From NCBI GenBank assembly GCA_026014745.1, contig JAOZHS010000003.1, positions 228,137 through 292,136 on the forward strand: a DNA stretch of 64,000 nucleotides, in the 5' to 3' direction. Within the stretch, counting starts at the first letter, position 1; every line of letters begins with the position of its first letter. The DNA comes from Candidatus Bathyarchaeota archaeon. Its GTDB lineage: Archaea; Thermoproteota; Bathyarchaeia; Bathyarchaeales; Bathycorpusculaceae. Positions 1 through 64,000 of the stretch are shown piece by piece. The translations under genes were made by a program, and so were the position numbers. The notes under the pieces were generated by a model. It had not been told where the DNA came from. It saw only the letters and a program-made list of their open reading frames with translations, and searched no databases.

Positions 1-173
1 CCGACTTCATCATCACCTACGCCATGAGCCTTAGCGCATTAGACGCATTCAAAAACGCCGGAGTCAGCGTCCTCAAAGCCGAAGGCACAACCGCACACCA
101 AGCCCTCATCAACTACCGCGAGGGAAAACTCGACGAACTAGTCGACGGGTTACCCCCCACTCAAACACTCTAG
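1..173 (+). CDS. NifX/NifB-like (dinitrogenase FeMo-cofactor family) protein, C-terminal fragment
   Basis: The gene enters from the left edge and only its last 56 residues are visible, ending at TAG 171-173. The segment SALDAFKNAGVSV followed by ALINYREGKLDEL matches the end of the small dinitrogenase iron-molybdenum cofactor biosynthesis fold (PF02579), where an alpha/beta domain closes with an 'A.KNAGI.V' strand and a 'Y..GKL' helix. In archaea most members are stand-alone proteins of about 110-130 residues that may carry iron-sulfur or metal clusters and are not tied to nitrogen fixation. The start and any upstream partner lie outside the window, so a NifB fusion cannot be excluded. It converges on trmO with an 11-bp gap. 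Confidence 0.7.
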   Translation, partial: DFIITYAMSLSALDAFKNAGVSVLKAEGTTAHQALINYREGKLDELVDGLPPTQTL

Positions 174-183
174 TACCCCCTTT

Positions 184-669
184 TTATTTGCAGAACCTTC
201 CATCGTCCTGAGTGGAAGGCAGATTACAGATTTTGTTAGTAAACCATCCGATTTTCACGTTTTCGCGGTAATCAAATTGAGGCACATACGGCTTTATGTC
301 AAGTAAAGGGGTGCCATCAAGGATGTCTACGTCTTGTATATGCAAAGTTGCACCTTCGATTTTGATGAGACGGACAATGGATAAGCCTATGGTGTTGGGT
401 CTTGCGGGGGCACGAGTTGCGAATACTCCATGTGGCTTGTCATCTAAGAAGGGTTTAACCAAAAGGTTAGAGGCGGTTATGCGGTTGAAATGGTAGAATA
501 GAAACAGGTGCGAGAAACCTTCGAGGTCTTTTAAGCCCTCGGCGTATTGAGGGTAAATTTCGATTGTGCCCATTGTGTTTTGGCTTGCAGAGGCTTGTAT
601 GGGGACGTTTTTGGGTTCCTGAAACGGCGAATGGATAATGCCTATGGGCGTGTAGGTTATAGCGCTCAA
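184..669 (-). CDS. trmO: tRNA (N6-threonylcarbamoyladenosine37-N6)-methyltransferase TrmO-like
   Basis: The family (TsaA/YaeB/UPF0066) methylates N6 of t6A37 in tRNAs reading ACY codons, using SAM in a beta-barrel fold. Family signatures are visible: PIGIIHSPF near the N-terminus, RAPARPNTIGLS in the middle, and DGTPLLDIKPYVPQFD near the C-terminus. The start chosen is TTG at 669, preceded by GGAG eight bases upstream, giving 161 residues. The frame is open to an ATG at 732, but the extra 21 residues are not family-like. No operon partner is evident. Archaeal members also occur as variants of unknown substrate, so the exact reaction is inferred. Confidence 0.85.
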   Translation of the reverse strand: MSAITYTPIGIIHSPFQEPKNVPIQASASQNTMGTIEIYPQYAEGLKDLEGFSHLFLFYHFNRITASNLLVKPFLDDKPHGVFATRAPARPNTIGLSIVRLIKIEGATLHIQDVDILDGTPLLDIKPYVPQFDYRENVKIGWFTNKICNLPSTQDDGRFCK

Positions 670-883
670 GACAGCAACTCCAATGGATGTAACTGATGAG
701 ACATATCTTAAAAAAATGCTGACGTCAAACACGATTTTTCAGGGAAAAAACCGATGAAGAGCTAAAATGATTCTCTGCGTTGCAAGACATCAATATTCGC
801 GGTGCAGCCAACGTTTAAAGTAAACATTAAAAGCGATGAAACCTGCCACCTTTAATCAGTAAAACAATTTTGTGTGATGACAA

Positions 884-1303
884 ATGGCGAAGTTAAAGGG
901 AAATGCGAAACTTTTAGAAAATGTCCGTTTGGTAACCGATAATGGCAGAGGACACAATGTTGTTTGTGATTTGCCTGAAGCCCAAGGCGGAACCAACACT
1001 GCACCCACACCTCTAGAGTTGGCGTTGATGTCGTTGGCAGGCTGCGGAGTTATAATTTATGCGGATATTTGTAAAAACAGCAAAATTGACCCTGGAAAGA
1101 TCGAGATAAACGTGGAGGCTGACAAAACACCTGAATCACCAACTATATCAGGAGTCACCATGAAAGTAAACATCCAATCCAAAGCACGCAAAGGCCTAGT
1201 GGAGGCGGCTTGGAGACGCACTGAAGCCCGCTGTCCAGTCATGTTCATCTACAACGGCACCATCCCTGTCAAGATTGAAGCCCAAATAAATGCCGAAGAG
1301 TAA
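884..1303 (+). CDS. OsmC/Ohr family protein
   Basis: 139 residues with the OsmC fold. The two conserved cysteines are Cys54 (LMSLAGCGV) and Cys117 (EARCPV), the pair that acts as peroxidatic and resolving thiols in organic hydroperoxide reductases of this family. The PTPLELALMSLAGC segment is the central-helix signature. It probably protects against peroxides in the cytoplasm or uses another small electrophile. A second OsmC paralogue lies at 49641-50087; both cysteines occur there too. It is transcribed alone. Confidence 0.85.
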   Translation: MAKLKGNAKLLENVRLVTDNGRGHNVVCDLPEAQGGTNTAPTPLELALMSLAGCGVIIYADICKNSKIDPGKIEINVEADKTPESPTISGVTMKVNIQSKARKGLVEAAWRRTEARCPVMFIYNGTIPVKIEAQINAEE

Positions 1304-1382
1304 TTGTTAGGGAATTTGGGTTTCTTTTGTTTGTAAACCTTTTTTACCCCTCTTCTTATAGTACTTAATAGAGGCAGCGGGT

Positions 1383-1556
1383 ATGGATGATGACGTGTTG
1401 GACCTCGGTCAGTCAGAATGTGACTGTGACCACAAAAAACAGCGCGTATACACCGAAAAACGACTCGATGTACTCGACGGGTTTGAGTTAACTTTTATTC
1501 GATGCTTAAACTGCCACAAAATCGTGGAGTTACAAGCCCGAAAATATCCCCCTTAA
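1383..1556 (+). CDS. small cysteine-rich protein (57 aa), possible zinc ribbon
   Basis: A 57-residue ORF, ATG 1383 to TAA 1556, with GAGG about nine bases before the start. It has two metal-binding-like knuckles, CDCDH near residue 13 and CLNCH near residue 41, about 24 residues apart, as in archaeal zinc-ribbon microproteins. The acidic N-terminus (MDDDVLDLG) precedes the first knuckle. It overlaps the end of the convergent DCD-like gene by four bases. Function unknown; the call rests on cysteine spacing, the Shine-Dalgarno sequence and compact placement. Confidence 0.55.
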   Translation: MDDDVLDLGQSECDCDHKKQRVYTEKRLDVLDGFELTFIRCLNCHKIVELQARKYPP

Positions 1557-2023
1557 GGCGTTTGTTCTCGCGCATACAAATATAGTTCGCCAGCTCTAAG
1601 CACATCAAGCGCCTGCTGGGTTTGCGCAGTGGTAAGCCGACAACTTTTAGGGTCACGCAGAAAAAGCAATTGCTCCGACGCGTTTTTGACGATATGCAAG
1701 TCTTCCCAAGTGACTTTTAGGTCTTCAGAGGGGATATGAGTCTCCACGTATTCGGTCCATGCACCTGCATCCAATTCTGAAGCGCCCATAGTTAACGCCG
1801 TGAAAGGTCCAACCAGAGTTTTGTCCTCGGTGTTGAATAGGAAAATTACAGAGCCTATTTTGATTTCTGGGGGCGGCTTATTGTCTTTGTCAGCGCAGGC
1901 ATAACGTCTGGTGCTTAGGCACTGCTGTCGAGATGAGCTGGTGCAGAAAAAAACGTAACCATCATACATAACAAAAACCTCTGTTAGAAAAGGGAAGTAA
2001 GGCGCGTTTATTTCTCTTTCCAT
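1553..2023 (-). CDS. DCD-domain-like protein (156 aa)
   Basis: Residues about 20-90 read DGYVFFCTSS..QQCL, then IKIGSVIFLFN, then KTLVGPFTALTMGASEL. This order of a G-hydrophobic-F start, a Q-C-L turn, 'I..G..IFLF' and 'L.G.F.A' matches the DCD (development and cell death) domain, a PUA/EVE-like barrel best known from plants. The remaining C-terminal part is helical and ends in a run of charged residues. The similarity is judged by eye from motif order; a generic PUA-like/EVE domain is the alternative. Members are suspected to sense a nucleotide, modified base or RNA. There is no operon partner. Confidence 0.45.
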   Translation of the reverse strand: MEREINAPYFPFLTEVFVMYDGYVFFCTSSSRQQCLSTRRYACADKDNKPPPEIKIGSVIFLFNTEDKTLVGPFTALTMGASELDAGAWTEYVETHIPSEDLKVTWEDLHIVKNASEQLLFLRDPKSCRLTTAQTQQALDVLRAGELYLYAREQTP

Positions 2024-2164
2024 GATGGATTTAGAGGCAGAGGAGTTAGTTGTTGGTACACATATGAGCCCACAATCTTATTTATTGTATTAAATCCTTA
2101 TCAAACCCAGTGTAGTCACCCCAAAAAAGGGTTCCTGGTATCGACTCAGTTTTGAGTGTGTGAA

Positions 2165-3010
2165 ATGTCTAGGAAAACATTTTTTCTGGCGATGGTTTTA
2201 ACCATAATTGTACTTTTGATTGGAGCAATAATGTTGTGGAGCCTCGTCACTAACTCGCAAGAAGCCCAATCAAACAGGAGTATCCCCAAAATCAGCTACA
2301 CCCTTCTGGCTGACCCCACTGCAACTCCAAGTCCCACTGCCACCCCAACCCCGACACCCTCACCGTCTCCCACGCCTAGACCGACCGCGACTCCAACTCC
2401 AACACCTACAGCTACACCTACCCCTTCGCCAACCCCCTCACCAACCCCGACGGCAACGCCCCAACCAACGCCCACCCCAACCCCCGTCCCGACAACCACA
2501 CCCTCACCGACCCCAATTCCAACGGCTACCCCAACAGCGGCGCCAACCGCCACGCCAAGACCAACAACCACACCTACCCCAGAGCCCACCGCAATTCCAA
2601 CCTCAGAACCTACACCGAACCCAACCGAAACACCCACGCCAACGGAAGCCCCCACACCGCAACCTACCCCACAACCTACGCAACCACCTTCATCTCAACA
2701 GTCAAGCGGTTCAACAACGACAACTACTACCCCCAGACCTACCGCAACCAGCAAACCAACCCCCAGCGTCACACCCAAACCCACCCCGTTTCCAACGGCT
2801 CAGCAAACGCCAACTGCAACGCCGCTCATAATCGGCCAAAAACCCCTCAGCCCCACGCCTCCGCTGGATCCAACCACGGTTTCTTATAATGAGATTTTTC
2901 CGTGGGGATTTGTAGCTGCAGGCATCTTGGGCGTTATGGTTGCCATAAGTGTCGCTGCCAAGAGAGCACAAAACCGAAATCCACCCGAATTAGACTATGA
3001 AGAATTCTAG
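2165..3010 (+). CDS. Thr/Pro-rich surface protein with N- and C-terminal membrane segments
   Basis: About 280 residues. A basic N-terminus and hydrophobic helix (FFLAMVLTIIVLLIGAIML) form a signal anchor. Then come about 150 residues of degenerate TPTPTPSPTATP-type sequence, a Ser/Thr patch, a second TP stretch and a C-terminal helix (WGFVAAGILGVMVAISVAA) followed by KRAQ and an acidic tail. It is probably an extended, heavily O-glycosylated spacer or stalk in the cell envelope, tethered at both ends. ATG 2165 is preferred; an in-frame GTG at 2156 adds three residues. The repetitive part has no catalytic motif. A valine/glycine-rich antisense ORF over it is an artefact of the repeat. Confidence 0.75.
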   Translation: MSRKTFFLAMVLTIIVLLIGAIMLWSLVTNSQEAQSNRSIPKISYTLLADPTATPSPTATPTPTPSPSPTPRPTATPTPTPTATPTPSPTPSPTPTATPQPTPTPTPVPTTTPSPTPIPTATPTAAPTATPRPTTTPTPEPTAIPTSEPTPNPTETPTPTEAPTPQPTPQPTQPPSSQQSSGSTTTTTTPRPTATSKPTPSVTPKPTPFPTAQQTPTATPLIIGQKPLSPTPPLDPTTVSYNEIFPWGFVAAGILGVMVAISVAAKRAQNRNPPELDYEEF

Positions 3011-3079
3011 CGAAGTACCCGAAAGCTAAAAATTTCTATTCTGCCATTGTTGGTTAAATCCGATTATGGTGGTTTGCGC

Positions 3080-4489
3080 TTGAAAACTCTTTCAGTTGCA
3101 AAATTCGGCGGTAGCCTCCTTGACGTCGAAGGAAAAGGAATCCCCAAAATCCTCCAACGCATAAACGAAATCAAAAGCCAAAGTGACCGCGGTCCAATTG
3201 CGGTGTTTTCTGCACCTATGGGCTGCACTGACGAGCTCATCCGAATAGGAGAATCCTACGCGCAGGGCTGCGGGTTACCCTTAGATCCCGTCTTTGCGAT
3301 CTATGACCACCTCGCCCGAATGTACGTGAAGCCAGAGTGGCTAGGTCAAGCCCTAAATGAATTCGCAAACTACAAAACCCTCACACAAACCGCCCTAAAC
3401 GCCGTGAATAAGCGGTTTAGTGGCAACCTCAAAGCGCGCACGCTAACCTTAGGCGGCGAAGTAGCCATGGCCACACTGATGGATTATATCCTCAAAAGCC
3501 ACGGCATGGACTCCTATGCAGTTTCATTACATGACTGGCCCGTAATCACGGACGACAACTTTGAAGAAGCAAATCCCAATTACGAATTAAGCAAAAAACG
3601 CCTAAACGGCTTAACAAGACTCATAGAAGCGGGAAAGGTGGTTCCTTTAGCTGGTTTCTTGGGGACTACGGTTGATGGAGTTGAAACGATTTTAGGCAGA
3701 GGGGGCAGCGACTTAACCGCGGTTTTCGTATCTTGCCTACTCAAAGACAACTACCAGACCCAAACGTTACTCTATAAAGATGTGCCTGTTCAAAGTGCTG
3801 ACCCTAAAGTAGTCAAAGGCCAAAAAACCACACACGTCTCAGCCTTAACCTATAATGAAGCCCATAAAGCGTCGATGATGGGTATGAAAATCGTGATGAG
3901 CCCCGCCATTGCGGTAGCTCGACGATTCAACCAGCCCCTAACCGTGGTACCCATCGACGAACCCCAAATGACTTCGGTTATTCAAGCCCAAGAAGTTCCC
4001 GGAGAAGTCGTCAAATGCTTAACTGGCAAATCAGGCTGCGCCATCCTATCGCTAAACGACGAAAAAAGCCGTAGTCTCGAAGATGCCTTGCGCATCTGGG
4101 AACGCCGCAACGATTTCCTTGACCTTGGCGCAGAGGCTATGGAGACTGGCGAACGCATCCGCGACTTCCTATTTCTAGATAGCGACTTCCTACGTAAAAA
4201 CGAAGAAAAAATCAAAGGGTTCGATGAAAACCTCAAAATCGAGTATGGTCTGGGCGTCGTCACCCTTATCGGCGACCGCATGAAAGACAGCCCCGGCGTT
4301 GCGTCAGTAGCAATGAGCGCAATTTCAGGCATCAACGTAAAACGCGGGATCTTCGCCCCCCACACCAGCCAAATAATCCTTGTGGTGGAGGACAAAAACG
4401 TCGCCGCCACCGTCTCCGCCATCCATCAACACAAACAAGAATTAAACCAACCGCCAAATTGGTCCATGGGTTTCCCGCCGACCCCTTAG
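3080..4489 (+). CDS. lysC: aspartate kinase
   Basis: Phosphorylates L-aspartate, the first step towards lysine, threonine and methionine. The N-terminal amino-acid kinase domain begins with VAKFGGSLLD (substrate loop) and contains GRGGSDLTAV (nucleotide-binding loop). The last ~130 residues hold two ACT-type regulatory domains, with YGLGVVTLIGDRMKDSPGVA followed by SGINVKRGIF, which in the family bind lysine or threonine. TTG 3080 (469 aa, GGTGG upstream) fits the usual start just before the kinase loop; an in-frame start at 3047 adds 11 non-family residues. It is transcribed alone, with no other lysine or threonine gene in view, so the feedback ligand is unknown. Confidence 0.9.
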   Translation: MKTLSVAKFGGSLLDVEGKGIPKILQRINEIKSQSDRGPIAVFSAPMGCTDELIRIGESYAQGCGLPLDPVFAIYDHLARMYVKPEWLGQALNEFANYKTLTQTALNAVNKRFSGNLKARTLTLGGEVAMATLMDYILKSHGMDSYAVSLHDWPVITDDNFEEANPNYELSKKRLNGLTRLIEAGKVVPLAGFLGTTVDGVETILGRGGSDLTAVFVSCLLKDNYQTQTLLYKDVPVQSADPKVVKGQKTTHVSALTYNEAHKASMMGMKIVMSPAIAVARRFNQPLTVVPIDEPQMTSVIQAQEVPGEVVKCLTGKSGCAILSLNDEKSRSLEDALRIWERRNDFLDLGAEAMETGERIRDFLFLDSDFLRKNEEKIKGFDENLKIEYGLGVVTLIGDRMKDSPGVASVAMSAISGINVKRGIFAPHTSQIILVVEDKNVAATVSAIHQHKQELNQPPNWSMGFPPTP

Positions 4490-4512
4490 AAAAGCCTGCT
4501 TGCGCTCAGGCT

Positions 4513-5244
4513 TCAACCTTCTTTGTTTTCCAAAAGTTTTTTTAGGGTTTGGCAGTTTTTTGGGGCATAAGCGTTGATGTCATTGTTGAAGTAGCAGAGT
4601 ACCCGCGAGGGGGTTTGGTCCCTGATTTTTTGTGCCCAATCCGCAAGTTCAGCTTCGGGGTAGTCGCCGTGGTACAGGCCGTTTTTGCCGTGGAACCGCA
4701 CATAAACCACCCCACCCGACGCCACCAGCGCCTCAGGCAACTCAGGTGCAAAAACACTACAAAAAACCAGCCCACGCCGCGCCAAAAAATCGTACACTTC
4801 ATGGTCCCACCAACTCTTGTGCCGAAACTCAAGCACATTGAGCACCTTAGAGTCCATTTGGGCGGCGATTTCATCCAGCAGTGCCATGTTTTTGTGCATA
4901 AACGGGGGCAACTGAAACAGCACCGCCAACAACTTCTCGCCTAGAAGGTGAGCAAGTTTGTAGAAGGTCTCGGTTAGCTGGGTGGTGTTGTGGAATTTGC
5001 GGGTATGGGTTATGGCGCGGTTGGCTTTTAGGGTGAAACGGAAATCAGGCGGGGGATTCTGGTTCCAGCCAGCAAGTAGTTTTTCTGTGGGGTAACGGTA
5101 GAAGGTGTTGTTGACTTCAAGCGTGTTGAAGAACTGCGCGTAGTAAGGGAGCCATTGGGTTTTTTTGAGTTTTGGGGGGTAGAATCGACCAATCCAAAGC
5201 GGGTAATAAAAGCCGGAGCAGCCCAAATAGTACTGAGAATTCAT
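4513..5244 (-). CDS. DUF72 (YecE-like) family protein
   Basis: TIM-barrel family of unknown reaction. Signatures seen: YYLGCSGFYYPLWIGRFYPP at the N-terminus, FNTLEVNNTFYRYP, FRFTLKANRAITH, and VLEFRHKSWW in the second half. The ATG at 5244 follows AAGG eight bases upstream; an earlier in-frame ATG at 5265 gives an unconserved extension. At 243 residues it is full length for archaeal members. It is a convergent neighbour of lysC. Role unknown; the fold resembles sugar isomerase/endonuclease barrels, but catalysis has not been assigned to the family. Confidence 0.88.
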   Translation of the reverse strand: MNSQYYLGCSGFYYPLWIGRFYPPKLKKTQWLPYYAQFFNTLEVNNTFYRYPTEKLLAGWNQNPPPDFRFTLKANRAITHTRKFHNTTQLTETFYKLAHLLGEKLLAVLFQLPPFMHKNMALLDEIAAQMDSKVLNVLEFRHKSWWDHEVYDFLARRGLVFCSVFAPELPEALVASGGVVYVRFHGKNGLYHGDYPEAELADWAQKIRDQTPSRVLCYFNNDINAYAPKNCQTLKKLLENKEG

Positions 5245-5404
5245 GGCGGCGCCTTCATGCATCAACGAGTAGGGTTGGCTTTATTTTTTGTGACAAGACA
5301 CCTCATAGCTGCTTTTTGGCGTGTACACTTTAACTGACCTCTCCCCAGCAGCCCCAAGTCGTTTGGACGTTTGCCTTTAAAACAAAAACAGCAGATGAAA
5401 AAAC

Positions 5405-5647
5405 GTGAAACAAATGACTCAAATACAAACCGCAACCGAAGACGACCTGCTGGTTTCGTTAACTTTCCACAATATGCCCGCCGAGCTTCTCAAGGAGTTT
5501 GCGCTAAAAATCGTGAAACCCTACTTTGGAGGCAACTTAAACGAGGCGGTGCGAAGCCTCATGGAGAAAGCCATCACTGAGGAAACCCTCGTTAACGCAG
5601 CTACTTCACAAACAAAAGTAATTTTTAAAGAAGAAGCAGAGCCTTAA
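5405..5647 (+). CDS. small ribbon-helix-helix-like protein (80 aa)
   Basis: A short protein with a beta-strand-like LLVSLTF, then helices PAELLKEFALKIVKPYF and NLNEAVRSLMEKAI, which is the strand-helix-turn-helix order of RHH DNA-binding proteins. GTG 5405 or ATG 5414 can serve as start. It lies 65 bases upstream of the flavin oxidoreductase on the same strand, so it could regulate it; no toxin partner is adjacent. A low-complexity ORF in another frame (5371-5580) covers the same DNA and was discarded. Confidence 0.55.
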   Translation: MKQMTQIQTATEDDLLVSLTFHNMPAELLKEFALKIVKPYFGGNLNEAVRSLMEKAITEETLVNAATSQTKVIFKEEAEP

Positions 5648-5711
5648 TAGAAGACGCCGAAAAAGGGCTAGTTCATATATCGCCAACGCCGAGTTATGGC
5701 GTCGATGCCAC

Positions 5712-6707
5712 TTGGCTAACCTCCTAACACCCTTAACCGTTGCGGGCTATACTTTGCGTAACCGAATTGTATATCCGCCGATGCAGACTAACCGAGCCGA
5801 CTTCGACGGGGCCGTAACGGCTAAGCTCATAAACTTCTACCTTCGCCGATCCTCCGCCGTGGGGTTACCCATTGTTGAACACGCCTATGTGTCGCCTGCG
5901 GGCAAAATCGGCGTCAAACAACTCGGCATCCACGACGACCGCCTAATTGAAGGATTCCAAGCGCTTGCAGAAGGGCTTCACAGTGTGGGGGCGCCGGCTG
6001 TGGTGCAGATTAGCCACGCTGGCGGGGTCGCTACCGCTAAAGTTATCGGCGTCACGCCCGCTGGTCCCTCGGCTTGGGGAAAAACGCGCACGCTAGAAGT
6101 AGAAGAACTTCAATGTATTGCGGATGATTACGTTTCGGCAGCTAAACGTGCCATGAAAGCGGGGTTTGACGGCGTAGAATTACATGGCGCGCATAGTTAT
6201 CTGCTCAACCAGTTCCTTTCGCCCCTGCTAAACAAACGCGAAGATGACTGGGGCGGTTCATTGGAGAAACGCATGAAATTTCCTTTGCTGGTGACTAAAA
6301 GAGTCCGCGAATGCATAGGCAAAAACAAATTGCTGCTCTACCGCGTGGGCTCGGATGATTTAGCGCCAAATGGCACCCACATCGAAGACGCCATCATCTT
6401 TGCCAAAAAGCTTGAGGCAGAGGGCGTGGATATTTTGGATGTTTCGGGCGGCATGTGCGGCAGTGAACCCAAACAGCTTCGAAACGTGACGGGCTATTTT
6501 GTTCCTCAGGCGCAAAAGGTTAAGGAATCTGTTGGGGTACCCGTTATTGGCGTGGGCGGCATCGCTGAGCCCCTGTTTGCCGATAGGTTGGTGCGTGAGG
6601 GGCAGGTGGATTTGGTTGCTGTGGGGCGTGCTTTGTGGCATGATGTTGAGTGGGCGCAGAAAGCTGCTCAAACAATACAAGCTGTAGCCGATAAATCGAG
6701 TTTTTAA
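5712..6707 (+). CDS. old yellow enzyme-type NADH:flavin oxidoreductase
   Basis: 331-residue single-domain FMN TIM barrel. Visible motifs: LRNRIVYPPMQTNRA (FMN-binding start), ELHGAHSYLLNQFLSP followed by NKREDDWGGS (family signature with the His..Asn-like substrate pocket), and VPVIGVGGI then VDLVAVGRALW (FMN phosphate loop). It lacks the C-terminal 4Fe-4S and FAD domains of 2,4-dienoyl-CoA reductases, so it is the short OYE class that reduces activated C=C bonds with NAD(P)H. The start is TTG 5712, immediately before the conserved NLLTPL segment. The physiological substrate is unknown. Confidence 0.88.
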   Translation: MANLLTPLTVAGYTLRNRIVYPPMQTNRADFDGAVTAKLINFYLRRSSAVGLPIVEHAYVSPAGKIGVKQLGIHDDRLIEGFQALAEGLHSVGAPAVVQISHAGGVATAKVIGVTPAGPSAWGKTRTLEVEELQCIADDYVSAAKRAMKAGFDGVELHGAHSYLLNQFLSPLLNKREDDWGGSLEKRMKFPLLVTKRVRECIGKNKLLLYRVGSDDLAPNGTHIEDAIIFAKKLEAEGVDILDVSGGMCGSEPKQLRNVTGYFVPQAQKVKESVGVPVIGVGGIAEPLFADRLVREGQVDLVAVGRALWHDVEWAQKAAQTIQAVADKSSF

Positions 6708-6915
6708 TTGATTTCGGCTAGGGCTGTCTTGGTTGATCTACATATTATACAATAACTATGGGCAAAAGGATAATGAACGGTGGATAAGACCTCATAGTTG
6801 CCTAGTTTAGCTTCTGCGGCTAAGTAAGGTTAACGCCTCGATGTGCTGGTAGCTATGTGTAGATAAAAAGTCGCACACATTGTTATTACATCTTTGAGCC
6901 ATAAGTAATGCAGAC

Positions 6916-7224
6916 ATGGTGATTAAGGTGAACCCTAAACCATCCAAATTGGAACTTTACGTCGAAATTCTGCGTTCCTTAGACGCATTGAAAGCTTCAA
7001 GCATTATTGACGTACAAGAAAAAACCAACATCGCACAGGTCATTCTTTCAAACGCCATGAGTTTCCTTGAAAAGCAGGATTTAATCAAAAGAGAAAGCAT
7101 AAAAAACCAAGAACTCTACACAGTGACCCCCCGCGGCGAAACAGTCACCAAATACTTCAGCAAACAACCCCGCGAATGCGCTAATGGCGAATTCAGTTTT
7201 GCCATGCCAACAGACGAAACATAG
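6916..7224 (+). CDS. winged-helix transcriptional regulator (102 aa)
   Basis: Helices KLELYVEILRSLDAL, ASSIIDVQEKTNIAQVILSNAMSFL (recognition helix region) and a wing (QELYTVTPRGETVTKYF) form the typical one-domain archaeal winged helix. The 'L...TP.G...' end is shared by MarR/PadR-like small regulators. It follows a 208-bp gene-free stretch in which I see no further gene. It stands 113 bases before a Cys-rich microprotein and about 370 bases before acr3 on the same strand, so it may regulate them. No metal-binding cysteine pair of ArsR type is present in the recognition region. Confidence 0.75.
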   Translation: MVIKVNPKPSKLELYVEILRSLDALKASSIIDVQEKTNIAQVILSNAMSFLEKQDLIKRESIKNQELYTVTPRGETVTKYFSKQPRECANGEFSFAMPTDET

Positions 7225-7336
7225 ACCTAACCACGCAAAACTGCCATTACAGTTTCTTGTTGCTGTGGTAAGGGTTGTTGTGGAAACTCAAAAAAACTAA
7301 ATACATCCTAAGCTTTGTTGTTTTTGAGGAGAGTCC

Positions 7337-7498
7337 TTGAGCCAGCTTTCTTGTGACAGAAAAACCTGCATTAACAACAAAGACGGACACTGTACTCTGA
7401 CTAATCCTGAAAAATTTGGCGACAGCTGCCTTGATTATGAGGATGCCATGGATTTTCTTAGACTAAAGGCAGATCCAATAAGAGGAACGCTTGGTTAA
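7337..7498 (+). CDS. cysteine-rich microprotein (53 aa)
   Basis: TTG 7337 is preceded by a strong GAGGAG five bases upstream. The peptide has four spaced cysteines, SCDRKTC then DGHCTL and GDSCLDYE, a pattern like small archaeal DUF1540-type metal-binding proteins (C-x4-C-x7-C-x11-C). The end is helical (DAMDFLRLK). It could bind a metal or metalloid, which would be interesting next to an arsenite exporter, but this is inference from position only. It is not part of any longer frame. Confidence 0.6.
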   Translation: MSQLSCDRKTCINNKDGHCTLTNPEKFGDSCLDYEDAMDFLRLKADPIRGTLG

Positions 7499-7592
7499 CT
7501 AATGATTGGTTATTAATTGGCTAATTAAGGTACAAATCAATCTATAAATTTGGAAAGTTATAATAATGTAAGCCTGAGATAACGCTATTTTC

Positions 7593-8669
7593 GTGGAAAG
7601 CGATAAGGTGAACAACAAAGAAGGTCACGTTAAAAAGGAATTATCCTTGGGGTTATGGGAAAAGTACCTTACTCTATGGATAGCCCTGTGTATCGTTGTG
7701 GGGTTACTTGTGGGGCAGTTTATTCCTGCTTTCGGTCAGTTTATGGATTCCCTCAAATTCGCTAAACTGTCCATTCCAATCGGGATATTGCTTTTCTTTA
7801 TGATGTATCCGACTGTGGTTGGAATACAATTTAGTGACGTTAAAAAGGCTGCGCGTAACCCTAAGCCGCTTATTGTTACAATTATAGCTAATTGGATTAT
7901 TGCTCCACCGCTTATGACTTTCTTGGCAAACGTGTTTTTTGCTGGAAATCCGCAATACGTTGCTGGTTTAATCCTCTTAGGCTTGTCTCCATGTACTGCT
8001 ATGGTTATGTGGTGGATGTTTCTGGCCAGAGGGGATATGGCACAAGGCTTGATTAATACAGCTTTTAATGCACTTCTGATGCTTGGGTTGTATGCTCCAT
8101 TAGCTGCAATCTATTTGGGCGTTAGTAGTATCCCTGTTCCTTGGGATTTGATTGCTATAAGCGTTTTAGTGTTTATTGCCTTGCCCGTTGGCGCTGGAGC
8201 GCTATCTCGCCGCCTCATTATTCGTAAGAAAGGGGAGGAGTGGTTTAAGGACAAATACAATCCGGTAGTTGGCAAAATTTCCATAGTTGCTTTGCTGCTA
8301 ACATTGATTGTTCTTTTCTCCTTTGAGGGTAAAACCATATTGACTAACCCTGTTTTGGTTGCTTTACTTGCAGTGCCTCTGCTGATACATTACGCTATTA
8401 TGATTCTTTGGACTTATCCGCTAGGTTACTTTTCAGGCTGGAAATATGAAAGCGCCATTGACACCACAATCATAGGTAGCAGTAGCCACTTCGAGGTCGC
8501 TATAGCAGTAGCTGTCACACTTTATGGAATTGGGTCGGATGCGGCTTTGGCAACAGTAATCGGACCACTATTAGAAGTGCCGCTTATGCTCTCTCTTGTT
8601 AAACTTGGGCTAAGGACAAGAAAATATTTTCCGCGAAAACCAAAGAGCATAACTAACCCACCTATCTAA
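7593..8669 (+). CDS. acr3: ACR3-type arsenite efflux transporter
   Basis: 358 residues with about ten membrane helices. The segment LGLSPCTAMVMWW carries the invariant cysteine of the fourth helix of Acr3, and PIGILLFFMMYPTVVGI is the second-helix signature. The C-terminal part (SSHFEVAIAVAVTLYGIGSDAALATVIGPLLEVP) is also typical. It exports As(III), probably proton-coupled. The start is GTG 7593. The last codons and the TAA (8667-8669) lie inside an 82-bp repeat shared with the mobile element end, so the native C-terminus may have been replaced. No arsR or arsenate reductase is adjacent. Confidence 0.9.
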   Translation: MESDKVNNKEGHVKKELSLGLWEKYLTLWIALCIVVGLLVGQFIPAFGQFMDSLKFAKLSIPIGILLFFMMYPTVVGIQFSDVKKAARNPKPLIVTIIANWIIAPPLMTFLANVFFAGNPQYVAGLILLGLSPCTAMVMWWMFLARGDMAQGLINTAFNALLMLGLYAPLAAIYLGVSSIPVPWDLIAISVLVFIALPVGAGALSRRLIIRKKGEEWFKDKYNPVVGKISIVALLLTLIVLFSFEGKTILTNPVLVALLAVPLLIHYAIMILWTYPLGYFSGWKYESAIDTTIIGSSSHFEVAIAVAVTLYGIGSDAALATVIGPLLEVPLMLSLVKLGLRTRKYFPRKPKSITNPPI

Positions 8670-8742
8670 TTTCTTTGGGTTCTTTGTTTATTCATTTTAA
8701 TCCCTGTGTCGTATTTGCAGGTTTCTAGTTATAAACTTTAAG
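8661..8742. repeat. module P, copy 1: relict of the mobile-element left end (integrase promoter and 5' end)
   Basis: 82 bp closely similar to 9812-9894. Shared blocks are CCTATCTAATTTCT, ATTCATTTTAATCCCTG and TCTAGTTATAAACTTTAAG. On the minus strand it holds a TATA-like GTTTATAAC followed by ATGAATAAACAAAG, a frameshifted version of the integrase N-terminus at 9847. No tRNA or att core is left beside it; it joins directly to acr3. I read it as the left end of an older, decayed relative of the integrated element. Confidence 0.7.
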
Positions 8743-8768
8743 TTGTATGATTACTTCGAGTTCTCAAC

Positions 8769-9473
8769 CTAAAGGCTTTGAGAATGTAGCTTAGCTTTTC
8801 TTCTTCGACCGAACAGTACCACTATTAAAGCTCCAATGGCTAATAAAATGGCAACAACAAAACTAAAGATATAGACTTGCGGGTAAGTTTCAGATTGAAT
8901 CTGTGAGGCGGTTGTTGGCTGTGTTGTGGGGCTGGCAGTGGATTGCACTGTAGGTGTGGGTGTTATGGGGGCAGGCGTTTGAGCCTTAATTATATCATAG
9001 TTAATCGTAAATTCAGGATCTTTGGCGTCAACGTATACACCACCCGAATACCAATAATGAATCCAGTACATTCCGCTCTTAGACGCGGTATAACTAAATG
9101 AATCTCCTTTGGTATCCGGGAAGTTAAGAATAGAACGGGGGGTAGTTCCCCTCTCTTCTTCGAAAGCAAACGAGATATTGAATTTATAATAAGCGTCACG
9201 GGAAATGATAAGGTTTGGATCATTAGGGACTGTCGCTGTGTATGGTCCAAGATTGCTTATAGTGAAAGATGCTTCAATACGGTCTCCAGTTTGCAATTTA
9301 CAAAGAGTGAACGCCTCATCCATGTAACCCCGATAGCGTGCCTGCAAAGTTCGTGTGTAAGTTTCGGAATAGCCATCAACTATTTCAAGTCCTGAGATTA
9401 AGATTATGAACCAAAGCAAACAGCAAATTATTACCTTAATCTTAGGTGTTCTAGCCATGTGTTGTATTTTCAC
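8769..9473 (-). CDS. secreted/membrane-anchored protein, GOLD-like beta domain (cargo of the decayed element)
   Basis: 234 residues. The N-terminal signal (VIICCLLWFIILISGLEIV) is followed by a beta-rich domain at about 45-165 (GDRIEASFTISNLGPY, FSYTASKSGMYWIHYWYSGG), which resembles GOLD-type lumenal/extracellular domains by strand pattern. A Thr/Pro linker and a C-terminal helix (YIFSFVVAILLAIGALIVVL) ending in FGRRRKAK complete it. It should be anchored outside the cell. It lies between repeat modules P (8661-8742) and A (9567-9698), the same slot that holds an unrelated gene at 9906-10829 in the intact element. Function unknown. Confidence 0.7.
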   Translation of the reverse strand: MKIQHMARTPKIKVIICCLLWFIILISGLEIVDGYSETYTRTLQARYRGYMDEAFTLCKLQTGDRIEASFTISNLGPYTATVPNDPNLIISRDAYYKFNISFAFEEERGTTPRSILNFPDTKGDSFSYTASKSGMYWIHYWYSGGVYVDAKDPEFTINYDIIKAQTPAPITPTPTVQSTASPTTQPTTASQIQSETYPQVYIFSFVVAILLAIGALIVVLFGRRRKAKLHSQSL

Positions 9474-9566
9474 GGTTAGAGCTTATATTTTTATTCCATC
9501 GAAACGATTAGCCGATTTTGATTGTTTACTGTTTTGCTGGCAGGGCAGAATCCTTGCTTACAATAA

Positions 9567-9698
9567 GTTCCCTATTTCCCTACGGCGGCGGGGAAGGGGA
9601 TTTAGGGGTGAAGAGGGGGAACTCGTCCATACCTCAACTGTTCCTTAGAGACGGTGGGTGAATTCTACCACTGGCGGAGAAGAGGGAGTCGGGACCGA
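9567..9698. repeat. module A, copy 1: G-quadruplex/hairpin repeat
   Basis: About 132 bp, highly similar to 10914-11042. It contains four G-runs (9590-9593, 9596-9599, 9605-9608, 9615-9619) separated by 2, 5 and 6 bases, a canonical G-quadruplex motif on the plus strand. It also contains hairpin-forming segments such as TTCT...AGAA around 9663-9681. It abuts the integrase relict at about 9703. No ORF with support crosses it. Confidence 0.75.
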
Positions 9699-9702
9699 TG
9701 CA

Positions 9703-9746
9703 ACACCTTTCTTTTTGAGGTCAAAATTACCTCTAAGGGTTGAGCT
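9703..9746 (-). pseudogene. relict of an integrase 5' coding region (older element)
   Basis: Just outside the exact 56-bp att core, about 40 bp still match the current integrase gene (read SAQ.LEVIL then LKK) at roughly four of five positions, with a one-base deletion that breaks the frame. The match stops where module A copy 1 begins, so most of this integrase has been deleted. This explains why similarity to 17303-17346 continues past the core: the left neighbour was itself the right end of a related element. Confidence 0.65.
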
Positions 9747-9802
9747 GATTCAAAATGGGGGCGAGCGGGGGTAAAAGTGGACCGAGCGGGACTTGAACCC
9801 GC
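9747..9802. repeat. attL core, 56-bp direct repeat
   Basis: Identical over 56 bp to 17347-17402. The right-hand 25 bp (9778-9802) is the 3' end of tRNA-Ala (T-arm and acceptor strand, minus orientation). The remainder lies downstream of the tRNA. The next base differs (C9803 versus G17403), which defines the crossover boundary. Only the 3' third of the tRNA is present here, so this is an attachment site and not a second tRNA gene. Confidence 0.9.
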
Positions 9803-9811
9803 CTCAAATAG

Positions 9812-9894
9812 CCTATCTAATTTCTCAGGGGGTGTTTGTTCATTCATTTTAATCCCTGCATTGTTATTGTAGATGTCTAGTTATAAACTTTAAG
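9812..9894. promoter_or_regulatory. module P, copy 2: integrase promoter and 5' end
   Basis: 83 bp matching 8661-8742. On the minus strand a TATA-like AGTTTATAAC (9880-9890) lies about 35-40 bases before the integrase ATG (9847). In the excised circle it would drive the restored integrase. In the integrated state it drives only the int(N) stub, which could shut off the enzyme after integration. Confidence 0.65.
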
Positions 9895-9905
9895 ATAGAA
9901 ATCAG

Positions 9906-10829
9906 TTATCCAAACACATCCACCAATGAACGTTTAGGTCTTGGTCTAATGTCAATATCAAATTCCTTGAGAATAATCGCGCTTTGAATTATGAAGTCAA
10001 AACAGAAGCTAAAGTCTTCTTCTGAGGGGTCTTCAGTTCGTCTTGGAAGACGCTGGATATAGGCGTCTGACTCCCCTCTAAGAGACACCGCACGGGCTGT
10101 TAATAGCTTGAAATGGCTATATTTTCGGTAATCAAGCCCTAGACTGATTATTTTTACAGCATGTTGTAAATCTGCTATCGCATTTGTGATTGTTCTATCC
10201 GTGATTTCGTTATAATAGAAAGTCATGTCTTGCCCAAAGAAGAATGGCGATCGTCCGTATGAATCGCGTTTTCTATCCTCGTAATCATGAATTAACTCTT
10301 CAAAAGCAATAGCTACTTTGTCCATAGCGTCCTCTTTTTTGCCGTCTTTGAGAAGTTGTTTCGCAATAGAAAGTGTTTTTCTTGTTTTTTCGCAACCAAC
10401 CATATCAATTAGTGATATTTCATCAAAGTTTGTTCCGAAAACTGTCGCAGTATTTTCAACCATAAAAGCAAACACATAATATTTCGCCTCGTCAATTGCA
10501 GAACTGGACGGCGGTGTCCCGTGATGTTTAAGTGCTACCCGTATACCGTTCAATTTCTCGATTTGAATTCTTTGCGTTAGCTCATTTTTTCCATTAAGCT
10601 GTAAAATTGGATTTATGTTATTCCAATATTCCCCAAAGTGTAGCTGTTTTACTCCTTTTGAAACACCCAATTTCTCGGCTGAGAGCTCAAGAAATAGCTC
10701 GACCGCATCATGAAAGTGCAATATTGAAACCCAGCAGAAGGGTTCGGGTTCTTTGGATTTTTCAGTACCTAAAGTAACAAGATATTTTATGAAAGAGAGT
10801 CGCTCAATCATTTTCTCCTCGATGCCCAT
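9906..10829 (-). CDS. HEPN-like hypothetical protein (307 aa), element cargo
   Basis: All-helical protein of unknown function. The N-terminal half has ILHFHDAVELFLELSAEKLG and LNGIRVALKHHGTPPS, which resembles HEPN-type helical bundles where a conserved 'N..R...KH' helix faces the active or binding site. The C-terminal half has charged helices, with a short Pro/Arg-rich end (IDIRPRPKRSL). The ATG at 10829 is taken, but ATG 10811 has a better Shine-Dalgarno (GAGGAG). It lies between modules A and P, the variable slot of the element. A role in defence or persistence is possible but not shown. Confidence 0.6.
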   Translation of the reverse strand: MGIEEKMIERLSFIKYLVTLGTEKSKEPEPFCWVSILHFHDAVELFLELSAEKLGVSKGVKQLHFGEYWNNINPILQLNGKNELTQRIQIEKLNGIRVALKHHGTPPSSSAIDEAKYYVFAFMVENTATVFGTNFDEISLIDMVGCEKTRKTLSIAKQLLKDGKKEDAMDKVAIAFEELIHDYEDRKRDSYGRSPFFFGQDMTFYYNEITDRTITNAIADLQHAVKIISLGLDYRKYSHFKLLTARAVSLRGESDAYIQRLPRRTEDPSEEDFSFCFDFIIQSAIILKEFDIDIRPRPKRSLVDVFG

Positions 10830-10913
10830 TCTTCATCCGCTCCATCGATTTCTTTAGTAACTTAAAATATCGTTTATTGCAATTCAGGGGTTAATAATTT
10901 TTGCATAAGCGCA

Positions 10914-11042
10914 AGTCCCCTATTCCCTACGACGGCGGGGAAGGGGATTTAGGGGTGAAGAGGGGGAACTCGTCACTATCTCAATTATTCCTTAGAGACG
11001 GTGGGTGAATTGCCCCAGAGGGCAAGAGGGAGTCGGGACCGA
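10914..11042. repeat. module A, copy 2: G-quadruplex/hairpin repeat upstream of rep
   Basis: About 129 bp. The G-quadruplex motif at 10937-10966 has the same loops (AA, ATTTA, TGAAGA) as copy 1. A hairpin TTGCC-CCAGAG-GGCAA (11010-11025 region) replaces TTCT...AGAA of copy 1, so paired positions changed together. TCTCAA with TTAGAGA and CCCCTA with TAGGGG can also pair. It stands about 300 bp upstream of the rep operon, so a replication origin or a structured RNA are both plausible. Confidence 0.75.
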
Positions 11043-11142
11043 GGCTACTCCCTTCGTGTGTGCATTTACTTTAATTTTTTTAAATTTAAATGGTTTGAGT
11101 TGCGTTGATGGGTTGGATGTAGGCTTTTTTGCTTCGGGTTAA

Positions 11143-11152
11143 GTTTTATATA
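11143..11152 (+). promoter_or_regulatory. TATA-like promoter of the rep operon
   Basis: GTTTTATATAGC around 11143-11154 is a good archaeal TATA box. Transcription would start near 11175, giving a leader of about 185 bases to the first gene. The 11043-11348 region otherwise shows only very short frames (for example ATG 11196, 18 codons). I see no further gene in it. A purine-rich GGAGGAGGT (11331-11339) lies before the first ORFs. Confidence 0.5.
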
Positions 11153-11359
11153 GCAGTTTAGGGGTAGCTTTTTTTAAGCAAAAATCCACGCACCAATGGA
11201 TTATGGAATTTGGTTGCCTGTATATGGAATGTTGATGTTTGGAGCGCTTTGACGTTACCTTCGTGTACGCTTGCTCCGTGTGGAATATTGAATTTGGAAA
11301 TGGGCATGGGAATGGATTGTTTGGGTGCTTGGAGGAGGTTTGCTTAGGATGTCCACACC

Positions 11360-11599
11360 ATGTTCCAAACATCAGAAAAGAATCACGCTTCAATTCAATC
11401 TTCTAACAGTAATTTTATTCCTGATTGCCCTTACAAACGTTTGAGTTGCTTAAAGTACGATTCCGTTTTGCAACGTGCTACTTGTCAAGGTAAGGGTAAT
11501 CAATATTCCGCTATGCGTTGTTGTCGGTTGCCTCCGTGGGTTAAGCCTAAGGATGGTTTTAAGGTGGCTGTTTTGCGTGGGGGGCGTTTGCATGTCTAA
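11360..11599 (+). CDS. cysteine-rich small protein upstream of rep (79 aa)
   Basis: The T-ending codon use matches rep, and the frame ends eight bases inside the rep start at 11592, suggesting translational coupling. Cysteines occur as DCPYKRLSC, RATC and MRCC, a possible zinc-binding set. GGAGGAGGT lies 20 bases upstream of ATG 11360; another ATG (11349) in a different frame is better spaced but encodes only 31 residues. Function unknown; in small rolling-circle replicons such ORFs are often copy-number or DNA-binding proteins, which is inference. Confidence 0.5.
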   Translation: MFQTSEKNHASIQSSNSNFIPDCPYKRLSCLKYDSVLQRATCQGKGNQYSAMRCCRLPPWVKPKDGFKVAVLRGGRLHV

Positions 11600-12617
11600 A
11601 TGGTGGTGGGTTTCTTCGATAAAGGTCGTGTTTGTAGTTATCTGTTTTGTAGGTTTTGCTGGTTCTCTCAGCGGGTATCTGGCAGGCTTTGGGCTTTTGT
11701 TGTTTTGCATGGGTGGTATTGGTGCGACTAAGTGGATTCCTTATTTTCCCGAGTATGACAATTTTGACGCAAAGTGGCGTGATTATTGCGCTTACGAGCA
11801 ATTACACGGCGACATGGGCAACCCTGATGTTTTTCATTTCGAGCATGGCAACTGGATTGTTGTTGGTCATGGGGAGAAAACTAATTGGAAGTGTGGTCAA
11901 TGGAGAAGACATGATATTTGTAACCGTGTTGAATTGCACGCTCAAGCGGACCTGTTGGGTGTGCATCATGCTGGAGAAGTTTTTGTCCACATGGTTCATA
12001 CGTGGTGTCATAGCTATTCGTGTCCAGTTTGTTATTTGAAGGGTGCATGTTTGCGGGAAGCTGAGCATATTTCTCAGCGAATTGAAAAAGCATCAGCGGG
12101 CGGAAAAGACAGTAAAGGTGTATATCATGCGCCTTTGGGTGAGCCTCAGCACGTTATCGTTTCGGCTCCTCAGTCTGATTATAATTTGGCTGAGTTTGAG
12201 CACGAGAAGTGGTGCAAAAAGTGGCGCTCAATAGTCGCTGAAGTGGGAATTATCAATGGCGGTTTCTGTTTCCACGGTTTCAGGTTCGCTGATTACATTG
12301 AATCGATAGAGAAGGGCGTTCCCTACGGGTTTTATTGGTCGCCTCATGTACATATTCTTGGTTTTATTGAGGGTGGTTATGGAAAGTGTCGGCATTGCAC
12401 TAAGACCGAGAAAGTCTATCGTGCTGGTAGCGGTAAAATTGTTAAGAAACACGGGGATAACCGTTTCTGTGCTTCCTGCGATGGTTTTGAAAATAGGGTG
12501 AGACAGAGTTTTGAGAAACACCGCTACATCATCAAAGTAACTGATGAGCGCAAATCTGTTTTTGCAACAGCATGGTACCAACTTTCGCATATGGCAATCA
12601 AGAAGGGAGTTCGGTAA
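11592..12617 (+). CDS. rolling-circle replication initiator (HUH Rep), proximal part
   Basis: The three RCR motifs are visible: QHVIVSAP (motif 1), WSPHVHILG (motif 2, metal-binding HUH, about residues 250-256) and AWYQLSH (motif 3, catalytic Tyr near residue 329). A cysteine cluster CHSYSCPVC (about 139-147) and a second one (CRHCTK...CASC) are like those of haloarchaeal plasmid/virus Reps. The protein nicks the double-strand origin and stays on the 5' end. The start at ATG 11592 gives an unusual hydrophobic segment (residues 10-44); ATG 11709 is the alternative that omits it. The frame ends at TAA 12615, after which the family's conserved end continues in the same frame in the next ORF. Confidence 0.8.
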   Translation: MSKWWWVSSIKVVFVVICFVGFAGSLSGYLAGFGLLLFCMGGIGATKWIPYFPEYDNFDAKWRDYCAYEQLHGDMGNPDVFHFEHGNWIVVGHGEKTNWKCGQWRRHDICNRVELHAQADLLGVHHAGEVFVHMVHTWCHSYSCPVCYLKGACLREAEHISQRIEKASAGGKDSKGVYHAPLGEPQHVIVSAPQSDYNLAEFEHEKWCKKWRSIVAEVGIINGGFCFHGFRFADYIESIEKGVPYGFYWSPHVHILGFIEGGYGKCRHCTKTEKVYRAGSGKIVKKHGDNRFCASCDGFENRVRQSFEKHRYIIKVTDERKSVFATAWYQLSHMAIKKGVR

Positions 12618-12899
12618 ATGAGCATTTCCGCTTGCGTAGTTAAAAGTCGTGTGCGTGGCTTTGTTTGGTTTGGTTCACTGAGTTATCGACGGTTACACAT
12701 AACCTATGAATCCCGTAAGTTACTTTGCCCTTTATGTAAACATGAACTTGAGCCTGCATGTTACTATGGTTCAATGGTTTTTCAGCATGACTCTATGAAG
12801 AGCGATTATAAAACCAACTTCTGGATGCCTCTTAAAGAAAATGGTGAAACTGTTTGGTTACTTGCGCCTGATTTGAAAAAGCATAAGCAGGGTTGGTAG
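12618..12899 (+). CDS. Rep distal part, in the same frame after an in-frame TAA
   Basis: 93 residues beginning with ATG immediately after the TAA of the upstream ORF, in the same reading frame. VRGFVWFGSLSYRRL is the segment that normally follows the motif-3 'SH' helix in related archaeal Reps ('WFGxLSY'), and CPLCKHELEP is the expected C-terminal zinc knuckle. So either a nonsense mutation split rep, or the protein is made as two pieces by termination and re-initiation at TAAATG. The rest of the frame is intact and uses the same codons, which argues that any break is recent. Confidence 0.65.
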   Translation: MSISACVVKSRVRGFVWFGSLSYRRLHITYESRKLLCPLCKHELEPACYYGSMVFQHDSMKSDYKTNFWMPLKENGETVWLLAPDLKKHKQGW

Positions 12900-12949
12900 C
12901 GCTGATCAATAAAGGTTAGGTTCCGCGTCTGGTTATCGTTTGGCTTTTG

Positions 12950-12994
12950 CGTTCCGTTTGGCAAGAGCGACGCGAAGCGCCAGCGAGCGGAGCG
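12950..12994. repeat. GC-rich imperfect hairpin downstream of rep
   Basis: CGTTCCG (12950-12956) pairs with CGGAGCG (12988-12994) with one G-T pair, and GGC (12960-12962) pairs with GCC (12979-12981). The loop is rich in AGCG/GCGA repeats. It is markedly more GC-rich than the surrounding element. It could be a terminator for the convergent genes or a single-strand origin of the rolling-circle replicon. Confidence 0.45.
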
Positions 12995-13035
12995 ATTGTT
13001 AGTTAACTAATTCAGCTTGCAGCATTAGCATGAGT

Positions 13036-13794
13036 TTATATTATACTTGCGGAATCCACAAGTTCTGCGAGAACCACTATTAGCGTTAGAAGTTTGAGGG
13101 CTCTCATAGGACTTATGTTAAATATTGCATGTGCTTTTGTATCTCGAATACCTTGTACCGTTCCTGCGAAAATTAGTTTGTATCCATCTAATTCATCTTT
13201 ATCGATTTGTGTACTATTTTTTGTCCAACTGAGAATGGGATTTTGGCTATCAAATACTCGGTGCATCAAACTGACTCCTGATAACTCTCGTCCTTTGTTG
13301 TCCTTGGGGTAATTAGCTTTCTTTTTTATCATTTCTTCTAGTCTAATTGCCGCGTCTAAAACAGCATTACGGTAATTTCTGCCATTAAACAGCCCTGCAG
13401 ATACTGTTTTGATTTCCGGATGTGTTATTATTTGTTCGAATAGGGCTTGGGCTTTTTCGTCTTCTTTGGTTATTGGAGGCTGGGTTTTTTCTTGAGCATT
13501 AGTAATATCTTCTAAAGTTTTTTCGTAAATCTTATTCGCGTAATTGCTCTTTTCTTCAGTAGTCTGTAGCTTCGAACGGAAAAATACAAAGAAGTCAGTT
13601 AAAGATGGAAACTGTTTGGGCACTTTGATTCCACAGGCAACACAGTTTTCGTCAATTTTTTTGCTTAATGCTGTATATTCCTTCTCTTTGTCGTTTGCTT
13701 CAATTCTTCCCTCAGCGACATGAGTGATTAATGTAGTGATGTTTTTAATCTGGTCCCTGAGCTCAGGGAGCTTGGTCGTGTCAGTCATATGCAA
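13036..13794 (-). CDS. Ymh/TIGR02391-type HEPN family protein
   Basis: The C-terminal half matches this family: GLFNGRNYRNAVLDAAIRLE, GVSLMHRVFD, then GYKLIFAGTVQGIRDTKAH. RDTKAH fits the R-x4-H motif of HEPN ribonucleases. The N-terminal part (about 110 aa) is helical with a CVACG pair. Such proteins occur in plasmids, prophages and defence islands and are suspected toxins or abortive-infection RNases. GGAGG lies six bases before TTG 13794 and twelve before ATG 13788. It is divergent from the DUF262 gene across 107 bp. Confidence 0.75.
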   Translation of the reverse strand: MHMTDTTKLPELRDQIKNITTLITHVAEGRIEANDKEKEYTALSKKIDENCVACGIKVPKQFPSLTDFFVFFRSKLQTTEEKSNYANKIYEKTLEDITNAQEKTQPPITKEDEKAQALFEQIITHPEIKTVSAGLFNGRNYRNAVLDAAIRLEEMIKKKANYPKDNKGRELSGVSLMHRVFDSQNPILSWTKNSTQIDKDELDGYKLIFAGTVQGIRDTKAHAIFNISPMRALKLLTLIVVLAELVDSASII

Positions 13795-13901
13795 TCCAGC
13801 CCTCCTTTATTTTATTTTTAGCTATAAAGATTTAACGAATTTATCTCCTCTTTCTAAACAGATATAACGAAGATAGACCTACAGATTAGCGGTGTATCTT
13901 A

Positions 13902-14966
13902 ATGGTTGTTGATTATAATCCTTGGGAAGCGCAAGTTGGAGATATAAAAGGTCAGTATGACCGCGGTGAAATAATTCCCGATCCCGATTGGCAGAGAGGG
14001 TACATCTGGACCTTAAAAGATGAAAGGTTATTAATTGATTCAATACTTAGAAAAATTCCTATTCCTAAGTTCTATCTTACGGAAGAGTACGATAGCAAGA
14101 AGGGTGCTTGTATACATTATGTAGTAGATGGTCAACAGCGTATAAAGGCGATATATCGCTTTCTTAACAACGAATATACAATCGAAATAGGTGATAAACA
14201 ATATCTTTTCAAGGATTTGGATAGCAAAACTCAACAAAAAATAATTATTTATAAGTTGAGTGGTCACTACATGGTTGATTTCACCACTCCGGATATTGTT
14301 TTCCTATTTGAGCGGTTAAACCGCACGGGTATTAAGCTAACAAATATGGAATTGTGGAATAGTCGGTACTATGGAACAAAAATTCTTACCTTAATTCGCG
14401 ATATTTATGAAAATGTTTTTGATTTTCCAACCAAGCGTGATTACAGAGATTATGATGATACAGACACTCAAAAACTTCAGAAATCTTATGTTGCAGCTGT
14501 TTATACGGAAGAGCAAATCAAGAGAATGCTTCCATTAGACGATATTGTGGACTTATTGAATTGTCTCCATAGAGGAAAGGTGGATAGTGGCAATAAGGCT
14601 GATTTAGAATCGTTCCTTTGGAGTAAAAAAGAGATAGCAGACGCCGAAAGTATAGCTCTTAAAGAGAAAGTCAAATCAATTATAACCAATATTAAGGACA
14701 TTTTTACTAAAAAGGACTTAGAGGATTCACTTTTCAGTAAAAGAACACATTTTATTAGTTTATTACTTGCATTCGGGCTGTTTCCCCCAAGTCACAACAT
14801 ATCCAAGAATTCGCTGACTATCAAAAAGGAATTATTGAATTTCATTGAAAACCAACCGGAAGATTATAAAGAAAGTGTAGCTGGGGGCATTAGGCACAAG
14901 GAAAGACGAGAGTTAAGGGTAAAATACTTCCATGAAATTATTTCTAAGTATTCTAATAAACCCTAA
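13902..14966 (+). CDS. DUF262 (GmrSD N-terminal-like) protein
   Basis: 354 residues. HYVVDGQQRIKAIYRFL is the DGQQR motif of the ParB/Srx-like DUF262 domain, and FLFERLNRTGIKLTNMEL is the family's second signature. In GmrSD type IV restriction enzymes this domain hydrolyses NTP and controls a DUF1524 HNH nuclease. Here no DUF1524 domain is fused; the C-terminal 150 residues are helical. The next gene encodes an unrelated HNH nuclease on the other strand. A defence role is likely by family, and its partner is unknown. Confidence 0.82.
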   Translation: MVVDYNPWEAQVGDIKGQYDRGEIIPDPDWQRGYIWTLKDERLLIDSILRKIPIPKFYLTEEYDSKKGACIHYVVDGQQRIKAIYRFLNNEYTIEIGDKQYLFKDLDSKTQQKIIIYKLSGHYMVDFTTPDIVFLFERLNRTGIKLTNMELWNSRYYGTKILTLIRDIYENVFDFPTKRDYRDYDDTDTQKLQKSYVAAVYTEEQIKRMLPLDDIVDLLNCLHRGKVDSGNKADLESFLWSKKEIADAESIALKEKVKSIITNIKDIFTKKDLEDSLFSKRTHFISLLLAFGLFPPSHNISKNSLTIKKELLNFIENQPEDYKESVAGGIRHKERRELRVKYFHEIISKYSNKP

Positions 14967-14973
14967 ACTATCT

Positions 14974-15576
14974 TTATTTTTTCCATTCAATATGTCCATT
15001 AACTTTATTTTTTTCATAGACTTCTAATATTTGTCTACAAAAATCCATTGTTTGACTATCTTCGATTGCTTTCGATTTTTCGTACAATCGTATAAAGTAT
15101 TTTTTACCTGATTCAGTTTGTTTATAATTCTTCTTCTGGAAGTTATGCTGAGCACAAAGTGTTTCACCATTATCGATTGTAGCTTTTCCGCCTTGGTCTT
15201 TGGGTTTAATATGATCTACTTGTAATTCGACGCCGTTTTCTCGTCCTCTTCCGCAAATAACACACTTGTATCCATCACGTTTCATAATTTCTTCTTTTTG
15301 CACTGGAGTAAAATCTTCTAAATCTCTTTTTTGAACAAACTCTGGTTCATATCGATAAATGCCTTTCGATACTTTGACTAATAATCCGCTTTGTGATAAT
15401 TTTCGTATGGCTCGATCTGGGTCACGTAAGATTTTACCGGTTCGTTTGAGCCATTCTGCAGTTGCCCAATCAACTATTTCCGGATGAGGTATGTTCTTAT
15501 TTGGGTTCTTTTTGAAGTATTCCATTAGTAGGTTTGACTGGGATCCGTTGTTTTCGTCTACGCTTTTTAGTCCCAT
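14974..15576 (-). CDS. HNH restriction endonuclease (type II candidate)
   Basis: 200 residues from ATG 15576, chosen because GAGG lies six bases upstream; the frame is open to 15627. The N-terminal half is a winged-helix-like DNA reader (NIPHPEIVDWATAEW...LSQSGLLVKVSKGIYRY). The C-terminal half is an HNH domain: RDGYKCVICGRG, LQVDHIKPKDQGG and ETLCAQHN, with two Cys pairs for zinc. It starts inside the 3' end of the methyltransferase gene (80-bp overlap), the expected order for a co-regulated restriction-modification pair. The recognition site cannot be read from the sequence. Confidence 0.8.
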   Translation of the reverse strand: MGLKSVDENNGSQSNLLMEYFKKNPNKNIPHPEIVDWATAEWLKRTGKILRDPDRAIRKLSQSGLLVKVSKGIYRYEPEFVQKRDLEDFTPVQKEEIMKRDGYKCVICGRGRENGVELQVDHIKPKDQGGKATIDNGETLCAQHNFQKKNYKQTESGKKYFIRLYEKSKAIEDSQTMDFCRQILEVYEKNKVNGHIEWKK

Positions 15577-16408
15577 TGTTTTCCTCTTGCTTAACAAGAG
15601 CGCTTTCAAATATATGTGCTTGGTCAATTAAGCGTTTCTTTGCTATTTTGCAGTACTCTAAGTCTATGTCTATGCCGATGCTTCTTCTGTTATCTAATGT
15701 GGCAGCTACTATGGTGCTTCCTGAGCCTAAAAATGGATCTAATATTAAGTCATCAACGAAGCTAAATAGTTTTATACAGCGATGGGGGAGCTCAATCGGA
15801 AACGGTGCTGGATGGCCGGTTCTTTTTGCACTTTCTCCATTAAAAGTCCATAATCCGTTTGTCCAATCCATAAAATCCTTTCTAGCTATGTCTGAAATCT
15901 TACTGCCGCTTGTTTTTTTCCAACTGTTCTTATAGAGAACTACAATTAACTCTACAGGGGCAATAACGAAAGGTGCTGAAGCTTTCATCCATGAACCCCA
16001 TGCAGTTCTTCGCGATATATTACCTTCGTTCCAAACAATTGTTGAGTGATATTTGAATCCAACTTTTTTGGCAATTGTTGTTAAATCTGCTCCAACACTT
16101 TGCTGGCCATTTTTGTTTTTATCAAGCGGTATATTGAGGCAAAAACGCCCATCGTTCTTTAACCAATTAAAACATCGAGTCATCCATTTATTCGAGAATT
16201 CCAAATAATCCTCGTATGAGATTTTGTCGTTATGATTATTGTATTTAATATCAACATTGTAGGGCGGTGAGGTTATGATTAGATCTATGGTTTCTTTATC
16301 TAATTGTTTTGTTGTAAGAACGTCTTCGTTAACGATTGTAACCTTGGGGTTTTTGAAGAAGGGCTCTTGCATTTCGGTTTCTCTCTGTAGAGGTTTTTTC
16401 TTTTTCAT
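15497..16408 (-). CDS. type II DNA methyltransferase (beta class, N4-C or N6-A)
   Basis: Motif IV IITSPPYNVD precedes motif I ILDPFLGSGSTIVAA, the beta-class order, and IGIDIDLEYCKIA follows. TSPPY is common in N4-cytosine methyltransferases but also seen in adenine ones. It protects host DNA from the downstream HNH enzyme. ATG 16408 is used; ATG 16375 is possible. The basic C-terminus (GTKKRRRKQRIP) is unusual and overlaps the endonuclease start. With the HNH gene it forms a complete R-M module of the integrated element. Confidence 0.88.
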   Translation of the reverse strand: MKKKKPLQRETEMQEPFFKNPKVTIVNEDVLTTKQLDKETIDLIITSPPYNVDIKYNNHNDKISYEDYLEFSNKWMTRCFNWLKNDGRFCLNIPLDKNKNGQQSVGADLTTIAKKVGFKYHSTIVWNEGNISRRTAWGSWMKASAPFVIAPVELIVVLYKNSWKKTSGSKISDIARKDFMDWTNGLWTFNGESAKRTGHPAPFPIELPHRCIKLFSFVDDLILDPFLGSGSTIVAATLDNRRSIGIDIDLEYCKIAKKRLIDQAHIFESALVKQEENNGTKKRRRKQRIPVKPTNGILQKEPK

Positions 16409-16460
16409 TTAACTTTTTCTGATAGATAATCGCTTTATTTTCTTTTTTTTGAAAGTTTAG

Positions 16461-17516
16461 CTACTTTGGTTTTCTGAATATTTGGTATCCATCTATCTCT
16501 GTAAATTTAGTGAAGCCTGCTTCAGCTAATTCGCACATTTCTTTTAGTGTCGTGGGCGTTCCTACTTGAACAGTCCTTGAAATGTATTCGTCGGTTTTGA
16601 AGTTGATTAAGTGAGTGTAGATTAGAGTATGTTCGATTCGTTTGTGTCCGAGTTGTTGTTTTACAAGTAGGATATCCTTAGTTTTCGCATATAGCATTGT
16701 TGCGTAATAATGTCTTAAGTCGTATAATCTAAACTTGGTTAGCTCTTGTTGGTTGAGTTTCTTGGCCAATTGATTTCTTCTAAGAACCCATATATGGCAT
16801 TGCTTTTTTGTTGGGGGAAACAAAACATCTGTTTGTTTAAAGCAGCACTTTGTAAGGTACTCTTTAAGCATTGCCAAGGTTGGTTGTGGTAGCTTTAGAA
16901 TTCTTGCGGCTCCATTCTTGGCTGTTTTTGGTGTTATCGTTCCGTTTTCTTGATTAATATTTTTTAGTCGTAGCCTATGTAGTTCGACTGGTCTTAGTCC
17001 TGTGTCTCTTAATATGCTAAAAATGGTTACGTATTTTCTGGTAAAAGTCGCGATTATAGCGTTGACTTGTTCGGTTGTTGGTACATTTGGGAGTCTTTCC
17101 TCTCTTGTAAAAAATGGTTTTTCCCATTTCAAGCCGTAGAATTTTACAAAGTGGTCGTATGCGTTAGCGTATGCTTCTTTGTTCGCATTGCTTGATTGCA
17201 GATTAGTAATGTATTCCTTGACAGGCTCTGGGTTGTTTATTTTGGTGCTTTTTGCAAGGTGCCTTAGCCTTCTGCTGTAGCCGTTTATGGTGTCTTCTGC
17301 TTTCCCTTGCTTTTTAAGGTCTAAAATAACCTCTAACGTTTGAGCGGATTCAAAATGGGGGCGAGCGGGGGTAAAAGTGGACCGAGCGGGACTTGAACCC
17401 GCGACTTCCGCGTTGCGAACGCGGCGATCATACCGCTGATCTACCGGCCCGTATTTGCTGGAAATAGTTTGGATTGTGAATTTAGAGGTTTCGGTTTGTG
17501 ATTGCTTGTTTAACAA
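16461..17516 (-). CDS. int: tyrosine recombinase/integrase body, int(C), partitioned archaeal type
   Basis: Catalyses integration and excision at tRNA-Ala. A SAM-like core-binding domain (TINGYSRRLRHLA to FYGLKW) is followed by the catalytic domain with RDTGLRPVELHRL (Arg I), LYDLRHYYATMLY (YxxR in place of HxxR), LGHKRIEHTL and Tyr in LIYTHL. The first ~38 codons of the open frame (17516-17403) are read through the chromosomal tRNA gene and its upstream flank, and are not native. The native start is at 9847. Codons from 17402 (AGSSPARST...) are shared by both copies. Whether the integrated form is expressed from 17516 is unclear. Confidence 0.88.
   Translation of the reverse strand: MLNKQSQTETSKFTIQTISSKYGPVDQRYDRRVRNAEVAGSSPARSTFTPARPHFESAQTLEVILDLKKQGKAEDTINGYSRRLRHLAKSTKINNPEPVKEYITNLQSSNANKEAYANAYDHFVKFYGLKWEKPFFTREERLPNVPTTEQVNAIIATFTRKYVTIFSILRDTGLRPVELHRLRLKNINQENGTITPKTAKNGAARILKLPQPTLAMLKEYLTKCCFKQTDVLFPPTKKQCHIWVLRRNQLAKKLNQQELTKFRLYDLRHYYATMLYAKTKDILLVKQQLGHKRIEHTLIYTHLINFKTDEYISRTVQVGTPTTLKEMCELAEAGFTKFTEIDGYQIFRKPK
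17347..17402. repeat. attR core, 56-bp direct repeat
   Basis: Exact copy of 9747-9802. The part from 17378 to 17402 is the 3' end of the intact tRNA-Ala gene. 17347-17377 lies inside the element-encoded integrase frame. The distance between equal positions of the two copies is 7,600 bp, the predicted size of the excised circle. Confidence 0.92.
17378..17450 (-). tRNA. tRNA-Ala, anticodon CGC
   Basis: 73 nt read on the minus strand. The acceptor stem GGGCCGG pairs with TCGGTCC (two G-T pairs). The anticodon stem CCGCG/CGCGG holds the loop TTCGCAA with CGC at the anticodon. The T-arm GCGGG/CCCGC holds TTCAAGT. The discriminator is A and no CCA is encoded. It decodes GCG. Its 3' 25 nt form part of the att core, so integration of the element left the tRNA intact. 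Confidence 0.92.
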
Positions 17517-17570
17517 AAAATATGTCTCGGGCTCTTCCCAGCGTAGGCACTCAGAAATGTGTTCTTGTGC

Positions 17571-17678
17571 TTATCGGTGGTACCAGTCAAAGATGGCTTC
17601 GCAGGCTTTATTTGAGTAGCCGCAGTTTGGGAGTTTTTCAAACACCCTGTCTTCTTTGACCTCATTTTTAGAGCGCAT
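17571..17678 (-). CDS. possible microprotein (35 aa)
   Basis: A short frame, ATG 17678 to TAA 17571, encoding MRSKNEVKEDRVFEKL then NCGYSNKACEAIFDWYH. The composition looks protein-like (C-G-Y-S-x3-C and an amphipathic end) and the frame stays open upstream without a clear start. Nothing else supports it. The remaining 17451-18000 region holds the tRNA promoter and the upstream region of trmI, and I see no other gene. Confidence 0.3.
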   Translation of the reverse strand: MRSKNEVKEDRVFEKLPNCGYSNKACEAIFDWYHR

Positions 17679-18000
17679 ACGTACAGTTTCTAAAAAATCT
17701 GAATATAAATGATGTGAATTATTGATTGATATTGCTTATCTGTACAACAAAACTACAATTAGCGCCATTTAGACGAAAATGAAAATTATAAAAACGATAG
17801 CATTTTGGAGGTCCAGCGAACCTATTTGTAGCCTATTTGGATCCTATTAGTGGTTCTATGCAGAAACCTAAGGGGGGTAGGTCACTATTGGCAAAAAACA
17901 AGCATGTTGAAAACCAGTAGAAATATCCGCTTCCAAAGGCAAGGGTAAATCAGGATGTCACTTTCAAAACCGTTTTGGCAGAAAAGGATTCAAAGCTTAA

Positions 18001-18915
18001 ATGTTGGCGCCGCATTTTCTTCGCGTGAGGAACAAGTCTTTGGCTAACGAGAAAATCCAAGATGGCGATTACGTGCTTATCTATCTTGATGCACGGCGCA
18101 CTTACATGATTAAGGTGCAGGCAGGACAAACCTTCCATACCCACAAGGGCTACCTAAAACTTGACGAGCTAATCGGCAAAGAATACGGCGAACCAATCAA
18201 AAGCAGCCTCGGCATAAACTTCACCACCCTAAAACCCTCCCTAACCGATTACATTATGAAATCCAGCCGCAACACCCAAATCATATACCCCAAAGACGCC
18301 GCGCTTATCGTCATGCTTAGCGGAATTGGCCCCGGCAGCCGCGTCGTCGAATCAGGCACAGGCACAGGCTCACTAACCACCGCGCTGGCGCATTACGTCG
18401 GTGACACGGGCAAAGTCTACACCTATGAGCTTCGAGAAGAATTCCAAAAAAACGCCGCCAAAAACCTCCAACGAAGCAAACTAATTGACCGCGTTGAAAT
18501 GAAGTCTGGCGATGTAACATTAGGCTACCAAGAACGCGACGTAGACGCAGTGATTTTAGACCTTGCAGTTCCCTGGCTTGTTGTTCCCCATGCCTACACC
18601 GCACTAAAACCCTCAGGAATCTTAGTTTCGTTTAGTCCCACCATCGACCAGGTTGTTCGCACCACCGAAGCCATGCGTGAAAACGGGTTTGTTTTCATCG
18701 AAACCATCGAGCTGCTCATGCGCACCATGCAAGTGGAACGCGGAAAAACCCGCCCCAACACCATGATGACAGGACACACCGGCTACATTACACACGCAAG
18801 AAAAATCATAAAACCACCCCAAGAAGAACCAGCCCCACAAAATCAGGTGCCTGAGGCAGAACCTGAAAATCTAACACAAGAAATAGAAGAATTGGCAGAA
18901 GAAGAAACTGCCTAA
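18001..18915 (+). CDS. trmI: tRNA (adenine-N1)-methyltransferase TrmI (GCD14 family)
   Basis: Makes m1A at position 58 (and 57 in archaea) of tRNA. The N-terminal small beta domain (DGDYVLIYLDARRTYMIKV) is followed by a Rossmann SAM domain, with motif I VVESGTGTGSLTTALA at about 115-130, DVDAVILDLAVPW and RGKTRPNTMMTGHTGYI near the end, typical of the tetrameric archaeal enzyme. A 35-residue acidic Pro/Glu-rich tail is extra. ATG 18001 or TTG 18040 may start it (the latter gives MANEKIQDGD). Its 3' end overlaps the convergent radical SAM gene by four bases. Confidence 0.9.
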   Translation: MLAPHFLRVRNKSLANEKIQDGDYVLIYLDARRTYMIKVQAGQTFHTHKGYLKLDELIGKEYGEPIKSSLGINFTTLKPSLTDYIMKSSRNTQIIYPKDAALIVMLSGIGPGSRVVESGTGTGSLTTALAHYVGDTGKVYTYELREEFQKNAAKNLQRSKLIDRVEMKSGDVTLGYQERDVDAVILDLAVPWLVVPHAYTALKPSGILVSFSPTIDQVVRTTEAMRENGFVFIETIELLMRTMQVERGKTRPNTMMTGHTGYITHARKIIKPPQEEPAPQNQVPEAEPENLTQEIEELAEEETA

Positions 18916-20537
18916 GTTTTTGTTTTCCCTTTTACTTTTCGGCCGTTGTCTGGCATTGGCATGCTTAGTTGCCAGACGGCTTGTTTGAATTGTTCGCCGC
19001 TTCCGCCGCGGGTTAAGCCGTAGTATGCACCAAGGATTTTGCCAAAGTAGGGGATAACCACGCGGTCAAAGGTTTTGTAGAGCATCGGGTTGTTGATGCG
19101 GTTTTCTAGGAAGGTGGGTTTCCAGATTTTAACGTTGTATTCCCAGCATTTAATGAAGAAGTCCCAACGAGCCTTTGATAGCGAATCCATTTCGGTGCCC
19201 TTCTGTTTCATGAGCACACAGTTTTCCAGCGGCACAAAAAACAACGGCACATAAAACGCGTTGTAGTCTTTGAGTTTATCCATCAACTCCAACGTCTGAA
19301 GCATGTCTTCTTCTTTCTCATCAGGTAACCCGATGATAAGCGTAGCAAGCGGGAACCAGTCATTATCATTTAAAATACCAAACGCGTTGGTAACGACGTC
19401 TTGCCACTGTTCAGGCTGGAACGGCAACATTTTGCCCCCCATGTACTTTTTCATGAGACGAGGGCTGCCGGTTTCGATGCCGGTTTCGGCGGTGATTATG
19501 GGTTTTTTGCCGAAGCTATACCAGCTTTTCTCGATAAGGACTTCGGCAAGTTCCTTTATCATTTGGGGATCATGCCAAACCGGCGCCAAAGACATGTGGG
19601 CGGCTTGGATGCTTTTTACACCCGGATAGTCTGCGACGCTTTTACAAAGTTTCACCACGGCTTCCCGGTTTGGAACAAATTTGGGGTCTTTTGCGCCGTA
19701 GAGGAATAGGTCTTCGGTGATTAGCGTGATGTGGTCGCTGCCCTGAGCAGTGCTTAGGGCGACTTCAGACATGATTTTTTCAAGCGGCACATCAATTTTG
19801 TGCTGCATTGTCGGGGTGCAGAATTGGCAGTTGCGACCGCAGCCTTTGGAGATTTCGACCGCGCCATGAATAGCAACATGCTTGGTTATGGGCATCTCAG
19901 CGTTGTAGTTCCAGTTATCTAAAGATTCATCCGCTTTAACAATACGTGGAATCAGTTCCCCGTTTAGAGCTTTTTTGAAGACCTCTACAATTACTTTAGG
20001 TCGACCGCCCATAAGGACGCAGTCCACGCCGTAACTTTCAGAAACATGTTGACGCTCAAGCTGCCATGAACCATATCCGCCCACAATTATTTTCGGCTTG
20101 TACTTTTTTAGGGCAGGATTGGTGACGAGTTTGCGGAATTCAATGCGGTTCATGGGTTCGCCGCCGCCTACGATTGAGCTGTAGGTTTTGCTTACATAGC
20201 CCATACCGGTGGGGTCCATGCTGGAGATGCCGACGACTTTAGTGTCAGGACCCACAAAGTATTCAAGGTTTTCAGGGTGCACGACGGCAATGTCGTCAGG
20301 GTTGAAACCGCCCTCAATAAGTATGGATTCAACTTTTCGAAGCCCATAGGGGGCGTATTGCGCTTCCCTATTATTTTTGTCCCCGCAACTGGGGTAGAGG
20401 GTTTTGCGTACGTAGGACAGGGGGATGGGGCCTTTACCGAATCCACCTACGAACGCAATGAAGGGATTATTGAGAAAATCACTCATTTCTGTTGCGGACG
20501 CTGTGAGAACGATTTTTTTGCCCGATGCTGTTTGCAA
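18912..20537 (-). CDS. radical SAM protein with N-terminal B12-binding-like domain
   Basis: 541 residues. Residues about 60-200 form an alpha/beta domain in the B12-binding position (VVGISSMDPTGMG, PKIIVGGYGSWQL), but no DxHxxG cobalamin-ligand motif is visible. The radical SAM core starts with EISKGCGRNCQFCTP (CxxxCxxC-type 4Fe-4S). ITAETGIETGSPR and ATLIIGLPDEKEED are typical later strands of the B12-radical-SAM group. The C-terminal region is a helical auxiliary domain. The product is unknown; methylthiolation or methyl transfer in lipid or cofactor synthesis are family possibilities. It is monocistronic. Confidence 0.8.
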   Translation of the reverse strand: MQTASGKKIVLTASATEMSDFLNNPFIAFVGGFGKGPIPLSYVRKTLYPSCGDKNNREAQYAPYGLRKVESILIEGGFNPDDIAVVHPENLEYFVGPDTKVVGISSMDPTGMGYVSKTYSSIVGGGEPMNRIEFRKLVTNPALKKYKPKIIVGGYGSWQLERQHVSESYGVDCVLMGGRPKVIVEVFKKALNGELIPRIVKADESLDNWNYNAEMPITKHVAIHGAVEISKGCGRNCQFCTPTMQHKIDVPLEKIMSEVALSTAQGSDHITLITEDLFLYGAKDPKFVPNREAVVKLCKSVADYPGVKSIQAAHMSLAPVWHDPQMIKELAEVLIEKSWYSFGKKPIITAETGIETGSPRLMKKYMGGKMLPFQPEQWQDVVTNAFGILNDNDWFPLATLIIGLPDEKEEDMLQTLELMDKLKDYNAFYVPLFFVPLENCVLMKQKGTEMDSLSKARWDFFIKCWEYNVKIWKPTFLENRINNPMLYKTFDRVVIPYFGKILGAYYGLTRGGSGEQFKQAVWQLSMPMPDNGRKVKGKTKT

Positions 20538-20761
20538 CCTTGTCTTCCTCGCGTAAAAATAATGATTGTTTCATAGCCCTTTTAAGAATTACTATCAAGG
20601 TATCGCTAACGACTACAAAATATACCGTACTTGCCGCTAGAATCGCTTAAGTTGGTTCTTGAAATCAAAAAAATTTGCTCAAAATAGACCCGCGCGCTTG
20701 TGCGGATGGTGTTTCTGTATTTGTGTAGAGCATTTAGTCTGCAAAGAACATTTTCTGTAAC

Positions 20762-20771
20762 GTTTATTAAT
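20762..20771 (+). promoter_or_regulatory. TATA-like promoter of the TasA-like gene
   Basis: GTTTATTAAT at 20762-20771 is about 40 bases before ATG 20810 and fits an archaeal TATA box with a short leader. The rest of 20538-20809 between divergent genes shows no ORF. Confidence 0.45.
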
Positions 20772-20809
20772 ACTTCATACACACGTTTTTCAATACACAG
20801 GTAGAAAAC

Positions 20810-21322
20810 ATGAAACTAAAAAAAGCAAGCATGACCGGCATCTTCGCATTAGCATTCATAGGCATTGCCCTATCAGTTGTTACCGCGGGCGTTCTAGTTT
20901 CTCAACAAATCTCAAGCAGCGGTAGCATAATTAGCGGCGTTAGCAGCAACCCAAGCAGCAACCCCACGGACAGCCCTAGCGGGGGCGGTGTCAGCAGCAC
21001 CGTGGACCTCAGCCTCTATAGCGATTCAGCAGCAACCACCCCATGTTCAAGCATCGAATGGGGATCGTTTAATCCAGGCGCATCAGCAAACCGAACAATA
21101 TACGTAAAAAACACCGGAAATGTTGCAGAAACCCTAACTTTAACAACAACAGACTGGAGCCCAGACGGCGCTGCCAGTGTAGTGACTTTGACGTGGGATA
21201 AAGAAAACAGCACGTTAGCAGCAGGCGCAGTAACCGAAGCTATACTTACCTTGACTGTGGCTAATGAAACGGGAAGCATCACCGACTTTAACTTTAACAT
21301 AGTCATTTCGGGATCAGCTTAG
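20810..21322 (+). CDS. secreted TasA/camelysin-like protein, paralogue 1
   Basis: 170 residues. The signal peptide KKASMTGIFALAFIGIALSVVTAGVLVSQQ resembles SipW-dependent leaders. It is followed by a Ser/Asn/Pro/Gly linker and a single beta-sandwich domain: VDLSLYSDSAAT, IEWGSFNPG, RTIYVKNTGN, DWSPDGA, LTWD, LAAGAV, DFNFNIVISGS. The same order occurs in 25573-26019. The domain resembles the TasA/CalY fold of fibre-forming or surface proteins. It probably sits in the envelope or forms filaments; this is inferred from fold-like features. Confidence 0.7.
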   Translation: MKLKKASMTGIFALAFIGIALSVVTAGVLVSQQISSSGSIISGVSSNPSSNPTDSPSGGGVSSTVDLSLYSDSAATTPCSSIEWGSFNPGASANRTIYVKNTGNVAETLTLTTTDWSPDGAASVVTLTWDKENSTLAAGAVTEAILTLTVANETGSITDFNFNIVISGSA

Positions 21323-21434
21323 GTGCCGTGAAAGCAATTTTGCTCTCTCTTTCTTGTTATATATGGAAACGATGGGGGAATAAGCGTTAAATAGTTCAAA
21401 TAGTAAGATACGCTTTGAGGCATTAAGCAGTAAT

Positions 21435-21869
21435 TTGCAAATCTCAGACGCGTCACCCAGTTTTCTAACAAAAAAAGCATCCATCGAAGAACAAAAAGAG
21501 ATTGTAGAGAAGCTAAAAGGAGACTGGAAACTGCTCTGGAGCGAACGGTTCAAAGACAAAGTAAGAGCCGAGGACGTATCCATTGACGCGTTCCCTACAC
21601 TAATGGTTGAGCAGGGCACGATTATCCATGCCACACGCGATTTCAAAACGCTTAACTTCAAAGAAATCTTAGACCAATACAAAGTGGAAAACCCAGAGCG
21701 CTTCATCCAACCAGACCCCCACACAGGCGGCTGGAACAAATTCGTAAAAGCCAACATCACCAACCAAAAAAATACCAAAAAACACCAAACTCAACAAATC
21801 CAGCCAAAAAGCAACAAACCCAAAAAACAACAACCCACCAAAGCACGCGGCTGGCTACATACAGCCTAA
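21435..21869 (+). CDS. hypothetical protein with basic tail (144 aa)
   Basis: Not recognised. The first ~100 residues are mixed alpha/beta with many charged residues (EEQKEIVEKLKGDWKLLW, VSIDAFPTLMVEQGTII, DFKTLNFKEILDQYKVENP). 'FPTLMVEQGTII' recalls the cis-Pro segment of thioredoxin folds, but no CxxC is present. The C-terminal 35 residues are Lys/Gln/Asn-rich and likely disordered. The start TTG 21435 has weak support. Same strand as the PH-like gene 66 bases downstream. Confidence 0.55.
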   Translation: MQISDASPSFLTKKASIEEQKEIVEKLKGDWKLLWSERFKDKVRAEDVSIDAFPTLMVEQGTIIHATRDFKTLNFKEILDQYKVENPERFIQPDPHTGGWNKFVKANITNQKNTKKHQTQQIQPKSNKPKKQQPTKARGWLHTA

Positions 21870-21934
21870 CAAAGCCGATTGGTTTCCCTAAATTTTAAAT
21901 AATTATGAAGAGCATTGGGGCTGGAGGGTAGGTC

Positions 21935-22390
21935 TTGTCTTGGCTTGATGCTCTTACGCTAAGGGATGGCGAAGAAATTGTTGATTCTTGGCAGGGCATC
22001 CGAGAAATTATTGGAGAAACCTTTGAAGTACCAGTCGGAAAAAATCAAAAAGAGAAAAAGAAAATAACAACAAAAGAACGCAAAGAGGGCGTTTTAGTTT
22101 TGACGACGCAAAGGCTGCTTTTTGTAGAAGGACAAGAACCCGACGGGTCAACACTCGGTGAAGCCATTCATGTTTCTTTGATGGATGTCGATAAGATTGG
22201 GTTTGAAAGAGCACCCGTAAAATCGGTTGATAAAACCGAAGGGTACGAAACACACGTTTTCAGTCTCAAAAAAGTGGGCAAAAAGAAAGACTTTGATAAA
22301 TTCAAAAAACTACTAGACGAGCATATCAAAAAACGCCGTGACGATCTATCAGTCAAAGCAAAAAAAGCTATTCGCTTCAAAATCAGTTAA
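21935..22390 (+). CDS. PH/GRAM-like domain protein (151 aa)
   Basis: GVLVLTTQRLLFVEGQ is the characteristic 'G.L.LT..RLLF' strand pair of bacterial-type PH/GRAM domains. An N-terminal helix with DGEEIVDSW precedes it and a helical Lys-rich end (DKFKKLLDEHIKKRRDDL) closes it. No membrane segment is present. It may bind lipid or protein. It starts with TTG 21935, and its end overlaps the convergent polyprenyl synthase gene by four bases. Confidence 0.6.
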   Translation: MSWLDALTLRDGEEIVDSWQGIREIIGETFEVPVGKNQKEKKKITTKERKEGVLVLTTQRLLFVEGQEPDGSTLGEAIHVSLMDVDKIGFERAPVKSVDKTEGYETHVFSLKKVGKKKDFDKFKKLLDEHIKKRRDDLSVKAKKAIRFKIS

Positions 22391-23436
22391 AGCTGCCGTT
22401 CAATCATATACACAACGATTTGTTTGATGAACTCTTTATCTTCTGAGTTGGGCGCGCTACCATAGGCGACATCGAATTGCTTTAGGGCTTCTCTTGCAAG
22501 CTCCACGGCGACGCTTCGGGCGTAATCTATTGAGTCATACTTATCCATTAGAGAGTAGACCCATAGAATGTCTTCTGGGATACGCTTCTCGCGGGGTTTT
22601 CCTAGAAAGGCGCGAAGTCTTCTTTTCTCAGTGGAGTCGCAGCTGTTTAGAAGATTGATTAACATGAGAGTACGTTTGCCTTCCCAAATGTCGCCGCCAA
22701 TTTCTTTGCCGTAGCGCTGGTATTCAGCAACTAAATTGAGGACATCATCTTGGATTTGGAAAGCTACACCCATAAAGTAGGCGAATTGGTTGAATCGGTC
22801 AAGGTTAAGGGAGCCGCCTGACCCGATTAAGGCGCCAATGCGGCAGGGATGTATGCAGGTGTACCATGCGGTCTTTTTTAGGGTCATTCGGAAGTAGTCA
22901 GCGTCTGTTATCTCTGTGTTGTTGTCGCGCATCCAGCCCAATTCGAGGGCTTGCCCCTCCGCTGTCTCAGTTACCATGTGGAGAACTTCGGAGAATACTT
23001 CGCCAGCGATGTTGGCGCCCAATACATCACGATTTTCTACTAAAGGGTAAATGCTTAAAGCGCTCATGGCGTCAGCGAGGTTTATCGCGATGGGCGCGCC
23101 GTAAATGGAGTGGATTGTGGGTTTTCCTCGACGAAAATCGCTGCCGTCTTCAACATCATCATGAATAAGAAAAGTGTTATGTAACAGTTCCAGCGCGGCA
23201 GCAGATTTGAGGACGCTGTGAGTGCTTCCACCAAATGCACGACATGTTGCTATGCATAAGCCAGGTCGGAGACCTTTACCGCCGCGGTTAGGATAAATGG
23301 GTAAAAGGTCGTATAGGTATTTGCGCGGTTCTTTTCTTGAATGAAGGTAGGGCTGTAATGTTTCTAGGGTAAGCTGTTTGTAGTAATCCAATTTGTCTTC
23401 TACAAACTTGAAGCGATTACCCTGCATTACCAGCAC
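22387..23436 (-). CDS. polyprenyl (geranylgeranyl-type) diphosphate synthase
   Basis: Condenses IPP with allylic diphosphates for archaeal membrane lipids. The first aspartate-rich motif LIHDDVEDGSDFRRGKP (DDxxD, then RRGKPT) and the second FQIQDDVLNLV are present, as are KGLRPGLC near the N-terminus and GGDIWEGKRT. 349 residues is full length. ATG 23427 may be the start rather than GTG 23436. Chain length cannot be fixed by eye. The downstream UbiA prenyltransferase of the lipid pathway is at 39.5 kb. Confidence 0.88.
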   Translation of the reverse strand: MLVMQGNRFKFVEDKLDYYKQLTLETLQPYLHSRKEPRKYLYDLLPIYPNRGGKGLRPGLCIATCRAFGGSTHSVLKSAAALELLHNTFLIHDDVEDGSDFRRGKPTIHSIYGAPIAINLADAMSALSIYPLVENRDVLGANIAGEVFSEVLHMVTETAEGQALELGWMRDNNTEITDADYFRMTLKKTAWYTCIHPCRIGALIGSGGSLNLDRFNQFAYFMGVAFQIQDDVLNLVAEYQRYGKEIGGDIWEGKRTLMLINLLNSCDSTEKRRLRAFLGKPREKRIPEDILWVYSLMDKYDSIDYARSVAVELAREALKQFDVAYGSAPNSEDKEFIKQIVVYMIERQL

Positions 23437-23450
23437 TTTTAGTTTTTTGA

Positions 23451-24197
23451 TTACTCAACTTTGATAACGATTTCCGTTTTAAGCTCAGGCATGTTTGACG
23501 CTAATACCAAACCAGTGTATGTTCCAGCAGAAGTTTCTTCAGGGATCATGACGGTTACGGTTGCTTGCAAAGTTTGATTTGGTGGAATTTTAATGGTAAG
23601 AGGCGCAAACGTTACTAAACCAGAAGGTAAACGCTCACCGGCGCTGCTGATGAGGTCTGTGCTGAAAAGCTTGAACTCGTCGGTTTCGGTGTCTTTGCTG
23701 TTTTCAAAAGACATCTCAATTATTGCACTCTGACCTGCCTTTACGGCTTCTGCGGTCAGGGTAGGTTTTTGTTTTTCGGTTTTTACCGGTTTAACAGTTA
23801 TATTTTCCACTCGTGCAACTGTTGAATCAGCAAGGTTTGGTACACTTTTAAGAGTTGCGCCGACTACATCGATGAATATGTCCACTACTTCGTGGGCGTC
23901 GCGTCGGAATCTCTGCATAACTTCGTCAGGTTTCTCAGAGCGGAATTTTTCAATTTGCGGAATCTTGTTTTCAGTTTGACTCGCAATCCTTATGCCCGCC
24001 GCCATTTCTGACTCTAGAATCGAAGCGGCCTGTTGAACAACTTTGGAGCTAGTTTCCGAGAAGCTTTTGTAGGCGCCTAAGAAGTCACCGTAGGTTTTTT
24101 GAGCCATATTTTTGGCAGTTTCACCAATTTTTTCTGCGGCAGGTTGTTGAGACTGAGAGTTATTGGGGTTAGTAGTTGTTTCGTTATCGGTTGACAT
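23451..24197 (-). CDS. helical/Ig-like two-part protein of unknown function (248 aa)
   Basis: No signal peptide. A Gln/Ser/Asn-rich start precedes a long amphipathic helical region at about 20-130 (KIGETAKNMAQKTYGDFLGA, VVQQAASILESEMAAGIRIA) that resembles phasin or coiled-coil scaffolds. An Ig-like beta domain follows (ARVENITVKPVKTE ... IKIPPNQTLQATVTVMIPEE, TYTGLVLASNMPELKTEIVIKVE), like NEW3-type domains. It lies 15 bases downstream of nothing on its strand but directly upstream of the polyprenyl synthase, so the two may be cotranscribed. ATG 24197 is preferred over TTG 24209. Confidence 0.6.
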   Translation of the reverse strand: MSTDNETTTNPNNSQSQQPAAEKIGETAKNMAQKTYGDFLGAYKSFSETSSKVVQQAASILESEMAAGIRIASQTENKIPQIEKFRSEKPDEVMQRFRRDAHEVVDIFIDVVGATLKSVPNLADSTVARVENITVKPVKTEKQKPTLTAEAVKAGQSAIIEMSFENSKDTETDEFKLFSTDLISSAGERLPSGLVTFAPLTIKIPPNQTLQATVTVMIPEETSAGTYTGLVLASNMPELKTEIVIKVE

Positions 24198-24295
24198 ACG
24201 GTACACCAATCAATTTAACGCTGGATTTCTATCGGGCTACTGTGTATTTAATTTTTTTGTAGGCGCTAAAACAGACGAAAATGCTGGCGGATTGC

Positions 24296-25078
24296 TTAGC
24301 AGGGGGTTAGATTACAGTTATCACAGTCACCAGTGCCAGGACAATGCGGATGCAAGCGATTTGGAGGAATCTTTGCTTGAATTACCACACAATACCTTCG
24401 ACGGCGAAGCCAAAGAAACAACAAAATAAACGGCAATAGCAGAGGAATACCTAGGAGAAAGAGGATATTAAAGTCAGGATGGTCTGTTGGAATTTGAACA
24501 GTCTGTGTGTAAGTGGCTGCGCCAATGTTGCTTGTGACTGTCAGCGCGACTTTATACTCGCCTCCTGCGGTGTACGTGTGACTGGCGATTTTGTTGGTGC
24601 CAGTGGCGCCGTCGCCGAAATCCCAAGCGTAACTTATTATTGTTCCAGTGCTGGTACTTTTTGAACCGTCAAAGTTGACAGTCTCATTAACTATGGGTTG
24701 GTCAGGCGCATAAGTGAAGAATGCTTGGGTGTGACCGTAGAGTAACGTAAAAGAGGTATTGCTTATAACTCGCACGGTTTGGGGGCTATTCATGGGGAAA
24801 CAAGGGGCTTCAGCAGTTACAAGGTACATTCCTTCGGTAATGTTGATGAAGACTGCTGTGCCATCATGAGCAGTTGTTTCTGTTCGGTTTTGTTGTCCAA
24901 TTATTGATACGGTGGCGCCTGAAACGGCGCTATAACTTGAGCCATCAAGCACCGTGACGGTTAAATTCCCATAAGCCGGAGCCGCACTTACACTACCAAC
25001 CGCAGAGAACCACAGAATTAAAACTACCACTAAGAATGCAAGTGTAATTAGAACCATGCGTGCTTTGCTCATTTTCAC
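24296..25078 (-). CDS. PKD-domain surface protein with cytoplasmic Cys-rich tail
   Basis: The signal peptide (MVLITLAFLVVVLILWFSAV) is followed by a carboxypeptidase-regulatory-like domain (NLTVTVLDGSSYSAVSGATV, AEAPCFP), then a PKD domain with AWDFGDGATGTNKIASHTYT. A C-terminal helix (LLGIPLLLPFILLFLWL) with RRRRYC comes next, then a 30-residue tail with four spaced cysteines (CPGTGDCDNCNLTPC). The tail would lie inside the cell by the positive-inside rule and may bind metal. GTG 25078 or ATG 25072 is the start. Confidence 0.75.
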   Translation of the reverse strand: MKMSKARMVLITLAFLVVVLILWFSAVGSVSAAPAYGNLTVTVLDGSSYSAVSGATVSIIGQQNRTETTAHDGTAVFINITEGMYLVTAEAPCFPMNSPQTVRVISNTSFTLLYGHTQAFFTYAPDQPIVNETVNFDGSKSTSTGTIISYAWDFGDGATGTNKIASHTYTAGGEYKVALTVTSNIGAATYTQTVQIPTDHPDFNILFLLGIPLLLPFILLFLWLRRRRYCVVIQAKIPPNRLHPHCPGTGDCDNCNLTPC

Positions 25079-25149
25079 GGTAGCTCATCCAGCTTGTTAA
25101 TCTGCATCTTAAGCGCCTACAGGTTATAAAATAATGGGTACAGAACAGA

Positions 25150-25392
25150 TTATTTTTGGCGTTTCTTAAAAAGCGCGAAAGCGCCTAAGCAGGCAACCAT
25201 CGCAACTAATCCGCCGCCCATGTCGTATTCGGGGGCATTGAAGAAGATTTTGTCTGAGTAGGTTATGATGGTGCTGGTACTGTCGACTTGTGAGGGGTCC
25301 TTGTCGTTAGTTAGAGCGTTTTGGGCAACAAAAAAGGATATCACAATTAGACCTAAGAGTGCAAGCAATAAGAGGGGTTTGAGTTGTTGCAC
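25150..25392 (-). CDS. small secreted protein with PEY-type C-terminal sorting tail (80 aa)
   Basis: An N-terminal signal anchor (LLLLALLGLIVISFFVA), a ~25-residue outer segment and the C-terminus PEYDMGGGLVAMVACLGAFA followed by LFKKRQK. The Pro-Glu-Tyr, hydrophobic helix and basic end imitate the tripartite signals (PEF/PGF-CTERM) recognised by archaeosortases. No sortase gene is in the window. A similar tail ends the protein at 26132-27034. Confidence 0.6.
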   Translation of the reverse strand: MQQLKPLLLLALLGLIVISFFVAQNALTNDKDPSQVDSTSTIITYSDKIFFNAPEYDMGGGLVAMVACLGAFALFKKRQK

Positions 25393-25572
25393 CTTTTGTG
25401 TTCTCCTTTCAATGCCTTCTCAGCATGTAAGTGGTATATATGTTTAATTCTGGGAGGGCATCCGCTTTAGAACGGGATTGGGCGTTGTTTAAGAAATAAA
25501 ATTAAGTGTAGTTCAGCAAAGTCAAAACGGTATTATTATTTTCGCGTCTTTGTGCCTTGTTGAGGTGAACTC

Positions 25573-26019
25573 ATGAAATCGAAAAAATACATTGTACTAT
25601 TTTTGACCATAGCGATGGTGGGGACCCTTCTTGCCGCGACCTCTTATGCTGCACTTAGTTCAAGTAAAACATTTCCAGCATCAGGACGCATTGTTAGCGT
25701 AAACGTTGGCGTCTATACCGACAGTGCATGTACCCAGCAGGCTACGGCTATTGATTGGGGAAGCCTTGAACCGGGAGAAAATAAAACCGTAACATTATAC
25801 ATCAAAAACACTGGTAACAGCCCGGTAACGCTTGGCATGACAACAAACACTTGGTCACCTTCTGACGCGACCCAATCCATATCAATATCTTGGAACCGCA
25901 ACGGCGCAGTTCTAGCAGCAGGTGCAGTAGTGAGTGCTAATGTACAATTAACCATTTCACCAACCACAACACTAAGCGACTTCAGCTTTAACATTGTAAT
26001 AACTGGAAGTAGAAGCTAA
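25573..26019 (+). CDS. secreted TasA/camelysin-like protein, paralogue 2
   Basis: 148 residues, the same layout as 20810-21322 without the Ser/Pro-rich linker. A signal peptide (YIVLFLTIAMVGTLLAATSYAAL) is followed by VGVYTDSACTQQATAIDWG, TVTLYIKNTGNSPVTLGM, TNTWSPSDATQSISISWNRN, VLAAGAVVSANVQLTI and DFSFNIVITGSRS. GAGGTGA lies five bases before the ATG. Two such paralogues about 4 kb apart suggest fibre subunits or a surface coat. Function is inferred from resemblance to TasA/CalY. Confidence 0.7.
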   Translation: MKSKKYIVLFLTIAMVGTLLAATSYAALSSSKTFPASGRIVSVNVGVYTDSACTQQATAIDWGSLEPGENKTVTLYIKNTGNSPVTLGMTTNTWSPSDATQSISISWNRNGAVLAAGAVVSANVQLTISPTTTLSDFSFNIVITGSRS

Positions 26020-26131
26020 AACAAACATCCAAAATTTTTTTCTAAACAATCCCATTTGAGGCGTACAGAAAAAAGAGAAAAAGAAAGAAAAGAGAGAAAA
26101 CGTAGCGTTCTTTATTGGTGCTTGCGGTTGC

Positions 26132-27034
26132 TTAAACGCGTGGCAGGGGCAGATGGTTTCTTGCTTTAAAGATTACGAGACCGGCGAAGCATGCGGAGAG
26201 TGCTAAGAGGGCGCCTAAGGTGTATTCAGGAGTTACAAAGATAGGGGTACCTTGCAACTGTGAATATTTGAAGTGCCCAATTAGGGTGTGTGGCGCGACA
26301 AAGTCTGTCACAACACTTACCCAGGTGCCTGTCTGCGGGTTCCAGTATTGCATTATGCTACCGCTGTTAAAGGCGTCGTTGGTTATGGATACGTCTATGA
26401 GAGTTCCTCCATCAATCAAGTTGGCGTGGACCTTCACGTCAAAAAATAGTCCTGCTACTGAAAGTGTGCCTGTGTTTGCTGGTTGAGTTGTGCCAAAGTA
26501 TGCTGTGGTGACAGTGACTTGGCTGTCGGGTGGGACGGTGTCGCGGTCAAGAAACACTGTGGTGATGACACCGGTGGAGGGCTGGTTTATTGTGACTACG
26601 CCGCTAGAGTCTGGTGTGGCTGTGTCTGATTGTGAAGCTTGGCAGGGTGAGACTATTGTGAATTCCCAGTAGTTGTTTATGTTTAGGATAAGGGGTGCTC
26701 CGTCTGATTCGACGCTTATCCAGATATCGTAGGTTTGGTTGGTTGCTAAGCCTGCAGTGTCCATGACAAAGTCGCCACTTGAAGCAGATTGTACCCAGCT
26801 ATAGCCGGGAACCTCGAGGTCATCAGCAGCTGTTGTTAACCAGATTGTGACTGGCCCAGGCATGTTTGTGACCCAGTGGAGGGTTATGCCTACCCCTTGG
26901 TTGTACTCGGTTTGCTGGTCGATGGGGTAAACGTATCCTGAGGGAGGCGGCGGAGATTTAGCGTAAATGAAGCCTAACGTTGAAGAGACTGCCAGTATCG
27001 CGATTGCAAAAGCAAGCAAAAACTTGTGTTTCAT
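26132..27034 (-). CDS. secreted beta-rich protein with PEYT-type membrane tail
   Basis: 300 residues. The signal peptide (FLLAFAIAILAVSSTLGFIYA) precedes an Ig-like domain (GVGITLHWVTNMPGPVTIWL, YDIWISVESDGAPLI), a Thr/Ser-rich centre with a second beta domain, and the tail TPEYTLGALLALSACFAGLV followed by KARNH. It probably belongs to the envelope. It is convergent with the TasA-like gene. No catalytic motif seen. Confidence 0.65.
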   Translation of the reverse strand: MKHKFLLAFAIAILAVSSTLGFIYAKSPPPPSGYVYPIDQQTEYNQGVGITLHWVTNMPGPVTIWLTTAADDLEVPGYSWVQSASSGDFVMDTAGLATNQTYDIWISVESDGAPLILNINNYWEFTIVSPCQASQSDTATPDSSGVVTINQPSTGVITTVFLDRDTVPPDSQVTVTTAYFGTTQPANTGTLSVAGLFFDVKVHANLIDGGTLIDVSITNDAFNSGSIMQYWNPQTGTWVSVVTDFVAPHTLIGHFKYSQLQGTPIFVTPEYTLGALLALSACFAGLVIFKARNHLPLPRV

Positions 27035-27267
27035 TCAAGTTACTCCTTAAAAATTAGCATATAAAATGAAGCAGGCTGGCGCTTATAAGAATTGCGGAAT
27101 GAAATACAAGCAGTAGCTGCAGGCAACACATTTAGTCAAAAAAAGGATGCAGGTTAACCAAGCAAGCTTACTGTGGCTGTGAAAGGGCTCCAACATCGAT
27201 TTAAAAGAGCCGCCAAGAGTCAGATTATGGTTTTTTGAGCACAAAACAGTTTCTTCGAGGAATACAA

Positions 27268-29121
27268 ATGCAAAATCTCACAATAGAACAAAAACCAGCC
27301 GCCCCTGAAAGCAAAGTTCGGACAGGCGGAGAACTATTCATGCGCATCCTTCAAGAAGACGAGGTCCCATTCGTATTCGGAACTACAGGCGCAGGCATGG
27401 CAGAAATCCAAGACGCCATGGTTATGGTTAAACCGCCCAAATGGATCATGGGCCTCCACGAATTCACCACCGTCAACGCTGCCGCTGGATACGCGCTTGC
27501 TTCAGAAAGCTTAGGTGCAGCCTTAATTGACCGAAACGTTGGAACCCAAAACGCTGCAGGAGCCTTCTACTGCGCCTACATGAACATGGCGCCCATCGCG
27601 GTGTTTGCTTCCAAAAATGTTGCTGGGGTTCCTGTCCCCACGGGCCAAGTTGAATATCACTACATGAATTACGAGGGCACATTGGTAGAGCCTTGGATAA
27701 AATGGAACACCCAAAATGAATCCCTCGAAACCTTAGCCTACGACGTTGTCAAAGCCATCTTTATGGCAACTGCAGAACCATGGGGGACGACTTATCTGAC
27801 TTTGCGGCAGGATTTAATGGCTCAAAAACTCCCTTCAGAGTTTGGTGCAAAACATCTTGAATGCGTTAATCAAACAAGACTACCCCAAAATTCCCCCCGA
27901 CTCCTCGATGATGCAACGGTAAAAAAAATCTACGATGCCATAATGAATTACGCTAACCCCGAAATCGTCGTTTCTCACTTGGGGCGACGAAAAGCAGGGT
28001 ATAGGGCATTACTGGATTTTGCGCACATTTTTGGGTTGCCCGTTAGGGATTTTAGGGCTTTTCTAAACTTCCCCATCACCGACGCGTTGCATGTCGGTTT
28101 CCCGTTTCTAACGCAGCCACCCTGCTTGATGCCTGATGTTGATCTCGCGGTGACGTTGGAGTTGGGGTTGTTGCCTCATCAACGGTTTGGGGATGCAGAC
28201 GCCATAGACTTAACAAGCGATTTATTGCATCGGCAGGATGTGCCCGGCGGAGGTGAATATGGCTCTACACTTTTCCCCGCTGTTGTTCGAGGCGTTTGTG
28301 ACGTAGCGCCTACATTGGACAAGATTACTGAGTATGCTCAAAAAAACATGACTTTAAAACAGAAGGAACTTGTGGCTGAAAGAGCCGAGAGAGCCGCTCA
28401 AGAGCACAACCGCATTTTTGGGGCTGCCCGTCGAAAAGCCAAGCAGAGCTATGACCAGGGCAAACTTGACGCCTCCTCGGTAGGATATGTCCTCAACGAG
28501 AAGTGGCCGTGTGATGGCATATGGGTTGATGGCTCCATAACCCCGCGGAATACACTTTTGCAGCTAGTGGAACTCAAAGATGCAGGCACCTACTTCTCTA
28601 ACCCCAGCTTTCACCTTGGAGCCGTTGTGGGGATGGCGTATGGGGCTGCGTTAGGGTCCAGAAAATATGTTGACGTTGAAGACCACGGGAACTATCTGAT
28701 AGGAAAATTAAGTCATCAAGATAGGGCACCTCACCCCGTGATTTGCACCACTGGCGATGGGGATGCCATTTTTGGGAATTTGCCCTCAGCGCTGTGGACG
28801 TGCAGCCACTACGGTTTGGGTGTGCTTTATGTGATTTTGAACAATGCCTGTTGGGGAGTTGAGTGGTCACCGATAGAGAAAGCAACGGAGCATTGGGCAA
28901 AAAATGCGCATGATTTTGAGTTTTTGGATTTAGAAAGGCCCCAAATTGACTACACCGCCATGGCAGCCGCATTTTCGGTGCTGGGTTGCAGAGTTGAGAC
29001 GCCCCAGCAGTTTGAGTATGCCTTAGAGGAAGGCATTGCGATGGCATGCAAAAACAAGCCAATGGTCATTGATGTGATGTTAGATAAGCCCACGGGTCCC
29101 GAGCATTCAGTGGTACCATAG
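27268..29121 (+). CDS. thiamine-diphosphate-dependent enzyme (acetolactate synthase-like family)
   Basis: 617 residues. The N-terminal PYR domain has VPFVFGTTGAGMAEIQDAM and MGLHEFTTVNAAAGYALAS, with the catalytic Glu after His. A middle domain follows, and the C-terminal PP domain has TTGDGDAIFGNLPSAL and VLYVILNNACWG (GDG-x24-NN TPP motif). No other acetolactate synthase gene is nearby, so the substrate is unknown. It may be a 2-hydroxyacyl lyase, decarboxylase or carboligase. ATG 27268 has GAGG upstream and is preferred to TTG 27235. Confidence 0.8.
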   Translation: MQNLTIEQKPAAPESKVRTGGELFMRILQEDEVPFVFGTTGAGMAEIQDAMVMVKPPKWIMGLHEFTTVNAAAGYALASESLGAALIDRNVGTQNAAGAFYCAYMNMAPIAVFASKNVAGVPVPTGQVEYHYMNYEGTLVEPWIKWNTQNESLETLAYDVVKAIFMATAEPWGTTYLTLRQDLMAQKLPSEFGAKHLECVNQTRLPQNSPRLLDDATVKKIYDAIMNYANPEIVVSHLGRRKAGYRALLDFAHIFGLPVRDFRAFLNFPITDALHVGFPFLTQPPCLMPDVDLAVTLELGLLPHQRFGDADAIDLTSDLLHRQDVPGGGEYGSTLFPAVVRGVCDVAPTLDKITEYAQKNMTLKQKELVAERAERAAQEHNRIFGAARRKAKQSYDQGKLDASSVGYVLNEKWPCDGIWVDGSITPRNTLLQLVELKDAGTYFSNPSFHLGAVVGMAYGAALGSRKYVDVEDHGNYLIGKLSHQDRAPHPVICTTGDGDAIFGNLPSALWTCSHYGLGVLYVILNNACWGVEWSPIEKATEHWAKNAHDFEFLDLERPQIDYTAMAAAFSVLGCRVETPQQFEYALEEGIAMACKNKPMVIDVMLDKPTGPEHSVVP

Positions 29122-29128
29122 GGGTTAG

Positions 29129-29632
29129 TCAGTGTGCTGACGTTGACGGTTTGGGTGTCCACTCGGTTAAGTCTAACGTTAAAAATAGCCTATCCAAACC
29201 GGGTCCATACTCGTCTTTGCGAAATTCAACGAATTTAAAACCGAACCGCTCAGAATAAAGGCGCAATGCCCGCTCATTATTTGGGTCAACCGTTAAACCC
29301 ACCTTTGCGACGCCGCCCATTTTGAGCTGAAGCAGCGACTCAAACAGAAGATAATAGCCGTAGCCTTTGCCTTGGCTCTCTTTTTCTATGGCAAGTTCAG
29401 CCAAATAGACAAGCGGCTCATCCCACGACTTCAAATAAATGGCAAATCCTTTCAGGGAACCTTGAGCGTAAACGCCAAAGACGTTTCCCATGTGCAGATA
29501 AGGCACTAAAATCCAGCTGTTGAGGAGATTTTTGCTAAAGGCAGTTTGGTCGATTTTGAGTAAGTCCTCGATGTGCTGTTTGTCTTTTATCCGCTTAACC
29601 GAAAGGTCAACATGATTGGGTTTCTGCGCCAT
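29129..29632 (-). CDS. GNAT family N-acetyltransferase
   Basis: 167 residues with the GNAT acetyl-CoA signature ESQGKGYGYYLLFESLLQLK (Q-x-x-G-x-G/A) preceded by LAELAIEKE. LTVDPNNERALRLYSERFGFKFV is the typical motif B end. The acceptor substrate is unknown. It is convergent with the TPP enzyme and divergent from rubrerythrin across a 263-bp gap that holds a perfect 10-bp hairpin. Confidence 0.85.
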   Translation of the reverse strand: MAQKPNHVDLSVKRIKDKQHIEDLLKIDQTAFSKNLLNSWILVPYLHMGNVFGVYAQGSLKGFAIYLKSWDEPLVYLAELAIEKESQGKGYGYYLLFESLLQLKMGGVAKVGLTVDPNNERALRLYSERFGFKFVEFRKDEYGPGLDRLFLTLDLTEWTPKPSTSAH

Positions 29633-29690
29633 ATTATGCCTCAGTGCCGTCCGAGTAACTCTGAGTTTTCATCCCGTTAAGTCAACCTAA

Positions 29691-29725
29691 TGCCTTCTCT
29701 TCATCCGGCACCCATAGAGAAGGCA
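29691..29725. promoter_or_regulatory. perfect 10-bp inverted repeat between GNAT and rubrerythrin genes
   Basis: TGCCTTCTCT (29691-29700) and AGAGAAGGCA (29716-29725) are exact inverted repeats around a 15-base loop. It lies 60 bp upstream of the GNAT start and 170 bp upstream of rubrerythrin. It could be an operator for a dimeric regulator or a stem-loop in a leader. The rest of the 29633-29895 gap shows no gene. Confidence 0.4.
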
Positions 29726-29895
29726 ACAGCCAATAAAAGCATTAATGCCAACCGCCCTCTATAGCGACGCCTATTTCTTACCTGTTTAAAAAAGGGAAGG
29801 GGTAGTCCAATGAGTCGTCAGAGGACAGATCGTTAGGTTTTGGGGAAATTTTTTTATCTTCCAGCCCTGAATAGTTGGAGTAGGAGTTTGACATT

Positions 29896-30468
29896 ATGGA
29901 TTTTATTGGAAGCCAAACCGAAAAGAACCTCTTAGCATCATTCGCAGGTGAAGGTCAAGCACGTAACCGCTACACTTTTTTCGCCAGCGTAGCCAAAAAA
30001 GAAGGCTATGAGCAGATAGCCGCAATTTTTGAGGAAACCGCAGCCAACGAGAAAGAACACTCGGAACTTTTCTTTAAACACCTCAAAGGCGGCATGGTTG
30101 AAATAACCGCCGCCTATCCCGCGGGCGTCATCTCAACAACCCTCGACAACCTAAAAGAAGCCGCGGAAGGCGAAAAACTGGAATGGACCAGCCTCTATCC
30201 AAGCTTTGCTGACATCGCAGAGAAAGAGGGCTTCAAAGATGTCGCGTCGACTTTTCGGATGGTAGCAAAAGCAGAAGCCTACCATGAACGCAGATACAGC
30301 AAACTAATCCAAAACATCACCGAGGGCAAAGTCTTCAAAAAAGACGCGCCGATTAAGTGGAAATGCAGAAACTGCGGCATGGTCGTAGAAGGAACCTCTG
30401 CACCTGATAAGTGCCCCACCTGCGCGCATCCTAAAGCATATTTTGAAGTCTGGACCGAACCCTACTAA
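29896..30468 (+). CDS. rbr: rubrerythrin
   Basis: Non-haem diiron peroxidase that detoxifies hydrogen peroxide in anaerobes. The ferritin-like four-helix domain carries the iron ligands in FAGEGQARNRY, AANEKEHSELFF and AEAYHERRYSKL. The C-terminal rubredoxin-like domain has KCRNCGMVV and DKCPTCAHP. 190 residues is normal length. Monocistronic. Confidence 0.95.
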   Translation: MDFIGSQTEKNLLASFAGEGQARNRYTFFASVAKKEGYEQIAAIFEETAANEKEHSELFFKHLKGGMVEITAAYPAGVISTTLDNLKEAAEGEKLEWTSLYPSFADIAEKEGFKDVASTFRMVAKAEAYHERRYSKLIQNITEGKVFKKDAPIKWKCRNCGMVVEGTSAPDKCPTCAHPKAYFEVWTEPY

Positions 30469-30492
30469 CCAGACCCCCTTTCCTTATTCTTT

Positions 30493-30996
30493 TTAGACTA
30501 TGTATTTGCCTGTTTTTTCAAAGTCTCGCACAATCTCCATCACCCTCTTTGGCGTATTGTAGGGACCTAACGGGACATCTTTGAGAAGCACCCAAGGGGT
30601 TTTGCGTGCAACAACCGTAGCCAAATGAGTTTCCCCAAAACACTTAGACGCCACCAAAACCACCTGTTGGCGCACCTCAATCTCAGACATCTCACCCAAC
30701 GCATGCAGATACTCATGCAACAGCAGATTGTAAATGAGTGCGTTAACTGTGGCTTTATCGCAAAGCGCGGCTTCAACGATGTCTATGAGGGCGCGGTTTA
30801 GTACGATGTTGTTGGTGCCCACGGGATAGTAGGCGCCTAGTTGCAGGGGCAAATCATCCAAAAAAAGCATCATGCCGTCGCGCTGTTTGCCCATGGCGGC
30901 TTGGACGGTTTGTTTGACTATTTTCCAGACCTGTGCATAATTTTTTGCATGATCCAAATCGACGCTGAAACCCGGGGCTGTGGTGGAGTTGTTCAA
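30493..30996 (-). CDS. HEXXH-containing putative metallopeptidase (167 aa)
   Basis: LLHEYLHALGEMSEIEV contains HEYLH, with Glu after a further 5 residues, which fits zincin-type active sites. The rest is not recognised. A small protease, or a catalytically inert relative, is possible. It is convergent with rubrerythrin and cytoplasmic (no signal). Confidence 0.6.
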   Translation of the reverse strand: MNNSTTAPGFSVDLDHAKNYAQVWKIVKQTVQAAMGKQRDGMMLFLDDLPLQLGAYYPVGTNNIVLNRALIDIVEAALCDKATVNALIYNLLLHEYLHALGEMSEIEVRQQVVLVASKCFGETHLATVVARKTPWVLLKDVPLGPYNTPKRVMEIVRDFEKTGKYIV

Positions 30997-31121
30997 AACT
31001 TGTGCCTCAAAGAGGAAAAGATGTTCAAACCTTTAAGGGTTGCATAAAACGGGGCTAAGTCCTTGATAAACGTAAAATTGATAAAGAACGTGTGCTTTTC
31101 TCATAGAAGATAAGGTGAAAA

Positions 31122-31547
31122 ATGGAAATGACAACCAATTCCCTCGTAAAAGACATCATGACTAAAGATGTTAAAACCGTAACCAACAACACCGTAATGC
31201 AAGAAGTAGTCGAAATCATGAACAAATACGACAAAGACGCAATTCTAGTTATCCAAAGCGGCAAACCAACAGGCATCATCACCGTAAAAGACGTGCTAAT
31301 CCGCGCCGTCGAAGCAAACGTTCCAATGAAAACCGTCATCGCAAGAATGGTCTACACCAACCCCCTAGTAGTCATCGAAGAATCCGCAACAATCGAAGAA
31401 GCAGCCAAACTCATGAAAAACTGGAACATCAAACACTTACCCGTTGTCGATAAGGCAGGCGCCCTCCTCGGCATGGTTGATGACCGCCAAATCGTTTACG
31501 CTGACCCCAAACTGATGTCGATTATGGATTATTGCCGCCGAAAGTAG
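31122..31547 (+). CDS. CBS-domain pair protein (141 aa)
   Basis: Two tandem CBS motifs: VKDIMTKDVKTVTNNTVMQE with PTGIITVKDVLI, and YTNPLVVIEESATIEEAAKL with KHLPVVDKAGALLGMVDDRQ. The Bateman module binds adenine nucleotides and regulates partner proteins. AAGGTG lies four bases before the ATG. Followed by a T-rich stretch 31557-31570, possibly a terminator. Confidence 0.9.
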   Translation: MEMTTNSLVKDIMTKDVKTVTNNTVMQEVVEIMNKYDKDAILVIQSGKPTGIITVKDVLIRAVEANVPMKTVIARMVYTNPLVVIEESATIEEAAKLMKNWNIKHLPVVDKAGALLGMVDDRQIVYADPKLMSIMDYCRRK

Positions 31548-31602
31548 TGCGGCATAAAATTTTTTATTTTTTCCAATAAATAAAACAAAAAAATAGGGTG
31601 GC

Positions 31603-32652
31603 TTATGCCACGAATTTTGCAAATTCTTCTTGCGCCGTTTGAAGCCCAACCATTATGGGCGGACGCTTAAAGCCATATGCGCAGATAGCCTCTAACGCTC
31701 CAGCCTGTTTGCGGTTTAAGGCGAGTTTGAGGGCTCGGATAACGTCGAATAGGACGCTACCTGCGTTGGGGGCGTCGATGGTTTGGAATTTAAGGTCAAT
31801 TTTTAGGGGGGCATTGCAGAAGTAAACGCCGCTTATGAAGAAGTAGCTGTCGCGTTTGTTCTGCAGAAAATCAACATAATCGGTTGAGCCTGCAACGATT
31901 TCGGTTTTGTAGGGTAGAGCGGAGGCAACGGATTCGGTTTTGATTTGGCGTTTGGCATCGCGGCTGCGTTCCATGGTGTCAACGGATTCAGTTCCGCCAC
32001 CGACGTCGAGCTGGTAGGTTTCGTCGATGTGGACGCCATTGTCAGAGAGGAGTTTGAGTAGGGTTTTGTGTAGCGCAGTGGAGCCGACTTGGTCAACGAG
32101 GTCATCGCCGACGAGGGGGAGATTGGCGTCTTGGAATTTTTTAGCCCAAGCTGCGTCGCTTGCAATGCGGTTGGGGGTGGCGTTTACGAATGCGCAGCCC
32201 GCCGCGATTGCTTGTTGGGCGTAGTATTGTGAGGCTTGGGTTGCGCCGCTGGGGAGCAGGTTGATGACGACTTCGGCGCCTGAGGCTTTGAGTACTGCGG
32301 CGACGTCTGCGTCGGCTGCTTTGCTTATGGTGATTAGTACGCTGGAGGATTCGCCTAAACCATCCATAAGGGGCCCTTTGGCTACGGTGACGCCCGTTTT
32401 GGGTACGTCGCAGACTTTGGGGGCGTTGTTAGGCGCAGCAAATATTGCTTCTGATAGGTCTACGCCGACTTTTCGGCTATCGACATCAAACGCGGCGACT
32501 ACCGCGATATCTTTGGGGGTTTGACCCGCTAGAATGGGGTTTCGCAGTCCGAGGGCATTTTTGTTCTTGGGGTTACTGTAATATTGGATGCCTTGTAGGA
32601 ATGATGAGGCGCAGTTTCCCACGCCGATTAGTGCAACTTTAACTTGTGGCAT
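31603..32652 (-). CDS. inositol-3-phosphate synthase (archaeal type)
   Basis: Converts glucose 6-phosphate to myo-inositol 1-phosphate with NAD, supplying archaetidylinositol headgroups. VKVALIGVGNCASSFLQGI is the NAD loop. GDDLVDQVGSTALHKTLLKL and LDVGGGTESVDTMERSRD are family signatures. 349 residues from ATG 32652; an ATG at 32673 would add seven residues. It stands alone with no archaetidylinositol synthase in view. Confidence 0.9.
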   Translation of the reverse strand: MPQVKVALIGVGNCASSFLQGIQYYSNPKNKNALGLRNPILAGQTPKDIAVVAAFDVDSRKVGVDLSEAIFAAPNNAPKVCDVPKTGVTVAKGPLMDGLGESSSVLITISKAADADVAAVLKASGAEVVINLLPSGATQASQYYAQQAIAAGCAFVNATPNRIASDAAWAKKFQDANLPLVGDDLVDQVGSTALHKTLLKLLSDNGVHIDETYQLDVGGGTESVDTMERSRDAKRQIKTESVASALPYKTEIVAGSTDYVDFLQNKRDSYFFISGVYFCNAPLKIDLKFQTIDAPNAGSVLFDVIRALKLALNRKQAGALEAICAYGFKRPPIMVGLQTAQEEFAKFVA

Positions 32653-33137
32653 GATTGGCACCTTGCTTGGCATCTCTATTTGGTGTTGCCTTATAAAAAG
32701 CTACGCAAGTAAACCACAAAAGAAAAGCCCAAAGATGTGTCAACCATCAGCTTCGCATCGCTGGGACCTCAGAGGGCATCCCTTATCATTAGATCGTGTT
32801 TTGTCTCTTTGTGTGGGTGGGGCGGTTTACGGGGCTCCACAAGATAGCAATAGGCTGCAATTGCTTTTTGGGTTTGCAATGCGTTTTTGCGTCTGTTTGG
32901 GTGTGGCATAACAAAATTTTCCCACAAATCCAACATAGATGCATGTTGAAACCACCGCAGTGTGCATGTGGAGACATGTATAAACTGATTTTTTCTCCAC
33001 ACCAACACAACCACCACCCAAAGAAAAAAAAATTTGGTCATTTAAACTATAAACAGGCAATATTGTGCCGATGCAACTTAGGCGCGATAGTTATTTAACC
33101 AAACAAGCCTACCTACGCTATATGGAAGGTATACTGC
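32653..33137. other. gene-poor region between inositol-phosphate synthase and PK-C-like gene
   Basis: About 480 bp without a supported gene. Several short frames overlap each other, none with an archaeal start and Shine-Dalgarno together or a recognisable motif. It contains GATGCATG-type palindromes near 32937-32947 and purine/pyrimidine runs near 33020-33030. Promoters for the divergent genes are probably here, with AT-rich stretches near 33080-33100. A structured RNA cannot be excluded. Confidence 0.4.
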
Positions 33138-33818
33138 TTGAAGGTTTTTGAACGCCCCGGACCCGTCAACACCGACGAAACCCTAAACATCCTAAAAGAC
33201 GCCCCCCAACCCCTCGAACACTTAGTCGTAGCCTCCGTAACAGGCGACAGCGCCGTCAAAGCCGCAGAACGCATAAAGAACCGCAAAATTATCTGCGTCA
33301 CCTGTCCACAGGGTATGTTTTGGGAAGTCAACGCCATGAACGCGGACCTCTTCGAAAAAATCCCCGAACTCAAAGCCCGCCGCGAAGAATGGCAAAAACG
33401 CCAACTTGACCGCGTACCCCTAAGCATCCCCGAAGAGAACAAGAAAAAACTTGAGGCACTTGGCGTCGTGACCGTCCGCGGCACCATACCGCTATTTGGA
33501 CCAACCTTTTCTATGCGATTGCACCTCCATAAAACCACAGATTTGGATGTTGCAGCTAAAACGTTGGAGCTGATTTCGCCAGGCACCTTGGTCTGTATGG
33601 AAACCGTGTTGATGGCAACCGACGCGGGAGTCATCCCTGAAGGCGAACTTGTTTACGCAGCGGCAGGCACCGAAATGGGGCTTGATACCGCATGGATAGT
33701 CCGTAGCTGCGCGTCTGCGAATCTCTATCACCCCACCAAAGGTTTCCGATTCGTGGAGTTACTGGCGAAACCTGCGTTGGCGATGGCGCCAAGCATAAAC
33801 ATAAACTACCTACGATAA
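33138..33818 (+). CDS. pyruvate kinase C-terminal-domain-like protein (COG1751 type)
   Basis: 226 residues, an alpha/beta protein with VVASVTGDSAVKAAERIKN and IICVTCPQGM, resembling the C-terminal domain of pyruvate kinase without its catalytic barrel. AAAGTEMGLDTAWIVRSCAS and FRFVELLAKPALAMAP are conserved at the end of the family. Function unknown. Starts with TTG 33138. Confidence 0.65.
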   Translation: MKVFERPGPVNTDETLNILKDAPQPLEHLVVASVTGDSAVKAAERIKNRKIICVTCPQGMFWEVNAMNADLFEKIPELKARREEWQKRQLDRVPLSIPEENKKKLEALGVVTVRGTIPLFGPTFSMRLHLHKTTDLDVAAKTLELISPGTLVCMETVLMATDAGVIPEGELVYAAAGTEMGLDTAWIVRSCASANLYHPTKGFRFVELLAKPALAMAPSININYLR

Positions 33819-33874
33819 GTCTGAATGGCAACTTTTTTATTTGGTACAACCCTAAATAGTTTTAACAGTATTTT

Positions 33875-34435
33875 ATGAAAAATTCAATGCGTGTTAACGT
33901 TAGGTATCCTAGGCTGTTGCTTTTCTTAGTCAGCGTCATTGTGGTGTATTTTCTTTTTTCAGGGGTTTTATATGAGCCCCTGCATGAGGCGCTGCTGGTT
34001 TTGGGGTACCTCGGAACTTTCCTTGCAGGTTTACTGTACCCTTACTCATTTACGTCTGTTGCGGGAACAGCAATTCTTTTAGTCCTTGCCCAAAACCAAA
34101 ACATCTTCTTAGCAGGGGTTATCGCGGGAGTTGGAGCCTTAGTCAGTGATTTGGCAATTTTTTGTTTTGTGAAGTACAGTTTCGGCGGCGAAGTACAACG
34201 TCTCTCTCAAGGCAATTCCATCAAGACACTAAACAGAGTGATTCCCTCCCGACTAAGGACACCTCTATTTGTTGTTTTAGCCTGTGTACTGATTGCGTCT
34301 CCGCTTCCCACTGAAATTGGCATAATGCTCTTAACGTCGGTGAGAAAACTTTCGCTGAAGCATTTTTTGGTTTTAGTGTACCTTTTGCATCTAAGCGCAA
34401 TCTTTGTAATACTATTCATTGGACAAAAAATATAA
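33875..34435 (+). CDS. multi-pass membrane protein (186 aa)
   Basis: Five to six predicted helices, starting with LLLFLVSVIVVYFLFSGVL and ending VLVYLLHLSAIFVILFIG. Asp and Pro residues (SPLPTEIG) recall small VTT/DedA-like proteins, but no definite signature was found. Cell membrane. Upstream of glyS on the same strand with a 90-bp gap. Confidence 0.6.
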   Translation: MKNSMRVNVRYPRLLLFLVSVIVVYFLFSGVLYEPLHEALLVLGYLGTFLAGLLYPYSFTSVAGTAILLVLAQNQNIFLAGVIAGVGALVSDLAIFCFVKYSFGGEVQRLSQGNSIKTLNRVIPSRLRTPLFVVLACVLIASPLPTEIGIMLLTSVRKLSLKHFLVLVYLLHLSAIFVILFIGQKI

Positions 34436-34524
34436 TCCACATACCATTCAGACCAGTCTTAAACAATTAAATAACAACATTTTAATTGTCTGTGGATTAT
34501 AGGCAATGAAACAGGTAATCACAT

Positions 34525-36297
34525 TTGAGCACTGACGTTAAATGCAGCAAGCCTCAATGCGACAAATTCGTTGCCGTCAACGAATTGGCTAAACGCCGAG
34601 GCTTCTTCTGGTCGTCGTTTGAGATTTATGGCGGCAGCGGCGGCTTTGTCACTTACGGTCCTCTGGGAGCACGCCTAAAACAGAACGTGGAAGGCAAACT
34701 CAGAGAGCTTATGGTTAAAAAAATCGGCATCCTCGAAATGGAATCCAGCGTAATCACTCCTGCCAAAGTGTTTGAAGCCTCAGGCCACGTGGCACACTTC
34801 AAAGAACCCATGGTCGAATGCCAAAAATGCCACACCCGATTCCGCGCCGACCACCTCCTCGAAGATAAGGGCATCAGCAGCGCCGAAGCAGAAAAAATGA
34901 GCCTCGAAGACATCAAAGTCGAACTCGAACGCCACGAAATCGTCTGCCCCGACTGCAAAGGCACCTTCGGCGACCCCACACGATATTTAACCATGTTCGA
35001 AACCACCATTGGTCCCTACAGCGGCTCCGTCGGCTACGGCAGACCCGAAGCGGCACAAAATATCTTTGTAGAATTCAACCGCCTCTACAATATCGCCCGC
35101 GAAAAGCTGCCTTTTGGCTGCATCAACATCGGCAAGGCGCTGCGAAACGAAATCAGCCCTCGCCAAGGCTTAATCCGCCTACGCGAATTCACCATCGCGG
35201 ACTTAGAATTCTTCTTTGATCCCAAAGAACCAGCCTGCCCCCGCCTATGCGAAGTCGAAAACGAAGTCCTACCAATCCTGCTCTGCGACACACGCCTCAA
35301 AGAATGCGAAGACATAACCAACTTCACCGTCCGCGAAGCACTCGACAAAGGCGTCATCAAAAGCGAGTGGCAAGCCTACTTCATGGCACAAGCAAAACGC
35401 CTCCTTGAGGAACTTGGCGTCCCTGAATCTAAACAACGTTTTCTTGAAAAGCTCACTTGGGAAAAGGCGCATTACAGCAGTCAAAGCTTCGACCAAGAAG
35501 TTCTTGTTGACCGCTGGGGCTGGGTTGAAGTTTCGGGTCACGCTTACCGCACCGACTATGACTTAACCTGCCACATGAAAGCCAGCGGCGTCGACATGAC
35601 AGTCTACAAAGAATACACAAACCCAATCGAGACAGAGGAACACGTCGTCAAACCGCTTATGGCAAAACTTGGCCCAGTCTATAAAGGCGAAGCAGGCAAA
35701 GCCGCCGCGGCACTCGCCAAGATCCCCGCGCAGCAAGTCGCCGACGCTATGGAGAAAGACGGCAGCATCCTAGTTGACGGGTATCAAATCTTAAAAGAAC
35801 AAGTCGAAATCGGCAAACAAAAAATCATCCAACGCGGCACCCGCTTCATTCCCCACGTGGTGGAACCCAGTTTCGGCTGCGACCGCCTCTTCTACGTAGC
35901 ACTCGAATACGCCTACAGCTTAAAAGACGACCGCGTCGTTCTTAGTTTCCCCCGCAGTATCGCACCCATCCAAGTCGGCATTTACCCCTTGATGAGCAAG
36001 GACGGATTAGACACTAAAGCCAAAGAAGTCCAACGTCTCCTTGCCTGTGAAGGCTTCATGACGGACTTTGACGAAACAGGCTCTATCGGCAGACGCTATG
36101 CACGCGCAGATGAAGCAGGCGTTCAACTCGGCATAACCATCGACTACGACACCCTAAGCGAAGACACTGTCACTATCCGCGACCGCGACAGCTGGAAACA
36201 GGTACGCGCCCCCGTCAAAGACCTCCCGCGACTCATGCATGGATACTTTGAAGGCAAACTAAACTTCACAGACTTAGGCAACATTGTGTCTTCCTAA
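34525..36297 (+). CDS. glyS: glycyl-tRNA synthetase (archaeal/eukaryal dimeric type)
   Basis: 590 residues. GFFWSSFEIYGGSGGFVTYGP opens the class II core; motif 2 lies around NIGKALRNEISPRQGLIRLREF and motif 3 near EPSFGCDRLFYVALEYAY. The inserted domain has two CxxC pairs (CQKCHTRF, CPDCKGTF) that bind zinc. The anticodon-binding domain is at the C-terminus (VGIYPLMSKDGLD to ITIDYDTLSEDTVTIRDRD). The start is TTG 34525. Confidence 0.93.
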   Translation: MSTDVKCSKPQCDKFVAVNELAKRRGFFWSSFEIYGGSGGFVTYGPLGARLKQNVEGKLRELMVKKIGILEMESSVITPAKVFEASGHVAHFKEPMVECQKCHTRFRADHLLEDKGISSAEAEKMSLEDIKVELERHEIVCPDCKGTFGDPTRYLTMFETTIGPYSGSVGYGRPEAAQNIFVEFNRLYNIAREKLPFGCINIGKALRNEISPRQGLIRLREFTIADLEFFFDPKEPACPRLCEVENEVLPILLCDTRLKECEDITNFTVREALDKGVIKSEWQAYFMAQAKRLLEELGVPESKQRFLEKLTWEKAHYSSQSFDQEVLVDRWGWVEVSGHAYRTDYDLTCHMKASGVDMTVYKEYTNPIETEEHVVKPLMAKLGPVYKGEAGKAAAALAKIPAQQVADAMEKDGSILVDGYQILKEQVEIGKQKIIQRGTRFIPHVVEPSFGCDRLFYVALEYAYSLKDDRVVLSFPRSIAPIQVGIYPLMSKDGLDTKAKEVQRLLACEGFMTDFDETGSIGRRYARADEAGVQLGITIDYDTLSEDTVTIRDRDSWKQVRAPVKDLPRLMHGYFEGKLNFTDLGNIVSS

Positions 36298-36369
36298 GTA
36301 GCTACCTTTTTTAATACACATGTATACTGGATAATTGATAGTTCAGGATGAGAGAGGCGCAACACAGCA

Positions 36370-37029
36370 TTGGTACTTCCTTCAGAAACTGAGGAGCGCG
36401 TAAAGAGGCGTGCCCTAAACGTTTGCCAAGAAAACTTACGAAAAGTACTTGACGTTTCAAGAAAAATCCCCCAATTAGTCGAGTTTTTTGCCTGCGGCGA
36501 CAAGGACGGCGTACGAAAACTCTTCACTGAAATCAAAGCAGGCGAAGAAGAAGTCGTCAAAGCCCGACGCATGGTCAGCCAAGAACTCGCAGAAATCGGC
36601 GCCATACTCTACGCCCGCGAAGACTTCCTCAGATTCACCAACTTATCAAGCGAAATCGCAGACTTCTCCGAGGGCATCGCATACTACCTCGTCGAAATCA
36701 TGGAACACAACTGGGTGATTTCGCCAGAAATCAAAAAAGACCTCATCAAACTCTCCTCCGCAGTGCTTGACAGCGTGCTTAAACTCAGAGAAACCATGAT
36801 GGTCCTCAACTACGGCAGCCAAAAAACCCTCGAAAGAGCCAAAGACGTTGAAATCGCCGAACGCGTCGTAGACGACCAATACCGCTCACTAACCATCAAA
36901 GTGCTCAGCAGCAAACTCGACACCCCCGTTCTGCTGCTTCTGCGTGATGTGTTACAGTTGCTGGAGAACTCCGCGGACAAAGCCGAAGACGCAGCTGACG
37001 CAGCCCGAACACTCTCATTCACCATGTAA
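36370..37029 (+). CDS. DUF47/PhoU-like helical protein
   Basis: 219 residues, all helical with repeated acidic helices of the PhoU fold: VFFACGDKDGVRKLFTEI-like, EEEVVKARRMVSQELAEIG, and C-terminal NSADKAEDAADAARTLSF, where the E/DxxxD motif binds metal in PhoU/DUF47. Usually paired with a phosphate permease PitA; none is adjacent. The start is TTG 36370, and it ends 12 bases before the next ORF. Confidence 0.75.
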   Translation: MVLPSETEERVKRRALNVCQENLRKVLDVSRKIPQLVEFFACGDKDGVRKLFTEIKAGEEEVVKARRMVSQELAEIGAILYAREDFLRFTNLSSEIADFSEGIAYYLVEIMEHNWVISPEIKKDLIKLSSAVLDSVLKLRETMMVLNYGSQKTLERAKDVEIAERVVDDQYRSLTIKVLSSKLDTPVLLLLRDVLQLLENSADKAEDAADAARTLSFTM

Positions 37030-37040
37030 CCCGCTGGGTT

Positions 37041-37601
37041 TTGGTTATGCCTAAAATCCCGGTTGAACTCCTCGAAAACTTTCTCGTCGTATGGAACCCC
37101 ACGGAGGGCTCCAAACTCTACAAAACCGCCTACTACGGCAAACCCTTAGGCATTCCCAAACCGAAAATCCCCGAATTCGACGTCCCCCTCATTTTAGACC
37201 TTATGGAAGGACTCTACCTCGCCGAAAAAGACACCATCGCCATCTACGAAGCCCCAAACCAATCCCGGGTTGGGCTAAACAAACTCCGCAAAAAAGCCCG
37301 CCAACTCTACGACGAATTCGAAGAAAAATACGCCGTCTACCATGACCTCCGCGACAGCAACCTAATCGTGACGCCCGGCATTAAATTCGGCTGCGACTTC
37401 GCCGTCTACAAATACGGCCCAGGAGTAGAACACGCACCTTACATGGTCACCGTCAAAAAAACTGACTCAGAGATTTCGGCAACGGAAATCGTCAAAAACG
37501 GGCGCTTAGCCACGACTGTGCGTAAACGTTTCATTTTTGCAGTGCCTGATTTGGCGTCAAAGAAAGTGGAGTATTTGATGTTTAAATGGTTCAAGGCTTA
37601 A
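37041..37601 (+). CDS. endA: conserved hypothetical protein, endonuclease-like (186 aa)
   Basis: The C-terminal half resembles the tRNA-splicing endonuclease catalytic domain: YDEFEEKYAVYHDLRDSNLIVTPGIKFGCDFAVYKYGPGVEHAPYMV, i.e. 'Y.VY.DLR..G..V..G.KFG.DF.VY..GP...H..Y.V', including the catalytic Tyr and His and Lys later (KKVEYLMFKW). The N-terminal part (PLILDLMEGLYLAEK) matches the paired domain. So this is an EndA-type splicing endonuclease subunit that cleaves bulge-helix-bulge introns in tRNA. It is cotranscribed with the DUF47 gene. 186 residues fits a homotetrameric archaeal form. Confidence 0.85.
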   Translation: MVMPKIPVELLENFLVVWNPTEGSKLYKTAYYGKPLGIPKPKIPEFDVPLILDLMEGLYLAEKDTIAIYEAPNQSRVGLNKLRKKARQLYDEFEEKYAVYHDLRDSNLIVTPGIKFGCDFAVYKYGPGVEHAPYMVTVKKTDSEISATEIVKNGRLATTVRKRFIFAVPDLASKKVEYLMFKWFKA

Positions 37602-37618
37602 CAGCCTTGCCGCGCTAT

Positions 37619-38914
37619 TTAATTGGCGATTATGGTTTGGTTCTGGAATTCGCCTCGGATGCGTTGATGCGGATAAACCTTGGTCGCCGTTAAGTTGCAG
37701 CCTTCTTCAAGCGTTACATCGTCGGCAATTACGCTAACCGCCGCTATCTTGGTCGGCTTCTCGCAGCTTGACTTAATTGATACGTGCCGCCCGACGATGC
37801 TATCATAGATTTCCGCATTTTCACCTATCGTGGCGCGGTCCATAACGGCAGAATTTGTGATAACCGCGTTTTTGCCGATACGGGTGTAGTTGTCGATGCA
37901 GGAGTTGACGATACGTGCACCGTCCTCTATGTGGCAGTGCCGCCCAATTAAGACGTTACCTTCGATGCTGATTTTTTTCTCTTTGATTTTTTGGATGATT
38001 TCTTGGCGATGCTTTTCGGAGTCGTTGCTTTCGCCTTGGACCCAGATGGGTGTGTCTTGGTTTAGGCAGCCGCCGAAGTCTTTGAGGGTGCTAAAGCCGC
38101 CTCCGAGCAGGTTTTTCATGGCTTCCAAATAGTTTTTGGGGGTACCTACATCAAACCAGCTGCCTTTAAGGGTGTAGCCATAGACGGGGCGCCCCGTGGA
38201 TATGACATAGGGGATAAAGTCGTAGCCGAAGTCGAGGCGGTTTTTTTCTTTGATGATTTGTTGGACGCCTTTTTCTTTAAAGATTTTTTTAATTTCAGGA
38301 GAAATCACGTATAGTCCTGTGTTGGCGAGGTTGCTGGGGGCGTCTTTGGGGAGGGGTTTTTCTACGAAGCGTCGGATGCGGCAGTCTTTGTCGATGTCGG
38401 CGATGCCTAAGCCTTCGACATTGTTGACTTCTCTGAGCACTATGGTTAGGGCGGCTTGTTTTTCTTTGTGGAAGTCAAGGAGGTGCTTGACTTGGATGTC
38501 AAAGATGTTGTCGCCTTGCACGGCGAACACGGGGTTGTTGATTTCGTAGTAGTCCATGTTTATGCGTGCGGAGTCGGCGCTGCCTAAGTCTTCGAGGTTG
38601 GGTTGATATTTGATGTGGATGCGGGGTCTAATTTTGTAGCGTGCGCTAAAGCCGTAGCCTGACTCAAAATAATCGTAGAGGTCGCGGTAGTTGGTGTAGC
38701 CTTTGACGCCGAAGATAAAGTTACGTATGCCCTGACTTGCCAGCGATAAGAGGGAAAACTCTACGAGGGGTCTGTTGAGGAGGCGCAAGCAGGCTTTGCT
38801 TGTTTCCGCAGTTAATGGTAGTAGACGGGTGGCTTTTCCGCCAACAGGGATGATGACTCGGATTTTATCAGGGGCATAATTGTCTCCGACTAAGGGTGCG
38901 TATTTATCGCTCAC
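37619..38914 (-). CDS. NDP-sugar pyrophosphorylase-like protein with left-handed beta-helix
   Basis: VIIPVGGKATRLLPLTAETSKACLRLLNRP is the nucleotidyltransferase signature with a variant G-G-K (usually G.G.R). FVEKPLPKDAPSNLANTGLY follows. The C-terminal half contains LbH hexapeptide repeats (VLIGRHCHIEDGARIVNSCI, IGKNAVITNSAVMDRATIG), as in glucose-1-phosphate uridylyl/thymidylyl transferases and GlmU. It makes an activated sugar for glycan synthesis; which sugar is not decided. 431 residues. Confidence 0.85.
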   Translation of the reverse strand: MSDKYAPLVGDNYAPDKIRVIIPVGGKATRLLPLTAETSKACLRLLNRPLVEFSLLSLASQGIRNFIFGVKGYTNYRDLYDYFESGYGFSARYKIRPRIHIKYQPNLEDLGSADSARINMDYYEINNPVFAVQGDNIFDIQVKHLLDFHKEKQAALTIVLREVNNVEGLGIADIDKDCRIRRFVEKPLPKDAPSNLANTGLYVISPEIKKIFKEKGVQQIIKEKNRLDFGYDFIPYVISTGRPVYGYTLKGSWFDVGTPKNYLEAMKNLLGGGFSTLKDFGGCLNQDTPIWVQGESNDSEKHRQEIIQKIKEKKISIEGNVLIGRHCHIEDGARIVNSCIDNYTRIGKNAVITNSAVMDRATIGENAEIYDSIVGRHVSIKSSCEKPTKIAAVSVIADDVTLEEGCNLTATKVYPHQRIRGEFQNQTIIAN

Positions 38915-38969
38915 TACTTCACCAACTCTTAGACATAAGGAACTGTCTATGTTTTTAAACTATACTTAT

Positions 38970-39392
38970 CTACAGCTGATTTTGCTTTTTGAAAGTGGGC
39001 AACCTAAACAAGTGAATACTTACACCGACAGCGATTGCCAGCAAAACGATTTGTGCTATTAGGATTTCATCTACAACAAGCAGTATTGTAAAAAGAATCG
39101 TCGCCCAAAGAAACCCCACGGCGAAAAGTTTGACCCTCATAGAAACCCCTCGACCCGCTTGATAATTTCGTATATATTCGCCGAACCAGCGGTTATTAAT
39201 TAGCCATTTATGCATACGCTCGGAACTGCGCAGGTAACAGGCTGCGGCAAGCAAAAGAAACGGCGTTGTCGGTAAAATGGGCAGAACAAGTCCAATGGCA
39301 CCCAACGCAAGCGAGATTGTACCCGCGACTAGCAGAATGCCTCTTATGAGTTTCTCTTTTCTGTTACGTGGAGCGGCTAAAGTTTTCTGCAT
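38970..39392 (-). CDS. DUF454 (YbaN-like) inner membrane protein
   Basis: 140 residues with GTISLALGAIGLVLPILPTTPFLLLAAAC and SERMHKWLINNRWFGEYIRNY, the family signature. Two further helices follow. Function unknown; in bacteria often near haem or fatty-acid genes. Divergent from the UbiA gene. Confidence 0.85.
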   Translation of the reverse strand: MQKTLAAPRNRKEKLIRGILLVAGTISLALGAIGLVLPILPTTPFLLLAAACYLRSSERMHKWLINNRWFGEYIRNYQAGRGVSMRVKLFAVGFLWATILFTILLVVDEILIAQIVLLAIAVGVSIHLFRLPTFKKQNQL

Positions 39393-39502
39393 ATAAGTCG
39401 AATGACTGTGGCGCTCGATTAATAAAAATCATACGTTAAAAGTCCAATGAATTTTTATAACTAACCTCTCTCAACTAAGGGTAATTAACGGGTAAGTTTG
39501 GC

Positions 39503-40360
39503 ATGAATAAACTCGGCGGCTTCATACGACTCATGCGTCTCCTTAACTGCGCTATGATGGGCTTTGCGGTCTTAGTCGGCGCCATACTCGCCAACCCAGC
39601 CTTGGGCAACCTCAACTGGCTAAACCTCCTCTACGGCTTCCTCACAGGCTTCACGTTTTGCGCCGCCGCCATGGTCATTAACGATTACTATGACCGCAAA
39701 ATCGACGCCATCAACGAACCCCAACGACCCCTCCCAAGCGGCCTAATCAAACCCAAAGAAGCCCTCGCATTCATGACGGCTCTGGTTGTGATAGGCTTCA
39801 TTTTTGCGTTGTTGGTGGCACCGTACGGTTTGCAATGTTTCGCTGTAGCAGCCATATCATTAGTAATAACTGCAACATACCTTACCGTGGGCAAACGCAG
39901 CGGCTTGCCGGGCAATTTTTTGGTCAGCGCCTGCGTCGCCATCCCCTTCATCTACGGCAGCATAACCGCACTGGGAACGGTCGGATTAAACGTGCTCCTC
40001 TTTGCATCCATGGCGTTTCTATCAAACACAGGACGCGAAATCACCAAGGGCATCGTGGACACCAAAGGCGACCGAGCTGAAAGCATCAAAACCTTAGCCG
40101 TTCGGTTCGGAGAGAAAACTGCAGCGGCTGTAGCGGTTGTGTTTTATCTTTCTGCTGTTGCGTTGACGCCTGTTACATGGTTTTTGGGGATTGTAGGCGT
40201 CTGGTTCATCCCCTTCGTCTTAGTCACCGACATCGGACTTATCGTGTGCTCAGTTATTTTACTGCGGGACCCGTCGCGGGAGAAAGCACGCAAAATCAAG
40301 AAAATTGTGCTCTACCTGTTCTTGGTGGGGTTGCTGGCGTACCTTTTTGGCGTAATTTAA
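39503..40360 (+). CDS. UbiA prenyltransferase, probable digeranylgeranylglyceryl phosphate synthase
   Basis: Adds the second geranylgeranyl chain to GGGP in archaeal lipid synthesis. Nine helices are predicted. The first aspartate-rich motif is NDYYDRKIDAINEPQRPLPSG and the second TKGIVDTKGDRAESIKTLA. FGEKTAAAVAV follows. 285 residues is normal. The promoter region ends GGGTAA upstream. UbiA homologues for quinone/haem synthesis are alternatives, but the organism context favours the lipid role. Confidence 0.88.
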   Translation: MNKLGGFIRLMRLLNCAMMGFAVLVGAILANPALGNLNWLNLLYGFLTGFTFCAAAMVINDYYDRKIDAINEPQRPLPSGLIKPKEALAFMTALVVIGFIFALLVAPYGLQCFAVAAISLVITATYLTVGKRSGLPGNFLVSACVAIPFIYGSITALGTVGLNVLLFASMAFLSNTGREITKGIVDTKGDRAESIKTLAVRFGEKTAAAVAVVFYLSAVALTPVTWFLGIVGVWFIPFVLVTDIGLIVCSVILLRDPSREKARKIKKIVLYLFLVGLLAYLFGVI

Positions 40361-40475
40361 GGCGCAATCGCTCGATTCGGCTCAATTTAGCAGGTCAGGG
40401 GTTTTACGTATATATGCGCATGTTAGCAAGAAATAAAAGCACCTGGCATGCATCGGTGTTCAAGAGGATATTTAC

Positions 40476-41126
40476 ATGTCTGAACGCTTCGCAAAAAAAT
40501 GGGAACAAAAAAGAGAAGGAAACACATTCTTGGGTGGACTCCAAGAAACTATAGTGCCTCCACAGCCCCTAAAACCTAGATTAGATGCAGCAGCAAGAAG
40601 TCTTGACCTGCAAATCGGTAAACTCGACCAAGCCAGTGAACGCTTTAACCAAAAAGATAAAGCGCTCTTTGCCAAAGTCGTTGAAGCCTACACCAAACAT
40701 GACCAAGCCCACGCCAACATCTACGCCAGTGAACTCGCCGAAATTCGAAAAATGAACAAACTTGTCATGAACGCACGCCTTGCCCTTGACCAAGTATCTT
40801 TGCGCATCAAAACCGTTTCTGAACTTGGCGACGTTGTCTCAGCTCTAGGCCCCTGTGTCGGTGTCCTTCGCAGTGTAAGCAGTGGACTCGGCGGGGTTAT
40901 ACCTGAAGCAGAAGGCGAATTAGGCGACATCGGCAACATGTTAAGCGGATTAATGTTTGAAGCAGGCGCGTCTGGTGGCATGTCCCTTAACTTCAACACC
41001 GTCAACGAAGATGCATCAAAAATCCTATCTGAAGCAGCAACCGTAGCCGAGCAACGTGTCAGCGCAAACTTCCCAGACCTACCCGCAGGCTTCTCAACCG
41101 GATCAGCAAACAAAACCCAAACCTAA
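40476..41126 (+). CDS. CdvB/ESCRT-III (Snf7-like) protein
   Basis: 216 residues: N-terminal basic helix (RFAKKWEQKREG), then long helices (LDAAARSLDLQIGKLDQASERF, KVVEAYTKHDQAHANIYASELAEIRKM) characteristic of ESCRT-III, ending with an acidic region and GLSGLMFEAG-like segment. It polymerises at membranes for division or vesicle formation. cdvA and the Vps4 ATPase cdvC are not adjacent. A C-terminal MIM-like sequence is not obvious. Confidence 0.8.
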   Translation: MSERFAKKWEQKREGNTFLGGLQETIVPPQPLKPRLDAAARSLDLQIGKLDQASERFNQKDKALFAKVVEAYTKHDQAHANIYASELAEIRKMNKLVMNARLALDQVSLRIKTVSELGDVVSALGPCVGVLRSVSSGLGGVIPEAEGELGDIGNMLSGLMFEAGASGGMSLNFNTVNEDASKILSEAATVAEQRVSANFPDLPAGFSTGSANKTQT

Positions 41127-41226
41127 ACTTCTCTTTTCTTCTTTTTCTTTGAGCCATCAGATTAGCTTGTTTATTTTCGGAAAAGTTATATTGCCAAGGT
41201 AACGCTAGACACATTGAGGAGAACAT

Positions 41227-41358
41227 ATGCCTATCGCACGTCTTTGCCCTGACTGCTACGAAGAAATGAAACCCACCTGCGACACGGAAGGTCGCATATT
41301 ATACCATGAATGCCCAAAATGTGGCATGCGCATACTCTTCACTCACTCTGGACACTAA
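41227..41358 (+). CDS. zinc-ribbon microprotein (43 aa)
   Basis: MPIARLCPDCYEEMKP and HECPKCGMRILF give two CxxC knuckles about 24 residues apart, a small zinc ribbon. GAGGAGAA lies a few bases before ATG 41227. It follows cdvB by 100 bp on the same strand. Function unknown. Confidence 0.65.
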   Translation: MPIARLCPDCYEEMKPTCDTEGRILYHECPKCGMRILFTHSGH

Positions 41359-41392
41359 AAGTAGTTTAAAAAAGTGGATCGCACTGCTTTGC

Positions 41393-42091
41393 TTACTGTT
41401 TCACCATATTTTTACGTTTATAGTAAACTACTGGTAGCGAAACCACAAGTAACAGGATTAGGACTTCGGCTACTTGTAATTCCGGGGCGGTAGGGGTTAC
41501 TTCTGAAGCAGGGGCGGGCGCGGTAGGCGTGCCATTCTGTACAGACGATGAAGCTGTAGCGGTAGGAACTGATGTTGGCGCAGGGGTTGATGTGAGTCTC
41601 ACGGTATAGACGGTTATGTTCTCGCTGATGGTTACTTGCTCTCCGTCGTCAGGGGTGGTGAAGCAAACCTCAGATTGGGTGCCTATGATGAAGAAGACTG
41701 TGGGATGATACAAAATACAGCTTGCTTTAACTACTAAGCTGTGGTTGCCGGCAGGGACCTCAAGAGTTGTGTTATACTGTGACACTGCAAAGAGGTCATG
41801 ACTGCTGACTTGTTCTGTCACGCCATCTATTGTGTACGATACTAAGAAGAAATCACAAAGATAATTCTCATACTTTGCTTCTCCTACCGAAAAGCTGATG
41901 TTGTAACCCTCGGGATAGTTCGTGTTGTTTTGTGGGCTCGTAATACTGATGGTCGGGGGTATGGCGCCAACTAGAGGTTCAATCTCTGTGTAATCAAAAT
42001 AGGGATTAGCACTAACCACACAGACCGCCGCTAACCCGCTAAGAAGCAATAAAGAGGCAAATACAGCACAAACAAAGCTTATTCTTTTCAT
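41393..42091 (-). CDS. secreted Ig-like protein with C-terminal membrane anchor (232 aa)
   Basis: Signal peptide SFVCAVFASLLLLSGLAAVCVVSA; beta-rich domain PTISITSPQNNTNYPEGYNISFSV; Thr/Ser/Pro-rich linker; helix VAEVLILLLVVSLPVVYY followed by KRKN. It is a surface protein of unknown ligand. Divergent from the wHTH membrane regulator gene across ~170 bp. Confidence 0.7.
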   Translation of the reverse strand: MKRISFVCAVFASLLLLSGLAAVCVVSANPYFDYTEIEPLVGAIPPTISITSPQNNTNYPEGYNISFSVGEAKYENYLCDFFLVSYTIDGVTEQVSSHDLFAVSQYNTTLEVPAGNHSLVVKASCILYHPTVFFIIGTQSEVCFTTPDDGEQVTISENITVYTVRLTSTPAPTSVPTATASSSVQNGTPTAPAPASEVTPTAPELQVAEVLILLLVVSLPVVYYKRKNMVKQ

Positions 42092-42263
42092 TTAAACCAA
42101 GAGCTAACTAAACTCACCGATTCCTTATGAAGTTTTACATTAAACAAATTGGAGAGAAGCAGTCTTTTGATGCTCCTTTTGTTAAAAAACCCCCAAATTG
42201 TCTGTTCTAAAGACTGGACTTATATGGTACCTGCAAGCTTACAGAGGTCGAGAGGGTTCACTA

Positions 42264-42710
42264 GTGAACGGGAGCGACGAAACAGAGATAGAATACGCGC
42301 TACGAGGCAAAGCCTGGAAGGTTTACTGGTTCCTGCTTCGAACAGGCGCCCCAGTTGGCGTGCGTGAAGTTCAGAGGTCTCTGCATTTTAGCAGCCCCAG
42401 CATCGCATTCCACCATCTTGAACAGCTCCGCGAGTTGGGGTTAGTAGAAAAACAAGAAGTTGGCGGCCACTACGTTTTGGTCAGCCAAATAAAAATTGGA
42501 GTACTGCGGCATTACGTAAAACTGGGAAAAGTGCTGTTTCCAAGGTTCTTCTTTTACGCGCTGTTTTGCACAGTGTTTTTTTCCGCATACATTTTTGTGA
42601 TATTTGACGGTTTTACCCGCAGTAACCTCTTCATCGTTTCCTTCGCAGCAATCGTCTGCCTCGTATTCTGGTACGAAGCATACAGAGTGTGGAACATGAG
42701 GCCATTCTAA
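42264..42710 (+). CDS. membrane-tethered winged-helix regulator
   Basis: Residues about 10-75 form a winged helix (WKVYWFLLRTGAPVGVREVQ, SSPSIAFHHLEQLRELGLVEK), and the C-terminus has two membrane helices (FFFYALFCTVFFSAYIFVIF, NLFIVSFAAIVCLVFWYEA). GTG 42264 with GAGAGGG upstream is preferred; the frame is open to 42198. It could sense the envelope and regulate the adjacent surface-protein genes on both sides. Confidence 0.75.
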   Translation: MNGSDETEIEYALRGKAWKVYWFLLRTGAPVGVREVQRSLHFSSPSIAFHHLEQLRELGLVEKQEVGGHYVLVSQIKIGVLRHYVKLGKVLFPRFFFYALFCTVFFSAYIFVIFDGFTRSNLFIVSFAAIVCLVFWYEAYRVWNMRPF

Positions 42711-42768
42711 ATGTTAGAACACCCTGTTCGCACGCTTAGCATAAAATAAAATCCCACCAATCATATGC

Positions 42769-44772
42769 ATGGAGAAACATGGCATGGTACAACGAGAAAT
42801 CCGTAAAAAAAGCTTCCTCTACGGGACAACCGCAGTGCTCTCTGCAATTATTTTAGTGTCAACCATATACGTCTTCGGCGCCGCACCCTTGATTTATCCT
42901 CCAAACCAATCCCCTCTCACTGGCAACATGAAGACGTTTAGTTCCATGACGGAACTCACCAACTTTGTTTCCAAAAACTCCCTGAACAGTTGGGCTTACG
43001 GCGGTGGACCCCTAGATGAACGGTTTTTCGGTACCGCCACGCCTCTCCCTCAACCCGCCTACACAGCCTCAGAGGGAACCTTGGGAGCAAACTCGCCCCA
43101 AACAGATAACAGCAAAGCCTACTCCACAACCAACATACAAGTCTCCGGCGTCGACGAAGCAGACACCGTCAAAACCGACGGCCAATACATCTTCACCGTC
43201 ACCGCCCCCCAGACCTACGGATACTACACCTACGAGTCTTACCCCCAAGCCAACAGCTCAGTCTACATTTTAGACTCTAACGCCCAAAACCCCGCGGTAG
43301 TTTCCAAGATTCAGTTGGGCAACGGCACCGAACCCGCCGGTCTCTACCTAAGCGACGATGGCTCTAAACTGGTGGTTTTAGCCAGCAAATACGAAACCTA
43401 CACCTTCGCGGGCGGCGCAACTCCAGACCGCTCATCTAACACAATGCTCCAAGCATACCACAGCGACGTCTACACCTACCTCAATGTGTATGATGTCACA
43501 AACAAGGCAACACCCACCCTGACGCAGAACCTCACGGTAAGTGGCAGCTACTTTAATTCCCGCATGATAGGCAACGACGTCTACACTGTAGTTAGTCAAC
43601 CCGCCTCTGTTTATGGCGACACCGTAACCTTACCAACCATGTCTAGGGGAAAACAGGAAAACTCCATTGCACCCTCAAACATCTATTATGCGGACATGAA
43701 TGACTCAAACTACTGCACCTTCACCAGTTTCTATGGCATCAACATTGCAGATTCAGCGGTGGCGCCAACAAACCTAACCGTGGTTATGGGCGGTGCAAGC
43801 ACAATGTATGTTTCCACAAACAACATCTACGTAACTTACCCCATGTGGGACTCAAACGGCGACTACACCTCGATTTACCGTATAGCCATAAATGGGCTAC
43901 AATTAACCTTCGAAGCCAAAGGCACCGTCCCCGGCTCCATCATAAACCAGTACGCCATGGACGAATACGATGGCTATCTGCGGTTAGCGACGAATTGGCA
44001 GGGCATAACCACAGACGCCATAAACAACCAGGCAGGAACCAAAATGAACAACGTATACGTCCTCGACCAAACCCTCGCAATAACAGGAAAACTGGAGGGG
44101 TTAGCGCAGAACGAGAACCTGCATTCGGCGCGGTTTATGGGCGACAAATGCTACCTCGTCACCTTCAAAAACACTGACCCGCTCTTCGTAATTGATGTCA
44201 GTCAACCTGAAAATCCACGTGTGTTGGGCGAACTTAAAATCCCCGGCTACTCCGACTACCTCCACCCCTACGACGAAACCCACCTCATAGGCTTGGGCAA
44301 AGAAACCGTAGCTGCAGAGAACGAAGACTTTGCGTGGTATCAAGGTCTTAAGCTGGCGCTGTTTGATGTATCCGACGTCAACAACCCCAGTTTGCTCTCC
44401 AACTACACGATAGGTGACCGCGGCACAGACTCCTCAGCCCTCTCAGACCCCCATGCTTTCCTCTTTGACAAAACCTCAGGGCTACTTGTAATCCCCGTTA
44501 ATTTAGCCATAGTCAACGACGCATACAAATCTCAGGGAAGCTCAGCCTATGGGGAACAAGTATGGCAGGGCGCCTACGTATTCAACGTCAGCGTAGACGG
44601 AGGCTTCACCCTCAAAGGAACAATAACCCACACTGCTGGCACTTTAGACACAAACCGCTACATAACCCGCAGCCTATACATCGACAACGTCCTCTACACA
44701 ATATCTAACAGCCAAGTAAAACTCAACAACCTAAGCGACCTCTCAGAAATCGCCACCATCAACCTAAACTAA
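42769..44772 (+). CDS. secreted beta-propeller domain protein (PF09826 type)
   Basis: 667 residues. A signal anchor (FLYGTTAVLSAIILVSTIYV) is followed by VSGVDEADTVKTDGQYIFTV, the hallmark of archaeal 'beta propeller domain' proteins. Repeated strands later contain YLNVYDVTNKATPTL, PLFVIDVSQPENPRVLGEL and LALFDVSDVNNPSLLSNY, each a blade. No C-terminal anchor is visible. A role in extracellular binding or signalling is inferred. The regulator upstream ends 58 bases before the ATG. Confidence 0.82.
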   Translation: MEKHGMVQREIRKKSFLYGTTAVLSAIILVSTIYVFGAAPLIYPPNQSPLTGNMKTFSSMTELTNFVSKNSLNSWAYGGGPLDERFFGTATPLPQPAYTASEGTLGANSPQTDNSKAYSTTNIQVSGVDEADTVKTDGQYIFTVTAPQTYGYYTYESYPQANSSVYILDSNAQNPAVVSKIQLGNGTEPAGLYLSDDGSKLVVLASKYETYTFAGGATPDRSSNTMLQAYHSDVYTYLNVYDVTNKATPTLTQNLTVSGSYFNSRMIGNDVYTVVSQPASVYGDTVTLPTMSRGKQENSIAPSNIYYADMNDSNYCTFTSFYGINIADSAVAPTNLTVVMGGASTMYVSTNNIYVTYPMWDSNGDYTSIYRIAINGLQLTFEAKGTVPGSIINQYAMDEYDGYLRLATNWQGITTDAINNQAGTKMNNVYVLDQTLAITGKLEGLAQNENLHSARFMGDKCYLVTFKNTDPLFVIDVSQPENPRVLGELKIPGYSDYLHPYDETHLIGLGKETVAAENEDFAWYQGLKLALFDVSDVNNPSLLSNYTIGDRGTDSSALSDPHAFLFDKTSGLLVIPVNLAIVNDAYKSQGSSAYGEQVWQGAYVFNVSVDGGFTLKGTITHTAGTLDTNRYITRSLYIDNVLYTISNSQVKLNNLSDLSEIATINLN

Positions 44773-44820
44773 CCCAAAAAACTTTATTTTTTTTAAATTT
44801 TTAACCAAAAAACCTGTTTA

Positions 44821-45984
44821 TCAAGTTATGGTTTGGTTCCAATAGTAAACTGTACAATAATTTTCCAAAATGGGCTCTATAACTTCTGGTTCATCATAGA
44901 GAATATCGAAGCGTGCCCCGTAGCGTTGGGTGAGGGTTTGGATGTCATTGTAGATTTTTGCGGACAAGTTGTCGGCGGGGAATAAACCCCAGATGTGGTC
45001 TTCGGCGCGGCGAAAACCAAACCCATAATCCCTCGGAATCACATATGCGACTTGTGCGGTGTTTTCGCCGAGGCTCTCGGGGTCGGATTGGAGGGTGTTC
45101 CAGAATCTTTGCAGCACTTCAAAATGCGCCTCTGTCATGGTTCCATGGTCGGTTATGTTAGGGTAGCTGAAGATGAATGCGTAGGTTGCGCCTGCGCTGT
45201 AGGCTAGGGCGAGGTCGTTGTAGAGTTCTTCGGGGTTTTCAAGGTAGGGGGATTGGTCGTATTTCCAGTTTATGATTACGCCCCAATCCCTGTTAAAAGC
45301 AGTGGCGGCGCCGCGGTTCTGGGCGATGATGCGTTCGCGGCTCTCGTTGCCAACGAACTCTGCGAATATGCCTGTGTAGTTGGCTTTGTAGTTAAACCAG
45401 TTTAGGGCGAAATCCGCAGTGAATATGCGGGGAGTGTAAGGATAGTAGTAGTTGATCATAAGTGACAGGTTGGCGACGTAGTACTGTGAGGTTTTGTTGT
45501 AGGTGGCGGTGTCGTTGATTATCATGGAGGGACCGGCTTCAAGCTGTTTCCCGCCGGGTTCATCTATCTTGTAGATGCCGAGGAATTGGTCGCCATATTT
45601 TTGCTGCGCATCAAGCATCCACTGCGTTATGGTGTAACCATCACTATAATGGTACTCGGTGATGCTGGTGAAAAAAACGACAAAATCAAGCCCTGACGCA
45701 GCCACATAGTCACATGCTTCATCAAGCGCAGTCCTGTTAAATGAAAGCTCAATCGAGCCGACCACAAAAAAATTCGTATAATCCTTAACCTTATCAACCA
45801 GCTTTTTTAATTCGTCGATGTTGCTGCTGTATGCGTAGTCGACGCCGACGTAGAATTTTCTGTCAGCACCTTTGGGACTCAATGGGTCAACTACTAAAAA
45901 CACGGATAACGCAACTATCCCAATTAATGCTGCAGCGGCCGCGAAGAGGAGTTTTTGGTTCAACAGATTCAACCAAACATGCAA
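44821..45984 (-). CDS. membrane-anchored TIM-barrel-like protein (387 aa)
   Basis: N-terminal anchor (LLFAAAAALIGIVALSVFLVV), then an alpha/beta repeat resembling glycoside hydrolases: RKFYVGVDYAYSSNIDELKK, LDFVVFFTSITEYH, FLGIYKIDEPGGK with Asp-Glu in the barrel-end position, and YAFIFSYPNITDHG. Catalytic acids are plausible but not identified with certainty. It may hydrolyse or bind envelope or extracellular glycans. Convergent with the propeller gene. Confidence 0.6.
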   Translation of the reverse strand: MHVWLNLLNQKLLFAAAAALIGIVALSVFLVVDPLSPKGADRKFYVGVDYAYSSNIDELKKLVDKVKDYTNFFVVGSIELSFNRTALDEACDYVAASGLDFVVFFTSITEYHYSDGYTITQWMLDAQQKYGDQFLGIYKIDEPGGKQLEAGPSMIINDTATYNKTSQYYVANLSLMINYYYPYTPRIFTADFALNWFNYKANYTGIFAEFVGNESRERIIAQNRGAATAFNRDWGVIINWKYDQSPYLENPEELYNDLALAYSAGATYAFIFSYPNITDHGTMTEAHFEVLQRFWNTLQSDPESLGENTAQVAYVIPRDYGFGFRRAEDHIWGLFPADNLSAKIYNDIQTLTQRYGARFDILYDEPEVIEPILENYCTVYYWNQTIT

Positions 45985-46045
45985 ATAATCCCCTTACACG
46001 GTATTTAATGTTTCATTATTTACCAAGCAGCCAAAAACGCAGAAG

Positions 46046-46486
46046 TCATCTGCTGACTAAACCAACCAATGCGCCTTCAGCCAGAATATGCCCAGACATT
46101 GCTCGTTCAAGATCGCGTTTAGATGATTTCACGCTTAATGTTAACGTGGTATCCAAGGCGTAGACTTTAAAGAAGTACCTATGTGTTCCCGATGGTGGAC
46201 AAGGACCAGTGTACCCGTTTAGTCCCATGCCATTTAGACCCTGTGTTCCTAGGGTGGTGGCGTTCTCGGCGATGACGTCTGCGGGGGGAATGTTCCAGAC
46301 TACCCAATGGTCAAATGTACCGCGTGGCGCGTCTGGGTCGTCAACGATTAAAGCCAGACTTTTGGTGCCTTCAGGGGACCCGTCCATTGTTAGAGGAGGG
46401 CTGATGTCTTGGCCTTTGCAGGTGTATTTTTTGGGAATAAGCTGCATATTTTCAAAAGCGGGGCTTTTCACGGTTATGGTCTTCAT
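46046..46486 (-). CDS. YbhB/YbcL-type PEBP (Raf kinase inhibitor-like) protein
   Basis: 146 residues with LALIVDDPDAPRGTFDHWVVWNIP and GYTGPCPPSGTHRYFFKVYALD, the two PEBP signatures forming the anion-binding pocket. Cytoplasmic. Function in archaea unknown. Confidence 0.93.
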   Translation of the reverse strand: MKTITVKSPAFENMQLIPKKYTCKGQDISPPLTMDGSPEGTKSLALIVDDPDAPRGTFDHWVVWNIPPADVIAENATTLGTQGLNGMGLNGYTGPCPPSGTHRYFFKVYALDTTLTLSVKSSKRDLERAMSGHILAEGALVGLVSR

Positions 46487-46567
46487 GGGTAAACCTCAGT
46501 TAACATACTGCTTTTAGGGAATAAATATGTGGTGAAAGACTATTTACAGGGTTTAGTTGCCCAATTC

Positions 46568-46690
46568 CTAAACCATGTCTGTTTTTGTTTGGTAGTTCTG
46601 AACTTTATGTTGGGTCATGCGGTGAACTCGGAGTTCCTCGGGGGTTTGGAATTCGGCTTTGCAGATTGGGCACTTATAGGTTTCATACAC
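46568..46690 (-). CDS. C2H2 zinc-finger microprotein (40 aa)
   Basis: YKCPICKAEFQTPEELRVHR followed by MTQH is a classical C-x2-C-x12-H-x4-H finger. GTG 46690 has GAGG eight bases upstream. The finger fills half of the protein. Such single-finger proteins occur in archaea and their viruses as DNA-binding factors. Too short for ordinary ORF finding. Confidence 0.6.
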   Translation of the reverse strand: MYETYKCPICKAEFQTPEELRVHRMTQHKVQNYQTKTDMV

Positions 46691-46766
46691 TTTTAGGTCC
46701 TCTTTGCCAAGCCTTAGGCGAATAAATGTTTAAAAAAATATGTGACTGTAAAAGCACAGCCACGAG

Positions 46767-46973
46767 TTACGGGTTTTCTTCTGTCCATTTCTCGACTATC
46801 AATTTGCCCTCGGTTGGGTTGAAACTGACTTTAACGGGCATGGAGCCGTCGCATTTAAGCGGGAACATGCTATCATCAACTACACGAACAGGCAAATAGA
46901 GCAGATATCGGTCGTCTTTGCGCCTGAATATGGTTCCTTTTCCGTTATTCCCCATAGCATCACAAACAGGCAT
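46767..46973 (-). CDS. small conserved hypothetical protein (68 aa), AbrB-like
   Basis: NGKGTIFRRKDDRYLLYLPVRVVDDSMFPL and VKVSFNPTEGKLIVEKW give the strand order of a swapped-hairpin AbrB domain, though this is tentative. AGGAAG precedes ATG 46973. It lies 72 bases downstream of nothing and upstream of the ABC permease end on the same strand reading away. Function unknown. Confidence 0.5.
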   Translation of the reverse strand: MPVCDAMGNNGKGTIFRRKDDRYLLYLPVRVVDDSMFPLKCDGSMPVKVSFNPTEGKLIVEKWTEENP

Positions 46974-47044
46974 ACGTTTACTTCCTAACCGCTTTTAAAT
47001 GTGACTGAAAAATGAGTAATAATTTGCCAAGGGAAAGTTGTAAC

Positions 47045-48742
47045 TTACACCTCAGCTCGCCGAATAAGCTCCTTTGCACTATTAATGTTGACGCGGTAGA
47101 ATACCACCGTTATCACTGACGCTATGATTCCGCTTATTGCAGTTGAAATCGCCAAGTTTGTTGTAGTGGTCGGGATAAGAGTGAAGAGGGAACCCGTAAG
47201 TATCGAAATCACATAGGGTGCAAGGGGAGCTAAAATGCCTACACCAGCAAGGCCACATACAAGTAAGCCTATTAATGACCATTCTTGGCGGATCATTCGG
47301 GTACGACGCGCCACCGAGAAATCAGCTCCTTTAAAGCCAACGGTAAGCGCAATTGAGCCTACCGCCATTAAGATAAAGACGGCTTCGATGAAGCTAACTA
47401 TTGTGACCTGAAGCGAAGGATGATAGAATATTGTGCCGACGACACCCGTAATAATTAGCACCAAAATCGACATGACCACTATGAAGAACATCTTGCTTTT
47501 CACTAAGCTTTTAGGCGAAATCGGTGAAGCATAGATTCTCCATACGGCTTGACCTTCTTCGCCAATCAAGACAGTACCAAGACTCATAGCCATTATACCC
47601 ACCGGAAACATAAATGACATACCCAAGAACATGAGGTTTACAAAAGCAGGTACGCCTTCAGTGGTTAAGTTAACTGACTGCATAATGGGAATCAAAACGA
47701 AGATTATCGGAGCAATAAATATGCCCATTAGTTCTCGTCTGCGAGTGAAAGCGCGTATGTCTTTACGGATGATGGCTGCTTCCACAGTTGAAAAGCCCAA
47801 GCTGCCCAGCAACCCAGTTTTGGGTACGTATGCGGCGCCGCTTTTCTGGATACTGATTGCGGGGGGTTCATAGAGTCCAAAGCGCTGATTTAGATAAATG
47901 GCAAAGTAATAGAGAGCAACTATGAACACCGCGGATAAGGCAACAAATAGGACACCCAGCAAGACAACGCCATTTAGCAGGTAGGTTAGAGTTATGCCAA
48001 GCCAAACAAAGGGCACAAACCATGCAGAGCTCTGAATCGCCGCGAAACCTTGAATGAACGCTGAGGAACCGTAAGTTAAGGAGAAGTAAATCACGTAGAA
48101 GAACAAGAAGAACAGCAGTGAACCGATGAAACGGACCCAGACGGCTGCTTTGCCGCTGGACTTATACACTGCTCCAGTGAAGCGGACTTGGAGGACACGC
48201 ACGATTTCTGTGGTGGCACTCGCCATAAAGGCTGCCCCAAACATTGCAAGCGACGTCACGATAGCTTGCCACGCCATACCATTAAGGGCTCCAAACACAA
48301 TCACGCCCGCCGTCATACCAGTCACTATCGCAAGAGGGAACCCTAACAAGTTAGAGAGGATAGAAGCCATAGTTTGTTCTTTCCAAGTGATGGGTAACCA
48401 ATAGTTGATTTGTGTAGTGGCGCGCATGCCTGCTAACTGAATTTGCTGGAGCAAAGTTAAGATGACACAAAATAGGAGCACAAGCGTGGGCAACGTGGCG
48501 AATATGCCTACAGACGCCTCAGATAGAGGAAGAAAGACCGTGCTTACTTGAGGGTCAGCATATACTGCGGCAGTAAGGACACTAGCTAAATAACCGCCTA
48601 TGACACCGATAACTGCAGCAACCCAGTAAGGCCAATAGGCGATGATTTTGTTTTCATGGTAACGGGTGATTTTTATGCCTCGAATTAGCCTGCCGGATTT
48701 ACGCTCCACCCGAAGCAGGAGCATGATGTTTTTCCAGTTCAT
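47045..48742 (-). CDS. ABC transporter permease (565 aa)
   Basis: About 12-14 hydrophobic helices in two halves, with an N-terminal cytoplasmic segment LLRVERKSGRLIRGIKITRY. Its start overlaps the end of the ATPase gene (ATG within 48739-48742), so the two are translationally coupled. It is similar in layout to ABC-2-type exporters. Substrate unknown. Confidence 0.8.
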   Translation of the reverse strand: MNWKNIMLLLRVERKSGRLIRGIKITRYHENKIIAYWPYWVAAVIGVIGGYLASVLTAAVYADPQVSTVFLPLSEASVGIFATLPTLVLLFCVILTLLQQIQLAGMRATTQINYWLPITWKEQTMASILSNLLGFPLAIVTGMTAGVIVFGALNGMAWQAIVTSLAMFGAAFMASATTEIVRVLQVRFTGAVYKSSGKAAVWVRFIGSLLFFLFFYVIYFSLTYGSSAFIQGFAAIQSSAWFVPFVWLGITLTYLLNGVVLLGVLFVALSAVFIVALYYFAIYLNQRFGLYEPPAISIQKSGAAYVPKTGLLGSLGFSTVEAAIIRKDIRAFTRRRELMGIFIAPIIFVLIPIMQSVNLTTEGVPAFVNLMFLGMSFMFPVGIMAMSLGTVLIGEEGQAVWRIYASPISPKSLVKSKMFFIVVMSILVLIITGVVGTIFYHPSLQVTIVSFIEAVFILMAVGSIALTVGFKGADFSVARRTRMIRQEWSLIGLLVCGLAGVGILAPLAPYVISILTGSLFTLIPTTTTNLAISTAISGIIASVITVVFYRVNINSAKELIRRAEV

Positions 48743-49536
48743 TTCAAGAGTTCCTCAACAACAGCTCGTAAATCGCCTGTACCAGTTAGTTTCAGGAAGA
48801 TGTCTTCCAAACCGGAACCGGGCAAACTGGCACGGTGACGAAGCTCTTCCATGTTGCCTAACTCTAGGATGTTACCTTGATACATGATGGCTATGCGGTC
48901 ACACACAGCCTCAGCAATCTCAAGCACATGGGTTGAGAGGATAGTGGTGACGCCTTGCTGTTTGAGTTCATAGAGGAAATCCTTAACTATTCTTGCACTT
49001 CGAGGGTCAAGAGCGTTTAGGGGCTCGTCGAGAATTAGAAGTTTGGGTTTGTGGATGAACGCAGAGATGAGGCTGATTTTCTTTTTCATGCCGTCTGAGT
49101 AGCTATTTATCATGTCGCCTTCGCGGCCTTCCAGCTGCAAGGCTTTGAGGTATTCAGTTATGCGTTGCTGCTTATCCGCGGGTGATACCTCATAGATGTC
49201 TGCGATGAAGTCGAGATATTCGATTCCCGTTAAGAATTCATAGACAGTGGGTGACTCGGGTACGTAGCCTACTTGACGTTTAACTGCAACAGGGTCTTTT
49301 TGCACGTCAAGCCCCAACACTGTTACTTGCCCCGCGGTAGGTGGAACCAATCCCATAAGCATCTTCATGGTGGTGGATTTCCCTGACCCGTTGGGACCTA
49401 AGAGCGCAAAAATTTCGCCAGTGTTAACTGTTAAAGAAATGTTGTTTACTGCTACTAGTTCGTTATAGCGTTTAGTAACGCCTCTCAAATCAACGGCATA
49501 TTGACTACCCAATGTTATTGCACGCTCAGTCTGCAA
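48739..49536 (-). CDS. ABC transporter ATP-binding protein
   Basis: Walker A LLGPNGSGKSTTMK, signature SYSDGMKKKISL (D for G in the second position), Walker B LLILDEPLNALDP and H-loop STHVLEIAE. 265 residues. With the downstream permease it forms an ABC-2-like exporter. Confidence 0.92.
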   Translation of the reverse strand: MQTERAITLGSQYAVDLRGVTKRYNELVAVNNISLTVNTGEIFALLGPNGSGKSTTMKMLMGLVPPTAGQVTVLGLDVQKDPVAVKRQVGYVPESPTVYEFLTGIEYLDFIADIYEVSPADKQQRITEYLKALQLEGREGDMINSYSDGMKKKISLISAFIHKPKLLILDEPLNALDPRSARIVKDFLYELKQQGVTTILSTHVLEIAEAVCDRIAIMYQGNILELGNMEELRHRASLPGSGLEDIFLKLTGTGDLRAVVEELLK

Positions 49537-49640
49537 ATAGAAGCACTCAATATTTAAGCCTAATGCGTATTTCCTACTTTAAACACGAAAAAAATGCCCT
49601 AAACACAAAAAGAGGGAAAAATAAAGGATAAACGGTTTGA

Positions 49641-50087
49641 TTAAACAAAACTTAACTCAAAACTAATCGGTACGCCTTCGCCCCAAGATTGCCGAATTGG
49701 ACAGATCTTTTGGGCCATTCCATAAACCATCATGGCTTTCTTGCGTTCCCGCTCGTTATCCTCCACCAAACCCACCTTCATCTCGAAATGCACATCAGTA
49801 AAAATCAGCTTCTCCATGCCCTCCACATTCATCTTCACGGTAGCTTTAGTTTCGAGATTTTTAAGCACCAGTTGGCTGTTTTTAGCAATTAACAGAAACA
49901 AAGTGTTGATGCATGATGCTAATGCTGCGGCGAATATGTCTTCGGGGGTGCAGTAGCCTTCTTTTCCTCCAAACGAGGGAGGCGGACTTACTGTGGCAAG
50001 TTGTTTGCCTCTCGCTGAGAGGGTGCATTCAACTCCTCCAGTCCAATTGGCGACTCCAACAAAATCAAGTTCTGGCATAAAATTCAT
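49641..50087 (-). CDS. OsmC family protein, paralogue 2
   Basis: 148 residues, TPEDIFAAALASCINTLFLL with the first active Cys and AQKICPIRQSWGEGV with the second. GKEGYCTPED precedes. It is longer and more divergent than the 884-1303 paralogue. Thiol-dependent peroxidase or related activity is expected. Confidence 0.85.
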   Translation of the reverse strand: MNFMPELDFVGVANWTGGVECTLSARGKQLATVSPPPSFGGKEGYCTPEDIFAAALASCINTLFLLIAKNSQLVLKNLETKATVKMNVEGMEKLIFTDVHFEMKVGLVEDNERERKKAMMVYGMAQKICPIRQSWGEGVPISFELSFV

Positions 50088-50205
50088 CCGAAATAAAGGT
50101 CTTCCCCCGCGATTTATATTTTTTGAGAATAACTTGGCAGCTTGTGTTAGTAGGGAAAATTTCTAATACCTTTGAAGCGATGGTTCAAGCAAGGGCTCGC
50201 CTGCT

Positions 50206-51546
50206 ATGCTACCAGACTTTAATACTATTGAGAAGGATACAGAATATCGGAAGTTCTATTTTCCAGACGATCTAAAGAACGGGACGGTAGCGCTTGTTTT
50301 CACCGCGCTTATCGTGGCGGGTTTCCTTGTTAACGATTACCTCTTCTTCGGGGTTTCGCCATTCTTTTTTACGTTGCTAAGCCTAAGAGCAGCAATCATA
50401 TCCATTGTTTGCGCAGCCATCTATTACATTCATAAAATCAAAAACGCCCAAACATATGACCGCTCAGTCTTTTTGGTTCTAATGGTGAGTTTGATTGGCG
50501 GCGGTTTCATAAACATGCTTAGACCCGCCGATTTTGTTGCTCAAGCCATGACAACCATAATTTCTGTCTGGGTATTCTACCTCGTTATGCCTTATCGTTT
50601 CATATATCAAAGTTTTTTCTCGTCAGTTGCAACCATTGGAGAAATCTTCATCATAGTCTTTATTGTACACCCCTCAAACGCGCCAGTTCTTTTTACAACA
50701 ATTTTCACACTATTTATAACCAACATAATTGCAGGGTTGAGTTCATGGGAAATGCATGCCTACCGTCACAGAAATTTCAATGAATTCCTACAACGCAAAA
50801 AGGCTCAAACTGCTCTTGAGGAATATTCAAAGCAGCTTGAAAAAATCGTCGAGGAACGTACACGAGAACTTAAAATCACAGAACGATTCGCAGCAGTAGG
50901 AGCTACCGCCGCCATGGTTGGCCATGACCTCCGTAACCCCCTCTCAGGCATATCTAACGCTAATTACTTTTTGAGAAAAAAATACAGTCAACAACTCGAC
51001 CAAACCGGAAAAGAAATGCTCAACATTATCGAACGAAGCGTTGAATACTCAAACAAAATCATCAATGACCTCATCGACTACTCTGGAAACGTAATCCTTG
51101 ACTTAACCCCGAAAAACAGCCCCAAAACTCTCCTTCAGGATGCTCTATCAATGCTTAAGATCCCTGCTAACGTTGAAGTCATAAACCTAACCGAAAATGA
51201 ACCTCAAATCAGCCTTGACTATGTTAAAATGAAGCAGGTTTTCATTAACATAATAAAAAACGCCATAGACGTTATGCCTGACGGCGGAAAATTAACCCTA
51301 ACCAGTCACGAAACCCCAAATGCCCTTAGAATCTCCATTAGCGACACGGGACCAGGAATTTCGCCTGAAGACCAAAACAAGCTTTTTGAGCCACTCTACA
51401 CTACCAAAGCTAAAGGCATGGGATTTGGCTTAGCAATTAGTCAAAGAATAGTTCAAGCGCACAACGGGCAAATCAGCTTCCAGACTCAAGAGGGAGAAGG
51501 AACAACCTTCCATGTCGATTTACCCCTCGCAAGCAACGCAAAATGA
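50206..51546 (+). CDS. membrane sensor histidine kinase
   Basis: 446 residues. The first ~180 residues contain six hydrophobic helices. A coiled coil (ALEEYSKQLEKIVEERTREL) follows, then the H-box AMVGHDLRNPLSGISNANYF, N-box NIIKNAIDVMPDGG, G1 SISDTGPGISPEDQ and G2 KAKGMGFGLAI. No response regulator gene is beside it. The membrane domain is the likely sensor. Confidence 0.9.
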   Translation: MLPDFNTIEKDTEYRKFYFPDDLKNGTVALVFTALIVAGFLVNDYLFFGVSPFFFTLLSLRAAIISIVCAAIYYIHKIKNAQTYDRSVFLVLMVSLIGGGFINMLRPADFVAQAMTTIISVWVFYLVMPYRFIYQSFFSSVATIGEIFIIVFIVHPSNAPVLFTTIFTLFITNIIAGLSSWEMHAYRHRNFNEFLQRKKAQTALEEYSKQLEKIVEERTRELKITERFAAVGATAAMVGHDLRNPLSGISNANYFLRKKYSQQLDQTGKEMLNIIERSVEYSNKIINDLIDYSGNVILDLTPKNSPKTLLQDALSMLKIPANVEVINLTENEPQISLDYVKMKQVFINIIKNAIDVMPDGGKLTLTSHETPNALRISISDTGPGISPEDQNKLFEPLYTTKAKGMGFGLAISQRIVQAHNGQISFQTQEGEGTTFHVDLPLASNAK

Positions 51547-51635
51547 TGAGCCAGCATGCTCCGTCGGGGAACGTTTTGGAAGCGAAATAACCTTAAATGA
51601 CTCCACAGTTCAATCCATAAAAGAAGAAGCCCATC

Positions 51636-52625
51636 ATGCCGAACGCAATACAAACGCATCAACTCACCAAAGCATACAACTCTTTTAAAGCCGTAGACAA
51701 ACTCGACCTATCAGTGGAAACAGGCGAAATCTTCGGTTTACTTGGACCCAACGGAGCAGGAAAAACCACAACGGTCTCGATGCTCTGCACTATCCTAAAA
51801 CCCTCCTCGGGCTCAGCAACAGTAAACGGATACGACATAGTACGTGAAGCAAACAAAGTCCGAAAATCCATCGGCATCGTCTTCCAAGACCCTAGCATTG
51901 ATGATCGCTTGACTGGCAGAGAAAACCTCTTCATGCACGCTAACCTTTATGGCGTCCCCGCGTCGGAACAAAAAGACCGTATAAGTCGCATTCTGAAACT
52001 TGTTGAACTGGAAGACCGCGCCGACGATTTATTGCGCACCTATAGCGGGGGCATGAGACGCCGCCTTGAGTTGGGTCGCGGATTAATCCATTATCCCAAA
52101 GTGCTTTTCCTTGATGAACCCACCGTAGGTTTAGACCCACAAACCCGAGACCATATCTGGAAGTACATACGGGAACTCAAAGAAAATCATGACATAACCG
52201 TCGTGTTAACCACCCACTATATGGATGAAGCTGACCGCCTAAGCAACCGCATAGGCATAATCGACCATGGCAAACTCGTCATCCTTGACAGCCCCTCAAA
52301 ACTCAAAGACACACTTGAAGGTGACGTGGTAATTGTGCGCTCAAACAACAGTGAGTTATTGACGCAGTTAGTGGGCAAGTGGCTGGGCTTAACTAAGACC
52401 ACTGTTGTGGATGGCGCATTGGAAATTACTGCGCGCAACGGCAAAGCGATAATGCCACGCATCATGGAGTTAGCAACCCAGAACAACATCTATGTTGAAT
52501 CGCTGCTGCTACGTGAACCTAACCTCGAAGATGTCTTTTTGCATTATACGGGTCGAACGATTCGGGAAGAATCCAGCAAAGAATTACATGGGCAAGCGGC
52601 TGCACGAAGGAGGGCTATTCGATGA
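51636..52625 (+). CDS. DrrA-like ABC transporter ATP-binding protein
   Basis: 329 residues. Walker A LLGPNGAGKTTTVS, signature YSGGMRRRLELG, Walker B VLFLDEPTVGLDP, H-loop TTHYMDEADRLS. The ~90-residue C-terminal extension (DVVIVRSNNSELLTQLV to LREPNLEDVFLHYTGRTIR) is typical of the daunorubicin-type exporters. Overlaps the permease start by ATGA. Confidence 0.92.
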   Translation: MPNAIQTHQLTKAYNSFKAVDKLDLSVETGEIFGLLGPNGAGKTTTVSMLCTILKPSSGSATVNGYDIVREANKVRKSIGIVFQDPSIDDRLTGRENLFMHANLYGVPASEQKDRISRILKLVELEDRADDLLRTYSGGMRRRLELGRGLIHYPKVLFLDEPTVGLDPQTRDHIWKYIRELKENHDITVVLTTHYMDEADRLSNRIGIIDHGKLVILDSPSKLKDTLEGDVVIVRSNNSELLTQLVGKWLGLTKTTVVDGALEITARNGKAIMPRIMELATQNNIYVESLLLREPNLEDVFLHYTGRTIREESSKELHGQAAARRRAIR

Positions 52626-53392
52626 GTGAAATCCGCGGCTTCTACACGTTGTGGTTGCGTGAAATTAAGCGATTCTACCGTGACCGAACCCGCATCATAA
52701 CAAGCTTCATACAACCCATACTTTGGCTAGTTGTTTTCGCCGCGGCTTTTAGTGCACGCTTCACTTTACCATCAAACTTAAGCTATCAACAAGTCATTCT
52801 GCCAGGCATCGTTGGGCAAACCTTGCTGTTTACGTCGATGTTTATGGGAATAAATGTGATTTGGGATAAGGAATTCGGGTTCATGAAGGAAATTTTGGTT
52901 GCTCCCGTTTCCCGCTTAACCATTTTCCTCGGCAAGATGGTGGGAGACAGTTCAGATGCGCTCTTTCAGGGCATAATCGTATTCGTAATAGGTTTAGCGT
53001 TGGGCATACCCATCGAACCCATAACCGTGCTCTATGCCCTGCCTATTATGGTGCTCATCACCTTTGGGTTAGTAAGCATCGGCTTAACCATCGCCAGCTT
53101 CATGGGCAACCTCGAAGGATTCGGCGCCATCCAAACCTTCGTGAACCTCCCCCTGTTCTTCCTTAGCGGCGCATTATTCCCCCTCAAAGGCGGCAACCTG
53201 CCCACATGGCTAACCGACATAGCAGCATTTAACCCGCTAACCTACGGCGTAGACGCACTAAGACACGTCACGTTAGGCGAGGCGTGGGTTCCCCTGCAAA
53301 TCCAGACCTTAGGCGTAGACCTCGCCGTCGTCGCAGCCTTTGATGTTGTTATGATTGTTGTTGGAACTTGGGCATTTAGCCGCATGAAATAG
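52622..53392 (+). CDS. ABC-2-type permease (DrrB-like)
   Basis: 256 residues with about six helices. FIQPILWLVVFAAAFSARF and LPGIVGQTLLFTSMFMGINV are near the N-terminus, and FVNLPLFFLSGALFPLKGGN before the last helices is the ABC-2 signature. It is coupled to the ATPase by an ATGA overlap. It exports drug-like or lipid substrates by family. Confidence 0.92.
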   Translation: MSEIRGFYTLWLREIKRFYRDRTRIITSFIQPILWLVVFAAAFSARFTLPSNLSYQQVILPGIVGQTLLFTSMFMGINVIWDKEFGFMKEILVAPVSRLTIFLGKMVGDSSDALFQGIIVFVIGLALGIPIEPITVLYALPIMVLITFGLVSIGLTIASFMGNLEGFGAIQTFVNLPLFFLSGALFPLKGGNLPTWLTDIAAFNPLTYGVDALRHVTLGEAWVPLQIQTLGVDLAVVAAFDVVMIVVGTWAFSRMK

Positions 53393-53472
53393 AACTAACG
53401 GAGAAAACAAAAATCAAGCAAAAGATACGGTTACTAAAAGTGTTGCTTTTCAAGTAAAGGAAGATGGAACTG

Positions 53473-53757
53473 CTACTTATTGGTCATTTCGTTAATTTGC
53501 TGCTCCATGGCGTGCCCGAGGCAGAGCACGATTGCTTTTTGTACGCCGGGAACTGATGTGGCTGATGCTTTGATGTCGGCGGCAAGTTTAAACGCGATAG
53601 GACAGAAAGGGCTGGTAGGTACAAACTCGACGGTTACGGTGCCCGCGGGGGTTTCTTTGACGCTGTGAATCATATGCATTTCCTCAAAAGTTTGACCAGT
53701 TTCGGGGTCTACGACTTTGCCGACTGCTTGACGCACTTTATCTTCAATCTCAGTCAT
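53473..53757 (-). CDS. DUF59/MIP18 family metal-sulfur cluster assembly protein
   Basis: 94 residues, KVVDPETGQTFEEMHMIHSV and TSPFCPIAFKLAADIKASA with the conserved Cys in the cluster-binding loop. The family transfers or inserts Fe-S clusters. No apbC/sufBC gene is adjacent. Confidence 0.85.
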   Translation of the reverse strand: MTEIEDKVRQAVGKVVDPETGQTFEEMHMIHSVKETPAGTVTVEFVPTSPFCPIAFKLAADIKASATSVPGVQKAIVLCLGHAMEQQINEMTNK

Positions 53758-53845
53758 AGCACAAACTCATCCTAAATATGCAATTAAACGGATAACGCCA
53801 TATAAATTATTCTTCCTTGCACCCTACGAAATTTTTTGGCGTTCA

Positions 53846-54679
53846 TCAGACGGGAACTTTAGGGGCGGATTGAGCTTTTAGCCATTTGGCGTCAAAATGG
53901 CTCTGCATAACTGATATGAAACTAACACTATTTGTCCACATGGTTGTAACTTCTTGGATATTTGCTATTGCAGATATGGTGGTGAAAAGTTCTTTGCCGT
54001 CAGAGATAGAGGTAATTGTATCAACCGCTGCGGGAGGGCAAAGAAATCTTATCTCGAAACGGGGGTTGTTAGCTAGCTTCTCGATTATTTTTGAAGCTAC
54101 CTTCGTTGGCTGGTAATCTTCTACAATAATTCGAATTGACACGCCCCGTTCCAATGCAGCCTCATATTCACCTGCAAAGGTTATGATTGCTTCCGAAAAT
54201 CGTTCTTTTGAAGTTATAACATGCAGGTTGTTTTGTGTTTCCTTAAGCGATGTTCTTAGTCTGTTTAGGATAACCTTTTTTCCAAAAATCATTATAAACT
54301 TGTTTGCTTGAATGGTGTTGTCTTTCCCCAAAAGTATTTTTGATTGCTTTTCCAATTTTTCTGCGACTATTTTTCCCATTTTTTCGAGGTGTAACAATTG
54401 TGCTTTTTTCTGTTCAATAAGCATGTTTACAGCTTCACGAGGAGCAGCAGCTGTGTACACAATGGGTGAGTTGATCTCTTTAGTGAGTAAGCCCTTTAGG
54501 CTTAATGAATCGATTATTTTGTATAAATTTGGTCTTTGAATGCCAGTTTCTCTTGCGATTATGCCTATCCTCGATGGTCCAACCCTGTTAAGCGTGAAAT
54601 AGACTTTTGTCTCATTTTCGGTTAATCCCGCATTAACGAAAAATTCCCCGTCTTTTCCAGTTGTATCATTGTCGGGCAT
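53846..54679 (-). CDS. TrmB family transcriptional regulator
   Basis: 277 residues. N-terminal winged helix: GLTENETKVYFTLNRVGPSR, IARETGIQRPNLYKIIDSLS, KGLLTKEINSPIVYTAAAPRE. A coiled coil and a phospholipase-D-like effector domain follow (FIMIFGKKVILNRLRTSL, VSIRIIVEDYQPTKVASKI). These regulators usually sense sugars. It is divergent from the surface protein at 54859, so it may control that gene. GTATGTATACAAGATAC in the intergenic (about 54777-54793) is a possible operator. Confidence 0.85.
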   Translation of the reverse strand: MPDNDTTGKDGEFFVNAGLTENETKVYFTLNRVGPSRIGIIARETGIQRPNLYKIIDSLSLKGLLTKEINSPIVYTAAAPREAVNMLIEQKKAQLLHLEKMGKIVAEKLEKQSKILLGKDNTIQANKFIMIFGKKVILNRLRTSLKETQNNLHVITSKERFSEAIITFAGEYEAALERGVSIRIIVEDYQPTKVASKIIEKLANNPRFEIRFLCPPAAVDTITSISDGKELFTTISAIANIQEVTTMWTNSVSFISVMQSHFDAKWLKAQSAPKVPV

Positions 54680-54858
54680 GAGTTTGCCTCTTCAACCTAC
54701 CGTTTAGTTGGTTGACTGGCGATAGTGTCGCATAATTTTCACATATAAAATTACCTCACGTATCGTCGGATGATTGGTATGTATACAAGATACAGTTCAC
54801 CCGTTTAAGAACAGGATATAGTAAATTTTTTTGTTCTAAATTGAGAAAAGGCGAAAAA

Positions 54859-57297
54859 ATGTCTAAAACAACAAACATACAAAGGAATAAAACCCTAACC
54901 GGAATTGCCATAATTTCACTATTGGCAATTTCGTTGTTTACCGCAACAATGCCTCTAGCTGCCGCTGCTGACAGACCAACCTATGCCTTCATTAACGTCG
55001 CACCTAACCCCATCGGCGTTGGCCAAACCGCCACCGTCGTCATGTGGCTTGATGTCCTACCACCAGTATTCACAAACGGGAGCGAAACATCATGGCTTAA
55101 CTACTACGTTAACATAACCAAACCAAACGGTGAAGTTGAACACGAAGGACCCTTTACCTCTGATCCAGTAGCCTCAGGATACTTCACATACACTCCGACT
55201 GAAACAGGAAACTACACATTCGTATTCTCATTCCCCGGACAAGATGCAATCGACGGCCTTCACTATAAAGCATCAGTTAGCCCAACAGTTACCTTAACAG
55301 TCACTGAGGAACAAGTAGGTTACTATCCATCGAGTGCATTACCAACCGACTATTGGAGTCGCCCCATCTACGGTGAAAACCGAGAATGGGCGATGATTGG
55401 CGGAAACTGGTATGGCATAACCCTAACCTTCGGATCCGGCGCAACCTCTCAGGGAGCTTTCAACCCCTACACAACAGCACCCGAATCTGCCCACATTGTC
55501 TGGAATAAGCAACTCCAATGGGGCGGCATAGTCGGCGGCAACAACAGTAACGTCGCATACTACACTGGCTTATCCTACGAAGGAAGATTCGCACCAATCA
55601 TCATGAACGGTGTCCTATTCTACAACCTTCCAAACGCTAACAGTGGATCAGGCGGAGGAGCAGTTGCAGTCGATTTACGCACTGGCGAACAACTCTGGTA
55701 CCAAAACATAACACTCTCATGCGGTCAAGTATTTGATTACGAATCACCCAACCAACACGGAGCTTATGCATACCTCTGGCAGACTGGATCAACATACCGT
55801 ATGTATGACCCCCTGACAGGAAACCTGCTCTTGACACTTGCCAACGCTTCAACAGGCAGAATGACCTTTGGTGAACACGGCGAATTACTTGTCTACGTAC
55901 TTAACAGCCGAAACCATTGGCTTGCAATGTGGAACTCAAGCTACGCAGCGTATAACTACCCCGGTACAACTGGAACTAACGCTTGGCAGTGGAGACCCCC
56001 AATCGGACAAACAAAAGACTGGCGAGCAGGCATACAATGGAACGTAACCGACCTCCCAACTGTCCCACTAATGACCCCAACAACTAGTCTCAGTGCTGCC
56101 ACCATCGGCCAAGGCGTTCTCGTTACAGCGGGCCAAGCGAGTAACACCACAATCACAGCAGTAGGCTACTCACTGGAAGACGGGCACCAAATGTGGGTAA
56201 CCAACATTACAAGCAACGTTGCAATGCGTCCAAACTACTTCGTTGTCCCCAACGGAAACGGTGTCTTCATGTTCTTCCAACAGGAAACAATGCAATTCTA
56301 CGCTTACAACATCCAAACGGGCAAACTATCCTGGGGACCAACGGACCCATATGACAATGCATGGGGTATGTACACTTCCAGCTCAGGCGGTCTGGGCGCT
56401 TCAAACCCACAAATTGCCTATGACACCCTCTACTCAGTTGCCTATGATGGAAAAGTCCATGCGTACGATGTAGAAACAGGCGACCACCTATGGGATTTCA
56501 GTACTGGCAACGCAGGATTTGAAACAGCTTACGGAACCTACCCGTTAGGCGGCGGATACTTTGCAATCGCTGACGACAAAGTCTATGCAGCTACCGGCGA
56601 ACACAGTCCTAACTCCCCAATGTGGCGTGGCGGAGGAATCTACAGCGTTAACGCTACAACAGGCAATGGAGTCTGGAACCTAACTGGCTGGTGGCAGAAC
56701 CCCGCAATCGCGGACGGCTACCTAACAGCATTCAACAACTATGATGGCTATATCTACAGCATCGGCAAAGGTCAGACCTCAACATCAGTAACTGCACCAA
56801 TGACTGAAGTAACAGTCGGCACACAAATGGTCATTCAAGGCTCAGTTCTGGACCAATCACCAGGTGCACCTGACACACCAGCAATCTGCGACGAATACAT
56901 GACCCAATGGATGGAATACCTCTACATGCAGCAAACCAAACCTTATGACGCATACGGTGTTGCAGTATCAATCGACGCCATTGACCCCAACGGCAACTAT
57001 GTCCACTTAGGAGACACTGTAAGCGATGCAAGCGGCCACTACGGATACGCTTGGGAAACTCCAAACGTCCCCGGCCAATACACCATCATCTCCAGCTTCA
57101 AAGGCAGCAACTCATACTACAGTTCATCTGCTGAAACAACCGCAATCGTCTCAGAACCCGCAGCAACAGCCACACCCACACCGACCCCTGTTCAGCCAGC
57201 AACGGATACGTACGTAATCGGCATGGGCATCGCAATCATCATTACCATCGCCATCATCGGCGCAGCAATATTGCTGACCCTCAAAAAACGACCATAA
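54859..57297 (+). CDS. PQQ-like beta-propeller cell surface protein
   Basis: About 812 residues. Signal peptide (TGIAIISLLAISLFTATMPLAAA), an Ig-like N-terminal domain (APNPIGVGQTATVVMWLDVL), a propeller with repeated 'DxxTGExLW' blades (RTGEQLWYQN, EDGHQMWVTN, IQTGKLSWGP, VETGDHLWDF, TTGNGVWNL), a second Ig/CNA-like domain, a short Pro/Thr linker and a C-terminal helix (MGIAIIITIAIIGAAILL) with KKRP. A surface-anchored binding or sensing protein. ATG 54859 has AAAGGCG upstream; the frame opens at TTG 54841. Confidence 0.85.
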   Translation: MSKTTNIQRNKTLTGIAIISLLAISLFTATMPLAAAADRPTYAFINVAPNPIGVGQTATVVMWLDVLPPVFTNGSETSWLNYYVNITKPNGEVEHEGPFTSDPVASGYFTYTPTETGNYTFVFSFPGQDAIDGLHYKASVSPTVTLTVTEEQVGYYPSSALPTDYWSRPIYGENREWAMIGGNWYGITLTFGSGATSQGAFNPYTTAPESAHIVWNKQLQWGGIVGGNNSNVAYYTGLSYEGRFAPIIMNGVLFYNLPNANSGSGGGAVAVDLRTGEQLWYQNITLSCGQVFDYESPNQHGAYAYLWQTGSTYRMYDPLTGNLLLTLANASTGRMTFGEHGELLVYVLNSRNHWLAMWNSSYAAYNYPGTTGTNAWQWRPPIGQTKDWRAGIQWNVTDLPTVPLMTPTTSLSAATIGQGVLVTAGQASNTTITAVGYSLEDGHQMWVTNITSNVAMRPNYFVVPNGNGVFMFFQQETMQFYAYNIQTGKLSWGPTDPYDNAWGMYTSSSGGLGASNPQIAYDTLYSVAYDGKVHAYDVETGDHLWDFSTGNAGFETAYGTYPLGGGYFAIADDKVYAATGEHSPNSPMWRGGGIYSVNATTGNGVWNLTGWWQNPAIADGYLTAFNNYDGYIYSIGKGQTSTSVTAPMTEVTVGTQMVIQGSVLDQSPGAPDTPAICDEYMTQWMEYLYMQQTKPYDAYGVAVSIDAIDPNGNYVHLGDTVSDASGHYGYAWETPNVPGQYTIISSFKGSNSYYSSSAETTAIVSEPAATATPTPTPVQPATDTYVIGMGIAIIITIAIIGAAILLTLKKRP

Positions 57298-57406
57298 ACA
57301 AAACCAACCACTTTCTTTTTTTCTTTTTTTAAAAAACCATCCCTTTTGCAAGAGAAAAATTAATTCATAAGAACCATTTCAATACTCCTCAAGGTGCAAT
57401 AACGCG

Positions 57407-57826
57407 GTGAAGAGCGAAGAAAACTGCATATTCTGCCAAATCGTTGCAAAAAAATCCCCTGCAAGTATACTCTACGAAGACGCGGACGTTATGGCTTTTC
57501 TAGATATTCGTCCCCTCCATATGGGACATAGCCTCGTCATCTCCAAAGACCACTACATAGACATATTCGACACCCCCACCGACATACTCAGCAAAATTCA
57601 TGCGGTCTCCAAACAGGTTGCTTTAGCCGTAAAACAAGCAACTGGCTCCGAGGGGATTAGCGTCTTTCAGCAGAATGGCAAAGCCGCTGGGCAAGATATC
57701 TTTCATATTCATGTGCATGTCGTGCCAAGGTTTGAGGGCACAGGGTTGCCTCATTTTAGTGACTTAAAGGTTGTAGAGCGCTCGGCGCTTGACGCGATTG
57801 CTATGAAGATTCGTCAGCAACTTTGA
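57407..57826 (+). CDS. HIT family hydrolase
   Basis: 139 residues. CIFCQIVAKKSPASILYEDADVMAFLDI at the N-terminus and QDIFHIHVHVVPRF with the His triad H-x-H-x-H. It hydrolyses nucleoside phosphoramidates or dinucleoside polyphosphates. GTG 57407 start. Confidence 0.93.
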   Translation: MKSEENCIFCQIVAKKSPASILYEDADVMAFLDIRPLHMGHSLVISKDHYIDIFDTPTDILSKIHAVSKQVALAVKQATGSEGISVFQQNGKAAGQDIFHIHVHVVPRFEGTGLPHFSDLKVVERSALDAIAMKIRQQL

Positions 57827-57850
57827 TTTTTTGTGCATAATTTTATATTG

Positions 57851-57860
57851 TGTACGTACA
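57851..57860. promoter_or_regulatory. perfect palindrome TGTACGTACA upstream of the 28-aa ORF
   Basis: TGTACGTACA at 57851-57860, within a longer near-palindrome TTGTGTACGTACAAT. It stands 14 bases before ATG 57875. An operator or an RNA hairpin are both possible. Confidence 0.35.
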
Positions 57861-57874
57861 ATATTTGGGGTTGG

Positions 57875-57961
57875 ATGAAAAGTTTGACTGCCGACGCAGA
57901 AAGAGTCAAAAAACCAAAATTGCCCAAGAAACGGCTCCTAAAGAAAGCTAACCGCCGCTAA
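57875..57961 (+). CDS. possible basic microprotein (28 aa)
   Basis: MKSLTADAERVKKPKL then PKKRLLKKANRR, ending TAA 57961. GGGGTTGG directly precedes ATG, and the codon start region looks like a real initiation site. The Lys/Arg-rich tail suggests RNA or DNA binding. Region 57827-58074 contains nothing else visible. Confidence 0.35.
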   Translation: MKSLTADAERVKKPKLPKKRLLKKANRR

Positions 57962-58074
57962 ACTTCTGATTCATCCAGCTTGGATAACAAGCAAATTGTA
58001 GGGTAGACTTTGTTTCTATAGCGTGTGCTTAACTAAAAAATAAAGGAAAGAAAAGTTGGTTTAACTGCTCTTGC

Positions 58075-58593
58075 TTACTGTTTAGAAGTTGCGAGATATT
58101 TTAGATGGAACGGTTTAATCACTATTCCGCCTTTCAAGTCAGTGTTGAATGTTTGGCTTTCAACCACCCACTCAGAAAGTTCAGAATCATGCGCCCGAAT
58201 GAAAGTCGCGAAGTCCTCGAAGTTTTGATGCAACGAGATGCAAACTGCGTCCCAGCCCATGCCGCGGCCTTCCATGACCATTATGACGTTAGTTTGTTTA
58301 GTGTACCATTCCTTCATTTTCTGAAGACCTTGGATTCTTTCTTCGCCAGTTTGGTGCTTTAGTTTACTTTTCAGAAAAGTAATGGCAGAGATTTCGAAGC
58401 CGATTTGGCCGAACTTTGGAATTACAGTGTAGCCTTCAATGAAGTTTTCTTCAAGCATGGCGCGTCTTCGGGTGACCGTGGGTTGCGAAACACCAAGAGA
58501 TTTTGCCAGTTGCCTGTCGCTTCTATGTGAATCCTTCATTAGCTCGAACAGTATTTTGTAATCGATTGGTTTCAATTCTTTCATTGTAATCAA
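58075..58593 (-). CDS. Lrp/AsnC-type transcriptional regulator
   Basis: 172 residues. N-terminal HTH: PIDYKILFELMKDSHRSDRQLA, KSLGVSQPTVTRRRAMLEE, FIEGYTVIPKFGQIGFEISAI. The C-terminal half is alpha/beta with EERIQGLQKMKEWYTKQTNVI, similar to but longer than an Asn_trans_reg domain. It may bind an amino acid. It is divergent from the M20 peptidase gene at 58749, and may control it. Confidence 0.8.
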   Translation of the reverse strand: MITMKELKPIDYKILFELMKDSHRSDRQLAKSLGVSQPTVTRRRAMLEENFIEGYTVIPKFGQIGFEISAITFLKSKLKHQTGEERIQGLQKMKEWYTKQTNVIMVMEGRGMGWDAVCISLHQNFEDFATFIRAHDSELSEWVVESQTFNTDLKGGIVIKPFHLKYLATSKQ

Positions 58594-58748
58594 CTTGGTT
58601 CATTAATTTTGTTGCTCAATAGCATTTTTTGCCATCATATATAAACATGGTTGTTAAATAACCAAAAAATCCTTCCAGAAGTTACGGTCTACGCAACAAT
58701 ACACTTAAGAGAACAGACTCTGTAAAAAACTTTGAGGCGCATATAACC

Positions 58749-60110
58749 ATGCCCGTCCCCATGTTAACAGATATTCAAGAAGAAATCGCACATCTCCTAA
58801 GCGACTTAATTCAAATAGACACCACCAACCCCCCAGGAAACGAAACTCGCGCAGCCAACTTTTTGGCTCAATACCTCGCGCGCGACGGTTTTAAATCTGA
58901 AGTCATCGAGTCTGCTCCCGGCAGAGGCAGCATAATCACGAGGCTAAAGGGTTCAGGCGAAAAACCCAACCTGCTCTTGTTGGGTCACCTCGACGTTGTT
59001 GCCGCTAACCCCAAAGAGTGGAGTTTACCTCCTTTTGGGGGTACGATAACAGCTGATGGCTATGTCTATGGCAGAGGCGCCTACGACATGAAAGGCATGG
59101 TTGCAATCGAAGTTTTCATCCTCAAACTCCTCAAGAAAAACAACGTGCCAATAAAGGGCGACGTTGTGTTGGCTGCAACCGCCGATGAGGAACGCGGGGG
59201 CGAAGACGGAGCAGGCTACCTGCTACGCAATCACAAAGACAAAGTCTGGTGCCCCTACATAATCAACGAAGGCGCAGGCTTAGCTATTCCTCAAAAGAAA
59301 GGCAACCTGTACCCGATACAAACTGCTGAGAAGGGGATTTTGTGGTTTAAAATCAAGGCTAAAGGCACCCCCGGTCATGGCTCTACGCCCAACATGGCGG
59401 ACAATGCGATTCTGCGCATCAATAAAGTCATTGACAGACTCAACCAATACCAGCATCCCACTCTCTACGTCTCCACCCTTAAACAGTTCTTAACAGAAGC
59501 CGCAAAACTCAACCCAGACCTTGACGAGCCCCTCAATAAGTTGCTGGCTAACCCTCAAGAAAGCACACAAAACCTCAAAGAAATAGCTAAAATAGACCAT
59601 GTGCTTGCGGAAGAAATTGACCCCCGAATCAAAACCACACTAACTCCAACCATCATCAACGGCGGAGTCAAAGAAAACATCATTCCGTCTGAATGTGAAG
59701 CTACATTCGACTGCCGCGTTTTGCCCGGTCAAAGCGTGGTACAGACCTTGGAAACCATCAAGTCCTTGCTTAGCGACATCGGCTTAGACAAACTGACCTT
59801 TGAAATAATTCAAATTCATGATGGCAACGAATCCACCACACAGACACCTCTCTACAAGGCTATTTCGGATGTGCTGCATGAGTTGGAGCCCACTTGCGGC
59901 GTTACACCAACCCTTACCACTGGCGGTACTGATTCTAGGTTTTTCCGTGAAACCGGAAGCGTATGCTACGGGGTCCAGCCAATGCGTCCCGATGAACCAA
60001 ACGATAAATTGGAACGGCGCATGCATGGCATAGATGAACGCATCACAATCGAAAACTTGGTTTTCGGGACAAGCGTGCTATATGAAGCGGTCAAGAGATT
60101 TTTGACCTAA
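58749..60110 (+). CDS. M20 family metallopeptidase (ArgE/DapE-like)
   Basis: 453 residues. LLLLGHLDVVAANPKEWSLPPFGG has the first metal ligand region (HxD), VYGRGAYDMKGMVA the bridging Asp, ATADEERGGEDGAGYLL the Glu-Glu pair, and KAKGTPGHGSTPNMADNA the dimerisation-domain signature. TGGTDSRFFR is the last metal ligand region. It deacylates N-acyl amino acids or cleaves dipeptides; substrate not fixed. Confidence 0.9.
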   Translation: MPVPMLTDIQEEIAHLLSDLIQIDTTNPPGNETRAANFLAQYLARDGFKSEVIESAPGRGSIITRLKGSGEKPNLLLLGHLDVVAANPKEWSLPPFGGTITADGYVYGRGAYDMKGMVAIEVFILKLLKKNNVPIKGDVVLAATADEERGGEDGAGYLLRNHKDKVWCPYIINEGAGLAIPQKKGNLYPIQTAEKGILWFKIKAKGTPGHGSTPNMADNAILRINKVIDRLNQYQHPTLYVSTLKQFLTEAAKLNPDLDEPLNKLLANPQESTQNLKEIAKIDHVLAEEIDPRIKTTLTPTIINGGVKENIIPSECEATFDCRVLPGQSVVQTLETIKSLLSDIGLDKLTFEIIQIHDGNESTTQTPLYKAISDVLHELEPTCGVTPTLTTGGTDSRFFRETGSVCYGVQPMRPDEPNDKLERRMHGIDERITIENLVFGTSVLYEAVKRFLT

Positions 60111-60196
60111 TCATCTTTTTTCCTAAAGCCAACAGGTTACTATTTATTGATAAAACGCATACTACACTTAAGCTGGCTAATCAAGGATAACCAAGT

Positions 60197-60736
60197 ATGC
60201 TCGGAGAACAAACACTAACCAACAAAAAAACTCCCGACTTCCAAGCCACCAAAACCATCGGCTTAATCTCGGACACGCATGTCCCCAAACGTGCAATGTG
60301 CATTCCTCAGCGGGTCTTTGAAATCTTCGCAAACGCAGACTACATCATCCACGCAGGCGATTTAGTTCATTTGTCTGTGGTGGATGAATTAGAGCAGATT
60401 GCGCCAGTTTTAGCGGTTCAAGGTAACATGGACAACACCGAAGTTGTCGAAGCGTTTCCCAAAATGAATAGCCTCAAACTCTTTGACTGGAAAATCGGTG
60501 TAATTCATGACCCACTCGGCGAGGGCTCAAATGGTTTGCGCAAAACCGCAATCGAAAATGGCTTTAACGTTTTTGTTTACGGGCATACCCATCTAGCTAA
60601 TGTTGAATGGGTGGATAATGTGCTCTACATTAATCCGGGAAGCCCCACGGATCCCGTTTCCGTCATGAGTAAACCATCCGTGGCTCTACTAAAAGTCACC
60701 AAAGAAACTATAACGCCCCAAATCATTGAGCTCTAA
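60197..60736 (+). CDS. YfcE/MJ0936-type metallophosphodiesterase
   Basis: 179 residues. IGLISDTHVPKRA, IIHAGDLVHL, VQGNMDNTEV, IGVIHDPLGEG, VYGHTHLANVEW and INPGSPTDPVS are the five metal-binding motifs. It hydrolyses phosphodiesters (2',3'-cyclic or others). Overlaps the convergent membrane gene end by four bases. Confidence 0.92.
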   Translation: MLGEQTLTNKKTPDFQATKTIGLISDTHVPKRAMCIPQRVFEIFANADYIIHAGDLVHLSVVDELEQIAPVLAVQGNMDNTEVVEAFPKMNSLKLFDWKIGVIHDPLGEGSNGLRKTAIENGFNVFVYGHTHLANVEWVDNVLYINPGSPTDPVSVMSKPSVALLKVTKETITPQIIEL

Positions 60737-61152
60737 CCCATCAATAAGCTCCAATATAGGCTTCCGTAAACGACGATTCCAATTATAAGAGTCATTACCC
60801 AAGCGGACAGAGTTATCAGCATTGGATTTTTTTTCCCAAAACAACCCCGGATGTCTTTGCGGAAACGCCATGACGCTACGAACCATAATCCGAGTCCAAT
60901 CGCTACCGCACCCAGAATGCCGTGAACAATGCTAAATATAGATGTTGAACCAGCGGGGCTAACAGCGATATAGCCAGGCAAGATTGCAAAGGCAAAAGAG
61001 GGCAACATCACGGCAATAACAGAGGCTAAATGCACAAAAAGCGCCGACGCCATCACAATGCCGTGCTTGCGAAACACTTTGTGTCGATAAAGCCAATAAC
61101 CATAGAAAAGTAGGGCTAACACGAAGAGTTGTATACTCAAGCTTGCCAGCAA
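60733..61152 (-). CDS. small membrane protein, DUF420-like (about 139 aa)
   Basis: Four to five helices: LASLSIQLFVLALLFYGYWL, KHGIVMASALFVHLASVIAV, SIVHGILGAVAIGLGLWFVA, LSAWVMTLIIGIVVYG. Histidines in KHG, VHLA and VHGILG could bind haem, as in DUF420/cytochrome-like families. The frame is open to 61377, but that extension overlaps the upstream region of a divergent gene and is unlikely; TTG 61152 is the most probable start, although no Shine-Dalgarno supports it. Confidence 0.55.
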   Translation of the reverse strand: MLASLSIQLFVLALLFYGYWLYRHKVFRKHGIVMASALFVHLASVIAVMLPSFAFAILPGYIAVSPAGSTSIFSIVHGILGAVAIGLGLWFVASWRFRKDIRGCFGKKNPMLITLSAWVMTLIIGIVVYGSLYWSLLMG

Positions 61153-61311
61153 GATAATAAAAATAGTATCGATATGCTTAACCTCAAGAAAAGTCAGCGA
61201 TAAGAGCCGTATAAACGTTTCACTTTCACTTCCCTCTCCCCTGCCGCGGGTAGTTGTTTGCGCATGTTGCTTAAAAGCAAAAAAAGCTGATTGCAATCCA
61301 AGGCGAAAAAC

Positions 61312-61449
61312 ATGGAACACTGTAAAAACCCCTGGAAAGAAACCTGCACAAGCGAAAACATAAAACTCTACATCCAAGTAAAAGGCGAAAACCTACCGAT
61401 CTGCCAACAATGCTGGAACAAAATCGCAGACCAAGAGGAATGGGCATAA
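61312..61449 (+). CDS. Cys-containing microprotein (45 aa)
   Basis: MEHCKNPWKETCTSEN and NLPICQQCWNKIADQ carry four cysteines (C-x7-C and C-x2-C), a likely zinc site. Its stop overlaps the next start as TAATG, so the two genes are translationally coupled. Not recognised. Confidence 0.55.
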   Translation: MEHCKNPWKETCTSENIKLYIQVKGENLPICQQCWNKIADQEEWA

Positions 61450-61685
61450 TGGAAACATTCTGTGCTAACAGCGCCCGTTCGTACATCGGAAAAAACGTAA
61501 ACCTGCACCTAAAAGACGGAGCAGTAATCGTTAACGTCCAAGTAACAGCCCTGCGCAAAGGTGAAGGAAAAAACAGCAAACTAATAGAATACGCTAACAA
61601 AAACCGCAAAGCGATACGTTTGCCCCTTCGAAATGTCGCTTGGGCAGAAATGCTCAACATAAGCATCATAAAAAACCACGCATAA
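61449..61685 (+). CDS. Sm-like/small beta-barrel candidate (78 aa)
   Basis: ARSYIGKNVNLHLKDGAVIV then NVQVTALRKGEG and RLPLRNVAWAEMLNI resemble the strand order of an LSm fold ('L.G..V.V.LKDG'). The upstream in-frame ATG at 61410 would overlap the preceding gene. It is coupled to the 45-aa Cys protein. RNA binding is possible, not shown. Confidence 0.45.
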   Translation: METFCANSARSYIGKNVNLHLKDGAVIVNVQVTALRKGEGKNSKLIEYANKNRKAIRLPLRNVAWAEMLNISIIKNHA

Positions 61686-61736
61686 ACGTTCTCTGAGGCA
61701 GTAAAAGCAAAATACAGCTACATCGAATTCACCGTT

Positions 61737-62132
61737 ATGCGTTGTTCACATTGCGGAGTCTGCTGCACCGAAACCGAAATGTTACTTTCCAAAAAAGACA
61801 TCAAACGCTTAAAGGAAAGGGGCTTTAGCCAAAAACAGTTTGCCCGTTTTGACGAGCAGGGTTATGCGACGCTAAAAAATCGTGACGGTTACTGTGTTTT
61901 CTATGATCGCAGCAAGCATCGATGCATTGTTTATGATGATAGACCTTCTGGCTGTAGAGTTTACCCAGTCATTTTAGACGAGGACAAGGGCATAATTTTG
62001 GACAGCATCTGCCAATCCAGAGGTTCCATTACGCCTCAAGAGAAGCATGTGAAGGGTAAACGAGTTATGAAGCTTTTAGAAGTTATTGATGCTGAGGCGT
62101 CAGTTCGACGGTCTAATAAAGAATCAGTATAG
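61737..62132 (+). CDS. YkgJ-type Fe-S/zinc cluster protein
   Basis: 131 residues. MRCSHCGVCCTETEMLL, then GYCVFYDRSKHRCIVYDDRPSGCRVYP with eight cysteines in the pattern of the CxxCxxCC...C...C family (PF03692). Cluster type and function unknown. Convergent with the microprotein operon on the minus strand, one base apart. Confidence 0.85.
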   Translation: MRCSHCGVCCTETEMLLSKKDIKRLKERGFSQKQFARFDEQGYATLKNRDGYCVFYDRSKHRCIVYDDRPSGCRVYPVILDEDKGIILDSICQSRGSITPQEKHVKGKRVMKLLEVIDAEASVRRSNKESV

Positions 62133-62133
62133 G

Positions 62134-62295
62134 TTATTGCTGTTGTTTGCAGTTGCAGCAGGTCATTTTTTTGTTTTTTTGAGATTCGAGTTCTGCCGTG
62201 GGGATTAGGCTTGTACCAATGAGTTTCCCGCAAATATCACATATGATTCGGACTTCAGCGACGCGTGTGTTTTGTTGAACGACCCTTATGGTCAC
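62134..62295 (-). CDS. zinc-ribbon microprotein (53 aa)
   Basis: IICDICGKLIGTSLIPTAEL and MTCCNCKQQQ supply CxxC and CCxC knuckles. GTG 62295 overlaps the stop of the upstream RHH gene (TAGTG), so the two form an operon. A DNA-binding or adaptor partner of the RHH protein is plausible. Confidence 0.6.
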   Translation of the reverse strand: MTIRVVQQNTRVAEVRIICDICGKLIGTSLIPTAELESQKNKKMTCCNCKQQQ

Positions 62296-62444
62296 TAACT
62301 TTTTCCTTCTTTGGCGCCCTTCTCTTTTGCCATCAAATGTTCAATATATTCTCTCATGGTAAGGTGTGAATCCTTGGCCTTTTTGCTTATTTCAGCATGA
62401 ATTTTTTCGCTGACGGTTATGCATTTATAGCCTTTTCTTGGCAA
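62295..62444 (-). CDS. small ribbon-helix-helix protein (49 aa)
   Basis: MPRKGYKCITVSEKIHAEIS then KKAKDSHLTMREYIEHLMA. One strand and two helices form an RHH fold, similar at its start (PxKGYKxITV) to the divergent protein at 62579. TTG 62444 with GGAGAG upstream. An inverted repeat at 62459-62471 may be its operator. Confidence 0.6.
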   Translation of the reverse strand: MPRKGYKCITVSEKIHAEISKKAKDSHLTMREYIEHLMAKEKGAKEGKS

Positions 62445-62458
62445 AAGCTATCATCTCT

Positions 62459-62471
62459 CCGTACTTTACGG
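62459..62471. promoter_or_regulatory. inverted repeat CCGTA-CTT-TACGG between divergent RHH genes
   Basis: Exact 5-bp arms with a 3-base spacer, 15 bases from the TTG of the minus-strand RHH gene. It is the kind of short palindrome bound by RHH dimers. Not tested. Confidence 0.4.
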
Positions 62472-62578
62472 TACTTATCAATATATAATTGTCGGTAATT
62501 GTTGGCAAAATGCCTTAAGTATTGTTAAACCTTATATTAGTGTACGTTCGGTTACTATGCTAAGAGGGGAGAGATAAC

Positions 62579-62761
62579 ACGCCGAAGAAGGGCTACAAAA
62601 CCATCACGGTTAAAGCAGAAGTATATGATTACTTCTTTACCGAGTGGCTAAAAATTCGTGATGAGTACACGATAAAAAATGGTATCCGCAGTTTTTCAGC
62701 ATTCGTTACCTACCGATTGGCACAGCTCATTCAAGAAGATAAAAAGCGCTCAAACGTATAA
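62579..62761 (+). CDS. RHH-like microprotein with an ACG start (60 aa)
   Basis: The frame from 62579 reads PKKGYKTITVKAEVYDYFF then RDEYTIKNGIRSFSAFVTYR, aligned with PRKGYKCITV of the divergent gene. The codon at the expected start is ACG, with GAGGGGAG about seven bases upstream, and the only start codons in frame are downstream of the conserved part. So it is either initiated at ACG or has lost its start. The promoter region lies between 62472 and 62570. Confidence 0.5.
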   Translation, partial: TPKKGYKTITVKAEVYDYFFTEWLKIRDEYTIKNGIRSFSAFVTYRLAQLIQEDKKRSNV

Positions 62762-62822
62762 AACTCAAGAAATAATCTACAACTTTAAATAATTAAAAAA
62801 CCCCTAAAGGACGGGAATCTAC

Positions 62823-63827
62823 ATGCCTTGTTCAGTCATCGTTGGTGCCTTCTGGGGAGACGAAGGCAAAGGAAAAATAATTTCGTACTTAGCTCTAAAA
62901 GACAACCTCGATTTTTGTGTAAGAACCGGATCCGTCAATGCAGCACACACCATCTGGTATGAAGGCAAAAAATATGCGCTCCATATGGTTCCAGCAGCCT
63001 TCATCAACCCAAAAACCCGCCTACTAATTGCAGCAGGCGCAAACGTCCACATCGGACAATTCCAAAAAGAACTCGAACTCACCCAAGTCGACCCTAAACG
63101 CGTCGGCATAGACCAAAACGCATCCATCATTGAACAGAAACACAGCGACCAAGACAAAATCAGCGCCATCAACAAAGGCATCGGAACCACCGGCTGGGGC
63201 GTCGGACCCGCTATCGAAGAACGCGCCAGACGCACCGCTAAACTTGCCAAAGACATTCCTGAACTCAAACCCTTTGTTTGCGACAGCATCACCGAAATCA
63301 ATGACGGCTTAGACGCAGACAAAAAAGTGCTCTTAGAAGGAACACAGGGCTTTATGTTGTCATTGTTTTTGGGCGGCGGCTACCCCTACGTGACTGCACG
63401 AGACACAGGCGCATCCGCCATCGCATCTGAAGCGGGCGTTGGACCCACACGCGTTGACGACGTCATCATAGTCTACAAGTCCTTCATAACCCGTGTAGGT
63501 GCAGGTCCATTGCCGGGCGAAATCAGCAAAGAAGAAGCGCTCAAACGAGGATGGTTTGAAACTGCCGCGGGCACAGGTAGAGACCGCCGTAGCGCACCCT
63601 TTGACTTTGAATTGGCGAAGAAAACTGCTAAAATCAACGGTGCAACCCAAGCCGCAATGACAAAGCTTGACGTAATTTACCCTGAATGCAAAGGTGCACG
63701 CAAGTATGACGATCTCTCAAAAGAGGCTAAAGCATTCATCAAAGAAGTTGAAACCCGCACAGGTGTTCCAGTGGTCTTCATTGGAACTGGTCCTGAAGCA
63801 TTAGATTTGATAGATCGCCGAGCATAG
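62823..63827 (+). CDS. purA: adenylosuccinate synthetase
   Basis: Joins IMP and aspartate with GTP in AMP synthesis. VGAFWGDEGKGKIISYLALK is the P-loop/IMP region; IGTTGWGVGPAIEERARR and EGTQGFMLSLFLGGGYPYVT are next signatures. 334 residues matches the shorter archaeal form; bacterial enzymes have about 430. Monocistronic. Confidence 0.95.
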   Translation: MPCSVIVGAFWGDEGKGKIISYLALKDNLDFCVRTGSVNAAHTIWYEGKKYALHMVPAAFINPKTRLLIAAGANVHIGQFQKELELTQVDPKRVGIDQNASIIEQKHSDQDKISAINKGIGTTGWGVGPAIEERARRTAKLAKDIPELKPFVCDSITEINDGLDADKKVLLEGTQGFMLSLFLGGGYPYVTARDTGASAIASEAGVGPTRVDDVIIVYKSFITRVGAGPLPGEISKEEALKRGWFETAAGTGRDRRSAPFDFELAKKTAKINGATQAAMTKLDVIYPECKGARKYDDLSKEAKAFIKEVETRTGVPVVFIGTGPEALDLIDRRA

Positions 63828-63874
63828 CAACTTATATTTCTCTATGCGCCTCTCCTTTTTTGAGGCGTAACTTC

Positions 63875-64000
63875 ATGTTAACGTTCAATAACTCAAGGAA
63901 AGCTAACGCTAGCGTCCTTGCGCTGCTTTTCATCGCAGGCTTACTGGTCGGATGTTTAGCCATCTATTTTGTTGGAACCCTAAACGCCAACAGCCTAAGC
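63875..64000 (+). CDS. membrane/secreted protein, N-terminal fragment
   Basis: ATG 63875 starts MLTFNNSRKANASVLALLFI and continues AGLLVGCLAIYFVGTLNANSLS to the window edge. A basic N-terminus and hydrophobic helix form a signal anchor. The rest is outside the window. Confidence 0.55.
   Translation, partial: MLTFNNSRKANASVLALLFIAGLLVGCLAIYFVGTLNANSLS

Follow-up and report, generated by a model that had tools for sequence, protein, structure and literature searches.

Two stacked elements at a tRNA-Ala gene point to a family of small integrative plasmids with a passenger-gene slot in Bathyarchaeia

The window, the whole 64,000-nucleotide stretch of Bathyarchaeota DNA that was analysed, probably carries a stacked pair of small integrative plasmids at one tRNA gene, both belonging to a family from Bathyarchaeia. 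Two modules, P and A, are each present twice, in one and the same order, and enclose a different, unrelated gene each time; we attribute this to the successive insertion of two related elements at tRNA-Ala(CGC). The stretch from P to A is the place of a passenger gene and can be empty. The same slot was observed in a second element family, beside a different, covarying hairpin (A*).

Arrangement of the two elements

The features of the region are listed by position, with strand.

8661..8742, minus: module P, copy 1; degenerate integrase start (MNKQRTQRN, then stop; frame read from sequence), att lost
8769..9473, minus: cargo 1, 234-aa protein with signal-like N-terminus and C-terminal membrane segment (hydrophobic segments at residues 7 and 196)
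9563..9711, plus: module A, copy 1 (repeat search)
9700..9802, minus: integrase relict from element 1 (31 codons, joined to A1), with 84% identity to the Int(C) of element 2
9747..17402, no strand: element 2, complete integrated, about 7.6 kb; 56-nt direct repeat GATTCAAAATGGGGGCGAGCGGGGGTAAAAGTGGACCGAGCGGGACTTGAACCCGC at 9747-9802 and 17347-17402
9747..9802, minus: attL, tRNA-Ala 3' end and start of the element-1 integrase relict
9803..9894, minus: module P, copy 2; BRE/TATA-like AAAGTTTATAA, ATG (9847) and first 17 integrase codons (MNEQTPPEKLDRLFEAG), from an alignment of 18 P modules, with the promoter read by eye
9906..10829, minus: cargo 2, 307-aa protein, HEPN-like by RVALKH motif only
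10912..11055, plus: module A, copy 2; hairpin I, invariant core TTCCTTAGAGACGGTGGG, then hairpin GAGGGAGT...ACTCCCTT
11475..12617, plus: Rep, initiator of the rolling-circle type (HxH and YQLxH motifs), with homology beginning near 11740
12618..12899, plus: small conserved ORF following Rep (85% identity in G010)
13036..13794, minus: Hypoth_Ymh-domain protein (PF09509, 7.5e-18)
13902..14966, plus: GmrSD N-terminal domain (DUF262-type) protein, candidate defence gene (PF03235, 8.7e-20; PADLOC NsnA, 3e-34)
14974..15627, minus: HNH endonuclease (PF01844, 8e-10)
15497..16408, minus: N6/N4 DNA methyltransferase (PF01555, 8e-47; PADLOC MTase_II, 1e-94)
16461..17402, minus: Int(C), catalytic portion of the tyrosine integrase, whose reading frame continues that of P across att (PF00589, 5.9e-22)
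17347..17402, minus: attR, within the intact target gene
17377..17450, minus: tRNA-Ala(CGC), integration target, intact (ARAGORN)

A preliminary description of this DNA had proposed two elements of the order P, gene, A, and a repeat search confirmed that order. The A repeats lay at 9569-9664 and 10916-11011 (96 nt, 91%), extended by 9680-9711 and 11024-11055, and the P repeats at 8661-8679 plus 8677-8742 and 9812-9830 plus 9829-9894 (83-89%). Within its own genome, A was found only in these two places. Both enclosed genes were on the minus strand and mutually unrelated, and the spacing from A to the gene was 93 and 84 bp, as claimed. The sequence kinship proposed for the two A-to-cargo gaps was at the level of chance, with a local alignment score of 10.0 against a shuffled mean of 10.4 (p = 0.57). 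The labels 'GOLD-like' and 'HEPN-like' found no support in Pfam, NCBIfam, PADLOC or PDB where these were searched; cargo 2 was compared with all four (PDB sequences in the last case) and had no match, and its Rx4H string, RVALKH, was found by eye. Single-sequence structure models of the two window cargos were unusable, with mean pLDDT values of 45 and 36.

The two copies are not equivalent. Copy 2 sits in a complete, plasmid-like element of 7.6 kb that has the 56-nt direct repeats, a Rep gene of the rolling-circle type and, at one end, an intact tRNA gene. Copy 1 is what remains of an older element, whose att has been lost and whose integrase start is frameshifted. The integrase relict suspected beside it was recovered between A1 and the left att site. 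The proposal that two related elements had integrated in tandem at one tRNA gene was supported.

Integration splits the integrase gene

The slot had been placed between a fixed promoter side and the integrase end. The slot itself stood, but P does not lie opposite the integrase: it is the integrase's own promoter and first 17 codons, severed by integration. Joining attL and attR of element 2 in silico gave one 328-aa integrase ORF starting in P, with the att site just after codon 17. In five elements the joined ends yielded integrases of 328, 328, 328, 323 and 324 aa, and in two more the N-terminal frame was open on joining and the gene was interrupted by a stop or Ns. Because a single integrase is restored on joining, the gene is cut in two by integration, in the manner of SSV-type integrases: the promoter and first codons (P) are left at one end, and Int(C) comes to lie next to the target RNA gene, which is restored. 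An att site inside a split integrase gene was found in element 2, in G010 and in five further elements. According to the alignment, the integrase start was still in frame in most of the 18 P modules. The integrase matched PF00589 and XerA-like models; in element 2, PF00589 alone, and not PF16795 (Phage_integr_3), was above the Pfam cut-off.

Among 16 relatives of Rep, H252-x-H254 was invariant and Y329-Q-L-x-H333 nearly invariant, with the tyrosine of the latter motif unchanged throughout. Rep thus has the HUH motif and catalytic tyrosine of rolling-circle plasmid initiators, and such an activity is predicted from its sequence. PF01446 (Rep_1) matched three of the 16 relatives weakly (best 1.8e-4), and the copy in G010 was 88% identical. 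No relatives of Rep and no matches to A* were found in IMG/VR, and no free circular form of the elements was seen; these results count against the integrative-plasmid reading.

The slot across Bathyarchaeia genomes

Models of P and A were searched in 101 Bathyarchaeia genomes, with E < 1e-6 defining a confident A. A confident P lay 0.03-2.3 kb from 11 of the 14 confident A modules in the same order and orientation (12 of 14 with weak P included). The modules are not confined to this DNA but occur in many related genomes, at tRNA-Ala also in G010, G015 and G018. The expectation that the cargo would differ was borne out as well, the gene between P and A being almost never of the same family and nearly every copy distinct. 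The enclosed genes included HEPN-like, OLD-like ATPase, histidine kinase, HTH and secreted proteins, and a set of 30 cargo proteins showed only a few recurring relations. Most cargo was a secreted or membrane-anchored protein, and cargo orientation varied. One cargo (87% identical) was found at two different sites in two genomes. The slot was empty in G010, where P and A are about 30 bp apart. In the second family, P abutted A* in the empty slots of G088, G090 (two elements) and G077, and the slot beside A* was filled in G000:C2 and G029.

Integrase-less mini-elements

Elements with att on both sides and no integrase were present in G015, G012 (two in tandem), G013, G005, G022 and the window's own genome. 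They spanned 0.8-2.2 kb (2.15 kb in G015, 0.8 kb in G013 and 1.8 kb in G005), and their targets were tRNA, RNase P RNA and putative C/D-box sRNA genes. In these short derivatives att, P and cargo persist, as do A or A* in most and the first 30-100 codons of the integrase in several; neither Rep nor the catalytic integrase remains. Some bear a relict integrase start at the right end.

Bacterial CIMEs, known from the tandem accretion of ICEs and IMEs, have att sites without an integrase and are flanked by a complete relative at the same site. The mini-elements resemble them in both respects. The defining arrangement of att on both sides with no integrase inside was present in G015, both G012 units, G013 and G005, and absent from copy 1 of the window, which has lost its outer att. 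Unlike bacterial CIMEs, the mini-elements are archaeal, only 0.8-2.2 kb long and usually limited to one, two or three genes; besides att, they often retain a defined hairpin module in cis, and their mobility is putative. They might be CIME-like satellites that depend on the integrase and Rep of other elements and move in trans, or decaying remnants that an element newly arriving at their att site could pick up. New cargo would arrive by recombination between co-resident elements sharing P and A, and the slot would therefore be a tolerated insertion place of a compact replicon. A wider proposal, which we put forward tentatively and consider rather unlikely, is a gene-cassette economy of Bathyarchaeia. 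Integrase-less, usually single-gene elements (att arms formed by P and the integrase start, a passenger and an origin-like hairpin) would rely on the Rep and integrase of co-resident elements, acting in trans, for replication and movement. They would accumulate in stacks at tRNA, RNase P RNA and sRNA genes, and would mostly deliver secreted surface proteins and candidate defence proteins.

Plain decay is a serious competitor, if not a probable one. All units would then be deletion remnants of ordinary integrated plasmids in which P-to-A merely survives, with no mobile mini-elements and no special slot. The imperfect att copies or frameshifted integrase starts of several mini-elements fit this account, as do the state of copy 1, the imperfect att copies in G015 and G018 and the integrase tail that is all that remains in G018. 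However, the slot is already present in full elements, filled or empty, with P and A* abutting when empty, and mini-elements at several kinds of target retain largely the same parts. The in-frame integrase starts of most P modules and the 87% identical cargo at two sites also speak against decay.

Module A as a candidate origin

Hairpin I of A was 94% paired with three pairs changed on both sides, and the A* hairpin (8 pairs) was 100% paired with four such changes. Folding of A on either strand was not better than that of shuffled sequence (z -0.5 to +1.5). The exact A core was searched in 84,980 species genomes and the matches were scored with the A profile; only those from Bathyarchaeota scored as A, the others matching about 20-30 nt. 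Two exact matches in IMG/VR lay inside phage coding genes and were due to chance. Other genes intervened between A or A* and Rep in G010, G000:C2 and G088, and it is therefore the slot, rather than Rep, that is constantly found next to A. In G026, A* occurred five times without P, in repeats, one of which bears a transposase fragment; these copies were left out of the counts because they are not P-cargo-A units. The separation from Rep, the P-less A* copies and the folding result were counted against the integrative-plasmid reading.

Under the plasmid reading, A may be a cis-acting replicon site, most likely a rolling-circle origin used by Rep. It is unlikely that A is instead a regulatory RNA or terminator insulating the integrase promoter from cargo transcription. 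The compensated hairpins of A and A*, and the abutment of A* on the integrase promoter in empty elements, would suit such a role, but conservation ended at the edges of A, no conserved promoter was seen on either side, Rfam had no match at A, and A is retained where the integrase is gone. Very unlikely is an integron-like system in which the integrase inserts genes at the A or A* hairpin and P-cargo-A is a cassette: cargo does lie between the integrase start and a covarying hairpin, two A-like sites flank a small ORF in G012:C27 (L017), and the integrase scored 77 bits on the integron integrase model TIGR02249, but this is far under the curated cut-off of 265, one A per unit is the rule, cargo has no A of its own and no constant orientation, and neither an array of A nor an attC-type array was seen.

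Comparison with known systems

In the SSV-type, or suicidal, integrases of SSV1, pTN3 and pT26-2, att lies inside the integrase gene and integration yields int(N) and int(C); tRNA genes are the usual targets, related elements may be stacked at a single site, and excision by the intact integrase of another element is possible (PMC8371274). The elements described here share the internal att, the split gene, the predominance of tRNA targets, the stacking and the potential for excision by a relative's integrase. They differ in that Int(N) comprises only about 17 codons before att, the integrase is of the PF00589/XerA-like type whereas the known families (SSV, pTN3, pT26-2) belong to PF16795 (PMC8371274), and some targets are RNase P RNA or putative C/D-box sRNA genes. 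They are also small Rep-encoding replicons with a cargo slot adjoining the integrase promoter.

Cryptic integrated elements of Thaumarchaeota are likewise small and archaeal, with tRNA targets, tandem insertions and in one case a rolling-circle Rep, but they measure 2.6 kb and up, and the available part of that report describes no fixed cargo slot or integrase-less single-gene forms (PMC6563490). As far as the accessible portion of the source goes, hotspots of P2-like phages and P4-like satellites also offer a fixed place in a compact element with a different, often defence, gene in each copy; here the place runs from the split integrase start to a hairpin site in integrative plasmids, and the cargo is mostly secreted or membrane-anchored (PMC9122126). 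In archaeal integrons, as here, a tyrosine recombinase is found close to passenger genes and to hairpin sites in the DNA, but the present integrase is below the integron integrase cut-off, its att lies inside the gene and an attC array was not seen (PMC9668308). Our literature search found no paper combining archaeal integrases with RNase P RNA targets and none on integrative-plasmid cargo hotspots.

Significance

The P-to-A stretch is a defined slot that can be searched for, and it yields a catalogue of passenger genes for an archaeal class that is little known and mostly uncultured; candidate defence genes and many secreted proteins are among them. To the known cases of integration that splits the integrase, the family adds one in which the N-terminal piece is very short. 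It also adds RNase P RNA and a putative C/D-box sRNA as targets, neither of which turned up in the literature searched. The question of how split-integrase elements persist becomes testable as well, because rescue in trans is what integrase-less derivatives at a shared site would lead one to expect.

Structure of the integrated element

The window lies on contig C3 of genome G000, whose placement in the Bathyarchaeia was inferred from named relatives. The duplication of modules P and A noted in the preliminary description was confirmed by a repeat search, and a genome search found no copy of A in this genome beyond the two in the window. A 7.6 kb integrated element (element 2) could be delimited because 56-nt direct repeats, its attachment-site (att) repeats, bound both ends:

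9747-9802, left att repeat, holding only the T-arm end of the tRNA
13036-16408, defence-like block of a Ymh-domain protein, a GmrSD/NsnA-like protein, an HNH nuclease and a type II-like DNA methyltransferase
17347-17402, right att repeat, overlapping the 3' end of tRNA-Ala(CGC)
17377-17450, the intact tRNA-Ala(CGC) gene

Its genes encode a tyrosine integrase, a rolling-circle-type initiator (Rep), a small conserved ORF, the Ymh-domain and GmrSD-domain proteins, the HNH nuclease, the DNA methyltransferase and a HEPN-like cargo. Module P, on the minus strand, consists of a BRE/TATA-like sequence, an ATG and 17 codons continuing into the tRNA repeat. When the element ends were joined, a single 328-aa integrase was obtained (MNEQTPPEKLDRLFEAG-SSPARSTFTPARPHFESAQTLEVILD...). 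The same joining gave a 328-aa integrase for the element of the related genome G010, and integrases of 328, 323 and 324 aa for three elements of a second branch. In two further elements the N-terminal frame was open and the gene was broken by a stop or Ns. Since joined ends restore the integrase frames, the integrase gene is split on integration, with about 17 codons ahead of the break. Judged from its sequence, P is the promoter end of this gene.

Next to the left repeat, on its outer side, is a stretch of 31 codons from another integrase, which shares 84% identity with the element 2 integrase. This relict is fused directly to A1, followed by cargo 1 and then a degenerate P1 without att. The tandem integration proposed earlier was borne out by this arrangement, from which we infer that copy 1 is what is left of a related element that arrived earlier, and that element 2 was inserted at the tRNA-side end of this remnant.

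Modules and cargo in related genomes

Profile searches for P and A covered 101 relatives and gave 14 A sites at E < 1e-6. A confident P lay 0.03-2.3 kb from A at 11 of these (12 if the weak P of G008:C74 is counted), with constant side and orientation. At the same tRNA-Ala gene, G015 carries att, P, an OLD-like ATPase, A and the tRNA within 2.15 kb and lacks both Rep and integrase; in G018, P, a secreted protein and A are accompanied by an integrase tail; and G010 has a full element with a P-to-A gap of only about 30 bp. In two loci the hairpin I half of A is present twice, with 0.5-1.3 kb and small ORFs separating the copies (L017, 9949-10087 and 10559-10636; L019, 3336-3392 and 4646-4705); these copies could be repeats of the half module in its own right.

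The slot between P and A holds HEPN-like, OLD-like ATPase, histidine kinase, winged-helix regulator, Alba/DUF1508, zinc-ribbon and several secreted proteins, as well as a lipocalin-like one assigned by eye. An all-against-all comparison of 30 cargo proteins revealed small related groups only: a 128-130-aa secreted protein (87% identical between G010 and G013, at different sites), one histidine kinase pair and one surface-protein family. A hydrophobic N-terminal start was found in 12 of 19 P-adjoining genes versus 57 of 302 ORFs of the same loci (Fisher p = 6e-5), by a crude hydropathy measure chosen after the cargos had been seen, on a pool of P sites regardless of whether A was present, and with the cargos also counted in the background.

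The second branch

The second branch, with a Rep about 38% identical to that of the window, occurs on contig C2 of the same genome and in G029, G088, G090 (twice) and G077. Here P is followed by A*, a different 56-bp module detected in 6 of 257 Bathyarchaeia genomes. The two are contiguous in G088, G090 and G077; in the C2 element and G029 they are separated by a secreted protein of 256-258 aa. Across seven sequences, four pairs of the A* hairpin changed on both sides, with no broken cells. By eye, CGGTGG-(N)-GTGA-TTC is common to A and A*.

The C2 element (L074, about 8550-15390) is a second complete element of this genome, 6.8 kb long. It has Rep, a split integrase and a slot with a secreted protein, and its att repeat is of tRNA type and 26 nt long. 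A third unit lies at about 424.0-425.9 kb of the window contig (L170, 3996-5861), where att, P, a 363-aa protein with a C13/caspase-like peptidase domain, A* and att occupy a putative sRNA site; its att copies differ at two or more bases, and their match by itself is at chance level. In G026 (L187-L191), A* occurs five times as a 55-bp hairpin module without P, near contig ends and within repeats. One repeat form has the 3' end of an apparent IS110-type transposase (by eye), and a different form resembles a MITE and is about 200 bp long.

Integration targets

Among tRNA genes, att repeats were found at tRNA-Ala(CGC), the T-arm of a second tRNA and the D-arm of tRNA-Arg(CCT). In G012, G010 and G022 they also fall at the RNase P RNA 3' end. 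RNase P RNA genes end integrated elements in four loci:

L022, 10012-10313, att repeat coincident with the 3' end
L164, 8967-9264, likewise
L076, 7627-7924, likewise
L068, 11957-12255

The gene in G012 carries two tandem mini-elements of 1.7 and 1.0 kb with one P each. In G017, P lies near the gene, and no att repeat was found there. A literature search combining archaeal integrases with an RNase P RNA target returned no paper. A further recurrent target, GGGGGATGATGTCGCCGTCCCAGTCTGATTGGGAAAGATGAAGAA...GACAGACCCC, is short, conserved across several genomes and has C/D-box-like motifs. It received no Rfam name, and we read it as a putative C/D-box sRNA. Its sites are:

L072, 9228
L168, 8943
L170, 3996
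L162, 2247
L069, 9865

Possible role of module A and proposed mechanism

Module A is a candidate rolling-circle origin: it has hairpins, it is retained in mini-elements, and in SNJ2 the origin is probably a hairpin close to rep (PMC13107129). Against this role, A does not always adjoin Rep, and A* also occurs within the unrelated repeats of G026. Neither strand of A folded better overall than shuffled sequence.

The integrase is like the SSV-type suicidal integrases in mechanism (PMC8371274). That paper assigns PF16795 to these families; a Pfam search did not find this domain here, and the integrase was therefore not filed with them. Integron membership was rejected, with the integrase below the integron integrase cut-off. 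The integrase-less derivatives resemble bacterial CIMEs, and the nearest archaeal survey is that of Thaumarchaeal cryptic elements (PMC6563490).

Most likely, Rep replicates a small plasmid that its own integrase integrates, an event that cuts the integrase gene. The slot between the integrase promoter and A would tolerate and exchange passenger genes, probably through homologous recombination between co-resident elements sharing P and A. Derivatives keeping att, P, cargo and often A, minus Rep and the catalytic integrase, persist; they may be satellites supplied in trans, or they may be remnants. The elements are integrative plasmids, a known kind, distinguished by the fixed cargo slot and the integrase-less derivatives.

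Follow-up and report, generated by a model that had tools for sequence, protein, structure and literature searches.

A hairpin-rich module of tRNA-integrating elements in Bathyarchaeia as a candidate origin region

A non-coding module of ~140 bases with several hairpins occurs twice in the window, a stretch of 64,000 nucleotides analyzed from a Candidatus Bathyarchaeota genome (2.7 Mb in three contigs). The locus raises the question of what such a module does beside a gene for a Rep of putative rolling-circle type. To our knowledge, how mobile DNA replicates in Bathyarchaeia has gone unstudied for want of cultures; we also know of little work on second-strand priming in archaea.

Two module copies at a tRNA-Ala gene

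Copy 2 of the module lies inside a 7.6-kb element that is integrated in tRNA-Ala(CGC), and it precedes a rep gene with HxH and Tyr motifs (Table 1). The element extends from a displaced 3' fragment of this tRNA gene to the intact gene, and its direct att repeat (9706–9802 and 17305–17402) is 93% identical over 98 nt. The product of the tyrosine integrase gene also matched NCBIfam XerA_Arch (E=7.7e-32, below the cut-off). Both traits of tRNA-integrating archaeal elements, namely direct att repeats that include the tRNA 3' end and a tyrosine integrase, were thereby found. Copy 1 lies in what is left of a presumably older element, part of which is deleted. The placement upstream of rep given in the preliminary description of this DNA is correct for copy 2. 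The 3' end of copy 1 is joined to an integrase-like stretch at the att site: the 70 nt from this copy to the att fragment match the integrase-proximal sequence at the other end of the element. To judge from these matches, the older element probably lost the part between its module and its integrase gene, and the joint would thus lie at H4.

The element also carries defence-like cargo (13036–16408), comprising a Ymh/HEPN-like protein, a GmrSD/NsnA-like nuclease, an HNH nuclease, and a type II DNA methyltransferase. Between the left end and copy 2, an ORF on the minus strand (9906–10829) matches phrog_37995, a viral family of no known function (E=4e-64).

Table 1. Features of the module locus (positions in the window)
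Feature	Position	Strand	Basis or remark
Left-end sequence, second copy; start of the older tandem element	8661..8742	+	repeat D2/D6
Module copy 1	9566..9711	+	covariance model R1, 148.6 bits; direct repeat starts at 9706
H1 hairpin, copy 1; holds G-runs 1 and 2 of the proposed G-quadruplex	9568..9600	+	folds; covariation
Linker TTCCTTAGAGACGGTGGG, conserved, copy 1	9641..9658	+	
H3 variable stem, copy 1, TTCT..AGAA (hairpin of the preliminary description)	9663..9681	+	
Terminal hairpin H4, copy 1; partial decay of the 3' arm, A-A mismatch	9682..9710	+	
Left att of the present element, a displaced piece of the tRNA-Ala(CGC) 3' end	9776..9802	-	direct repeat
Left-end sequence of the element, adjoins att	9812..9894	+	repeat D2/D6; same sequence at att in G010
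Module copy 2	10914..11055	+	covariance model R1, 143.2 bits
H1 hairpin, copy 2	10916..10947	+	folds as RNA and as DNA; covariation
Linker, conserved, copy 2	10988..11005	+	
H3 variable stem, copy 2, TTGCCC..GGGCAA	11010..11025	+	
H4 terminal hairpin, copy 2, AGGGAGT / ACTCCCT, loop conserved	11026..11054	+	
rep, probable start 11709	11709..12617 (ORF 11475-12617)	+	HxH and Tyr motifs, Cys pairs
Small ORF, like the C-terminal part of longer Rep homologues	12618..12899	+	by eye against alignment A7
Tyrosine integrase gene, enters the att repeat	16461..17402 (ORF listed to 17516)	-	phrog_1 integrase, E=2.5e-34
Intact tRNA-Ala(CGC), right att	17377..17450	-	ARAGORN, Rfam RF00005

Read from 5' to 3', the module has hairpin H1 (arms TCCCC..TTCCC and GGGAA..GGGGA), then TTTAGGGGT and a variable stretch; the linker TTCCTTAGAGACGGTGGG comes next, ahead of the variable stem H3 and of H4, whose stem carries the conserved loop CGGRAGCGATGCC. 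It reaches past H4 and is longer than first described. The two copies are 91% identical over 96 nt and 88% identical over a following 32-nt block. About one tenth of the positions differ, among them the change from TTCT/AGAA to TTGCC/GGCAA; these arms (TTGCCC...GGGCAA in full in copy 2) read as they had been described. The G-rich 30-mer GGGGAAGGGGATTTAGGGGTGAAGAGGGGG, reported to be identical in both copies, was indeed found at 9590–9619 and 10937–10966, and these are its only two sites in the 2.7-Mb genome, where a control with the reversed pattern gave no match. Two further pairs of arms had been called kept. This does not hold in copy 1 for TCTCAA/TTAGAGA, which there reads CCTCAA and whose 5' arm is not conserved in relatives; the CCCCTA arm, too, is intact only in copy 2 and reads TTCCCTA in copy 1. 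Inspection ruled out a protein-coding 3' half, because the lengths of the copies differ by non-multiples of three and stops are present.

Relatives of the module and selection on its fold

Homologues were searched for by BLAST and with two covariance models, R1 (built from seven copies) and R2 (the 3' half of the module). R1 matched in 11 of 90 genomes of the host's family (E<=0.1) and in nine of 201 genomes of the class (E<=0.01). Of 256 genomes of the class, 20 had an R2 match (E<=0.001); four of these matches (in G149, G150, G118, and G155, with E of 4.7e-4 to 6.5e-4) looked spurious on inspection, and those counted as real were likewise read by eye. Scanning 84,980 species genomes with one 17-base core returned 14 stretches, and on inspection only five of these, all from Bathyarchaeota, had the module around the core. 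All named relatives that carry it are Candidatus Bathyarchaeota MAGs. Most hosts have one to three copies per genome; several copies, among them those in G012 and G024, consist of the 5' half only.

None of the Rfam covariance models matched the module at the gathering threshold, and a search at E<=5 reported nothing but the tRNA-like fragment of att, as tmRNA. No match was obtained in a plasmid collection with the module DNA and the window-type Rep as queries, nor in a phage collection with a Rep homologue as query. Two patterns run against viral contigs gave seven stretches, none of which contained the module on inspection. One of the seven (L090, from viral contig IMGVR_UViG_2648501603) has an AGTCCCC..GGGGATTTAGGGGT hairpin that resembles the module's; at about position 3300 of L090, AAAGTCCCCTTCAGGGGATTTAGGGGTGAAA is a short hairpin in this unrelated contig with a flanking motif as in H1. 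The 5' half of the module looks like a hairpin with TCAA after it, which prompted a comparison with the right end or omega RNA of an IS200/IS605 element. This candidate was rejected, as Y1 transposase elements of the genus end differently; the window genome gave no match to Y1_Tnp and a single match to PF07282, below the cut-off.

The preliminary description had taken the paired changes between the two copies as a sign of selection on structure. Two copies alone cannot show covariation; with 14 sequences for each of H1 and H4, covariation is clear. In H1 (alignment A4, sequences with a visible H1; G087, G109, G160, and G013 left out), 91.5% of 130 cells were paired and four of 10 pairs changed on both sides, a number that two of 500 shuffles reached; the 12 both-sided cells were reached by none of 500, and slid controls were lower. 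In H4 (alignment A9; G015, G008 C74, G022, G087, G013, and G012 C27:119347 left out for altered 3' ends), 92.9% of 112 cells were paired and six of eight pairs changed on both sides (12 of 500 shuffles), with 16 both-sided cells (none of 500) against six in the best slid control. Both hairpins exceeded the shuffles and slid controls by the cell and score measures, in tests where the hand-picked rows favour pairing and the kinship of the sequences inflates the shuffle results. For H3 and H4 together, eight sequences gave 11 both-sided cells (0 of 500 shuffles) in five pairs, the latter matched by 135 of 500 shuffles. The aligned sequences thus support selection on the structure of the module, as had been suggested, and the loss of covariation on adding copies that would have refuted this did not occur. 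The hairpin named at that time, H3, proved to be the variable stem; its single folds differ in strength (z from 0.2 to -3.1 in 13 copies). The loop and linker are better conserved than the stems.

RNAalifold also proposed a long-range helix, H2 (TTTAGGGG/TTCCTTAGA). This complementarity is almost invariant and includes three G-U positions, but despite 96.6% pairing it had no both-sided change, and H2 is not claimed here. It accommodates the changes seen in G087, and a local TTTAAGGA/TCCTTAGA hairpin of G160, only under alignments chosen by eye.

Folded as DNA, the plus strand of copy 2 formed H1, H3, and H4 (z -1.8, equalled by nine of 200 shuffles). Energy does not fix the strand, since the minus strand folds about as well (z -2.1). 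Wobble pairs on the plus strand of H4 were seven G-U/G-T against one A-C; in H1 they were four against four A-C, so that strand preference is weak there.

The G-quadruplex proposed earlier turned out not to be conserved. Four tracts of at least three G are kept in both window copies, in G018, and in G015, that is in four of 17 distinct copies. Elsewhere the tracts are broken and H1 is retained where it is present. G-runs 1 and 2 form the 3' arm of the covarying H1; they change to GGAAAA, GGGAAA, or GAGAGAA, mostly with a matching change in the opposite arm.

tRNA genes and rep genes near the module

The module lies inside att repeats in three integrated elements or remnants: the window element, an element in G010 that has an att repeat of this kind together with module and rep, and an att-flanked remnant in G018. 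It is found ~60 nt from tRNA-Ala with no element in G015, and ~110–130 nt upstream of tRNA-Arg(CCT) in G008 (C74) and G013. The core follows a tRNA 3' end or fragment after 83 nt in G160, G147, and G243 and after 57 nt in G121 and G157. In all five genomes examined, which belong to families f16 and f6 (other than the host's), the tRNA 3' end before the core is GGGCTAYCA, and in at least two of them the module precedes a Rep unrelated to that of the window. Looser neighbours are an integrase gene at 0.7 kb in G233 (Pfam match just under the cut-off), a tRNA-Pro at ~1.9 kb in G008 (C81), and a tRNA-Arg-like gene at ~1.3 kb in G087. The neighbourhoods inspected around the copies in G012, G022 (C2), G024, and G109 held no tRNA gene and no known rep, att, or integrase.

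In G233 (L178, about 6000–6700), the non-coding stretch that holds the module has many inverted repeats; on one side is an RNA polymerase B gene, near which an integrase lies, and on the other are small ORFs. In G010 (L034, 8434–9420), a cargo ORF of 214 aa separates a full module from the 3' end of another, as if a cassette had been swapped between modules. A second hairpin repeat of 75 nt, with the core GGGTGCCCTTTAGGG within GCGAG/CTCGC and GCAAAAAC/GTTTTTGC arms, gave 22 matches in nine of 61 genomes, sometimes next to a 5' half-module or ahead of rep (L062, 1293–1362; L096, 7327–7395; L069, about 11450–11530, minus strand; L040, about 4060–4121, minus strand). Its outer arm looks compensated in G022.

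An alignment of 11 Rep sequences (A7) had H252, H254, and Y329 invariant (numbered from a start at 11592). In the window and in G010, Rep looks divided between neighbouring ORFs, with the TAA of the first directly before the ATG of the second, whereas other homologues have the Cys-rich C-terminal part within one chain. The predicted structure was poor (pLDDT 61) and its structural matches were not significant (best HUH match, E=0.12), which is too weak for naming the fold. HxH and Tyr motifs occur in the Reps of the window, G010, and G160 elements; the Rep of G160 belongs to PF23343, and Reps of the G160/G147 type are not alignable with that of the window.

The window-type Rep gave 14 match rows in nine of 61 genomes; two rows come from parts of a single gene, leaving ~13 places. 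At about three of these the module is present: upstream of rep in the window and G010, and as a 5' half in G022, the latter a weak match (nhmmer E 0.26–0.53) read by eye. The G160-type Rep gave 16 rows in 11 of 101 genomes, and the module is present at three of the 16 places: upstream in G160 and in a remnant in G147 (E 0.18; 1.8e-12 with R2), and on the 3' side of rep in G139. Wherever it lies upstream (window, G010, G160, the G147 remnant, and the 5' half in G022), it has the orientation of rep. The distance to rep varies, with cargo genes or a divergent ORF in between. A second rep in G010 has only the 75-nt repeat, ~2.6 kb upstream. The link between module and rep is specific, yet far from universal; many rep places may be decayed or served by other origins.

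A candidate origin region, its alternatives and known systems

We give about even credence to the module acting as the origin region, structured and either double-strand or single-strand, of rolling-circle elements that integrate at tRNA genes in Bathyarchaeia. This reading combines the position in an integrating replicon, near att and at some loci before rep, with a selected fold that has a conserved loop and with experimental precedents for hairpin origins in archaea, which are SNJ2 (PMC13107129) and pRN1 (PMC4234260). A rolling-circle origin upstream of rep, as first suggested, stays the best-supported function, given the integrated element with its HxH/Tyr Rep and the modules before rep in G010, G160, and the remnants in G022 and G147, but most rep places are without a module.

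A structured RNA, either a small RNA or the leader of a rep operon, would be transcribed toward rep, fold into H1, H3, and H4, and regulate rep or the element. The wobble bias of H4, the G-U positions within the near-invariant TTTAGGGG/TTCCTTAGA complementarity, the conservation of loop and linker beyond the stems, and the shared orientation with a downstream rep all point to RNA. Rfam, however, gave nothing at either the gathering or the weak threshold, other genes intervene before rep at varying distance, neither a conserved promoter nor a T-run was seen by eye after H4, and H1 shows little strand preference. Plus-strand ssDNA accounts equally for the data. We consider the RNA rather improbable.

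We regard it as quite unlikely that the module is a passenger hairpin repeat, spread with or between mobile elements and marking recombination joints with no origin function of its own. The copies do vary in flank and completeness, several being 5' halves (G012, G024); junctions lie at hairpins, as in copy 1, which is fused to integrase-like DNA at H4; G010 has another H4-like end past a cargo gene; and the separate 75-nt repeat is dispersed. A dead repeat, however, would not retain covariation, and the low copy number in most hosts, the conservation of loop and linker across families, and the fixed spacing to tRNA 3' ends also speak against a passenger. The G-quadruplex switch is highly improbable: the window copies hold four tracts of four to five G and RNAfold gives a lower energy when a quadruplex is allowed, but few distinct copies keep the tracts, and tracts 1 and 2 mostly change together with the opposite arm of H1.

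If the module is an origin region, the element would form a circle after excision, and Rep, presumably of rolling-circle type (HxH and Tyr), would initiate replication. The displaced plus strand would fold in the module into H1, H3, and H4. H4, with its covarying stem and conserved loop, and the conserved linker TTCCTTAGAGACGG would then be the recognition sites, and the variable H3 stem ahead of H4 may serve as an arm for specificity. Two Reps that cannot be aligned share this core, which could therefore be a nick hairpin common to both or, just as probably, a single-strand origin that host enzymes read. Sharing between such Reps leans to the single-strand origin; the covariation, which speaks for a selected structure, and the folding of the plus strand of copy 2 as DNA are as expected of such an origin. 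The conserved-loop H4 after the variable H3 resembles a double-strand origin as in SNJ2. Copy 1 would be the origin of the older element, whose middle was presumably lost between module and integrase.

In the boldest reading, which we put forward tentatively, the module would be a family of archaeal single-strand origins that do not depend on Rep, the first such family to be recognised: covarying multi-hairpin ssDNA that is read by the host, shared by unrelated rolling-circle elements across Bathyarchaeia families, and left beside tRNA genes when these elements decay. A true single-strand origin would reveal how archaea prime second-strand synthesis. As a candidate archaeal rolling-circle origin, the module offers a defined stretch of 140 nt that can be tested. 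Being structured and recognisable by sequence, it also offers a handle for finding such elements, and what is left of them after decay, beside tRNA genes. Both hairpin origins and elements that integrate into tRNA genes are already known; in the literature searched, with subscription papers mostly outside it, no account of the module was found.

Among known systems, the rolling-circle origin of the haloarchaeal virus SNJ2 and betapleolipoviruses (PMC13107129) is likewise archaeal and from an integrating element. It is bipartite, with a conserved hairpin after an inverted repeat that varies, much as H4 comes after H3. It lies downstream of a Rep-Arvir gene, of a family placed outside the HUH superfamily, whereas the module lies upstream of an HxH/Tyr Rep, and the likeness noted is one of arrangement. 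In the replication stem-loop of pRN1 from Sulfolobus (PMC4234260), the stem is kept in shape and not in sequence, downstream of a primase-helicase Rep; the module, in contrast, has a conserved loop and linker, and the authors of that study reject rolling circle for pRN1. The Thaumarchaeota elements (PMC6563490) are integrated in tRNA 3' ends, also in tandem, and one encodes a rolling-circle Rep; they belong to another host group, and the available part of the report describes no such module. STAXI (PMC2864571) leaves the same doubt between RNA and ssDNA as the module does. In rolling-circle plasmids and ICEBs1 (PMC4595007), which are bacterial, single-strand origins proven by assay are orientation-dependent multi-hairpin elements, found in an integrative element and independent of the type of Rep. 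The module resembles them in its several hairpins and in its place in integrative elements, and may do so in its independence of Rep and in its dependence on orientation.
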